A DNA stretch of 64,000 nt from Ziziphus jujuba (taxonomy: Eukaryota; Streptophyta; Magnoliopsida; Rosales; Rhamnaceae): the NCBI RefSeq assembly GCF_031755915.1, contig NC_083385.1, forward strand, positions 9,755,001-9,819,000. The letters run 5' to 3'. Of the stretch, positions 1 through 64,000 are shown piece after piece. The first letter of the stretch is position 1. Each line of letters starts with the position of its first letter. Made by a program: the position numbers and the translations under genes. Under the pieces are notes generated by a model that saw only the letters and a list, made by a program, of their open reading frames with translations, did no database searches and was not told where the DNA came from.

Positions 1-651
1 TTGATTACAAGCTTTTAAAGAGGCCTAAAGCATTTCCTAAAAATTGTTTAAACATTTTCGAAGGTAGCTTTTAAGGATCTTTGATTGCGGGTGTATATAG
101 CATTTTGTTAGGGTGTATGAAGAAATATCTTGCTTTATTTATCCTGACTCTTAGAAATGAAGGGGCCTCAACAGGTGAGCCCAATAGCAGGATTGGGCCA
201 TAGAGTACACACCATAGTCCATTAGAGGGGAGGCTGAGCCTCAAACGCCTCTACCCTACGTCCTGCAAATGGTACATGCAATTAATGGACCGGACAAATA
301 AGGCAATGTCCTTGACACGCGTCTGTCCCACGATACGGAAAAATCACGTGGGCATAAGGACGGGGTTGTCAGAGAAAGTTAAAAAGAAATCTATCCATGT
401 AACTAGAAGCAGTTATTCCAGTTTGATGGCCTCCGTCATAGTCAACGTCATGTTTCACCAACAAAATCCATTACCCAGTGTATCATTTAACACATAGATT
501 TTCTACCACTAAATACAATTTCGGAAACATCAAAAGGAAATTATGAAAACTGAAAAAAAAAAAAATAAATACAAATAAAAATGAAAAGGAACCGAAGGAT
601 AACGATTTATATATATAAATATATATATAAAATAATACTTTTTTAAAATGT
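1..651. other. Intergenic, no gene seen
   Basis: No supported gene. An open frame at 276-497 has no recognisable domain and no splice context. The last 120 bases are AT-rich (poly-A near 550, alternating AT near 610-630) and probably form the 3' flank of the minus-strand LRR gene that ends at 652. Confidence 0.6.
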
Positions 652-1926
652 TCAGGGAATTACTGGGCTAAAGCTTTTACACTCGGTGGATGATTTTTGC
701 TGACCGCCTTGACAGAAGAAGAAAATCTGAGGACACCTAATCAAGCAATTATCCGTCAGTCTCACATTCGCAGAGCCTGGTTTTAGCTCCATTAAAGGAC
801 TTGGTATAACTCCGAACAAGTAATTCCCACCAAGCAATAGCCTCACGAACGGCGACACACCTGACCCGGGCACAACAGCTTTAATGGCGTACTGGGTCGG
901 TATCATCCCCGTGAACTTGTTATTCTCCAGGGAGAGAGCCGAGAGCTTCGGCATGAAAGCGATGAAGGAAGGTAAAAGCCCTCGAAGGTCGTTGTTGCTA
1001 AGGTCTAAGGCTATGAGCGCGCTTTGGGTGGTAATAGAAATTGGGGATTGTATGAAGGATAATTGATTGAATGAGAGAGTGAGTTGTTGCAGAGATGGGT
1101 GGTTGAAGAGAATTGAAGGGACTGGACCACTGAGTCGGTTGTGACTCAGATCCATTACCTGCAAATTAACCAACATTTTTATGCTCCAAGGAATATTTCC
1201 TGTTAAGCTGTTGTTTCTCAAGGATATTTGAACCAGAGACGTCGGGAAATTTTGGGGAAGTTCGCCGGAAATGGCATTGTTGCTAGCGTCCAAGAAGTTA
1301 AGGTTTTTGAGAGAGGACAAATCGGGAAAATCGCCAACGAGCCTGTTGGATTGGAATTCGAGCCTATTCAATTTCGAGAGGCCGTTCAAACCTGGTGGAA
1401 TTGTGCCCTCGAGGTTGTTGTTGTCGAGGTACAGTTCCTCGAGATTGTAGAGGGAAGATATCGAGGTGGGTATTTTGCCGGAGAATGAGTTTCCCGACAG
1501 ACCGAGTCGACGGAGGTGAGTCAGGTTCGAGAACGAGTGGGGAATCGGACCGGAGAAGAAGTTGTTGGAGACGTCGAGGATTTCCAAGTAAGGGAGATTC
1601 CAGGTAGTGGAACTGGAAGAGAGCGACCCGGCATAACCCGCTTGGTCGAGAGTTAGTTCGGTGAGTCGACTCGTTCCGGCCGAGTCGATGAAATCGCACC
1701 TGAACCCGCACGTGAATTGCTCGCCGAAAAGATTGTCGCACGGGTCGACATTGAAGTCCCATGAACTCACGCACGAACCGGGACTCACTGAGCTAGAGTC
1801 TATTCCTTTTTTAAGCTCCTTCAAAACCTCTATATCCCCCCAGTAAGTCTTCGACTCTGCTCTGAGTAATAATAAACCTGCGACTAACACAAGCAGAAAA
1901 AATGCGGAGAAATTGCACGAACCCAT
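652..1926 (-). CDS. Secreted leucine-rich-repeat protein (At1g03440/At4g03010-like), no kinase
   Basis: Intronless 424-residue protein. It starts with a hydrophobic signal peptide (about residues 1-25), then an LRR N-cap with paired cysteines (SSWDFNVDPCDNLF, then FTCGFRC), then roughly ten plant-type repeats of the form LxxLxLxxNxxxGxIP (about 90-370), and ends in a Cys-rich cap (DNCLIRCPQIFFFCQGG). There is no C-terminal membrane helix and no kinase. Length, opening motif after the signal peptide (KTYWGDIEVLKELK) and the final SPVIP match the Arabidopsis LRR-family proteins At1g03440/At4g03010 as I remember them. Inferred location is the apoplast or cell wall; the ligand or partner is unknown. 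The start is the first Met before the signal peptide. A (GA)n tract lies about 320 bp upstream. Confidence 0.9.
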   Translation of the reverse strand: MGSCNFSAFFLLVLVAGLLLLRAESKTYWGDIEVLKELKKGIDSSSVSPGSCVSSWDFNVDPCDNLFGEQFTCGFRCDFIDSAGTSRLTELTLDQAGYAGSLSSSSTTWNLPYLEILDVSNNFFSGPIPHSFSNLTHLRRLGLSGNSFSGKIPTSISSLYNLEELYLDNNNLEGTIPPGLNGLSKLNRLEFQSNRLVGDFPDLSSLKNLNFLDASNNAISGELPQNFPTSLVQISLRNNSLTGNIPWSIKMLVNLQVMDLSHNRLSGPVPSILFNHPSLQQLTLSFNQLSFIQSPISITTQSALIALDLSNNDLRGLLPSFIAFMPKLSALSLENNKFTGMIPTQYAIKAVVPGSGVSPFVRLLLGGNYLFGVIPSPLMELKPGSANVRLTDNCLIRCPQIFFFCQGGQQKSSTECKSFSPVIP

Positions 1927-2238
1927 TTGTTATAGCGAGTACTTGTGCAACTTAGATTACTTATTGAGGGGTAGGAGAATAAAAGATGAAGTGAGTAGTA
2001 CAGCAAAGAACAGCCAGTTGATCAGGGCCGTTGATAGAGAATTTTGATGGTTAGGGAGAGAGAAATAGTACAATATAAAGTATGGAATGGCAGAAGGAGA
2101 AGACCCATGGCTTATTGAGCAGCTCTTTTACTTTCTTGGCTCAGAGAACTTTATGCTGAGTGGTTTCACGGGAACGTGTCAGAGCCTTCTCTATAATGCC
2201 TGTATTCAAATTTTTGGTTTTATGTTTTGGAACTTTTG

Positions 2239-2241
<3 letters not shown>

Positions 2242-2280
<39 letters not shown>
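2242..2280. repeat. (GA)n microsatellite
   Basis: About 19 uninterrupted GA units, roughly 320 bp upstream of the LRR gene start. On the LRR coding strand it reads (CT)n, a common plant promoter/5' UTR element and a likely length polymorphism. Confidence 0.95.
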
Positions 2281-2284
<4 letters not shown>

Positions 2285-3422
2285 CTGTTTGTGCACTATT
2301 GTTTGTCTTCGTGGCGACATCTGATTAAATAGGTCAGCGTGTTGGCCCAAGTAACTTGCTTATTGGTTTTTATTCTACGTCTTTTTCCATTATTTCTAGT
2401 TAGAGACATAAGAACCAAAAAAAAAAAAAAAAAAGAAGAGAGATAAAGGAGCATTAAAGAATTTCACCTTACGAATTCTGAATTATTGTGTACCGATCAT
2501 GAGAACGAAATATCTAGATCATATTGAAAAAAGAGTGGAGTATATATATCATTGCTTCGTAGTTCGTACATAGGTATTGTATTTTTTAAAAGTTAAATAG
2601 AGAATTTTTTTTTTTTTTTTTCTTGCAAGAAAGTCAGAATTTTTCTTTTCCCTATTGTACCAATTTACTACTTCGGATATGACAAACCAGATGCTAGTTC
2701 TCCAGTAAAAATTGCTGAAAGACGTCTGCTTTTACAATTTACTTAAGAGTAGTACCAGCATAAGTTTACAATCCAAATTATTTGATCATCCTACTTCCAA
2801 TAACAATTCGTAACGCACAAGGAAAGATTAGTGTTTGGCAATGAGAATCAAATGCCAGCACAGATTGCATACCCTGTAGAGTCGGTTGTTACAAAAAGAA
2901 CTTTAAATTGGTGATCTGGTAAAAGTTGGTGGGTTGAATTATGCTCTTTTCCATTACATCTAACAAACTTTGAAATTTAGCAAACTCTTTCTAAAAGGCC
3001 ACCCCATTTCTACAAAGCAGATTCTCATTTGGTGTTATCCAAGTTCTAACCACCCCTCATGCTCATGTTTAAAAATCCTTCTTATGTAAGACGAGCTCAA
3101 ATTATTATTTTCAAGTGTAACAAATCATTAGCCAAATATGGGTGTAAAAAAACGTTGATAAACCAAGAGGAAGGTTCTTAATTAAAGTACTACAGAATCC
3201 AATTCTTAATTTGTCATCTTGGTGGGGCTCTGATTCTATGGAGATTACTAAATAATTTAAGGTCCCTTCGAGAATCATAACTAAGCATGATTGGTCCACC
3301 AACTATTTGGATTTACTTGCAACCATTGGACCTCCGTTAGTATTTTTATCATCACCAATTCCCCACGAAGATTTCGAAAAGTGTGAACCGTCCTCAAAAG
3401 AATACTATGCTATGCATATTAC

Positions 3423-3659
3423 TTACCAGAAAAAAAAAAAAAAAAAATAAGAGTGAAAAATAAAAATACCATGCTCTCCAAGTTGGTCAAGGTTTGGCCA
3501 ATTACTTGGAGAGTCTACAGAATTACCGAATAGAAGACAAGTTTCATTTCTATTCGTACTGGTGTGGCCCTGCACTTCTCTGTAGAATTTTGCCTCAATT
3601 TCATCATATTCATTCAGTTTTCTTGCGAGGTCAAACCCCATTTCCAAGTAGGCGATCAC
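3423..3659 (-). pseudogene. Orphan coding-like frame, possible gene fragment
   Basis: A minus-strand frame of about 70 residues (first ATG near 3642) with protein-like composition (MGFDLARKLNEYDEIEAKFY...), followed by a plausible donor (GAGCATG then GTATTT) and a poly-T run. An in-frame stop lies just upstream and I see no acceptor that would join it to other coding sequence. I do not recognise a family. It may be a relic exon, an independent small gene, or chance. Confidence 0.2.
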
Positions 3660-4087
3660 GGTAAAGTGTCAAATAAGATGAGGAAAAATCAGACAAAACC
3701 AACCCGCAATGTGATTTCGATTAGACGTTTCCAATAAAAATGCTGCCTCTGCAATTTAATTGGACCTAGCTATTAATTTTGTTTTTCATCTAGAAGTATC
3801 TACAAATCTGATCCTATTAATTTTGAGAGCAGATTAATAACAGTGGAAACCAAAATAAATTACTATTCCAGCTTCAGACAGAAACCACCAATTCTAATAG
3901 TTACCAAGAGATGCAGCGCAAGGTAAAATAATAGTTTAAAATAATATAGATTTGGACAAAACAGAGGATCAACCCAAAACAGTCGGAGTTGGAAAGAAAC
4001 ATAATCATCCGTAGAAAGTAAAAGGCGAGTTCAAAATGGTAGAAAGTTGCTATAAGCTATCATGCTTTTATATATACATTATAAACT

Positions 4088-4262
4088 ATTTTTTTGTTTT
4101 TTTTTGGGCTATGAAAAAAAGATGTCTCCCGGTAGTATCATAGTCATCAGTTGGTAGTGCACCACACGACATTGCGGCATGTGACCATCTAGGCAATAAC
4201 GGAGCTTATCAAGACTCGAACCTCAACTCCCGGACTTGCAGGCGAAGGTTGAGCGGCTTTCC
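4088..4262 (-). mobile_element. SINE-like element (tRNA-derived) with poly-A tail
   Basis: On the minus strand a box-B-like element (GAGGTTCGAGTCTTG) sits about 30 nt downstream of a box-A-like stretch (CCGCTCAACCTTCG), followed by about 110 nt of unique sequence and a terminal CATAGCCC-poly(A) at 4088-4107. This is the architecture of plant tRNA-derived SINEs. I did not find clear target-site duplications, so the ends are approximate. It lies just downstream of the EMB1967-like stop codon, possibly in its 3' UTR. Confidence 0.5.
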
Positions 4263-4464
4263 ATCTTTTAAAAGAAGGATCAATACGGACGTGGAAAACA
4301 AGCAATTACTGTACATTTCTAAAGTCTTTTTTCGCTTGAAGCCTTACATTCTATAACAGGTAGTAAGAGATGCTAACGAAAGAAGGGTGAATATAAGAGA
4401 CTAACACACAAGTTATAAAAGAAAATTTGAACAAAAATGAATATCACCTGTTGAGAGAATCTCT

Positions 4465-7400
4465 CTATTCATGGTTTCCCTTGGGTGACCATTGGAAGTT
4501 TGTATGCTTCTCTTGGCTATTTTTGGAAATGTTTGCAAGATAATTCATCACAGATTTGAGATTCATCTCAAAAACAAACGACATTCCTCTTATCTGAAAA
4601 AAATAGCATTCCATAAACCAACGCGCTACTGAGGAAAATTTGCATGAAACAAAGCATACCATAACAGTATCAGTTATTGCAGAATTAGATATGGCCATTT
4701 ACCTCAATCAAACTACTTGAATAAAGACTCAGAAGCTGTCCATTGGCGACTTCTTTGCCATTCAAAAATATTGGACTCTTCCCAATATTTTTCAGAAAGA
4801 ATGAACCATCTCCTTCCATCTTTATAAGAGCCTAGCAGAACAATTAACAGTAGTCATAATACACTTATTCTCAAATTGCAGAACCAAACTTCTAGAAAGG
4901 CATATAATAACGGCCAAAAAAATAATTGGGCACTCCCTTTGTTTGTTTTATTCTTTTGCAAAAGGATGTAATTGGAAAAACCAGTACAAGAGTGCTGGCA
5001 CTCTAAATTACATAACGAGCTCCTTGGCCTTCTATAAATATTAAGTTATTAACTATATAATGAATTGGACTATTCATTTTCTGGTATGGTATATAAATGC
5101 TTATTCATTTCTCTTTGTTATACTCATCTTACAATTAAGTAACAAGAATTTGACGAATTCAGGAGTGGGCTTACAAAAAAACCCATATCTGCTTCAATGC
5201 GATTCCCATTGGAATCCATGTATAAAAGAAAAAGTTGGAGGTTTATACATATGGTATCAAAAGATTCATAACACAACAAACTTCTGAGCTGCCACCTATC
5301 AGTAAGGTAAGCATGCAAAGATATGTCAGAAATCTGAGATAAAGCCTACCTGCTTTCTGGATATTTTGTTAGCTCGTCCTTCCTTTCCCAAGTCAATGTC
5401 AACTTCATTCTCTTCTGTAGCTCTACCAAGTATGACCTATAAAGTAGAAAGCAGATGCATTAAGAAAGGAAGCAGAAGCACATAATCATGAAGATTGATA
5501 ACTATTACAAGTGAAATCCTTGCCAAACAAGGAAAACTAGTAAATTACATTCAGTAGATAATAATGCTAAATACCTTCTACTTGGAAATTTTTTTTTTTT
5601 TTTTGGGTAAATATATCTAGTTGGAAATTAAAAATGTTTTTAGACCATAATGGTAGATCCTCAACCAATCAGAGCTAATCCAAATATATATAAAAAAGGC
5701 CAAACTTTAAGAATGTACCTCAGTTTTCCTAATATATTGCTTTAGATGGCGGCCATATAATATGGCAAATGCATTTCGAGATGCAATGGCTCTTTGCATA
5801 GATGATCGTGCACACTGTTCCAACCTAATGATTCTCCTTTTAGTTTCCTCATGTTGATACCTTAAAACTACAAATTACAGGAAGAACATCAAAATAAAAC
5901 TTATAATAGCAAACGCTATACTTTCATCTCATAAAGAAGTATATCCTGACAGTGATTGGCTAATTGATCCTCTTATCAAATGTATAAAAATGTCAGAAAT
6001 TCAATAGACAATAGAAAATAAAATAAAAATGTATCTAACATCAAAATCAATTACCTTCTTTACTGACATATGGATCCTCATCATCTGGACATAAATCCAT
6101 CTCAAGTATCTGGAAAGATAATATCACTATATTATAGGAGTAATCTACGAGAATTAAAGTTGAGAAGAGTGATAATTAATTACACCTATACGGATATACT
6201 TATAAGTCTACCATTGTTTCAATATCGGAGAAATATGGAACATTGTGAATATCACCATCAAATCCATCCTCAGATTCTTTCCTGTCTAATGCTGAAGAAT
6301 TTGCTTCTGCTTCCATAAATGCTGCATTAGTAGAACATGGCTCTGTAGATATGAGTGCTGTATTTATTTCCTGTTTACAGCCATCAGTTTCAGTAAAAGA
6401 TTTTTATAAGACCACAATGGACAAATATGCTTTGTACAACTACTGAGCATCCACAGTCAAACATCTATAACCTCTTTTATGAGCACTTGATTGGCAGTAG
6501 ACTTGGGAGTTCCATGTGCTGATCTGCATTGACTTAAATCAGCAGCAAAATTGTTAGCATGTTTTAAGACTGGAACTAGACAGTTGCCATCAGGAAGCTC
6601 ACGTTTTACTGCACAACTGACAAGTGTGTTGTTTGCCCTGGTTTTTGGGGTCGCATTCTGAAGAGCTAGAAAAGACTGAACATGGCTTTCTTCTTTCTTC
6701 AAGCTTGTAATATCTTGCTTGCTATGCTTTTGGTTCATAGGGAAAGAAGCTGGATCACTAGCCACTGTAGATATAGGATGGTGTATATTGTCATTGCACG
6801 GGATTTCTGGGTCCTCAGTATTTAATGTGCATTCCATCATTTCATCATGAAGTTCTGAAGGAGGATTCTCCACAGATTTAAATGATGAAATATTGACTTC
6901 AGAACAACAAATACTATGCTGATCCCCATCGCCAAAGTGAAGCAGTTCAGAAGTGGCATCCATCCCAGCAGCAGACACATCGTCAGAAACAACATGGTAT
7001 ATGTTTGTATCCAACGTTTGAGCGCCACATACAGTGGGTACATCATCTTCATGCATATCTTTGGGAGAACTCAACAGAAGTGAATTGACACTCTCATCAC
7101 AAGACTTGTCTATTGTGTTCTTGCCATCTACATCCATGAAGAAAGGCTCATTTTCACTTGTAAGGTCCAAAAGAGAATCTGAAATATAAGCAAAATCAGT
7201 TGACCTATTTACTTCGTCATGCCCTTCTTTGTCCTCCAAAATTAACTGAGAGTGATCAACATCATATCCAGATGCACTTACTTCATTGGCCTCTACATCA
7301 TCGGGGGGATTCGTCAACTTGTCTTCAACATTCTGACCTTTGTCCTCAAGACCAACATCAATTGGCATTTCAGGTGCCGGAATGTCCTCTATTGTTTTCC

Positions 7401-8422
7401 AAAGAGGCAGCAGCACATGAGATTGCCCGGCATCCTCACCATCTGAGCAATTCCCAAAATCAACTAAATTATCCTCCAAACTTCGTAAACCTTTCTCTGC
7501 AATATTGTTCTTCATATTATGCTCGAGATTGTCTTCTGCAGAACCTCTGGCTGACAAGGAAGCGATCTTCGGATGATGATTTCGAAGTATACGATCATCC
7601 ACCGAATTGCCAATGGCTTTTCCAGAAACATCTCTCCTTGTGTGCAGAGGAACATGATCCACAATATTTATACCTCTTTCTGAGAATTCAAAATAGCTTC
7701 CAACATGATGTCCAACCATACAATTTCCATCTAAAACCTCATTACCAACCGCCACATGGTCTCCACAATCACCTCCACGGCCGACACATCCATTATTCAC
7801 ATTATTCGATGCATTGAGAAAACTCAAATCGAAAGAACTAGAAGAGCACGTTCTCTTTTGCCTCGAATAGTAAAGCCTGCGGATGCTTTCGGATTTTCGC
7901 TTGGCGGAGATTCCGACATTTTCTTTTGGTATACCAAATCGATTAGATTTGGAAAGCTCAAATTCGACCATGCGAGATGAAGCTTCAGCTGAGATATCAG
8001 CGTCGTAGAGGAGAGAGTGCCACCGCTCTCGCAATTCACGAACCGTAAATTTGCGCGAGAATCGAACCGCACCTTTGGCAAGTGCTTCGAGAGAAGCACC
8101 TGCCTGTGAATGTCAAAACACATAAATTTTAATAAGCTAATCGCTAATATGCTCCAGGACAGTATTTAAAAATTCCTGATTTTAAAAATTATCAAAAACA
8201 CACACAATACAGCAAAGAAGAAAACAACCAAATGAGGAAAAAGCGAATTGCTCGTACAAGATTAATTTCAGAATTACAGAATTAGATGAGTATAAAACAG
8301 GATTAAATTAGATTACACAGCGGAATTGTGTCTGAAAAATTGAAAAAGAGTACCTCGACAGCGTTCTTCAGCAAAAGATCGTCTTCGGGATTCCATGGAG
8401 GTACCGATGCAACTGCAGCCAT
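4465..8422 (-). CDS. EMB1967: Microspherule N-domain plus FHA-domain nuclear protein
   Basis: Eight exons, minus strand: 8422-8354, 8103-6472, 6370-6212, 6109-6055, 5867-5719, 5436-5350, 4831-4703, 4593-4465, giving 802 residues with every junction in phase. Residues about 8-77 form the MCRS N-terminal domain (PPWNPEDDLLLKNAVE, then FTVRELRERWHSLLYD). A long acidic, low-complexity middle is encoded by the large exon 2. The conserved FSDIETMILEMDLCPDD motif precedes a C-terminal FHA domain (about 688-790) with GR, ISRKQ and FLNGKEV core residues for phosphothreonine binding. The animal relative MCRS1 is a subunit of the INO80 and NSL chromatin complexes; the Arabidopsis relative is EMB1967 (embryo-defective). 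A nuclear chromatin role is inferred from the family. Intron 5 carries a small poly-A insertion. Confidence 0.9.
5578..5629 (-). repeat. Mini poly-A insertion flanked by 13-bp direct repeats
   Basis: Direct repeats ctacttggaaatt (5578-5590) and ctagttggaaatt (5617-5629) flank a poly-T run followed by gggtaaatatat. Read on the minus strand, this is a short segment ending TTTACCC, then poly-A. It lies within an intron of the EMB1967-like gene. Confidence 0.6.
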
Positions 8423-9285
8423 CGCCAAATTTCAAAGGAAAAAAAAGAAAAAAAAAAAGTGAATTAAAATAATTTAAGGAGATTCGTGCAGTAAATTCGA
8501 AAATTCACAAGGGATCTCCATGGAAATGGGATTTGCTATGATATGGGACTGTTAGGAGGAGCTCATAAAAGTGTGAACCACACAGATTCACTCCCAACGG
8601 AAAAAACAAGGCTTTTCAAACACGCGGGTACGTTTTCCTGCCTCCTTGATATCTTCTGCTGATATTGCTGTGTATCTTTTTTTTTTTCTTTTTTTTCAAA
8701 AATAAAAAATAAAATTGGGGCATAATATGGTAACTGGTGAGGGAGATATTCTTTTTTTTTTTCTTTATATATTCCAACCCCTATAAAAAGTGTGTGTGTA
8801 TATATATATATATATATATTTTTTTTTTTTAAAAAAAAAAATTAAAACGGTTTTTTTTTAAAAAATTACAAATGTTTTAATTTTTTTTAAATGTTTTAAT
8901 TACAAATCTTTTTCTATAATATTTTTTTCCCTCAAGTTTTATTGCTTTGGAGACATCCAGAAACCATTGGCTTTTGCATATATTTTGCGTCTTGTTTATA
9001 TCCTTGCTTGAGCTTGGTTTTTGTCATATAGCAAGGATATGTATATATGAATGGTATTACTAGCGAAACAAGGCAAATAAAATGTGGGGCACTACTATAT
9101 AACTTTGCAGCACTTGTTGGGTGTATAAAACGATTTAAGTTGTATGTGCGTTAATATTTTTATTTTTTTTTACTTCGATATATAACAATATATAGGAGAT
9201 GAAAATTCAATCTAGCAGCTGCATTGATCATTTTAATTATTTAGGAAAATATATAAGAGACAATAATATAAAGTATGAAAGAAAA

Positions 9286-9335
9286 ACATTCTATGTATTT
9301 TCACCAAGAAAAAAAAAAAACATTCTATGTATTTT
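9286..9335 (+). repeat. Mini poly-A insertion flanked by 16-bp direct repeats
   Basis: The 16-bp sequence acattctatgtatttt occurs at 9286-9301 and again at 9320-9335, separated by caccaag plus an A run. This looks like a target-site duplication around a tiny poly-A-terminated insert. Confidence 0.65.
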
Positions 9336-9440
9336 TGTCTCAGACACATTAATATAAACTTAAATGATTCCAGATTAATTTAAGGACAAGATTTTAATAA
9401 GTAGATATGGGAAAGAAAAAGCAAATTATTGTAAAAGTAT

Positions 9441-9765
9441 TTTTCATTAAAGAATGACAATAAAGTTTAATTTACCAAAAAAAAGAGGGGAAAAAAGAGA
9501 CAATAATGTAAGGGAGAATGCCGCTGCTGATGGATCCCGCCCAGGTCAAGGGCGGTCTCTTTTATCTTAGTTATAAGCTAGCTACCTTTAATTGCGTTAT
9601 TTTAACAAAAAAAATAATAAAAATAAAATAAAATAAAGTGAATTATTCAAAAAAAAAATTTTCATTAAAGAATGACAATAATGTTTAATTCACCCCGACC
9701 AAAAAAAAAAAAAAAAAAAAAGAAGAAGAAGACAATAATGTATAAGTTATAAAGCTAGCTAGCGT
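9441..9765. repeat. Imperfect local duplication, offset about 218 bp
   Basis: The segment ttttcattaaagaatgacaa... at 9441-9476 recurs at 9659-9694. The following agacaataatgta recurs (9498-9510 and 9730-9742), as does agttataa-(a)gctagcta (9569-9584 and about 9745-9760). The left copy carries about 58 bp (9511-9568, including the GC-richer cccgcccaggtcaagggcgg) that the right copy lacks. Confidence 0.65.
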
Positions 9766-10208
9766 TGTGCTAATAGGCTTGGCATAAGGCTTGTTACACC
9801 ACATTATTAGAAGTTCGTTTCTTTTTTTTTTTTTTTTTTTTTTTTGTAAAATATCCATTTTAGCTCGCTAAAAACAAAAATTCGTATTAATCTGAACCTA
9901 TCATTTATATAACCAGATTAAAAGAATCTTTTTTTCCAATCCATATAAAAGGGAATAAAACACAACTAATTAAAGCAAATTAAAAACCAGTAGAATAACT
10001 AAAAGAAGGATCCGAAATCCATCACGCCCATATATTAGTCGAGAGAGCAAATATATATATTGTTTAATTAGATAGCACATATGCATCACTATGATAGCCA
10101 TTTTTTTATATGTATCAAACACTAAGATAGCATTGTAGCTGGAATATATATATATATATATATATATATACTTCTGAATCGGAAAAGAGGCAGCTACTTG
10201 CCACTTGT

Positions 10209-12164
10209 TCAAGCAAGGCGCAGGTCATGCAGATCGTAGGAACCAAATCCGACACCGTTTTGGATATTAGGGTGAGTGTGGGTGTGGGGTTGGTGGCGGA
10301 AAGCATATAGGTTGGAGGCTCCATTTGCCAATGCAACCGCTGATTCATAGTCTTCGTCGTTGTCGTCCACTAACCCATACGGTGGATCCTCACATTTTGC
10401 TTGCTTTTAATATTCCAAACAAATTCAACATAAATTAATTAAGATAACAACAAAAGAAGAAGACCAAATTATTCATGAATGAATTTCTAAGATTTGATTC
10501 TTACATAGCTCTGCATGAGATTTACATGTCTTTGCCGTAAGCTGTTTACCTGCCATTAGAGCAAAAGGAGTATAAGTTGAGATCCCAAAAGCTCTTATTC
10601 TTAAATGGCCCTACTTGCATCGTTTTTAATTTTTGCTAACCTTTTTCTTGCAAGTCTCTGTCTGAGTTTTGATCTTGTGGTACTGTCAAGAATACAGGAA
10701 TTAAGCTTGAAGGCAAATTTAAAATTAAAACAGAACGAATGAAGAATTTCTTGTACATTACTGACCTCTGTCAAGTGTCAAGAAATATTGCCAAAACTTT
10801 CAATAACTTACTTGTTTGATATAGCTTCTCAAGGTTTTAAAGTATCAAATCCCAGAGACATAACAAAGAAAAAAAAAAGTACATAAAAATGAACAACATA
10901 CAAACCAAAAGTGAAACAAGCAAATCTAAATACAAAAGATTTATCAATATAGTGCAACATAAGCAATTGAGTTAATTGCCTTTTTTTTTTTTTTTTTTTC
11001 CTTACCTAGAATTTTTTCTATCAATTATGTGGAAGATATATATAAAAATGTCAAAAAAAGATGATAATTAAGCAATTCAATTTGTGGAACTTTAAAGACT
11101 CTTCCTGCTCAGACAAATTTCATTCACTGGTTAAAGGGTCTTCTTTTCAACAATCACAGAAGAATATTAAAACACGAAATCACTGAAAAAAAATAAAAAA
11201 TCAAGATCTATGAAGGTCAACCAATCATATACAAAAAATTCTACGTTCTTTCTTCTAAATACACCTCGACCAATGGTATAGAAATAATGATAAACTTCCC
11301 GGAAATGTCTAAAAAGAACAGAAAAGTGCAAACCTTTCTGTCACGTATGGCTTCCAAGGAAGAATGCATGCTTTCCTCAAGACTTCGGAGCTCATCATAG
11401 GTCACGCCATCCAGATCATGACCCAGCCTCTGCCTTTAAAACAAAAAAAAAAAAAAAAAAAAAAAACCAAAAAAACCAAAAATAAAATAAAATTATACGT
11501 TCTTTTAAGAAAATAAATAAATAATAAAATTTCCAAATTAACCATACCCTAAATGACTAAATCGCAGCCAAAATTTTTTATCACTGATCTATTAGTGTTA
11601 TTAATTTACTACCTGATATCCCTCCTCAGTTTATAGTTAATGTCTTTCAGTTGCTTCAAGTTTTGCTGCATTGCCTTCATATTCCATAAATAAAAAAGGA
11701 TACCAAAAAAAAAAAACTGAATCATGATGAAGAAAAAACTCCAAACAAAACAAATTTCATAAAAGGTGATAAGCAAATGATCAGTTTGAGCAACCTCGTA
11801 GTGTGTTTGCCATAGATCGATCCCTGAAGTTTTCTGATACAGGTCAAAGATCTTCTTAGTCCTGATCGATCCAAGGAAAATAAAAAATAAAAAATCACAA
11901 ACACATCAAGAAAATAGAAGAGAAAAAAAGAGAGTTTGATTTAAAAAGAGAGATAGAAAGAGAGATCTGGACGTACGAGGTGGAAGGGCTAATGTACTCG
12001 TGGAATTTTCCAGTACTAGAGAACATGATAAGCGACACCTTGGCATCGCATAGAACAGTGAGTTCTTGAGCTTTCTTGAAAATCCCATTTCTTCTTTTCG
12101 AGTAGGTCACCTGCCTGTTGGTGTGGTTCTCAATCCGTTTGATCTCAATCTTTCCACGACCCAT
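10209..12164 (-). CDS. TM6: B-class floral MADS-box transcription factor, TM6 (paleoAP3) lineage
   Basis: Seven exons, minus strand: 12164-11977, 11861-11795, 11674-11613, 11433-11334, 10682-10641, 10549-10505, 10403-10209. Exon sizes 188/67/62/100/42/45 nt are the canonical AP3/TM6 set; the product is 232 residues. The MADS domain (1-60, [18 protein letters not shown]...) is followed by the I region, a K box (coiled coil, about 85-170) and a C-terminal region with the PI-derived motif (LYAFRHQPH...) and a terminal paleoAP3-type motif HDLRLA. The euAP3 motif is absent, so this is TM6 rather than AP3. The family heterodimerises with PISTILLATA to specify petals and stamens, TM6 acting mainly in stamens. 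TM6 is retained in many eudicots but lost in Arabidopsis. A poly-T run lies just upstream of the ATG. Confidence 0.95.
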
Positions 12165-13687
12165 TTTTACCTTTTTCTTTTTCTTTATCTTTTTTTTTTT
12201 TTTTTTTTCAAATCTTGTTCGGGAGAAATAAGAATATTGATGTGAGCTAGGGTTTGAAGGGAAAGAAGATGAAGAAGAAAGAAAGAAAGTGGACAGTTTC
12301 TATATCGGGAAAGTGAGATAAAAAGTTAGATTGTAGTGTAACTGTGAATGTCTCATGCTAATATCAGTGTAAGAGAGAGAGGATTATGCATCGATGGCGT
12401 GTGATAATATTGGTGCTTTTGACCATGACAGCACATAAAGATATCATAAAACGTCCTTGTTCTCCGTGTTAAACTCTAGTCTAGTATTAGCTCTTAACAA
12501 ACATTAATTTCCTACACCATGCTGTTGACGAGCACTTTAAATGAATTTTATAGGAGCAGCTCTTATTATTTTGACAATTAAAAGTTACTGTTTTTAATAT
12601 ATCTAATTTATTTAAAATGTTTGATTACCATTAATTTGGTTTTTATAGATAAAAATTCTCCAAAAAAATTATCTACTTTGTCATCTTCTCTACTCTATTC
12701 ATTCTGAAGAAACTGCAATATCCCTAAAATGTAAAAATGGAAAAGAAAAAACTAAAAGATAATTCTCCTTGCTCCCAAACAATTTACAATTTACAAAATG
12801 TTATCAAATTTGTTTTTTTTTTTTTCTTAACTGTTATGTCATATTATTATTTTGTGTAATTTTATTTACCCCCTGCTTGCTTAATTGAGGCAATAATCAA
12901 CGCAAAGTGTTAGGAACCTAGGCGCGCGGTACATAATTTCTTCTGCTATTTCGAAACAAGGTTATTATATGCAGAACTAATTAAAGACTCAAAAAAATTT
13001 GAAATAACTAGATTTGAACACCTTGGCCTCCGAGAGTCGCTGAAGAGCTAGAAATAATTGGCTAGTGTTGGAGGGAGAAGCTAAAAGAGCTATGCCAGCT
13101 GATGCATATGTATAGGTGTAACAAATTCGTAATTTACTGCCACGTCAAATCAAGACTCGAAAAGAGAGAAAAAGACATCGATGGGGAGGGTTCGAAGATA
13201 ATAACGTTGTTGGGTTATATAATAATAGCACTCTAAGCATAGCTTCTGACCACACCCTTTCTCACTTTTTTCATCATCCACAGTAAAAGATAAAAAAGAA
13301 AGAAAGAAAGAGCAAGCTAGATTCTGACATATAAAATTTCATTATCATACCTCTCTTATCAATCTCTCTCAGTCTCATCTGCAGCTTCGCATATTATATA
13401 TCTTTTAATTTATCTCTCTTCCTGATCACACACACACACTGGGTCTATTTCATCAAGCTCTAGCCGTTTTGATAGGGGTTTTTCATCTGGAGGATTTCTC
13501 GAAGTCTTGGGCTTCAACTCCTTCGTGTGGAGCTTGTGACCGAAAGAAAAGAAGGGGCTGCAGCTTTAACAAAATTGGTTCATAAGCCGATTACGAAAAT
13601 TAGATTTTCATTCAGTAGTATTCTGCGCCATTTTTTAGCTCGTTTGATTCTCTTTTGGTGGTATTAGGCGCCAGACCTGCTTGATTA

Positions 13688-13720
<33 letters not shown>

Positions 13721-15613
13721 CCTTGCTCCAAGTTAATATATGGATACGTTTTCGATACAGGTATTGGAAGGCTGCCACTGGTCAGTTGGCTTCTTATTAA
13801 TCCACGCTATATTTAAATGTGTATATAGTATGTTTATTTCCTCTTTTTTTTGGGTCTGAAATAACTTTATCTAATTTTTGGTCTAATAAAAATATTATTA
13901 TTAGAGCAAAAATTCCAATTTTAGTTTTTAATTTTATTTTTGTCTAATTTTAAGTCTATTTTTTATTTTTGTAATTTTGGACTTTTATTGTTTAGGCATA
14001 AAAAGATATTATTAATTTGTGGTTTAGTAAAATTATTTTATTTAATTTTTGGTAAATTTTTTTATTAGACAAGAAATTCTAATTTTATCCTTATTTTATT
14101 TGTATATCTAGTGTTTGGTCCAAACAAAATTAATATTTTTTAGAATTTTAATTTAAATATAATAGGAATGGATTGAATTTTTTCAAATAAAAAATCATCT
14201 AACTCATCCAACAGTAAAATTAATATAATTAGTTAATTGAACTGATTTGTAACTTTAGAATTCAATTCAAGTAATTTCAAACTAAACTTTAGAATACTAA
14301 TCAACATTTAACTCTATATATATGGATATATTTATATTTTCTCAATTGTGTTCATTTTGTAACGGTAAACTTGTCACTAAACCCTCTATTCAAAATTGTT
14401 ACTCTAGGATTGGCTTATTGATTTATTTATTTATTTGGGTATTAGCTGAGGATTCGAGATCATTGTGCCAGGAAAAAGTGGATTGAAAATTAAATATTTA
14501 AATTACCAGCAAATTAATGTAAAAAATTATAAATAAAATGAAAATAATCATTGATCATCGAATAATGACGGACGGAGGGAAAGTGATGGGCCCATATAGA
14601 GAAGTTCTATTGAGCCGCTTATTTTAATGGGTTTGAAATCGTGTTAGTTGGGCTTGGACCGTAACTTAGCCGGGTATAACAGACTGAAAACTGAATAGCC
14701 TTGACTGCTAACAGTTGACGGCATATGTGTGTGTGTGTGTCTCTTTTTATAGATATATATATATATATATATATATCCACACTTCAAACGAAATGACAGA
14801 GAGAGTACCGAAAATTTACTCCCACATTTCTAATGAGTGACCTTTAAATGAGGTTAAGAGGTGGGTACTGGGGGAGGTTCACTTTAAACTTCGTCTTTGC
14901 TTATCTGATTGGATTGATTAGTTATTAGAAATGATATTTCAACAACCAACTTTTTAGATTCTAATGTTGATGTATTTTTATAATTTGTAGGTCCCTTAAC
15001 TAATATGGATACAAATTTACACCAAAAATTAACTGTCTTATATATGAAAGGGTAAATTTCATTATATTATGCCTTGTTATTTTTTTAATATTAATTTGTT
15101 ATTTTTTTAATCTTATATTTTTATGAAAAATATTAGTAAAGCCTTTTCACGTTTTGTTTTTGTTTTAATACACTGCGTGTTTTTAAAACTCTTATTGAAA
15201 CATTTAAAATTTAACCCATTTATTTTTCTTTGGATACATTTTTTAAATTTTTTGTTTTACTTTTTTAGATTTTTTTTTAAAGAACTTTCTTTCTTGAAAA
15301 AAGACTAAAGACAAACCCAAAAAAAAAAAAAAAAAAAAAAAAAACACATGCGAACAGACACACATATGCATATTTCAAAAACAAAAAAAAGAAGCTAAAT
15401 TCTCAAAATATGGTGTTAAAATCCATCTTTTTTAATTTATCAAAAAATAAATAAATAACAAGTTTTGTATATGAATAACTAGGATGGTCTTAAACACAAC
15501 ATTAAAAATTAAATTTATCCATATTTTTTATATTTGAAACTATGTTTAAAAAAAAAAAAGGAAAAAATTTATTATGAATTTGATTATATTATTTTGATTA
15601 TTCTTTTATCTCT

Positions 15614-15647
<34 letters not shown>

Positions 15648-17337
15648 ATTTCATTAAATAAAGATAAATAAATCAAATTCTAACTTTATTATTAAAAATT
15701 TTAAAACATAATAACCTATTGAAACGAAATTTAGATATAAAGGGATTATACTATTTTTTTATAATAAAAATTTATAAAACACATTGAATAACATCTCTCT
15801 AATGCCTTATAGTCGGAAGCAGATGAAAAAAAAAATAAAAAAAATGGTGATCCTCCGTGGCAGTTGAAAGAAGGAGGGCAGCATAATTATTTTATTTATT
15901 TATTTTTATTTTTTCCAGACATGAGTGAATTGCCTCGTTATTGTTTATGTGGTAGAATGTAGATGCTCAATATTCCACCTTCAAAATAAAATAAAATAAA
16001 CATCTGCAGTACTGATTTTTATTAATTAAAATTTTTCCTATTTAAAATTTGTATGACTATCAGCACAGCACTGAATATCTAGACCCTTCCAATCTAATTC
16101 AAAAACAAATTGTTTCATAATTTTTTTTAATAAAAACCATAGGAATGAGCTTGTTATATTTCTATAATTACTGTTGTTCTAAATATGTATGAACTTTAAA
16201 AACATTTTGATTAAGGGTTAAATACAGTTAGCTCCTTAATTATTTCACGTATTCCATATGAATTTTGTGAAATTAATTATACATAATTAATATCACTTTA
16301 TTGGAAAGCTATTTTATTATGTTCTATTTAATTTTTAATTGGTGTATATATCAAATCTTCCCAAATGTATTAGATAAAATTGAAAAATTAAACTTAAATG
16401 ACAAAAAAGTAGGTTGACAATGTAACACTTTTTATAGTTTTAGGGATTAGAATACAAAAATATAATAGTTTAGGCAGATAAATGTGTTTAACTCTTTAAT
16501 TAATAATGTAAAATTAATATCATAATTCTGTAAAATAAAAAAGATATATATATATATATATATATAATAGAAAATTCAGGAGAAAAAAAAAATTGTGAAA
16601 AATATTTTTCAGCTTGAAGCAGCAAATAAATCTCTACCATGCATAGTAAGTACGAATATCTCATAATTTCAACTGCTAACTACATGTTTTTATTTTATGT
16701 TTGCGTGTTTCTTTTTGTTTAATTTTTGGGCTGACAAACTGCTTACTGGTAACTACTTGGCTGTGATGGGTCGAAGCTATTGGAATTCAATAAGAAAATA
16801 TAACATTTGAAATTAGCTCCAACTGTATGCTTTTATTTTGCTGCCAAAGCGTAAAATAGCTTTTAGAAGGACATTGAATTAACAAAATTCAGTAATAAAG
16901 TGCACAAAACCACCATTTACCCGCCCCCTTACAATGCCAACCCTATTAACATTATGTTTATTAAAAAAAACCAAAATTATTAGAGAGAGTCCAATATTAT
17001 TCAATCCCTCCACATGTGGTGTGTGACAATATCACTTTTTGTGCGTCCGAATGTAGCTAACTGCAACCTTGGAAGAAGTTGAACGTTGTGATCAAATAGT
17101 ATGGCAACTATGCATCTATTAATAAATGCAATAAGATTTTTAAACCCATGATTGATCAATTAGTTGGGTGCTTTTAATGTCGGCTCCTTTGAAGTTGCAG
17201 TGTTTGGTTGTGGCTTTTAAAGCGTGCATATAAAAAAAAATTGTATAGAAAAAGAGAAGAAGAAACAACTGGGTGACAAAAAAGACCATAGAAACCCAAG
17301 TCCTGATTTCTGAGATCTTGTTAAGGTGTTGATCAAC
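12165..17337. other. 5.2-kb intergenic between divergent TM6 and ALDH3F1
   Basis: The two flanking genes point away from each other, so both promoters lie here. About 13260-13760 is less AT-rich and looks like a transcribed leader (CT-rich, TATA-like stretches, a plausible donor after cgatacag at 13760). 13850-16600 is very AT-rich with alternating AT tracts (14753-14776, 15616-15645, 16541-16565) and poly-A (15319-15345). No intact protein gene found. Confidence 0.55.
13690..13718. repeat. (CT)n microsatellite
   Basis: About 14 CT units inside the leader-like stretch between TM6 and ALDH3F1, just upstream of an ATG at 13741. Confidence 0.9.
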
Positions 17338-20493
<3,156 letters not shown>

Positions 20494-20970
20494 CCACGTA
20501 TATATAATATACCAATGTTAATTACTCCACGGCAGTCAGTCACTGTTATTCATTATAGGAGTAAAAGGATTTGAAATGTGTTAATAAACGAATAATTACT
20601 CCACGGCAGTCAGTCACTGTTATTTATTATAGGAGTAAAAGGATTTGAAGTGTGTTAATAAATGAACCACCTTCTAGCTGCTTGATTAAGTTTATCATCA
20701 TCGTTTGCCGCCGTGCTTCTTTGTACCATGCAACATAATTCTTCTATGAAATAAAATTATCTTTTTAATTCTATGTGTTTGCCAAAAACTCAAATCAAAT
20801 TATTTTCTTGCTATGCCGTACACTGCAGCTCAACTTCTAGAAATATATAGTGGGTCCGAGTCCAGTATATATAATTCCTCCAATAAATTGGTGACACGTG
20901 ACCTTCGGTCTTTAATTTCCATGGTACATGTATCCTTATATATCATAGCCATTTCCATTCAATTGCTTCA
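20494..20970. other. ALDH3F1 3' UTR and promoter of next gene
   Basis: The first half is the ALDH3F1 3' UTR with a tandem duplication. TATA-like stretches near 20864 (gtatatataatt) and 20937 (ttatatatc) could serve the downstream small gene. An ACACGTGA G-box-like element lies at 20893-20900. Confidence 0.5.
20519..20666. repeat. 74-bp tandem duplication in ALDH3F1 3' flank
   Basis: Two adjacent copies (20519-20592 and 20593-20666) beginning taattactccacggcagtc, differing by about three substitutions. The low divergence implies a recent event. They lie 26 bp downstream of the ALDH3F1 stop codon, so both are probably transcribed. Confidence 0.9.
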
Positions 20971-21459
20971 ATGGAAACGGCGGTGCATCGTCATCGTCTG
21001 CGTTGGACTTCAGCTTACACCTCAGCGATATCCAATCATAAACAAGCAAAGAAAGAGAATGTCCGGACCCACACGGGGTTGGGCATGACCATGAGAGGAG
21101 TTCTAGCCCTAAAACGTGTGCTTCCTTCAAATTCAAATCCAGTCATCACCAACTCCAATTATCCACCACGATCCCTTGGGCCTCGTTGCAGGAGGAAATC
21201 GATGGCCGACGAAGCACCGAATAAGACCCTTCCATATGAATCGGCAACGAAGCAGGGTATCGACAGCAAAGCAAAAGAAGATGATGCAGAATCGAAGCAG
21301 TCGCGGGCTCCACCGCCGCCGGAGAAGCCGTTGCCTGGGGATTGTTGCGGAAGCGGATGCGTTCGGTGCGTTTGGGATGTGTATTACGAGGAGCTCGAGG
21401 AATACAACAAGCTATACAAAACTGAATCGGAGGCCAATTCAAATTCAAAGTCCTCTTGA
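20971..21459 (+). CDS. Oxidoreductase-like (OXLD1-type) small Cys-rich protein
   Basis: Single-exon frame of up to 162 residues. The C-terminal part carries the diagnostic signature of the oxidoreductase-like N-terminal domain family: PPPEKPLPGDCCGSGCVRC followed by VWDVYYEELEEYNKLY. The N-terminal half is Arg/Ser-rich without acids, as in a mitochondrial or plastid presequence. In-frame ATGs at 20971 (longest), 21085 (MTMRGVLALKRV, also presequence-like) and 21202 (cytosolic form) are all possible. If the TATA at 20937 is used, the 20971 ATG would have almost no leader, which favours 21085. The biochemical function of the family is not established; the clustered cysteines suggest metal or redox chemistry. 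Confidence 0.8.
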   Translation: METAVHRHRLRWTSAYTSAISNHKQAKKENVRTHTGLGMTMRGVLALKRVLPSNSNPVITNSNYPPRSLGPRCRRKSMADEAPNKTLPYESATKQGIDSKAKEDDAESKQSRAPPPPEKPLPGDCCGSGCVRCVWDVYYEELEEYNKLYKTESEANSNSKSS

Positions 21460-22021
21460 GTATAAAATTAAATTAATCTCGAAGGCTGCTTTTTGTTGAA
21501 CCGGATTGATCCATGATTTCCAGGAAGCGCTTAAACATTTGTTCGAATATTGTATTTTTTTTTTATCATTATTTTATTTTGTGAATGACGTTTCACTGTT
21601 ATTCTTTCGTGAAATGGATGTAACAGATAATATTGGGGATTTGGTTTTTATTATTATCATTATTATTGGAAAAAAACTTTCATAATTAGAATTTATAAGA
21701 TCTCATATTGATTTAATATCCATTTAATCCGAATGATTTCTCGCTACCTATTTAGTTGTTTTCGATTGTGCAAGAGAATGATTTTTTTTTTTTTTTTTTT
21801 TTTGCAATTTTAACCTGGAAAAGAGAAGCTTTGTTTTATTTAATGTTTTTTCTCTTTACGGTTTTAATTTTTATTTTTGGATTTTGTATTTTTATTTATT
21901 AACAAAGGAGAAACCCCAAATTATAAACAATAGGACAAGAATCTCTCAATGAACAAACCTACCTGCAATACACAAGCATCGTCAACTGAACTAGTTCAAA
22001 ATATACTAAAATACGAACTAT

Positions 22022-22088
22022 AACTAGCAATGGTTTTACCCCAAAAAAATGTTTTTATCAAAAAAAAAAAAACAAAAAACTAGCAATG
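22022..22088 (+). repeat. Mini poly-A insertion flanked by 11-bp direct repeats
   Basis: aactagcaatg at 22022-22032 and 22078-22088 flanks gttttacccc, a short A run, tgtttttatc and a second, longer A run. The two A-runs suggest either two successive events or an internally primed insert. Confidence 0.6.
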
Positions 22089-22270
22089 TTTTGGTTTTTC
22101 CCAAAAGGAATGCTTTGTTTTTTAGATTTTATTTATTTATTTATTTGCATTATGTTTTAGTGTTATAGAATAGGATGAGAACATTTTATATATTAAGACC
22201 ACTTCAAAATTCCAAATTCATTTTTCATAAACTTCAGAAAGATGATAAAAGTACTCAGAAAATTTAATTA

Positions 22271-22330
22271 AGACCATTGCAAATGGTTCTACCAAAAAAA
22301 AAAAAAAAAAAAAAAAAGACCATTGCAAAT
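22271..22330 (+). repeat. Mini poly-A insertion flanked by 14-bp direct repeats
   Basis: A perfect 14-bp repeat agaccattgcaaat at 22271-22284 and 22317-22330 flanks ggttctacc plus about 23 A. This is the cleanest target-site-duplication-like arrangement near GRXC3. Confidence 0.75.
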
Positions 22331-22546
22331 AGAGAAGCTTTTGAGTTCATGACTCATGATGAGTCCTTCAAATCAGCAACATAGCGAAAGTCTTTTATTA
22401 TTTTCCGTGGGCCTCATAATGTTAAACCCCTGGCCCATCAAAATGGGCCCAGGAGCTCCGTCATATGTAAACGCCGTGGTGAACGCGCTCTGGTAGTTTA
22501 GGAGGGCGGGTTCTCAGCAAAGACTGGTAAAATCACCTAAACGACG

Positions 22547-22728
22547 ATGAAGCAAAATATGAAGGTGGGTCTGGTTATTCTGGCAGGGGTGGCTTTGCTG
22601 CTGCTAGGGACGGCACCAATTGGAGCCAAAGCCTCCACTTCTGCTTCGGCATTCGTACACAACGCCATCTACTCCAACAAAATTGCCATTTTCTCCAAAT
22701 CCTACTGTCCGTACGTCATAATTCCACC

Positions 22729-22776
<48 letters not shown>

Positions 22777-24423
22777 ATATATCTATAGATATTGCATCGA
22801 TATATACATATACACGTATAATAGATGAAATTTAATTAAGTTTTATCATTTCTAGTTTTCGCTTTATTGCACAGGCGTAGAGGATTTTCTTTTCCACCGA
22901 AAGTGATAGATTGGGTGTGATTGATTGATAATTTGGATTTGATATAGGAATTGCGAGGATGTCTTCAATAAAAACTGGGTAAATAAATTGAATTTGATTT
23001 ACGAATTGGGCAATCAAACGCAGAAGTCCAGGTTGTTTTTATGTTAATTACTGTTTGTCATGTGAATTGATGTTAGACTTTCGTATGTTAATTATTATTA
23101 GGAATTTCTTTTGATTTTTCTCATATCGATGGTGGAAAAACTGCTACAGAATGTCCTTCTTTCGTGGATCATAACCTATTTTCAAATTTTTGTACAGTTA
23201 TTACTTTATTGATAATCATAAGTATCAAGGAAAGGAACCACGATTTTGGATATTTGAGACTTGCGCTATCTGTCAATCATGCTTATTTGAATTAATTTCT
23301 TTTTCCACAAATATAATTTAATTTATAATTTATAAGGTTATGTTTTAGGAAAAGATCAAAATGTACTTTTGGAGCGATGGACTTTACTCTTGAATGAACC
23401 TGGAATATTTGGTGTTTCGCTTTCCTTCTTTTACTGTTCTCAACCCCTTCTTTTGGGAACCACCTGGATTGGGTGTGGTCTTTTACTCGTTTATTTATTG
23501 GATTCCCTTGGGTCTCTGAATTTATTTTCTTATTATTAATTTGTGGGTTCTAAATTAGTTCAAACAACCACTTTCAATCGTTTTGGGTGTCAGAGGGATT
23601 TATGCACAATAAACCATAATTTACTGGAGATGGGGATCCCCTTCCACCAATTATTTCACGAATTGGATGAATTATTTTGTGCTTCTTGTAATTTTTGTTT
23701 ACCACTTTTTTTTAAAAAATAAAAAATAATAAAAAAAATTCTAAGGATGTAGTGGTGAATCATGTATATTTCTGTACTTTTCGAATTTTAAGAGTTGTCT
23801 TCAAAGTTGATTGATTAGCTATTGTCATGCTAATAGATGCTATCAAATACACTCTTTAGTAGGATCTATGGAGTACCTGTGTGCTTCGGGTGTGATATGT
23901 GTATTTTTATGTTATGTAAAATGACAAAGTATATGTTTTTCCTCTTAGGTATTGCATGCGTTCCAAGCGTATATTCAGTGAACTCCATGAGAAACCCTTT
24001 GTTGTTGAGCTTGATCTTCGAGGTATGCATCTGCAAAGGTTGTTAAATATCTGCTTCTTTTTCGAATAACCAAAAATGTTTTTAAATGGTTTGAAATCAT
24101 GCATGTGACAGATGATGGGCCCCAAATTCAGAGTGTTCTTCTAGATCTGATAGGACGGCGTACTGTTCCGCAAATATTTGTGAATGGCAAACATATTGGT
24201 GGCTCTGACGGTTAGTTCACGACTCTCTGTGTGTGTCTCTGTGTGTGTGTGTGTGTGTGTGTGTGTTTACAATGTTTTACCTTTTTCCGTTTGGTTGGTG
24301 ATTGGTCAATATATCTTGCATTGTTCTCTTCAATTTGCTTTGTTGCATGTCTACTTTTGTAATTCAGATCTCAAAGCTGCAGTTGAGAGTGGTCAATTAC
24401 AGAAACTTCTAGAAGCAAGTTGA
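22547..24423 (+). CDS. GRXC3: CPYC-class glutaredoxin with secretory leader
   Basis: Four exons: 22547-22710, 23949-24022, 24112-24210, 24368-24423, giving 130 residues. A hydrophobic leader (about 1-28) precedes a class I glutaredoxin fold. The active site C54-P-Y-C57 is split by intron 1, which lies inside the Pro codon. Other landmarks are the cis-proline motif GRRTVPQ and the glutathione-binding GGSDDL, ending [11 protein letters not shown]. Glutaredoxins use glutathione to reduce disulfides and glutathionylated proteins. The leader and the [14 protein letters not shown] segment match Arabidopsis GRXC3 better than GRXC4 from memory. Location inferred as the secretory pathway. Intron 1 holds a (CT)n tract and intron 3 a (GT)n tract. 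Tail-to-tail with the PMT gene. Confidence 0.93.
22731..22768. repeat. (CT)n microsatellite in GRXC3 intron 1
   Basis: About 18 CT units starting about 20 bp after the donor site, followed by a short GT and AT stretch. Confidence 0.9.
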
Positions 24424-24802
24424 TGAAATGAGGAACACAAATATCCAATATGAAGCTGCATATAATTAAAAAAGTTTTTTTGCTCCTCAAAGTAGGTCCA
24501 ATTTAATGTAGCTTAATGGTAACCGGAACTCATGTTGATGTACTGACGAACTTGCTAATAACTATGAGAATATCACGAAATTCGTTTTCTTTTTATTAGA
24601 GATTATATTAATGTATAAAAATTTTCCTAGATGTGCTTTTCATCTAATTACTTATGTACTTCTGACGGTTAATTTTGCATCTACCATTGTTCTTTCTGAT
24701 AGTTATTGCCTATGTCTTATTCAGCAAGTTATTACGGATTCAGCACGATATTATTTAATGCCCTGCATTTCTAATGGCTGGATTGTCTCCGTACTTCTAG
24801 GA

Positions 24803-24833
<31 letters not shown>

Positions 24834-25279
24834 TTTCCCCCTCCAATATGACTCTAATTTTAAGAGTTTGATAGAGGGAACAATACCATAGAATCTCAAA
24901 CTTTCAACTTTTAGCTTCCATTTACTCTTTCATGCGGTTCAAAATCTAATCTTTAAGGATGAGCGTTTCCGGTATGTTTTTCATCAAATGCTGCTACTTA
25001 AATTGATTAAAAATGAAACTTCTCTTATGCTGGAAGACAAAATGAGGGGAAAAAAAAAAAAAAATGAAGCTTTTGACTCATTATCTATTTTCTCACTGTT
25101 TGATAAGATTTGACAACAGTAAAAATTACATCCATCTTTTTTTCTGAATTGCAGCAAAAGATAGTAATTACATCCAGAAACAAGATGCCACAGAAAAAAT
25201 TGCTGGCCTATAAAATTGTCCGAGGAGGAGTGCTTTATATAACAACCAAACTATTTGGATTGCTCATGTCTCTAACTGA
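24424..25279. other. Convergent 3' flanks of GRXC3 and PMT gene
   Basis: Shared tail-to-tail region holding the two 3' UTRs. Contains (AT)n then poly-T at 24801-24836 and poly-A at 25050-25063. No gene seen. Confidence 0.6.
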
Positions 25280-28200
25280 TCAGGAAGATGCCAGTGTATC
25301 TGGTCGCCAATTTCCTTTCTGTGCACTAAGAATCCCTTCCTGGTTTTTGGAAAAAGTTAAATGAACCTCCCAGTGCAGAGACTTCAAGAGGTTCTCAACC
25401 TCCCCAATTGCTCGTGACTCATCTCGAACAATCAATTTTCCTCCAGGCCTCACAATTCTATCAACCTCCGCCATTACACTAGCAAGTTTGCACCTGTAAA
25501 ACCCACTCACGTAATTACATCTAGGTTACGTTCTAAAACATAGTGAAAAGTAGACATGGAAGCCATTAATTAATATGTATACCTCTTTTGCAGCTTTGAG
25601 AAAAGATGATCTGCATGAAGGAGATCATACGTTCTGGGGTAGGTGCTGAAAGATTGGCACCAGTCATGGTATATTCCAAAAAGACCACGCTCATAGATTA
25701 TTGGTAGTGTATCCGGAGAATCTATATTCACCACATTCATCACCCAAACTTTAACGTCTTTCAATGCCGCTGCAAACCTGCACTCCATATATATATATAT
25801 ATATATAAAATTTGAATTGCTTAGATATGATGTCCTGATTTTCTACTTTTGAGAAGTAGAATAGAGATATAAATAAATTACCCTCCATAAACAGCTCTCA
25901 TGTCCATGACATTCCTGACATTGGACCAGCTGATTCCCAACCTGGCCATATATGAATCCTTGACGACACGTTTCCAGTGTTTGTAATCGGCTTCAAAATC
26001 TTGTGGCGCAGGCTTCCCGTAGATCCCCAATTGAGAGCTGTTTAACCAGTAAGGAGGTGTTTGTAATCGACTTGGCCATTCTTCGGGCCAATGAGTCCCT
26101 CTCTCTGCCTCTTCTACTGGCACACGGTGCATACATGCTTGCAGAGGTACGTACCTGAAGGAAAAATAATGCAACTGGCTTGATCCGACAGAATCAATTA
26201 CAGAATTTCCACCATACTTAACATTACTAAATAAGACTGGTTTCGTTCACATCTAAAGTATTTTACCACGCAGCATTAGGATCATCGTCATTTTTACACA
26301 TAGGAGGCTGGTTTTGCTTTCTTTCATCGTAGCATTGATTTGTTGTTGGTTTGCGGTAGATTGCAGCACCAATGGAATTCAGTTTATCCTTCTGGATGGT
26401 CACAAGCTCCCAACACATGGATGCCGTCAGTGTGGTCATCGCTATGAAAAGTCAAATCATCAAAAATTATATATGGCAGCTTCCTGAATGCTGATCAGTA
26501 CGTGTTTCTTTTGCCAATACAAGTTATTTTGATAATTTTTACCTTTCCAGATTTGTACATCTTCTTCAAGCGTCTGGTACACAGGGGTGGCTGACCAGAC
26601 GAAGTAACCCCCAGGTCGTAGAACCCGGTTCAATTCCAAAAGAAGTAGTCCGCCTATATATGTATGTATATACACACGTTAAAGTTGTCAAAAGCATCAT
26701 TATCTCCATGGACGTTAAATTATTTAATGTCAAGTAAATTTGGAATTAGAACCTTCTGCATGCCAGGGAACTCTGCAACGAGCACAGTGAACAATATCAA
26801 AAACCCTACTTGGAAATGGAAGTCTCTGTGAACCCATGACAGCAGAAATGGCAGGGATTCCTCTCTCAAGAGCAAACTGAACTTGAGCCTCGTGTTCATC
26901 TTTTGGTGCAAATGACATTGTAAGGACATCTCTCTCGAATAGATAGCCACCAAAACTCGCAACCCCGCAACCCACGTCCAGTATTACCCGAGTTCGCTTT
27001 CCCCATGCGATTGCTGGTACTGACTGCACTCAATAACAACTCCAACATTCAACTTTCTATTTTACTATTCATTCCATTTATGTCAACTCAATAATATCAG
27101 ACGGAATTTTGGTTGGTATGTATATATGTGTGTATGTATACCTGTTCTACAAAGTCGATGTAATGGAGCGCTCCATGTATGAACTGGGTCCCACCGCCTG
27201 GAAATGTTAAGAACTCACCCGTCACCTTAACCCAGTTTTGGTGCCCTTTCACCTCCGCCAACTTAGTGTGTGGTACGTTGTGATACCATATCTGCCGGTT
27301 CACAGTAAGAAAGTTAGACACCCACAGATTCTTCCACACATCCTACAGTTTCTGCTACTAATACACATATCATATTCTTTACCTTGTCTCTGCTTTGTGG
27401 CCACTCGATGGTTGTTTTGTAGCCTTGAGGAAGTGGGACAAGGCAAGTGGGTCCTTCTAGAGGGCAATGCCTCTCTCTATGCTCGAAGTGTCTGGTTGAA
27501 TGTAAATGCTTCAATGCCTGCTCGTTGTCCAAACACGGTATATAATCTGGACCTGCCGTTACGTTACATAGCTGCCAAGTGTATCCATAGATGCTCCCTT
27601 GACCGTCCGACTCGTCCTTCCGTCTCTCCTTCTCGTTTTCCGACTGATCTGCTTGAGTTGACCAAGCTTTCTTCGACTCCTTTGACTCCTTTGGAATCCC
27701 GGAGTTCTCCCCACCAGGGAATGTCTCGCCTGAGTTTGACTCAGCGGCCTTAGCTTCTTCTTTCCCACTCTTTTTTTGCTGAGGCTCCTGCTGTTGTTGT
27801 TGATCCACCGTTGCGGATTGTTGGGTTGCATCGGTTTGCTGGTTCGTCACGTCTGTGAATTCATGCTGCGATGATTGATCTTGCGCGGCTGATTCATCGG
27901 TTTTAGCCGTGGATTCCGAATTTTCTTGTTGTTGTTTTTGTTGCTTTTCATGTTTGTGCTGTTGTACTCGTTTCTGTTGATCATCCTCTGATATCTCATT
28001 TTGAGATTCCTGTGAGCTTTTCTGGTCTTGATCGGCTTGCTGTCGCTGCTCCTGCTGCTGCTGCTGTTGTTGTTGTTGTTGATCATCTCCCTCATTTTGT
28101 ACTGTTTGGGGTTGTTGTTGATCTTCCACTGGCGTTTGATTCTGAGTCTCCCGTGAATTCCCTCGGTTTTCATCCTCTTGTAGTTGCTGTTGTAGTATCT

Positions 28201-28876
28201 TATCCTGTTGTTGTTGATCTTCGTCTGGCTTTTGTTGGTCATGATTTTCTTGTGCGGTTTCACCACTTTCAGAGTCACTATTTTGTTCCTGAACCTCGTT
28301 GTTCTCCGTCACTTTTTCAATTCCAGTAGTACCACCACCTTCGTCACTACTAGCTTTCGAGTTTTCCTCAGATTCAGAAACTTTAACCTGTTGAGTTTGA
28401 GTCATCGAACTTTCTTCGGATAATTGAGTTTGGCTTTCTTTCTGCTTCTCTTCCTCAATGGCAGCCTGTTCTTCTTGTTTATCACCTTCATTTTCTTGTT
28501 CCGAAGAACTGCTCCTATCTTCCTCAGCAGGAATAGCCTTTGCTTGTTCTTCATTAGAAACATCCGATTTGTTTGAATCATCGGCTTTGAGGGCATCGTC
28601 AGGAAGTTCACCGGGACTGTCTTCAAACGACTTACTGTCAGCAGACTTGATGATGCCTTGGGGGAGATCATTGGAGGAAGATGATGAGGAAGCGCCCGTG
28701 GAAGTGGAAGTGGACGTGGCGGTGCGAGTGGTGGTGGCTTGGGGTGGAACCACATTGTTGGAAGTGAGCATCCATACACCCAGAACACACAGTGCAATGA
28801 ACAGCACGGTGGTTGCAGTAGAAGCGTAAGAATTTGAGGAAGAGCGCTTGTTGTTACGCGACTTACTCAGTGCCAT
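25280..28876 (-). CDS. PMT26: Golgi SAM-dependent methyltransferase, PMT24/25/26 group
   Basis: Nine exons, minus strand: 28876-27383, 27291-27142, 27023-26753, 26653-26543, 26441-26267, 26154-25882, 25777-25583, 25493-25280 with all phases closing (eight coding segments), 960 residues. Type II membrane topology: short basic cytosolic tail ([11 protein letters not shown]), one helix (about 22-40), then a very long Gln/Glu/Ser-rich stem (about 45-425) with CAG/CAA runs up to 9 Gln. The catalytic part starts near [11 protein letters not shown], has SAM motif [12 protein letters not shown] (about 563-574), [49 protein letters not shown] and [22 protein letters not shown]. The family (QUA2/TSD2-related) is implicated in homogalacturonan methylesterification in the Golgi. 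The stem makes it longer than the roughly 800-residue Arabidopsis homologues. The C-terminus (WRPDTLASS) lacks the longer tail I recall in them. Confidence 0.92.
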
Positions 28877-31800
28877 AACTCACGAAGGGATACAGAGAGA
28901 GAGACACATACACACAGAGAAGAATGAAAGAAAGAGAGAATAAAAAAAGTTTGGCGTCTTTGGGATTATAGTTGTCGTTTGTGAGATTTGCTAAAAGGAG
29001 GGTGAGAGATTTGGGTGGTGTTTGTGGCAGTGGAAGAAGATGGAAAATTGTGAGTGTGAGAGAAAGACACGGAAATTAATGTTCCAACTTGGACTGTCTC
29101 AAAGATCAAGATCCAAAGGAGTCGGACAAGGGAAATTAGTTATTACAAAATAACATGCATTAAAATTTAAATGCTATGTTTCATGTTTCTACGTACCATG
29201 TAGCACTAATTACCTTGGACGGCATTGATCCCCAAAAAAAAAAAAAAAAAAAGGTGTGGAATTTACGTACGGACAAAAAAATATATATATATATATACAC
29301 ACTATGGACCGTGGACCAAAGTAATATTATGGACCAGATACTCACTATCAGGCCTAACGATGTATTTGGCAGATTGGCCCAAATACATTGGGTCGAACTT
29401 AGCACGCACACGCTTTTAGGTTCACTCTTTTTTATAGATCTCTCTTGATAAATAATCCAAGATTTTTTTTTTTTTTTATGTGGTATATAAGAGATTTATT
29501 TCTGTCTACTGTAGAACTCCGTTCCAAAAGATAAAATATATAGATAGGGAGGAGAATTTTGGATCAACAAGAAATCGATTTCCACCTTACATAAAAATAA
29601 TATTTGTGTGGTGATGAAATTCAAGTGTTTGGGAAGGTGGGGTGGCTAATGGTTACACATGAAAAAAATATATATGAATAAAATAAATATCATAAAATAA
29701 CTGAAGGAGAAAAACTATTTGAACAATTATTATTTGTGTTGGTATGAAATATTTTCACTCAAATCAGAGATATGGTGGGTTTTCAACGGTCATGCTTGGG
29801 CATCGAATTCAGCCCCAAAGCCCAGGTATGTCAAGAAATATTTGGGCCTGACATTGTTTGTCCAGAAGTCTTACTATGGTAATATTGTCCCAATTCGGCC
29901 ACCTGGGAGAAAAAAAAAAAAAAATTTAAAAAGTAAGAATTGAATCGCACGCGATATTGAAGACTCCTATCGCATTACACTATTGAAGTTAATGAACTCT
30001 TCGATAACCATCCCCTCGTAAAACGGAAAAAAAAAAAAAAATCAATAGGAAAAAAACTCCTGATGGTAGAAGGGTATGGCCAGATTAGAGAAAGAGAAAT
30101 TGCGTCTGGGTTGGGCAATACAACCCCGCTAGGGGACACCGCAGAAGGGCCCAATAAAGATTTTGTTGGAGTAAATTGATGTTTTGGAAGACTGGGGCTT
30201 GGACATTAAGATGGTGCCAAAATGTTAGGTTTTTTGTCTTCCTTTTTGGTTTTTTTGGTGAAAATGTTGGATTTTGTCTAGACATCCTATAAAACCTTTT
30301 GAAATGTCTCCTATTTCCAATATTTTGCACCTCAAATTCTTAATATGTCACACTCTTATTTTGATACAGGTTCTACTTACGAATCTCGTGCCTTACTTGC
30401 TGCGAACAATGATTAATTACCTTCCATCCACTACTTTAATATATGAAGTTATAATGATGCCTCTTGTGTGGCTATGCTTTGTTTCTATCAGTTTCTATTT
30501 TTTCTCATTTTTTTTTTTTACATGCATATATAAGATTCTTTAAGCAGGATCTATATGATTGTGGAACTCAAATTTAGTAGCAGAAATAAAAATATTTATG
30601 GACCCATGGGAGGGAAAATTAATTACCAAAGTCAAAACTCATATGAGTACCACTCATTGGAATGTTATCATAAAATGTGCTGGGGAAAAAAAAAAAATAG
30701 ATATAGTATACATCTTCAAATCGAATGGTTCAAATCAAAACTCAATTGGTCAGATATTTAATTGTTTGTTTAGTCACATAGGCATTCTTTTAGATGAAAA
30801 AGGAAAAAATGACAAAAAAAAAAAAATGATCTATTCGAATTTTATGTCATATCACAGTGGAAAGCAATTGCGTGTGTGTGTGAGAGAGGGTGTTTTTTTT
30901 TTTTTTTTTTAAATAAAAATAAAAAAACAAAATGAAATAAAAATTACATCCAATCAACAAAATGGGAAACAGACACCGTTATAGGAAAATATGCTTTTGT
31001 TGTATTATTAAGTAGTCATTTAAGGGCTTTAAAAGAGGGGATGAGTTTGATGAGAAGCGATGGATGCAGACCCATCCTTGATAGATATAAAAGTCTCGTG
31101 ATTTTCCTCAGCTCAAAAAAAAGTTAATACATAGTGACAGGTAACGACCACAACCCCAATAATAAGCTCTAAAGGAAACCTAAGCAAATGACAAATCTGT
31201 ACCAAATCCCAGTCTATAAGCCCTAGACTTCCATATCACTCACATGCAAAACCCAGCTCATAACCATGTGAACTTTGTTTTTGATGACAGCCGTTTGATT
31301 ACTTTGATCCAATGGTTTACAACTCGGAAAATCTACGTACATTTTATAAGCCTGCTTAATTATTTCTTGTTTTTTGTTTATTCTTTATGCATATCCGTCT
31401 CTATATGGTTTGCCTAATTTGCAATCTCTGTTTGTGAAACATGATTTTTTTTTTTTTTTCCCTATACCCCATAAAGCATCACAACCATTTTTTTTACCTT
31501 CTTTTTTGGTGAAAAGCATTTCTTTCTTTAAGTTGAAGATTCCAACCTTGTGTTCTTGGTGTTTGGCACCAAAGAGTAGTTGAGTAATATGTTTCACTTC
31601 CGTTCAATTTGTGATGGTAAAAGATCTCTCTTGGTGCCGAAAGAGAGACAAAAAAAAAAAAAAAAAAGTTTGAATCTTATTAGATGTTTTAATAACCAAT
31701 TTTTAAGTTAGCTCATGTGAGATGATCAAGGAGATTAATAAACTTTTCTGTGTTATCAATTTGACAGAATAAATTTTTACTTATATATATATATATATAT

Positions 31801-32881
31801 ATATATTCGTCTAATTATGGTTAGCATACTCAATTTGTCTCCCAGCTGTTTGTTCTTGTGATTGGGTACCGCGGCTCGCCGTTTGGTCATTTATGATCAT
31901 GAATTTATGGCTACAAACAATGCCTTCAACTTTTAATGTAACATGTTGGAGACTAGTCATTAGAAATAAACAATTATATATGTATGGGAAGCAATTCTTG
32001 TGGGTACTTATTGGTTTTCTTAGTCCATTGCACCCAAAAGAAAAAGACATTTTTGAATGAATCGAGGACCAAGTCATATAATTTAGACCACCAATGCCCA
32101 ATGAAAGAGCAAAGATATAGATATAAATATTATATAGCATAATAATAAAATAATAAATAGGACGTTTTGGTAGAAGAAAAAAAGAGTTGTATGGTTGCAT
32201 TACTATAAGCACAATATTATAAAATAATAAAAAGGGAGTGCATGTTAAAAGTTTGATGTTGCCAAGTTTACTATTTTGGGCGGTGCATCCCTTTCACCAT
32301 GCACTGAGACCAGGGTATATTGGATGGTATTTATGCTTTGCTTGTCCAATCGAGGCAACTTCAAAATGATGAAAATTCCAAAGGGACATTTTCCACCATC
32401 TTACCCAGCAGCATCTCTCTATGATTTTTTTTCTTTTTCTTTTTCTTTTTTTTTTCTAATTTTTTAATTTTCTTCTGTTAGGCATAAAAAGTATTAATTA
32501 GAGGTTTCATACACTTGAGACAAACTTAAGTGGCAAGTACTCGCTTCTAGAGAATTACAACCATAAACAAAGCTTAAGATAATAATTATCTTATCTTTTA
32601 GTCAAGAAAATGATAGTATTACACTTTTGGGACTATAATAATCAATCTAGATCATCAGATTAAGAGATTCTCTCTCTTCTCTCTCTCTTTTTCTGTGGAT
32701 AGAAGATGGATCACTGTGTGTCTCATTATCTGTATGCACGAACTCAGCTAATCAAAGCTTTTGGTTTCAGATACATGGGAGGTTACGGAAGGTAATTAAC
32801 ATTTATGGGCAGGAGAAACTGTTTTTGTTTTTGATTCAAAAATCCTATATGTGATTGGACAAAACGGTTCAGTAGTAGTAT

Positions 32882-32919
<38 letters not shown>

Positions 32920-35900
32920 ACAGTATGGATTTATATGATAATGTTATGAACAGATTAAAAGTTGGTAATTTCCATAGCTGAAAGTGTTATTGTGAAGATG
33001 GTTCATAATATATGTGAAGGTTAATTTCTTTAAATTTTTTTATAAAAGCCATTTTGGTTTAAGATAATTATGGTCTGCTTAAAATTTTGCAAATAAAGCA
33101 ATTAATTATATTCCAAATAGAAATTAAGATGTTTTGAAGGCTTTTGATAATATGTATAAAAAGTCATTAAAAAATTTAAAAAAATAAAAAAAAAAAGCTT
33201 CCTAAAAGCACGAAAGAAAAAGCACCACACAAACCTACAGTTGACTGGTCTTTTCTGGTCCTCACAAAAATAATTAGCCAAAAGAAAAGGCTTTTTACGC
33301 CCTTGATCTTTGTATATTGTTGGTCACATCACTATAATTAGTCCATTATGGCTTAGCTAATAAGTGTTATTAGGCGGAAAGAAGTGCAAGTCAATGACCT
33401 AAAAGAAATAATTCATATGCTTTGGATTTTCTAGGGTGGGGATGGATCATAATACATATGACTCCAACTATACAGTACCACATGTATAAAGTAGAATGAA
33501 AGTAAACCACTACTCAAATTGAATTAGCTGAACCATGTAAAAAGCATCCAAAATTTTTTTCTCTCTCCTTTTTTTTGGTTGGGTTTGGTTTGGTTTCTAG
33601 CTAAAAACCTTGCTCTGCTCACTGTTTGTTTCACATCATGAAAAAGCATTTCCAAGTACTATAACTATAATAACTTTCCCTGTAATGTAAAGATCAAAAA
33701 GATTTTACATATTTTTTTTTTATATATTTCTTTTCCTTTTTACGATGGGTACCATGACATATTTTTATCCCTAGCAGAGAAATGAAAACCCTCAAAATCA
33801 CTCATTTCCATTGATGCAACGCCATAGTTTTGATGGACACTGTACTTTTCCAAGTGTTTTTGATTTTTTTTTTTTTTGGGAGGTATTTTGACTTTTGTTT
33901 TGTCATTAAAACCTATTAATTTTGAGGTACTTCCCTCCCTCAATTTAGACTTGGCAATTTATGGTAAGCTTGTGTTTATTTGTTATTTAAAATTGTTAAT
34001 CCTATCAAAAAAATTTCAATCTTAATATGTACTTTTTTAATATTTTAAACGAATTGGCTTGTTTAACCTATTTTAATAAAATAGTTTTATTATTTTTATT
34101 ATTTTATCATTTTTTTATTATAATATATTAAAAGATACTTTATTTATTATTATTTGTATAAATTGGTGTTAATTTCAATTTGACCCATTTATAATCGTGT
34201 TAATAGCATTAAGACTCATAAATTAATTAGCAAATAATTTTGGAATCAGGTTCTCATGTCAAATTCAAATTGCCACCCCTACTTCATCACTCTTTATATA
34301 TACACACACACACACACACGTATTATGCAATAGTACAGTTGAAATTGTTGAAGAATTTTAGCTTTCGGGGGTCAAGAAGTAGCTGCAAGGTTTTCATAAT
34401 CAGTTAGGCAGTTTGGGTCCGCTACTTTATAAAGTACAGTTTTTACACCTAAGAGGGCTAACAAGAAGTCGTTCTAATAATTAAGGTCAACTCATTTGAT
34501 GTTTTCATGCTCTGTAAGAAAACGTTAAATTACATACAGAAAATGTACGTCTAAAATTGTTTAAATTTGGTGGATGAAACCAACTAAAAGAACACCTTAT
34601 AAGAGACAAAAGCATTCTATTTTTCTAAGAGGCTACAGGCTAGAGCTGGCTGATGAGTTTGCTTAAATATATTGGACAGCCAAGACAGCACAGACTTATA
34701 ATCTTCTGGCTGAAAGAAGATGGCACAGACTTATCAATTAAGAGACGAAGAAAGCAGTGGGAATGAATAATAATTGTGTATGGTAAAAACAAAACTGAAC
34801 GTCACAAATTGAGATTCTTTTCCTAGTTAAGTTTAATGGTAAAAGAGGCATATGATGACCAAATTCCTTAATAATAATTCAATCAATTAATGATATGGAA
34901 ATTTGGTGTAAATGTAGGACCCATCTGTACACAATTTATTATTATTATTATTATTTAAAAAATTACTTTTAAAAGTATATTAGGTAAGATTTTTATCTTC
35001 AGACAATACACAAAAGGCAAAACTGAGAATTTTTGGTAGTTGGGTAAGGCTCACATTCATCTCTGACCAAGGCTATGAAGTACTATTTGTCGGAGATAAA
35101 ATCAGGGAATTACTTTCAGCCCGGCCCGCCTGGCCGATTCCTTATATTAAACGTTTTTTCAGTCATGTTCATGCATGCTATTGGTACTTTGAAGTTTTTT
35201 TTTTTTTTTTTTTTTCCTCCCCTGATAATGCACTTGAAGTTGTAGTTAGTCGATTAGATACTCAGTTTGTTTTTCTTTTATCTGTTTGATTTTGTTTGCT
35301 TTTTTCCTTTGTTCAATTATTATTTTAATAAATAACAAAAAAATATCATTAATAATAATATTAATGCCACATTATTTTTTATCTTTAACTAAAATCTATA
35401 TATCTACTTAATTACCCAACAAGGAAAAAATATGATTTGGATTTTCAATTTGTTAAAACACAAAAAACAAAAAACAAAGTTTGAACATAATCTTGTATAC
35501 GTATTTTTTACTAATTATTTTGATATAAACCAAGCCATAGCAAAATGTCACTGGTCCTGTAAAAAATGTCAACAAACAGTGCTAATATAGGGGGACAATT
35601 GACAGTGGTGTCAAAATATACACAGAACAATTCTTTGTTCGGGAATAATGATATTATTTCAAGAGTAACATTACATGTATTATTTAATCTACTAAATTAT
35701 TTGTCAAATATATATATATGTTATTATTTTTGGTTAACATATTAATATAATCTAAATAAATATAAGTTAATATTTGAAAGGATAAATGTAATTTATTATA
35801 AACCAATCAAATAATGATATGTGTTCACTAGATAAATAACTTAGTAAATTAGATGGTGTTTTCAATATTATTTTTATTTCAATTTTCACTATACTATTTT

Positions 35901-36400
35901 TTGGAAGTCTTTTTTTTTTTCTTTTTTTTCTTTTTTAAGTTCGTAATAAAAGGGAGTGAATTTGTGAGTGAAAAAATATTAATAAATAAATAAGATATTT
36001 ATTTTTTTATTTTTTTATTTCCGTTAAATGATGGATATTATTAGTTTATTAAGATTTAAATTCAATTGAATGACGTAGTCATATAGCATAAATATTAACT
36101 AATGATGAATAATAATTGAATGTAAGCTCAGATGAATAACCAATAAAAAAAAAGTATAGATAGAAACAAGATCCAAGATACAAATTAAAACCATTTTATC
36201 TTATTATCTCAACAAAAATAAATAGAAACTTAAATTGAGAACAATATGAATAGGGTTAATTTACCTATTGTTGAAGATAAGATTTTAGATTTATTTCTTC
36301 ATAACCGTATGAAAGAATCAACTTAGTCTTGTTGCTAGCGTTCATCCTATTCTTTTATAACATTCTTTTAATCTTCATTAGTGTGAATATATTTGATCGA

Positions 36401-36434
<34 letters not shown>

Positions 36435-36700
36435 CAAATTTCCAAACATTAGCATTAAAAACTAACCTTTATCAGTATAATTTTCTTGATTTGCTTGTAA
36501 ATATATAATCTATAAACCATTTGAAGCATAATAAAAAGACTATCCTCCTATAATCACTAATAATGTGACAGTTCATTTAACAAATATAAATCAGGTACGT
36601 CTTTAACGAACTATAACCAACAATAAGAAATAATATATATACACATATTTTAATAAAATTAGTAAATTGACCAATATAAACTAAGAACTTTGTTGACAGG
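28877..36700. other. Left half of a 15.5-kb gene desert
   Basis: PMT promoter (first about 300 bp with GA-rich leader), then AT-rich DNA without recognisable genes. Contains poly-A/T runs (29234-29252, 29906-29920, 30019-30033, 30894-30911, 31448-31460, 31652-31668, 35195-35215), AT microsatellites (31781-31804, 32883-32914, 36405-36431) and a short duplicated (a/g)gcacagacttat at about 34690 and 34720. All reading frames here are short and domain-free. Confidence 0.55.
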
Positions 36701-39700
36701 GTGGCTATAAGGAGAGAGCCAAAGACTTTTCAACATAGGACAAGGGATTGGGGGGGCCCAAAAACAATGGTGTATTATGATTTCCAAATAAGTTGTTGAT
36801 GAATTCCCAGAGAAAGAGAAGCATTGAAATGATTATGGGTTCAGAATTCAGGCACCAAAAATGAATCGTGGTCTGAGGAAAGAAATGCAATAGGAATGTC
36901 AAAATTTTGAGTTTTGGTAAGAAGTAGATATAGATTGGTGCGAGAGAGTGAATGAGTGAGCGAGGGAATGAACAGAGTGGAAAAGGAGGCAACCAAATCT
37001 TTTGAGCATATTTTTGACTTCTCTCTCCCCCAATATCACATGCCTCTTCCAATCAACTTCACCTATTTATTGCCTTTGACACTGACTCCCTCTGCTTCTC
37101 TCTCTCTCTCTCTCTCTCTTCTAATGGAGAAGGAGCTTCAATCACCATTGGGGCACCGATTAAGGGTTCTGTCACCCTCGAAGAAACGACACGTGGCAGT
37201 TTGTTGAGGTTGGGGTGGACGATAGGTTTTGCCAAAAATGGAAGTTGACACTAACCTGGACTCTAGGACTCATGTGCAATTATAAAGATAAATATAAGTT
37301 ACTGTTAAAAATCTTGGTAGCTATGGAGTTGCTAGTGACCCAAGAAGGGGGTTAGTTAACTTTGGGATTTGTGGCATTTTTGGGGGTTACCCTTAATTCT
37401 CTTCTTTTTTAAATCTACGGCTCTAAAAGAGCTCCATTTTCTATTTGTTTATTTTTGGTGATTGAAATGGAACTGGGATGAATCTAAGGAAAACTTAAAA
37501 AAAGAAAAAAAAAAAAGAAAAAAGAAAAAAGAAAAAGAATGCAGATGTTTCACCAATAAACAAATAAAAGAGGCAGATGGGAAATAAACGCGTTTTGTTG
37601 GCATCTCTGAAAATCGTCTCTCTTCCTGAAAAATAAAGTTTCTCCGTGTCTCTCTCTCTCTCTCTCTCTCACTATAAAGTTACTAAGGTGGTAGTCAACC
37701 ATGGGAACAAACACAGGGCTCGAGAATGACACACACTGCCACGACTATTATTGGGACTCGCACACATCAATATTCACTTCTTCCTTCCTCTTCTTTTTTT
37801 TTTTTTTTTTTTTTTTTTTTCAAAGCGCTTGGCTGATTCATCGTTTGTCATTAATTCCCCAAAATTATGCAAAAATGTTTTAATTTGTCGTATAGAATCC
37901 CACTTATATATTGCTAAAATTTTCGTATCGATTCCGTGAAAAACGTTTCGGCGACACGCGCGCAATGTTGACACACACAGTAGAAGCTTTAAAATAATAA
38001 TAATAATAAAGTAAGAACTCTAGGATCTCCTGCATAATTGGGAATTAGTAACATTGGGCAACCAAAAAAAACTATAATATTTCTTTGTTTGACTGGGAAA
38101 AGAAATATAGTTTTGAAGATAATCCAAAATATTGGGGGAAAAAAAAAAAAAAAGACCTCAATCTCTACTGTATAAATTAATGAAAACAATAAATAAAGAT
38201 TATCACGATCTTAAATTAATAAATTATAGATGAATTATAAAATTTCTCATTTTATTTATAGCATCGTTGCCCACTGGAATTAATATCACATATCAAACTC
38301 TTATTTCATGCATGCATTGGTTGGCTGAGCATCATCATCCGAAGATATTTGCATATAATAATAAGTGTATAGTTTTGGGGCTCAGATTCACTTTTAAAAA
38401 TTCCATATATTTATTTTCATGGACCTACAAAATCAAATTGAAAAAAGGCAAAACATGTATATATATGTATGGGCCTCTCTAAACATATATATATATATAT
38501 ATATATATAAGCATGCGGGTCACATTCATTTCACAAGTGAGTAATACATTAACGAATTAATGCATTGTAAGATAAAGATATTTCCTCTCATTATAGTTCT
38601 CTTGCACTTTATTTATTAAAAGTTACATATTAAAGGTGTTCATGAAAATTTAACCTTGAAAAAAGGATACAAAGGCATTAATGGATAGGGTCTTTTCCCT
38701 TCAATATATATGAGTAGGGTTAAGATCATTGTAAGCTTTATACAATGCCTCAACCAGATGGTGTGGACCTCATCAGCAGAATCTATACAAAATAACTTCT
38801 GAGACAATAAGGACAATACCACAGTACAAACATACATAATGACACACTTTCCTTTTTTCCCTCCAACTTTTTCCAATCATAGTAATAAATTTTTTATTTT
38901 ATTTTTTATTTTTTCTTCTTGATCTTGTTGTTAGTTTTTTGGTAAATCATATGGACAGCTCGATTCCATTGACAAACTTATTAAGCTGAAATTGCATGCA
39001 ATTAATATTGTAGATTCGGTGATTTGAAGGGAAAGAAAAAGTTAGGCAGTGTAGTTAGCCAGCTGTGATTATCCAAAGTTGATAAGGACACCTTAACCTT
39101 AAAACTTTCTTCAATTCCACTCAAAAAACAGGGTAGATTATGCAATGGGATTATATTTGGCCAACTTGCCCAGTGACTAACTAGTACTTAGCCCTCTGTT
39201 ATTTCTTTTCCTTCGTTACAGTACTGTTACTGTTGCCTAACTAAAAATGAATCTCCTCAAAAGATTTTTTTTTTTTTTTTTTTTTTTCCTTGTGAATGTA
39301 AAAAGATGGTTTTCACCAACTTTACGAGAACTAAATTAGTTGCTGCCCAATATATGCTTACGGAAAGATATACCAGAATCCCATTAGAAAAATTTTAAAA
39401 TAACAAATCAAAATAAATGTAAAAGTGGAAATGGATATTCTTCAATTCAAGTGTGTAATATTTTAGTTGAAATTATTTTGAAGAACTTACATTGATTACC
39501 AATTAGCAGACTGCTGGAATAATGAAATATGAAGTGGTTTACAGTTGTTTATATTCCTTATTGGGAGGTATTTATTCTAAATTATATATATTAAAATATA
39601 GACTTTGATTTGAAAAAATCAACGATTCTCATTGAGTGGAATTTTTGAATTTTGAGGGTCTCAAGAATCTCCATGTTGAAAAGTATGATTTTGAATATAT

Positions 39701-39724
39701 AAGATACGGCCAAGCTTTCTATAG

Positions 39725-39784
39725 TACTAATAAAACTGCTTATTTACCCCCCAAAAAAAAAAAAAAATACTAATAAAACTGCTT
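39725..39784 (+). repeat. Mini poly-A insertion flanked by 17-bp direct repeats
   Basis: A perfect 17-bp repeat tactaataaaactgctt at 39725-39741 and 39768-39784 flanks atttacccccc plus an A run. It is the longest and clearest target-site-duplication-like pair in the window. Confidence 0.8.
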
Positions 39785-40145
39785 CACTCTTTTTCTCCCT
39801 TTTATGCACACATCGACACAGTCATGACCATCGGGAGTCAATTTTCTCAAAATAAAAAAAATTAAAAAAATTAAAAAAATTAAAAAAAAAAAACAAAGAA
39901 GAAGAAATCTCTAATAAACATATAAAGTGTCGAACAATGTGATCAATTTGCTTACAAGTTCATTCATATATATATATATATATATATACTGCTTAGCAAG
40001 TTATATATGATCATAATGTGACGTTTGTGGCATATATAAAATTAAAAATTAACGTGAACAGCAGGAGCTATTGAATTATATTAGGACCATTCTACATAAA
40101 ATTTAACTTCAATAACTTTTATCTATAACTTGTCTATAAAGCAGG

Positions 40146-40176
<31 letters not shown>

Positions 40177-42058
40177 CAAATATGTATATATATGAAAAGC
40201 AGACTGGTTTTCCAAAGGACTATGTACCTACAATTCCAAACAAGTAGAAGGGGTTCAGGGTGGTCCATTTTTCAAAACTTTCTAGACATTAGTTAACATG
40301 GCAAAATCCAAGTTTTGCATCTGTCTTCAACATTCTCGACGCTTTGAACAAACTCAGGTTTTAATATAGAAAAATAACGAAAATGCCATCCATTAATACT
40401 GACGTGGCATGATTTGACTAGGTTATTTACCCCCCACTTTAAGCCCACACGAGCCCAGACCCAAAAACTGGACCGTACGTGGAGTTAACAACGTTTTGTT
40501 AATCGAATCCCGGGTGTCTTAAATGTTAAATAAATACAAATCGTTTTTTCTCCGTTCCACGGTGTATGCATTTTCAACCTATTAATTTCAACAACATGGT
40601 TTTGCTGAATAAGTTTTAAAAATAAAATCTAAAAAGCGTTTTTCACCCTGTAGAATGGGCTGTATAACACTCAATAAACCAATTTAAGAGGTTAAATAAA
40701 TATGAAAATTGGTTGTCCGCATTAGTTTTACAACAAAAGCACCATATACCAAACCATGCTTTTAGAAGTGCGTGTTTGGTTGAATTTTTTGAGCTCCAGA
40801 AAATGTTATTAAAAAAAATAAAATTTGCCTACGTGTTTGGAAAATAATTTTTTTTTTTTAATAAATGCTTTTTTTTTTTTTTTTTTTGGTTATATAGGAA
40901 TATTTACCACTTCTTATGTAAAATACAACAAACAAATTTTGAACATCAAGTGCTAATAGGGAAAACTCTTCTAAAGACACACTTAGTTGATCTGTGAATC
41001 ATATCGCCAATGCCTTTTTACTCTCAAATTATTTGTCAAGCAAACGTACTTGTTTAATTAATTGACTCTCGCAATAATCCGTCACATTATTAACTATTGG
41101 TTTATGATTGGTCTCTTAGTAAAAATTGCATTTGCAAATATCTTTTTATTTTTATTTTTTTTATGAGTCATTATGTAAATGATGTTCGAATATTATTTGC
41201 AACATGCAATGACTCTATTCAAAAGCATATGTTACAGTCTTGTATATGTCAAGTGTGTAGGTGTGTTACTTAAATCTTAGACAATGCTAATAATTTCGAG
41301 ATGAAAACTCAGTCAGCTTATTGTGTTAATTACTTGTATCAAACCCAATTAGGTCCACTGATACTGCTAGCTGGCTATGATAGCTCGAAGTTAATTGCAA
41401 GTTTTTTCTTTCTGTTTCTTTGTTTGGTATAACTTATATTTTAGAATAAATGCGATTAAAACTAAAATCATGATCTCAGAAGGGAAGGAAGTTGCTATGC
41501 TCATCAATGGTCCAGAATTATAGATTACTATCACTTTTTTTTCTTGGACGGATTCTTACGAAAGTACATATATATAATTAAGTAATGATGAATTTATAGC
41601 TTTAAAATAATTATTTATGTAGATGAAATAAGTAGAAATTGAAAAAAAAAAACAAAAAGACTTTTATTTATTTATTTATTATTATTATTTTTATCGTCAG
41701 CCATGAATACGGTTCACCGTTCGTTATTAAGAAAGCAACTTTATTTTCTGATCTTATTTAGCGTGGAAATGGGCGTTTGGTAAATATTTGAAGAAAAAAG
41801 GCATGAATAATCGAATTTAAGGGATAATTAATTAAGAATATCCCATAATCTATATGAGAACAAAAATATGCATATATACATATATTTAATACAGAAATAT
41901 GTCAAAACTTTTAATGTTATAAAGTGAGAGTTCTGAATTTCAATGCAAGAATGTTCAGAACTTAATAGAATGCCCCCTGAAAATGGATGCTAATTTTCAA
42001 GAAAAGAACAAATAGAAGAACAATCTTTTTACACAGGGTCCATATGGTTCCAACTTCC

Positions 42059-42091
<33 letters not shown>

Positions 42092-43273
42092 TATACAGGC
42101 TTTTGTCTGTATCTTGACATGTCAGCATCAGGACCCACTAAACTGTGGGTTCCACATAGGCACACGACGAGCTTATTAGACTTCCAAAGAGAGACTAAAA
42201 TATCACGCGGCCCAAATGATGCAAGTTGCGACCAAAAGTTTCCATTTTCCAAATTTGGTTTTGGTGTGTGAGTATTATTATTATTCAAATGAATACTGAC
42301 TCCCAAAAAAAATAATAATTAATAAATAATAATATGAAGATATTGTTTTGGGGTGTTTTATTTTATTTTTATTAGATAAAGTGTACGGCATCACAATCCC
42401 TGTCAATGTGGCCAAATCGCCGAGTACTGCAGGCCGGCGGAACCTGTGAACCATATTTATTTGTCATCGTTGTCTCTCATTTTTTAACAAACGGAGCAAA
42501 ATACCTCTTGCTAAAAGACAAAGCTGCCCTCCCTAGTGAAAATAGTCAACCCCACGTCGTCTCTTCTCTTTTGTAAGTTTTCTCTGTTTTTTTTTTTTTT
42601 TTTTTCCTCCCCATAAAGTTCACGTCATTTAAGAAAATAACAACATGGTCCCCTGAGCTCCCTTTAATATTCTAATTAATATAGCTCGATTATGCTGAAA
42701 AAATAATTTTTTTTCCATCATGTAATTTTATTTAAAAAAATTATATAAATTAAAAAAGTACGAGGAGGTGGCGCTGTGTTCCCCTCTATTACCACAATTT
42801 ACACGAAAGGAGATGATTATTTTTCAGAAATTCGATGAAATACGCCTCTTTTTCACTGCCCAAATCTCTCTACCTCAATAAACTAATCATGGCTTTTTTT
42901 TTTTCATAAACAAAAAAATAATAATAATTTTAAAATAAAATTTTTAATGAAATTTTATGACTAGGAGAGAGAATATCTCTGATGTACGAAAATGGCCTCT
43001 AATTGGACACATGTCCTTTAATGGATAGACGAGAATTTGCTTTACAGCTACACCGTTTGTGAATATGTGAGGAAGATCGTGTATTTTAATAGCGAAAATT
43101 AAAAAGGCTAAAAAAATAGAAAAAAAAAAAAAAGAGGGTAAAACCTTTTTCTCGCGTATCATAATTTTATAAAACAAATATATATATATAAAAAAATTGC
43201 CATGTGAAATGAGAAGGGAAGGAAGGATTGAGGATAAATTGGCCAAGAAAAATAAGAGAAATAATATAAACAT

Positions 43274-43345
43274 TGAGAGAGAGAGAGAGGGGGGGGGGGG
43301 GGGGTCATTAAAGAGGGGGAGAGAGAGAGAGAGGGGGGGGGGGGG
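43274..43345. repeat. GA repeats running into G16 and G13 homopolymers
   Basis: (GA)n followed by about 16 consecutive G (43289-43304), a short spacer, then (GA)n again and about 13 G (43333-43345). Such G runs can form quadruplexes or triplexes and are unusual in this AT-rich context. Located about 1 kb upstream of the SRS start codon. Confidence 0.9.
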
Positions 43346-43405
43346 TCACAGAAAAGTAGCGGGTTTTCCGGTGCAAAAGGACGAAGAAGCAAAAGCTGGT
43401 GCGGC

Positions 43406-43424
43406 GACACGTGGCAAAACTATT
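43406..43424. promoter_or_regulatory. G-box/ABRE-like gacacgtggca upstream of SRS gene
   Basis: An ACGT-core element (CACGTGGC) of the bZIP/bHLH binding type, followed 6 bp later by a TTGACC W-box core. About 930 bp upstream of the SRS ATG. An identical 11-mer occurs at 37188-37198. Function is inferred only from motif match. Confidence 0.35.
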
Positions 43425-43767
43425 GACCGTTAGATGAGATGAGCATGCGATAATTTAGAAGCGGTTTGATGATTCCATTTGAGAGATGAGATGATGACAT
43501 CCATAGCCCAACGAAAAGCGAAAGTGAACGAGAAGCGAGAGCGAGAGTGAGATAGATAGATAGATAGATGGAGAGAGAAAGTTAGAGAGAGAGAGAGATA
43601 AGAGTATTTTGTTCCAAAGACACAAGAGGAACTGCTCAGAGCTAAAAAGCTCAGAACCTGCAAGAAATCAGAGAAAAAAAAAAATAGATAGAGATAGAAA
43701 GAGAGAGGGAGAGAGAAAAAGAGATATGAGTTGGAAGACTTAAATTTGGGGTAGCAGCGCAGTTTGC

Positions 43768-44128
43768 ACAGAGAGAGAGAGAGAGAGAGAGAGAGGCATG
43801 GCGGCGTTGCAGAGTGTGTGTGGGAGAGAGAGACGTAATTGTGCGTCTTATTAAATAAATGCTGGAAACACAGTGAAGAAGGCAAGGGAATTGAAAGCGC
43901 GATTAACGCTGCCCAACAGTGTCCGACGTCTGTCCCAAATCAACGAGCTTCAATTAACAACCCACCCCCCCGCCCCCCACAAACCCCTCTTTACCCTCCC
44001 AACCCACACACCCTCTTCTCCTTTCCTTTCTCAACTACAACTACACATACTTAGTAAACACACTCAATCTCTCTCTCTCTCTCTCTCACTTCTATCTTTT
44101 GAAAAGGGGTAGAGAGAGAGACACAGAA
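43768..44128. repeat. GA and CT tracts in the SRS leader/promoter
   Basis: (GA)n at 43768-43794, (CT)n at 44068-44089 and a GA-rich segment at 44112-44122 immediately precede the SRS coding region. GA repeats are the binding sequence of plant BASIC PENTACYSTEINE (GAGA-binding) factors. Part is probably transcribed as 5' UTR. Confidence 0.6.
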
Positions 44129-44341
44129 ACGCTTTCACATATATACACTAAACACATAAGACAACCAACACCATAGAATTTCAACCAAAAAAAATAAAAA
44201 ATAAAATACAAAAAAAAGAAAAAAAAGAAACAGATAAAATTGAGGGAATACCCATTTGATCTTTTGGGTTGGAGACTGAGTGGAGCTATTTTATTCTGAT
44301 ATGGATTTTCGATCACAATTGGGGTCTGGGTCAGTGGAGCA

Positions 44342-45975
44342 ATGGCTGGGTTTTTCTCATTAGGAGGAGGAGGAGGAGGAGGAAGAGGTGGTTCAAGCAG
44401 CCAAGACGATCATCATCATCATCATCATCATCAGAATCCACCGCATACCGAAATTCCACCGGAGAGTTTGTTTTGGTACAAGAATGAGGACGTGCCGTAC
44501 AAAGGATTCGAGCTTTGGCATCAGCAGGAACAATTCCTCCAACTTCAACCGAGGTCTCTCCACCACCATCAGCATCATCAAGATCTTTACTCATCAGCAG
44601 TGGGTGGAACTGGTGGCTTAGGTGAAGGAGCGGGACCTAGCAGTAGGAGCTCGATCAACGTGTCTGATGAATCGTCGTCGAGATCGGCTTTCATGATGAT
44701 GAGGTCAGGAGGTGGAGGTGTGAGCTGCCAAGACTGTGGGAATCAGGCGAAGAAAGATTGCGCTCACATGCGGTGCAGGACTTGTTGTAAAAGCCGAGGG
44801 TTCGATTGTCAAACCCATGTCAAAAGCACCTGGGTCCCGGCTTCTAAGCGTCGCGAGCGACAGCAACAACTGCTTGCTTTGCAACAGCAACAACAACAAC
44901 AACAACACCACCACCAACAACACCAGCTCGAGCTTCGCGGAGGTGGAGGTGCTGGAGACAATCCCAAGAGGCTGAGAGAGAATCCCAACGCTTCTTCTTC
45001 TCTTGCCTGCACTCGTTTACCCTCCAACACTTCAGGTAAAGTTTTAAATATTTATATTTTTATATTTTGAGGAACACTCCCAACTTCAGAGAACAAGAAC
45101 AAGGAATTCTGAAAAGAGAGAAAGAGAATGACAGAGAAAAAGAAAGGAGAGAGAGAGAGTGAGAGAGAGAGAGAGGAGAGAAAGGCTCTTGGAAATATGT
45201 ATATCGTTACCTAACATAACAAAGACCATATCAGATTGCGTGTGATGGGGAAATCGACCTCCATAGTAACCCCATCAGCTTTTTTCATTCTCTCTTTTCA
45301 CTTTTCTTTTCCCAAATACTGTTATTCAGTAGTCCTGACGAATAGATTGACAGGGAAGAGACTATTTCTCTTCTTTCCGTGTCTTTCTCTTTCTCTCTCT
45401 CTCTCTCCCTCCCTCCCCCTCCCTCTCTGTGTGTTGATATCTGTGTTTTTTTTTTTTTTTTTTGCTTGCTTGCTTTTTGCGCCAGTTTTTTATACTAACA
45501 AAATTTTAAGTTATATAAAAAAAAATAATTTAATGGTGGTTTTGTTTGTGAAATTTGTATACGTGTAGGGTTGGAACTGGGAAACTTTCCGACTGAACTG
45601 AGCTCACCAGCTGTGTTTCGCTGCATAAGAGTGTCTTCCATTGAAGACGATGAGGATCAGTATGCATATCAGACGGCTGTGAACATCGGGGGCCACGTAT
45701 TCAAAGGAATTCTATACGATCAAGGCCCCGAAACTAACTATATGGGTGGCGAGAGCTCATCAGGTGGAGGTGGTGGCATCGAACCACTGAATCTGATAAC
45801 GGGCGCTGCCACGGCCACCACTGCGAGTGGTGGTGGTGGTGGTGGTGGTGGTGGAGGTGCAGCAGCAGCTTCAACTTCTTCTACGGCAGCGCTGCTTGAT
45901 CCTACATCTCTATACGCAGCTCCGCTAAACTCATTCATGGCTGGTACGCAATTCTTCCTACCCCCAAGATCTTGA
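44342..45975 (+). CDS. SRS: SHI-related sequence (SHI/STYLISH) transcription factor
   Basis: Two exons: 44342-45035 and 45569-45975, 366 residues. Order: [14 protein letters not shown] start typical of SHI/STY1, a His run, the conserved [21 protein letters not shown] segment, a RING-like zinc finger at about 128-158 ([12 protein letters not shown], then [18 protein letters not shown]), the basic [15 protein letters not shown] segment, a Gln/His run, and after the intron the family-specific IXGH domain ([20 protein letters not shown]). A Gly/Ala/Ser low-complexity tail ends [19 protein letters not shown] proteins activate auxin biosynthesis genes such as YUC4 and control style, stigma and leaf development. 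Which paralogue (SHI or STY1) it corresponds to cannot be settled by eye. Simple-repeat tracts in both the leader and the intron make length variation likely. Confidence 0.93.
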
Positions 45976-48900
45976 TGAGAAAACACACGTAGTACTCCAC
46001 ATTCTTAAGTCTCTCTTTCTTTCTCGCTCTCATTCTCATTTCTCTCTTTGGCCAACTTTTCGTTCAATGTGTCGTCGAAAAAATTGTTAGATATTAATGT
46101 TTGTAGTCACCATTAGACACCCCCCATTGATCTAGTAGGAGTGAACGACGAGAGGAGATGATGCGGAAGATGTTTTTAATTTTTGTGCAAAAATTTGAAA
46201 TATGCTTAATTTTAGTTTTTTTTTTTCTTTTTTTTTAATAATAATTTACTTTTGTCTCTTTTTAGCAGTGTCTCTGCTTGTCTTTCTTTTTTTTTTTTTT
46301 TGGTTGTTATATTTCATATATAGTGGTATTGTTTTTTTGTTTTTCTCTTCTGGGTTTGAATTGCATTTGCGTTCGGGTTGGGTTTGAACTTGGAAGCTGC
46401 TTTTTTCCTGTTTATCCGTATGTTTGCCGGTTTGAAATGGAGATGGAAACTTGCTTGGTTTCTTCTTTTGTTGGAAAAAATACAACGATTTTTTTTCATT
46501 TCGGTATTGAGAGCGGTACAGCCATGCATGAGAGCATTCAAGTCCAAAAGGCGAAGAAAACTAATTTCTCAATCTCTTTCTCTCTCCTCTTTTGCTGGAT
46601 ATGTGTATATATATATATAATATTATTTATATATGCATTAAAACATGCATAGATGTGACTAAAATGTTGAAATGGGAAATGTTGCATAACATCTCTCTTG
46701 TTTAATGCACCTGCAGGAAGGTTATCCATATAGAAATGCTTCATTATTTGTGGTATACGTTCAGAATATGTATGCAAATTGTATGAAATGTTGCTTACTG
46801 AGTGAAAATTACAAGTTACAAAGCTTTCCTTTCAAACTTGTTATTTCATTGTTCATGCGTTAATGGCTGCATTTCATGACCTCGTTTCCCGATACAAGAA
46901 AATCCGTATAAAAAATGGTTTATTGACCTTATATATATATATATATAAATAAATGTATAATAAGCCAAATGTAGTATATTTATATATATTATTCATGGAA
47001 AACATCAATATTTGTAGCAACTATATATGCACACTCATAAAAATATATAATATTATTTGATTTTTAGATTTTATTATCAATTAACGCTGATGTGAATTTA
47101 ATCGATGGGCATATAATATACAGTTGTATACAGAAGTAATTTTTTACAGATATGATCATGTGTGTAATTATGTTTTTTGGACTTTTTTTTTTTAATAATT
47201 TAATCGTGGATTTTGAAGTCTGTAGCTGAGGGAATTAGAAGCAAAACTGATAAACCTACTACAATTGGATCTGGTGTAAATGCATACGGTGTTCATCTGA
47301 CACAAACACCCGCTTTAGCCCCTTGTATCCCATCACTTGATCAGTAGCTGTCTTTTCTGAGTATGATATATCGAAGCTATATATTTATATATGATTGATA
47401 AATATAAAAATTCTCAAATATGGTGAGAAGGATTTCTAAGGTTAATTCTATGCTTTAAATATTATATATATATATATATATATACATATATCTTAGTTTA
47501 TCAAATTAATTAATCCTATGAGGATGTATTTTCACATAATCTTATTCAAGATATTATTAAGGGGTTTAAACTTTTTATGTGTATGTTTTATGCTCTCTCT
47601 CTTCCTCTCTCTCTCTCTCTCTCTCTCATATAGCTTTTATAATGGAATCAAATTCAAATAAGTTTTGGAATATTTGATCTTGAAATGTCATTTGATATGA
47701 TGGTAAATAGACATTCTATTATATCATTCTACGTACTTTCTGTAGTTTCCAAATCCTTTTCTATAGCAAAAATTTATTAATCCCATACCTAGGACCTGAG
47801 AAAAGGTTCTTCTAATCCCAAGCCATTATGTGCCAAGCCATAACATGTTAATCTAAATCAAGTCAGTAGGTGACCTTTTTATCAGATTTGCTTTATCTAT
47901 TTGGTTTTATGGGAGGTGGGGTGGGACAAAATTTCTTGTTATGGTTTGCTTTATTTATTTGGTTTCCTGCGTGTGGATAATATTTAATTTGTGTAGGATA
48001 AGTACTATGCGGATAAATAATTTCTGATTTAGTGTTATATCTTACAAATATACGATTGAAGTTTGGACGTATAAATTTCGCATGCATCCAAAATCAGTTT
48101 GTCTAATTTTGTATTTTACTATAACTTAGTAAATGAAGTTTATAGCATGTAATTTAAATCATAGTTGAGTAAACATGCCAGATTAACTCAGAAAATGAGG
48201 TCCACGCAACTGGCACATATAATATAATTATGAAATTCACCTATATGCTTAGTTTAAACCTTTTGAAAATACACTGCATGCGGAAAATTATAATGTACAA
48301 GCTCCTTCAAGAAAATATGATACAATCATGCATCAAGCTGAGAATGAAAACAATTGGTACAAACATGAAAAAGGACTCTTTAATTGTTCCACTGACCTTT
48401 AATTATGGTATACAATGTGCATATTTGACCATTTCTGTTCGGGTACTTTTCATATGTATGTGTATATACCTTTTTCTCCAATCAGAATTGGATAGCAAAA
48501 TTACTTGGTAGGAATTCAAGAACAGAATCCCTTTGTTTCTATTTGGTGTGGTGGATTTATCAGTTTATGATCTTTTATGATGGGAATAATCACTTTTGAA
48601 ATAATCAGAATACCTTAATAAGGTACTACTAAATGACTTTTGTTTATTATTATTATTTTCTTCTTTTTGGACGAAGAGTTTTGTTTAAACTTGATGACTT
48701 GAATTCTACAGGTGGTTGTATGTGGATGACATGTCCCCTATCATAAACTAAACTAAATATGATTGAATTTGTTACAAAGAATTAAACCAGTAGATAAGAA
48801 TCCCTTGTAGTGTAATGTAAACAAACGTTTTGGACACTCAATTATGTATGTGTGAAGTTTTGTATGTGTACACCTTATTTCGTAATACTCATTCCTAGCT

Positions 48901-49015
48901 GCCTGCCCTTAGTTTGTGACAATGGATTATTTCCTTCTTGGTAAATTTCTTGGGGATAGAAAACTTTGGTAATTTGTTTTTGTTATCATTAAAGAACTAT
49001 TAGTTAAACCTCTAA

Positions 49016-49016
<1 letters not shown>

Positions 49017-49070
<54 letters not shown>
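49017..49070. repeat. (AC)n microsatellite
   Basis: About 27 AC units, ending only about 12 bp before the 5' arm of the fold-back at 49083. Confidence 0.95.
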
Positions 49071-49076
<6 letters not shown>

Positions 49077-49082
49077 GTCAGG

Positions 49083-49244
49083 TTTGCTATAGTGGATGCC
49101 TGTCCCCCATTATAGTATAGGTGTCTCACATCAGGCAGGCAACATATTGCGGGATATAAGCGCCAAGATATGAGTGTCAAAACAGATGCTGCTTGATATG
49201 AGGCGCTTACATTATGATGGGAAACAGGCATCCATTTGAGCAAA
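49083..49244 (+). ncRNA. MicroRNA-precursor-like hairpin
   Basis: Two 56-nt arms (49083-49138 and 49189-49244) are reverse complements with no gap: 43 Watson-Crick pairs, 7 G:U pairs (counted for a plus-strand RNA) and 6 mismatches, around a 50-nt terminal loop. A central block of 11 perfect pairs (tggatgcctgt) and the base tttgct are intact. For a minus-strand RNA the count would be 43 + 4 wobble with 9 mismatches, so plus is favoured. Size and mismatch pattern fit a plant MIRNA foldback. I do not recognise a known mature sequence, although the 3' arm read in reverse complement contains TTGCTCAAATG, shared with the miR828 core. A young MITE is the main alternative, but I see no target-site duplication or family terminus. 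Confidence 0.55.
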
Positions 49245-49836
49245 ACTTTATATATATATATATATATATTATAAGTTTGTATTCAGGTATGATGCATGCA
49301 TATAGACATACAAAATCTTTTGAGAAATATTAGTACATGTTATATATCATTCATGACTAGCAGAATGTTAATTCGCATACAAGTGATTACTGGTGCAAGC
49401 GAATGCACCGGTTGAAAGAGGCTATGACCGTAAAAGGAAAGATAGATATACTGATGTCTTTATAAATGATATTAAGAGTTCGAAGTCTTTTACTCTTGGA
49501 AAATGTTATTTTATATTTTGGCATTACGTGGTTTTGTCTGAATTATATTCACACAAAAATTGATGTAATATAAGGAAACCACGTATTATAAAAAGTCTCA
49601 TAAAAATGTGAATAATTATGATGAACAAAAAAGTTTCAGCATGTGAAAGCTGGGCATTGTGGGTGATGTCGAGTCAATGCAATGTGACATTTCATTTCAA
49701 CTGAAGGTGATAGCAGCAACACATAAATCTCGTAAACAGTATTATTATTTTTTTAATTCCATCTTTGTTTGTCTTTATCTGCTTGGGCAATTCTTATGAT
49801 AATGCTTCAGAATTAATGTTCCATGTGGCCTATATT

Positions 49837-49872
<36 letters not shown>

Positions 49873-50687
49873 AACATAAAGAAACTGCACTTTAATTAGT
49901 TCCTAACTTTTGTCTGAAAGAAGAGATTATATCACGTTTTCTAACGAAATTAATTAAAGATTTTTATTTTTTTCTTTTTCAAAGTTTGGTGGTGATTACA
50001 TCCGCCACATATTTACAGCTTGAAAACAAAGCAAATGTGTCACTACAGTGATAGCATGTGATGCAGCTGTTTAGTTTTATGTCCTCTTTCCCTGAGAAAC
50101 TTTTTTTCTTTGTTGTTATTGTTGCTAGGATTCTGTCTTTTGAATCATACATCAAAAATAGTAACCAAACAAATTGAATTAGAATATCAACTTTCTTTCC
50201 AAATGAAAAAATTATTGGGGATTATTTACCAGAGAATGATGATGATGATGATAATGAAGGATGACGACCATGTTCTTTTGCTCAATAAACTTCCCAACTT
50301 TTCTTTCTCAGATTCTCATGCTTCCTTCAGAAATCTAAGAAAGAATATTGTTCCTTCAATTCTTTTGCAGCTTCTACTGGAAGTTCTTACTCGCCGGAAA
50401 CAGTTTCTCTGTTTGGAGAATCACCAAGTGCACCAAGTTCTACAATATAATAGGCAAGAAACAAATGAAAAAATAATAAAAAGATTGAAGAAGAATCAGA
50501 TTTTCTTGTTCTTTTTCTTTTCCATGGTGCGTTTCCCGTTTTAAAAAACTAGTATCGAGTGTATTTTCCACCAAAAGGGTAATTAAAGTTTCTGTTGTGA
50601 GCCCCAGCTTGTTAAAAAAAAAAAAAAATCCAAATTGAGTATTAAATAAAGCTTCCGTACGTCAACTTGATTGGTTTAGTTTTAAAT

Positions 50688-51041
50688 TTAAAACTGAAAA
50701 ACAAAAAAAAAAAAAAAAAAAAAGAGGGAAAAAAAAAGTAAAAGAAAAAAGTGTGCATTAATTCTTGGCAATCTAAGAAGCGAACAAAATTCACCAAATA
50801 AATACCTCAAAAAAATTCTTCTCCAAGTGCATCTGCAGCAGACGTTTTGACCATGAAAATCTAAACTCCTTGAAGAAGAAGAAGATCTAAAAAAGCAAGC
50901 ATGAATTGTGGTTGGCCATGGAGTTGCTATCCTGGTTTTGTTTCTTCTGTTTGAAGGCATGGAAAAAAAGAAAAAAGAAAAAAAGAAAACCTGTACTAGG
51001 GTTTTTGTTGTGACATGAAGGTAATGGTGTTATATATATAG
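50688..51041 (-). other. Possible small minus-strand transcription unit
   Basis: A good TATA box on the minus strand (TATATATATAA, 51041-51030) is followed by a short upstream ORF (MSQQKP, start about 51013) and a 90-codon frame from 50960 beginning MPSNRRNKTRIATPWP with several Cys and Arg. The distal third of the frame is low-complexity Phe. I recognise no family; this may be a small-peptide gene, a non-coding RNA or chance. Confidence 0.2.
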
Positions 51042-53624
51042 GGAGGGGTTAGCATTTTCAGAATGGGTTTGGTAGGGTGAGGCCAAAGTATGTGGGAGAT
51101 CAGAGTCTAAAACGCCATAATTTGGTTATGCACACGTGGTCCCAACCAGCCCTTTGGTTTTAATGGGTGGCTGTGCTCAACTGCAAAAGGGAGCTTGCTT
51201 TGCTCAACAAGCTGTTTCAAGGAGCTATTTGCTTCTGAGAAAGTAGGGGACAGGCTGTGGTGAAATTACAATGGGATTTTGATCATGAAGTCCTTTTTTT
51301 TTTTTTTTTGGTTTTTCGGTTTTATGTTTTTGTTTCTGGTTTTGGTTTTGGTTTGGTTTTTGTTTTGTTTGGAAAATTTGGAAAAGAAAAGAAAAGAAGG
51401 CTGCAAGATGGAAGATATATAGAGATGGCTGTGTCTTTTTAGGAACCCAATAAGCTTGTTTGTCTGTCTAATGAATCGTCTCTTCAAATGGGCCAGTGTT
51501 ATTCTTTTTTCGTTGCAGGTAACCTACTGTAGGACTAGTAGTTTTTTCCACTCAGAGATGGTGGGTTGAAAATGAAAAACTCTTTCCATTTCACAGAACA
51601 ACATAACATTAAAACCATAAACAAAAGGGCAAGGCCTAGTAGTAGAGGGGAAAAAAGACACAGAAAAAAAAATAAAAATGGAAATTTAGTAGCAAAGAAA
51701 AGAAAAGAAACCCCTTTGTTTTTGTAAAGTAATCTGACTATGAACAGGAATTTTTTGTATTTGTTCCTAAAATTTATCCATTTTTGTGATCCTGTTTCAC
51801 TGCAAATCGTTCTGGGATCAACGCCAATTACAGCTAAAGGAAAATGGGTACTTGGTGCTTTTGTTTTTGTTTGTGTATGGGAAGTCTAGTTTTCTTTGCA
51901 AATCCATGAAAAACAAAACAAAAAAAAAAAAAAAAAAATCTCATCTAATCGACTTTGATTTTTGAAAGGACGTTTTTTAAGTTTAAAAACATGAAAGGAA
52001 GGAAAAAGCTTTATTTATTTTTTCCCACAGACTTGAAAACCAAAAGAACACAAAAAGTAAATAAAATAAAATAAAAAAGAAAAAAAAAGAAGCAACTTGT
52101 GGGTTTATCAATTATTACTTCCGATGTTTCTTTTTCTGAACTTACTGTTCGATACAACAGAACTACGAAAGTTATCAGAGAATCTAATTCAGAAACAATG
52201 TTGGGATGACAAACACAGTATAGGTGTAGGAAAAGGTGAACACTACCTAATTTTCTGTAAGGGTTAATCTTTTTTCGTTTTATTTTTATGCATAAGAATA
52301 GATAGAGTTAAATGTTCTTTCTTTTTCAAAGCATCAAAGCCTAAGGATAACAAGAAAAGGGCCTACTATATAGCTAGGATACAGATTCTACAACTCGCAT
52401 ATTTGGTGGGAATAACATGCTTAATCAGTATTACTACTTAAGATTCTCTCAGCAGACCAAAAAAAAAAAAAAAAAAAAAATTTTGAAAAAAAGAAGTGTA
52501 TACGAAAAAAAATCATTCCCAAATCTCAGCTCATCAATTAGTGCTTTTGTTCATCCTTTTAATTTCGTGTTCCAGGGAATGGAGGTGCTGGGTCACAATA
52601 GGGGGATGTATAGACTTAATAATTTTAGTGGTATGCTTTTTATAGCTATGGTTGTCTTCTTTCCCTCCTATAATTGTAGCTAATTTTGCATTATTATTTA
52701 TTTTTTTTAGTGAATTTGGAAAACCTTACCAATTCGTCCTTCACCACACAATAAGAAAGATTCTCCAAATCCAAACACAGTATCTTTTTTATAGATTCAA
52801 GCACGCAAAGTTCTTGTTGGCATTACCGTTAATGGTTATCCGACCTTTGAATTCATCCCATTATTTGTTTTTTTGTTAGCAGGTCCATAACGGGAATATA
52901 TTCAATAAGGAAAAATTAAAGGAAAGAGATTGTGTTCCAAAAATAAAAGAATAAGGGGTTGGTATTTTATTCTGCAAATCTAAGTAAAGAGTTAGGATAG
53001 GTTTTGTAATTAATTCTTAAAATCTTATCAAATCATTAAGGTTCAATTGTAGATACACGTTAACCTACTTACCAACAAATTAATCATAATTTTTTAGATT
53101 TTAAACCGAACCCACGTTATCATCCAAAGTTCCAAATAAATCGATCATTCCTCGAAAAGAAAAAAGACCCATGTAATCAGGAAATTGGAGAAGAAAGACC
53201 AGCATCCGGAAGAAATGAAATTGATTACACAAAACAAAACAAAAACAAAAAAAAAAAAAAAAAAAAAAAAGCCAGCCAAGGGAAAAGATCGATGGCTTCA
53301 CAAAGTTTCGGGACTATTACTTGCCATGCCATATGCAGCCATATTTTACAACGACTAAATGATTGGTTTTAAAATACCCAAAAAACCTTTAAGGATATCT
53401 GTCTGGAAGCCTTGCTACAAAGATACATATTAAATGTTTTACAAAGCAAAGGCTCATCCTCAAGTACATTCTGCAACAGAAGGAAGAGGGTTAACAATCT
53501 CATATCCATAAGGTATGTAATCCTTGATCTGATGCAGACACTGGCCTGAAGTAACTTCTCGACATTTCAGTGGCTTTTTCAGGGTTGACAATGTTCAGTT
53601 AATATACTGTCTATAAGTAAGGAT

Positions 53625-56600
53625 TCAAAGGCCACCAGATGAAACTCGAGGCTTCCCCTTAATAGAATTCAGGTGTTGCGAGACAAATATGACTCCCATT
53701 ACGAGTATAAGGCAACCAACCAATGTGCTGAAGAAGAGAGCTCCTGGTTGCCTAGTCTGGACGAAACCATACATGCCAGTAGAGGTCACGAGAATAATGT
53801 CAGTGAGTCCATCATTTGAGAAATCCTCACATACCAGGGCATGTGTAGGTGGTGCAGGAAGGTCAACAGATGCCAAGATACTTCCTCCAGGAGAAATTAC
53901 TACAGCCTCTTGTTCTCCTGCTGCAAGTATCATTTGTTGATTATCATGACCACGCAGTGAGAATGCCTTCAGTGTAGGGACTACAGTACCAGCTTCCATC
54001 AACCCTGAAGGTGATGGAAGATTAGACCACGCAGCACCCGTTGTGAGCTGCCACTGCCAAATAGCACCATGTCCATGCAAACCAGGGGAGTATGATGTCA
54101 CCTGAAAACAAATGACAGTACTAAGTAGAGTACCAGCATAAAGAACAGTAGTATCCTTTACCTGACAGGCCAAAGAAAGAAATCTCATAAAATAATACCA
54201 ATGGCAGTTAAATTAAAGTGCTCCACTACATTGCAATATCACCATTGAGAACTAATTAATCGGTGATTTTATGCTTAAATCAACATGAAATAATTAATTG
54301 ATGATTTTATACTTAAATCAACATGAAACAATTAATTGGTGATTTTAAGATTTCCACAGCAAGAGAACTTAATATGACCAAGAAGCATACCTCCCCTCTA
54401 TTTGTCAAGAAGACAACATCACCATGGCTACCCTTACGATGCCTATGGCCATCATCTCTTGGGATGAGAATTGGAGTTGCAACCTCCAAGGAAGCTACAT
54501 CTTGGCTTCGACCAAAGTTTCTAGAAAATTCTCCATGCTGGAAAAAGTTAAAAGGGGAGTGATGACATATAGAAGCGTTAAATAGCTGTTCTCGAACTGG
54601 TACACCTGATGTTGCAACTGCCCAACATGGTCGGAGTACTTCCATGGATCCACTAACAACAGTCTGCTCAGCACCATTTCCCCCTACAGCCTGAGAATAT
54701 AGAAAGATTATTAGCTTTCTTTTGTAATATCAGGCCAACCACTCCCACGTCAGTTTCATTGTTCCCTAATTCTTTAGCATTTAAGTGGACAAACCATATC
54801 AGAAGTACAACTTCATAAACTGACTACCGTGAATGTTCCAGCCACCAGTCATATATGTTGTATCAACTACATTTAGGTACCAAATGTAAAATAGTTTAAC
54901 ACAATGAGATATTCCAAAATACACTGATATTTCCTAGGTGGTTGATGACTTGTACTCAGATAAGATACATAAAGTAGAAAGAAAAGAAGCATCCACCTGG
55001 ACATGATCTAGCACTCCATCACCATTAATATCAGCATGAAGGCCACCTTCTTGAAGATGAAGCTGGAGAGACCAACGAATTGTGTGTTATTTTTCAACTT
55101 GTTAAAGACAATATAACATGAATTGGTGAACTCAAAGCTATCATAACAGATACGGTAATTAACAAAAGCAATTGTAACAGACATGAGCAGAAGGGTTGAT
55201 TGCAATCAAGAAAGGAGTGAATCCATAAAAGAGCAATTATATTGACATGGCAAAGAGAGAGAAAGTGAGATAGACAGACAGACATTAACTTGGTCATCTT
55301 TCTGTTGAAGTAGGGCATATTATAGCTATTATATAAGGTGTAACTGCACATGGATGACCACATATGGCATGATGCCATCATTTTGGGGTTTTCATTTACC
55401 TTACAAAGAGTGCGACCAGTTGCTAAATGAACAGCTTCAATTCCTTCCTTCTGATGAGCCACAACAACATTCGGAAGCCACCAAAGTTGAGTGTAGTTTG
55501 TAATTGTAGGAACATAATGAAACGGCTGCAGAACAAAAGAAAGCTTAAGAAAGGTATTCATAATACAAATTCCTGAGAAGACACTAAATGATCTGAAAGA
55601 TGCAACTTAAATAAACTGGTCTCCAAGAAGTATGGATTACAACTAATAATGCCATGAATGTATGCTTGTCAAGTCTTACCTTTTTGGATTTTGCAGAACC
55701 AGCATACTCTGCTGCTTTTCCAATGAAGTTTGAAATTTTCTTGGTGGAGTCCTTCCCTGGAGGATGATTCTCCTGGGGCTTGTAAAAAGGCAAGCTTGTA
55801 GCCTTTCCTGGTGTTTTCTTCAAAGTTTTCCTTTTATGCCGCCTGAAGTGTGCCAGTTTTAACATGGTATCTTCTCTCCTATCCTGAAAAAATCATAAAA
55901 ATGCCACAAAATACTCTTTCATCCTAAAAATACAGAGAATAAACAAAAATGAAATGAATACTAGAGAAGATATGGTTCTACAAACATACCCAATGATGTG
56001 GCATAACTCCCAAGATCGACTCTCTGAATTCCCTACATTCAAACTAAAATTTAACTAGTTTCAGAGAGCATATCTCAACAAAACATCTAATTCTAGACAA
56101 ATTAAATTCCAATCCTAGCATAAAGAGAGTTTATTCAAGCAAGCTCCAAGTCAATAACTTGACAATTTTGAGAAGGGGGGAAAAAATGCAATTCAGAAAA
56201 CAAATAGAGGGTTGCAGAAAATGTGTTAACAACATACCTCTCCTGGATGACGACTATTAAGAGCCTGAACATCAAGCTTGTAGTTATGCTGTGGAATCAA
56301 TGCATCTGAAGAATGTCCTTCAATATTCTAATTAACAGAATGACAGAATTAGTAACTTACATAGGATTTGTCACTTTTATGGCTGTAGTGTTGGCTTTAG
56401 CAACACCAATCAATTATGCTAACATGAAAGTTCGGATAGTTCCGGTAATATTCTAACAACTTAGCATACGCATGAAAAAGAAATCCATGCTGTATGCAAA
56501 GTTCTATTCAGGGTACATTTAAGCTAAAAGGTAGAAGTAAACGGTCAGAACATCACATTATTGTATAACTAACAATGTTTTTTACGTTCTGGCAGTAAAT

Positions 56601-58917
56601 CAATTAAATCTATAGCAATTACATGGTCAGAAAGACCACACATAATACAGTTTCAATATTGGAGGTTTCAAGAAAGTGCTTCAGCCTACTAGCCCCTGAA
56701 TTTTACATCTTTCTAGAGAACACAAGTGGTCATCACTCAGTAACAAAATGACAGGGAAGAGAAACATTATAATATCATTTTACATTTAGCATGCAGCAAT
56801 CAGGGCCAATCTCAAAAGTACATAACACTCAACCAAACTACACATCGACAAAAGAACATTTGAGGTCAGCTTCAAATTGCTTTCCAAGAAACCATTTTTC
56901 CCCCTCATTAAATCTAGAAGTACATTAATGCAATGGTATGATAGATCACCTCATTTCTTCCGCTCCACCTAATAGTACCAGAGCCACCAGCAAATGCATA
57001 AAATTTGAAATGGCGTAGATCTGCAGCGCCTGAGTTTTCAGAAGGCTATAGAAGATTGGGGGGGAGGGGAATAATAAGAGTTAAACAATAGTAAATAAGA
57101 AGTACCATACCACTACAGAAGATTGGCAAAAAGAAAAAATTGAAAGAGAGAGAAGAAGAAGAAAAAGAAGAAGCAAAGAAAAGAGCATTCCATAAAGTTA
57201 CTGGCGTTAAAAGGTTCACATTTCAATAAATATAGGTGCATAGTATTTATATCACATAATCTTCCACTAAAATAGCTGTAAAGAACATTTGTAACGGTGA
57301 AACCATTAAAAAGTTTATCATGCATAAGCAAAAAGAAGACAATACCTTTTCAGTAGCACTTCTTCCATGCTGCCCAGCACTCTTATCTCCCATTGCAATT
57401 TCTTCAAAAGGATCCAAGAGAATCTAAAATCATAATAAATTATTTCATAGGGGAATGAAGAATGATTGACACAGCAGAGTGTGAGTCCATTTCTATCCAC
57501 AATTTAATACAGCATCATTAGCCTAATATACGTATATCTGGTGTGCAACAAATTCTTAAAATATGGAATTCAATTAAACATTGCATACAACCAAGAAGAA
57601 ACAAAACATTCTAAAACACTAAAGCAGAGGCAAGAAGCTATGCACAGGGATCGTTGAATGCAATCAATTCATAGAGAGGAAGTAATGACAACTTTGTGTC
57701 AAATGTCAAAATGTCCAATACACGTTTGTTCACAGTATGAAAGAAATCAAAAGGCAATGTTTAATAGAAGCCACATTGATCGACATCCCAAATTTTGTAA
57801 TTCGATCTGATTCTCATATTCTAAAGCTGGAAGAAAATGCTGCCATTATAGTCATTAGACGTTGTTTGGAAAGTATACGGCAAAAAGACGGCCTTAGACT
57901 AAATACAAAGAAAGATGAAAGAAGAAACATACATGAGGCTGAACTTCCATCCTTCCACCAACAATCACCAGTCCAGCATCGCCATGCTTCAGGGTATAAT
58001 TGCTTATTGATATTGCAATCTCCCTATGATGAGCATTGTGCGGAAAATCATCCTTTCAAGAGCCCCAACACAAAAAAAACAAAGATAAGTTGTTTAATCC
58101 TTAACAATTCGAATAATAAGCCAAAAACATCACAGATAAGATATTAAAACAAAAAAAAAAAAAAAAAAACCTGCAAACTATTTTCCCATAGCTTTTTGAG
58201 GTTGGAATCGAAACACATGACGGACCAGCCCGACGTAACAACAACCAAGACCTGCTTCGGTGGTCTCCCGGGTTTAGCGCGTTCGATGACGCCTGCCGCC
58301 ATTGCTACGGCACGTCTACCGGAAGAGACACGAACTTTGTCCGGCAATAGGCTCACTTCTGCCAGCAAACGCGAATTACTGAATCCTTCATCCACACGCC
58401 TACTGTGGGGTTCCAAAACCTGAAATAAAGACCACAAACACAAACTCAACACACAGTTTTAAGAAACCACAACACATAAACGCCAAATATCCCCTAAACA
58501 AACTAAAAGAATGAAATGAAACAGAGAAAAAAAAAATAGAAAAATTTAGGAAAAGGACATGAATTTTGGCATCGTGGGTGGCGATGAGGACTTCTTTCTT
58601 GCCATCACCGTTGAGATCGGCGACGATAGGCGGCGGAAGACGATCGCCTTCGTATTTGATCGGGTACTCATCGGAAAGATGCATCCATGCCTCTCTGAAT
58701 GAGAAATCGCCCTCATGCTACAAAATTTCCAAACATAAAAAGTCGAAACGAAGCTAATCGGTTAAACTTTTACCCATTAGAATGGTTACAAATACGAAAG
58801 TGAATTAGGGTTTTAAGAAGGGTTTTATGATAAGAAGATAAATTTTGAGAGAACCTGAAGAGAGAAGAAGATAGCGAAAGCGGAGAGCATGAGAATGGCC
58901 AAATCTCGCTTCCTCAT
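53625..58917 (-). CDS. NERD1: FG-GAP-repeat-like membrane protein NERD1
   Basis: Thirteen exons, minus strand: 58917-58855, 58717-58559, 58419-58171, 58052-57933, 57423-57346, 57045-56950, 56327-56238, 56043-55990, 55883-55680, 55525-55400, 55062-54997, 54690-54391, 54101-53625; 693 residues. N-terminal signal peptide (MRKRDLAILMLSAFAIFF), then a beta-propeller-like luminal region with FG-GAP-type calcium-loop motifs DLNGDGKKEV (from about 55), DINGDGVLDHV (from about 424) and DFSNDGLTDIIL, one C-terminal membrane helix (about 657-680) and a short basic tail. The protein matches Arabidopsis At3g51050 (NERD1), described as a plant membrane protein acting with the exocyst in root-hair, growth and male-fertility functions. 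Splice donors of exons 2 (GTCCTT) and 3 (GT plus poly-T) are weak. Head-to-head spacing to the next gene is open. Confidence 0.93.
54253..54347. repeat. 38-bp tandem repeat, about 2.5 copies, in NERD1 intron 12
   Basis: Units start taattaat(c/t)g...gattttat and end aaatcaacatgaaa at 54253-54290 and 54291-54328, with a partial third copy to 54347. A few substitutions separate the copies. Wholly intronic. Confidence 0.85.
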
Positions 58918-59478
58918 ATTGGTTTGACCAAAGCTCGCTCTCTCTCTTCCTTCTACTCAACAAACTCTCAAATTCACTGACTCACAGTCTTCTCAACCAG
59001 CTCAGCCTCTGCTTCCACACGCTCGGAGGACACAGTGTACCAAATCACCGCGCTTTTGACGCCAAACCCAGCCGGAATTACTTTTCCTTCTCCAAAACCA
59101 TCTCTACTCTCTCGGGCATTCTCGAGTGGCCACTGGGCTTTCGGAGAATTAAGTTTACTACCCTACGACGACGACGTTTTGCTTTTTGAAGGCAATATTT
59201 CCTACATCTGTGTGCCCAAAGACGATGGAACGCGTCATTTGTAATTTTTTCGATGACTGGATATAATTTTTAAATAAATGCTTTTTTTTTTTCATTTTTT
59301 TTTTCCTTTTTTTTGCCATTTTGGATAAATAACTCAATTTGAGACATATTTTTTTCCCCCAAAAGTTATAGTATTTAGAATTTTATATGAACCAAAAATG
59401 TAACTTTGGGAGGTATTCCCAAAGTTGGGAGGTAATCCCAAAGTGGCTGAGGAAAACCAAGCTTTGGAATCCTACCAC

Positions 59479-59527
<49 letters not shown>

Positions 59528-60804
59528 CCATCCAAAAATGCCCTCACAGTTGGACACGTTTCACTGTAAAATTACTCCTGAGCCGAGCACTGTACTCCTG
59601 CCTCTCTAGCTGAAGCGTGTACAAATTTTCCAGATCATCAACTGTTTTTTTTTTTTTTAATCGTTTTACAATAATACCCCACACATTTACATTGATTTCT
59701 CATCCTAATATCTTGAACCCTCCACCAAATTTAAGTGGCTTAGTGTTAAATCCCTCACTTGTTTTGATGCCCATTCTCTGTTTTCTTCATCTTGCCATCT
59801 TCAAAATGCACTCAAATGAAAGTTTTAACCAACAGATTGATAAAATAGCTTTCGAATAGCTGTTGTGGTCTAAAAACACCATAGAAAAAAAATACCAAAA
59901 AAAAAAATAAAATAAAAGAACAAAACAAAACCAAACAGAAATTAAAACTGGCATATAAATGGTCGAGGCACCAGATTACAAAGTCTGAAAGTTAAATCCT
60001 CAAGGTATAGAATCCACATCCTCTTGAAATGCAGAGAAAAAAATAAAAAAATAAAAAATAAATGGCAAACTCATGCAGAACAAAATAAATAAATAAATAA
60101 ACTATTTCTATTATTCTTTTTCTTTGGTAATGCTATTTACAAAATGCAAGTCTCAATTAGAAAATGCCCAAACCTCAAAACTCGCATCTTTTCCCTGATT
60201 TCAAAACGTTCTCCCCCATAAATTTAAATTAGAAATAGAAAAACTATACATTTACACAAATAAATGAACAAAATTCTTCTCCAATAGACACTGAAATCAG
60301 AGAGCTCCGTAATCAGATTGAGGGTCCCACACATAGCCAGAGTAGCAGCAGGTAGTGTCAGAGCTTAGTAACTCCTCCATCTTAACTCCCCGTAGCGACT
60401 TAACTACCAAGTTCAAAAAGAGTCCTGGGATTTACATGTTCCCCCTTTGAAGGTGGGTTTGGGTTCAGAATGAACAGAAAAAGAAGCGGGTACAGAAATG
60501 GAGAGAGTATTGAGAAGAAATAAGTGTTTATGACATGGAAATATAATACAAATGTCATTCAAAAAGATGCAGTAGTGCTGAGATGCTCAATATTTTCCTC
60601 GTTTAGCAGTTTACGGAGCCTGTGAGTATCCAGAAAGAGGAGTATGAATATCAATTCAAGCAGTTATCTAATAACCAAAACATGTCATGCAGAATTCACC
60701 AACAAAACAAACAAACAAAAAAAAAAATGTAGCAAAGAAGTGAAAATAGAAACCCACCTCACCTAAGAAGACAAAATTCCAAAGATGTGCACAAGTCAGG
60801 CTAA
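58918..60804. other. NERD1 promoter and MORC gene 3' flank
   Basis: The NERD1 5' UTR/promoter lies to about 59250, with an open frame at 59035-59244 that shows no domain. A (GA)n tract lies at 59481-59524. From about 60300 leftward-reading sequence is probably the MORC 3' UTR. No gene recognised. Confidence 0.55.
59481..59524. repeat. (GA)n microsatellite
   Basis: About 22 GA units roughly 560 bp upstream of the NERD1 start codon. Confidence 0.95.
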
Positions 60805-61372
60805 TCAAATCTTTTCAGAAGATTGTTTCATAATCTTTTGCTTCCTTCTGCTCTCCAAGTAAGCAGCAAGTCGAGCGCACCTCTTTTTACCTTCATTCAA
60901 CTCCTTTTCTAAGCCAGTAATCTATCCCATTTGAGCAACACAATCAAAATTCAACATCCATATAAGGCTTTAAGTCGTGAACTAAAAATGTATATTGGGT
61001 ACAAACTAACCTACCTTTTGTTTTAACTCGGACTGTCTTTGCACATACTCCTCACACCTGTGGAAAAATGTCTATCGTTATACAACAACAAAAGCATATA
61101 ACATAACAAGTAAATTTACAGTACAAGAACACTAAAACAAACCATCCCTCTCCTGGTTGTATTTAGTTCAAAAAATTTATGAGAAGTTAGATGAGTGAAA
61201 TAATTTGAAAGGATATACTAAAAGCTCTCTTTCTCTCTCTCTCTACCCCCTATTTTTTTCACATCTATTTGAGTTTGGACGGAGTTAAAATGTTGTTTAA
61301 TTCAAGTGTATCCATCAAGTACAGAAATGCCTGTGACTTGTTTATTACCAACATTTGTCAAGAGTGTACAAG

Positions 61373-61416
<44 letters not shown>

Positions 61417-63749
61417 TCGGACTTCTTAATGTAAATCACAGACTTATGTAGTTAGCAACAAGGAATACTGGTAACAAAACAAATAGACAAACAACATCGA
61501 CAGGCAAATCAGATACCATTTCATACTGTAATTTTTAAACTAGATAAAAGACCATATTCAGCAATGGTTTCTTCTTATCCAAAGCATCTGTACAACAGAC
61601 ACACAATATGTTCAAAATACTAAGCATGACTGCAAGAAATTTCTTTTGGAGAATAATTGTAAGAAATATTTTCAGGCCAATAGGCAAATCCTCACACTTA
61701 AGCATAGAATTATCCATGATAAGACAAGAATTTAAACAGAAACTGGCTGCTATATCAAATATAATTATAAGATTAAAAATATACCTCATGAAGAGTTGAA
61801 TGTTCTCTTCGCATATCTGATCAACTGATACCCGTTCTGCACTATCTACAGGAGTTACTACTTCATAAGAGCCCTGTGATAGCAATCAATGAACCATCAA
61901 AGAAATATTCTAAACTTAGCATACTGCACGCAGAAATATAAATGATGCAGAAACAATGGCAGTTGAGGTATCAGTTTGGAGGTGATACAGAGTAAAATAT
62001 CTATATTGCAGCTATCTAGAACTCTAGCATAAATCATCCTAGGCCCTTTTTTGCGGTGAACTGCGACCCATACCCTAACTCTTATTCCAGAACTTCTGAT
62101 ACATATTTTTAATTCTTGCGATCATTAGCGACATGGATAATGCAGGCAGTGCAGAGACTTTTCATGACCATGAATTGGCTGTGGTTGATAAACATCGATC
62201 GTCAGAGTGGATAATTGGCTAACATTAATGGTCTGGTAACATTTTTCCTTTTTATGTGTAAACGAAAAAGTGCCTTTCTTATAACCAGTTTCAGCATATA
62301 AATACATAAACCATGTCCAACGCTCATATGCATTGAGTAGATTAACATGTGAGCATCAAAGCTCATCTCTTGGCTACCCAAAGCAAACTCATTACTGAAG
62401 CAGGCTCCAAGATTTGGACATCCATGGAAGAGATCAAAATGAATGTTATTAACCCCAACTCCTTCCCCCACCAGATGCACCCCCCCAAAAAAAAAAAAAG
62501 AAAAAAAATTGTATGCAGAAAGCATGTACAGCAAAAATTTTAAACAAATAAAAGAAAGAAAGAAAAGTGAATACAAATATGAATTTGTTTAGCAAGTTGA
62601 AAATGAGAAACAAGATGAGTAATCAGCCGCCGCTATCATATGGCCAAGCATTACCACAATTAGGCAAAACTTGTATGATATAGTAAGAATTTCTTTTTGT
62701 ACTTTATTTATAATTTATATTATAAATTTATAATTTATATTATTTATAAGTTATATTTATAAATTTATATTATAAATAGAAATTATAAGTACAATATAAG
62801 TAAAATATTGAAAAATAAAAATATTTATATGTTCTTTATATATTCAAATAAATACATAAATGTGCTTGCAATCAATCATATTGAAAATATCAAACAAATG
62901 ACAGAAAAAGCACCCAGAAAAATGGTATTTAGCGTTGCTTACTGCAGGCAAATTTTTCTGGAATGTACTTCTAGTGCTGCTTCCAGATTGTTCCTTTCTC
63001 AAATCCTGCTCAACATTTGCTGGAAGACTGACAATAGTTTCACCTAGATGCATATTTCCTAAGTCACTAACCGAAGAACCAGTGATATGTTGGTCAGCAG
63101 GTAACTGCTTCCCCATATTACTGGCAAGTCCAACAGGAGGTACAACAGGCGGATTCTTTTGGATGTTAGGTGCCTTGGAGCCAAAAACTCGATATCCCAC
63201 CAAATTACAGTGGCCTTTCCTGTATTGTCCAAAAGAAAATCCAAAAAACAAAACAGTTTAAATAATTATGGTTTCCATGTTTGATAAACATCAAAAAGAA
63301 AACAACCATAAAAACTTAGATACAACCCTTTGCCAGAGCACTGGGATTCTATTCCATGTTATGCTACTCTTAAAATTTATAAGGAAAGACTCAAAGACTT
63401 CCTAACAAAGAGAAGAGAAGTAAACTTCAAGGTAGAATAAAAAGCCATTCCCTCTGTCATCCACATTGCATTGTCAACTTCAAGAGTTACACTAAATTTA
63501 ACTCACCAGTATTCCATGACCATTTGCTTCAACTTGGTTTCAAGCCGTACAAAAAGTGATGATCTCTCAAAATCTTGCTTGTCATGTGCTGGGTTTATAA
63601 AATTTGCTTCAAGAACGCCTACGTTATATGACCACAATCACTAAAACAACATAATGCCCAGGAAAATATGATTGAATCAAGAGAAAAAGAACAATACCGA
63701 TAACACCATTGCCTCTGTTAGAACCATCAGGAGTGACTTTCCAGAAGGG
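60805..63749 (-). CDS. MORC: MORC-family GHKL ATPase, C-terminal part (runs off the right edge)
   Basis: Six 3' exons visible on the minus strand: 63749-63698, 63618-63507, 63219-62943, 61873-61785, 61057-61015, 60921-60805; 229 C-terminal residues, all in phase. PFWKVTPDGSNRGNGVIGVLEANF, then AHDKQDFERSSLF and LKQMVMEYW are the conserved S5-like segment closing the GHKL ATPase module. A variable Pro/Gly/Ser linker follows, then a coiled coil typical of plant MORCs (QICEENIQLFMRCEEY, ITGLEKELNEGKKRC) ending SSEKI. The ATPase core lies beyond 64000. Plant MORCs dimerise through this coil and act in heterochromatin compaction, RNA-directed DNA methylation and, for MORC1/CRT1, immunity. The RPFWKV-type and DFERSSLF features resemble the MORC1/2 group, inferred from memory. 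Intron 4 (61874-62942) is AT-rich. Confidence 0.9.
61376..61409. repeat. (GA)n microsatellite in MORC intron
   Basis: About 16 GA units inside the intron between the exons at 61785-61873 and 61015-61057. Confidence 0.95.
62698..62790. repeat. AT-palindromic repeat cluster in MORC intron
   Basis: Repeated variants of ttataatttatattataaat in both orientations, able to form cruciforms. Lies in intron 4 of the MORC gene about 150 bp from the exon at 62943. Confidence 0.6.
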
Positions 63750-64000
63750 CTGCAACAGTGTGAAACAGATTAAATTGATGATTAAAATATTTTGTAACTG
63801 GTCATCCCTCACAAAGTGCATGACTTTTTTTTATCATGTAACCAACATAGTGTCACAGACGAAGAAACTTTCATTTTTCATATGTTCATCCTATTGCATG
63901 AGCAAATTAGCTAAAAAACCTGACGTCCAAAATTTTTCAACATTTAATTTCAGGCAATCTCTGCAAAATAAAATCCACTTTAAAAATCACTTATACTCAA
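63750..64000. other. Upstream intron of the MORC gene
   Basis: No exon of the ATPase module could be recognised between 63750 and the window edge; the preceding coding exon (expected to carry the YHKNRLI-type motif) must lie beyond 64000. Confidence 0.6.

Follow-up and report, generated by a model that had tools for sequence, protein, structure and literature searches.

Is the long fold-back in an intergenic region of the jujube (Ziziphus jujuba) genome a new MIRNA gene, as a sequence-only reading had proposed, or the relic of a small transposable element? Such fold-backs are the raw material of lineage-specific plant miRNAs, and they are also easily misread as MIRNA genes; about 134,000 imperfect inverted repeats are reported for Arabidopsis and 410,000 for rice (PMC10004981). 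We analysed the fold-back within the 64,000-nt stretch of DNA that contains it (hereafter, the window). The structure is real, had been correctly measured and is ordinary in kind. Its two arms pair without gaps, and a dinucleotide microsatellite borders it on either side. It is probably an old, small, non-autonomous DNA element of MITE-like type, targeted to microsatellites. What is new here is the position of the fold-back, wedged between (AC)27 and (TA)n, together with a weak, partial candidate for a third arm copy upstream.

To locate fold-backs, the whole 64,000-base window was scanned with ungapped 56-nt arms and loops of 3–120 nt. The fold-back starting at 49083, with a 50-nt loop, was the top one of the window, both by Watson–Crick pairs and with G:U pairs included. 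Its ungapped arm cores (49083–49138 and 49189–49244) form 43 Watson–Crick and seven G:U pairs, in total 50 of 56 positions, across a loop at 49139–49188, exactly as had been counted by eye. In 12 windows simulated with a first-order Markov model to match its composition, the maxima were 32–35 Watson–Crick pairs and 39–42 pairs with G:U, all 12 falling below the locus. An inverted-repeat search extended the plus-strand arms to 59 nt each with 76% complementarity, at 49080–49138 (5′ arm, outer end at 49080) and 49189–49247 (3′ arm), although the outermost bases match poorly. The arms thereby provide the terminal inverted repeat that is expected of a microsatellite-targeted MITE.

Next to this pairing, we analysed the predicted RNA structure. 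RNAfold gave −89.6 kcal/mol for the plus strand of 49060–49270, compared with −48.8 kcal/mol (sd 4.2) for shuffled sequences (z −9.73; 0 of 200 shuffles as good); this folded stretch took in the microsatellite flanks, and the AT flanks supply part of the energy. The minus-strand RNA of the same stretch gave −78.8 kcal/mol (z −6.75). Additional pairs were placed by RNAfold within the loop. The description of the stem as free of bulges holds for the ungapped pairing but not for the minimum-energy fold, in which a single 1-nt bulge occurs close to the outer end.

The borders of the fold-back were then compared with the dinucleotide tracts of the window, counted at six or more units. The adjoining AC tract that had been noted as (AC)27 was measured as (AC)27.5 on the plus strand at 49017–49071, stopping 8 nt short of the 5′ arm. 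On the right, the 3′ arm is followed, after 1 nt, by a (TA)n tract at 49249–49273 (plus strand). Thus, a dinucleotide microsatellite stands on each side, less than 10 nt from an arm end, as in microsatellite-targeted MITEs. Tracts of this length occupy 1.6% of the window; assuming independence, a 168-nt interval has such tracts on both sides, with a tolerance of 12 nt, at a probability of 7.6e-5. Counted directly, 14 of 63,832 interval starts qualified, ten of them being the fold-back locus and four lying at 43599–43602. Altogether, 43 dinucleotide tracts of at least six units were detected in the 64 kb, chiefly AT and AG/CT. A short palindrome, consisting of the (TA)n tract plus its edges, was also observed at 49243–49278, beside the right end of the hairpin. 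Microsatellite-targeted MITE families have many genomic copies, and some of their members carry 9/10-bp target-site duplications and terminal inverted repeats resembling those of an autonomous MULE. No target-site duplication of 9–10 bp was seen by eye at the borders of the fold-back; a TA duplication is possible, but it would be indistinguishable from the surrounding TA microsatellite.

Other copies of the arms were sought in the window. A diverged, partial match to the outer 5′ arm was detected at 48709–48747 on the plus strand, in direct orientation and about 370 nt upstream of the hairpin, with a local alignment score of 31 and small gaps; it was the best among six flank comparisons. When the arm was shuffled by dinucleotides, 5 of 300 trials reached this score in the remainder of the window, and 0 of 300 did so in the 600 nt to the left of the fold-back. 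Elsewhere in the window, the top chance scores of the two arms were 22 and 26 (the latter for the 3′ arm), and six plain shuffles peaked at 22–29. The match was missed by an ungapped 17-mer search allowing three mismatches, and in a MAFFT alignment of the three arm copies it was out of register for most of its length. The partial third arm copy at 48709–48747 is suggestive but weak; it would be in keeping with a repeated element. No further full copy of the fold-back was found within the 64 kb window. A second, decayed hairpin formed by the stretches at 48575 and 48736 was considered and rejected. These stretches are paired by RNAfold, but their arrangement is not the one that a copy of the element would have, and their 12-nt match is no better than chance (E 0.52; local shuffle P 0.023). 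The right flank was likewise rejected as a neighbouring copy, its similarity being not above that of shuffles.

The divergence between the arms was also analysed. The 59-nt arms differ at 14 positions, with 11 transitions and three transversions. The transitions had been described as mostly of the kind that keeps pairing in the plus-strand RNA; this was overstated, because seven G:U against four A·C pairs are within chance (binomial P 0.27). Counting outward from the loop, the first 11 differences are all transitions, and the inner 47 nt contain no transversion. The probability of this run, which was chosen after inspection of the data, is 0.012 if transitions make up two thirds of substitutions, 0.04 at three quarters and 0.09 at four fifths, and 11 transitions among 14 differences are by themselves unremarkable (P 0.26 at two thirds). 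Such transition-rich divergence is as expected of the decay of a methylated repeat.

We compared this architecture with that of published elements. Microsatellite-targeted, non-autonomous Mutator-like elements are described as Micron in rice and as SaTar in guayule, rice, sorghum and citrus (PMC5907723), and the microsatellite-flanked elements of pineapple as mMITE (PMC8449440). The terminal inverted repeats are reported to be 40–70 bp in the microsatellite-flanked Ac-mMITE-2 of pineapple (PMC8449440) and 40–60 bp in nine of 15 families of guayule gSaTar (PMC5907723). The fold-back resembles these elements in that its 59-nt arms are within the range of 40–70 bp, with dinucleotide microsatellites on both sides, and the MITE-like reading is based on this arrangement, a terminal inverted repeat of about 59 bp within dinucleotide microsatellites being the architecture of Micron, SaTar and mMITE. 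The flanks of mMITE and SaTar are described as chiefly (TA)n, with other kinds as well, and the elements as tending to cluster (PMC8449440, PMC5907723); the microsatellites flanking gSaTar are often other than simple (TA)n and often at odds with plain cut-and-paste insertion (PMC5907723). Micron MITEs are reported to prefer (TA)n, with fewer in (CA)n (PMC12550479). In length, the fold-back, at about 170 bp, is shorter than the published mMITE (210–270 and 510–570 bp; PMC8449440) and gSaTar (about 380–1900 bp; PMC5907723). The likeness is one of architecture. Since the fold-back is short and carries no recognizable target-site duplication, and since its copies were counted in 64 kb only, we liken it to microsatellite-targeted MITEs, as which it probably behaved, and do not class it as a member.

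Three observations of unequal weight speak for an element: the microsatellite borders, the candidate third arm copy and the run of transitions. The origin that we favour would be as follows. An element of about 170 bp, consisting chiefly of terminal inverted repeat, would have been put into an (AC)n/(TA)n microsatellite, mobilized, if at all, by a transposase encoded elsewhere, and would later have decayed, chiefly via transitions. Its transcript, if made, would fold into a long, near-complete stem and would be expected to be diced into mixed 21–24-nt siRNAs and not into one precise miRNA; DCL2, DCL3 and DCL4 are described as producing mixed sizes from long near-complete stems until decay turns these into DCL1 substrates (PMC10004981). 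Movement as a transposon, repetition in the genome, transcription and dicing are all steps that we infer. At present, the fold-back most likely does nothing, or may yield occasional siRNA if it is read through from a neighbouring transcript.

The microsatellite borders provide a simple lead for classifying this fold-back, and they hint that microsatellite-targeted MITEs may extend to Rhamnaceae, the sister family of Rosaceae (PMC5179053). Micron MITEs are reported as widespread in Rosaceae; a survey covering 207 plant genomes describes Micron-like MITEs as frequent in Poaceae and Rosaceae and, apart from a few species, as missing elsewhere, and its main text does not mention Ziziphus (PMC12550479).

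As an alternative, the fold-back might have arisen by a local inverted duplication that involved no transposon, through replication slippage or template switching at the AC and TA tracts, and might never have been expressed; the candidate third copy upstream would then be a second product of one local rearrangement. Microsatellites are unstable, and here they flank both ends; moreover, the three arm copies all lie within 540 nt, with no other found in the 64 kb. Against such an event, the non-repetitive arms stop less than 10 nt from the tracts on both sides, as after an insertion, and the third copy is located outside the tracts. We regard a local duplication as unlikely.

A MIRNA gene specific to the lineage of jujube or of Rhamnaceae, including a MITE that has turned into a MIRNA gene, is also less likely than an element relic, and we consider it quite unlikely. 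In this case, a plus-strand Pol II transcript would be cut by DCL1 or DCL4, and one or two precise 21/22-nt duplexes would be released from the 59-bp stem. Plant MIRNA loci are defined by a duplex of 20–24 nt with at most five mismatches and small bulges. At the fold-back, 21/22-nt duplexes with 2-nt 3′ overhangs and one to four mismatches can be drawn in many registers, among them U-starting duplexes such as 49093–49113 with 49216–49236 (two mismatches). In addition, the plus-strand hairpin is very stable, more so than that of the minus strand, the internal loops are mostly symmetric and of 1 and 2 nt, with the single bulge noted above, and the locus is intergenic. However, a fold that is compatible with a MIRNA is equally expected of any MITE hairpin. 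The excess of plus-strand G:U pairs (7 of 11) is within chance as described above. Rfam gave no match at gathering scores across the whole window; below the threshold, eight hits were listed for 48500–49500, the best with an E value of 0.31. A new MIRNA need not belong to a known family.

Published jujube miRNAs were compared as well. Each of 24 novel jujube miRNAs (PMC5100886) showed at least seven mismatches anywhere in the hairpin on either strand, which is weak evidence because that study was based on two libraries only. None of seven arm stretches (14–16 nt, in U and T forms) was printed in the text of the papers searched; 482 novel miRNAs of jujube are reported in PMC11209981. Young plant MIRNAs are described as derived from inverted duplications or MITEs (models 1–3, PMC10004981), and the fold-back is likewise intergenic with a long, near-complete stem; it differs from such loci in being known from its sequence and predicted fold alone. 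Taken together, we found no support for a MIRNA beyond the fold itself. The flanking microsatellites favour an element over a MIRNA, and the candidate third arm copy does so more weakly. The more specific possibility that a microsatellite-targeted MITE of Rhamnaceae is turning into a MIRNA gene beside the SRS gene, giving a jujube-specific 21/22-nt miRNA, appears improbable.

The weakest alternative, that the minus strand carries a degenerate MIR828 relative, can practically be dismissed: the 11-nt run TTGCTCAAATG is indeed common to the minus-strand 5′ arm and to miR828, as had been pointed out, but this likeness lends a MIRNA no support, since the best ungapped alignment differs at 9 of 22 positions, so that the mature sequence is not conserved over 22 nt, and 189 of 500 random 211-nt stretches of the window equal or beat it. 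A run of at least 11 nt also occurred in 4 of 1,196 other overlapping 211-nt stretches of the window, and the sequence-only reading had been free to pick among many families.

Finally, we analysed the genomic setting and the coding content. An SRS gene (approximately 44342–45975, two exons joined) lies to the left of the fold-back; its protein is identical over 366 residues to FEM48_Zijuj08G0093600 of Ziziphus jujuba var. spinosa, and its first exon carries the Pfam domain DUF702. SRS proteins are developmental regulators. The neighbour on the other side, on the minus strand from about 53625, we take to be NERD1 on the word of the sequence-only reading; it gave no Pfam match above the cut-off. 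The fold-back is located in the approximately 7.6 kb that separate these two genes. The statement that no protein gene overlaps the fold-back was borne out by open frames, Pfam and a protein database. The longest open frame at the fold-back (49004–49282, minus strand, stop to stop, 92 codons) consists partly of AC repeat, and its hairpin part gave neither a Pfam match (61 aa) nor a protein-database candidate (62 aa).

An origin by inverted duplication of a protein-coding target was considered and rejected, as Pfam, PDB sequences and the protein database were all empty. One sense frame is open across the whole reversed 5′ arm and, within the 3′ arm, as far as codon 16; PDB sequences were compared with the reversed 5′-arm peptide only, with a chance match to a viral capsid protein as the best result (E 0.52), and third codon positions account for only 3 of the 14 differences between the arms. 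An exact 23-mer search against viral contigs gave 0 matches, and a bacterial promoter scan was discarded as meaningless in a plant. With respect to folding energy, a scan of 180-nt stretches in 30-nt steps on both strands detected one stretch of the second SRS exon that slightly exceeds the hairpin (−82.3 versus −82.1). The region 45661–45960, within this GC-rich exon with its glycine and alanine runs, has the lowest plus-strand energies of the window apart from the hairpin, which reflects composition and not a hairpin gene.
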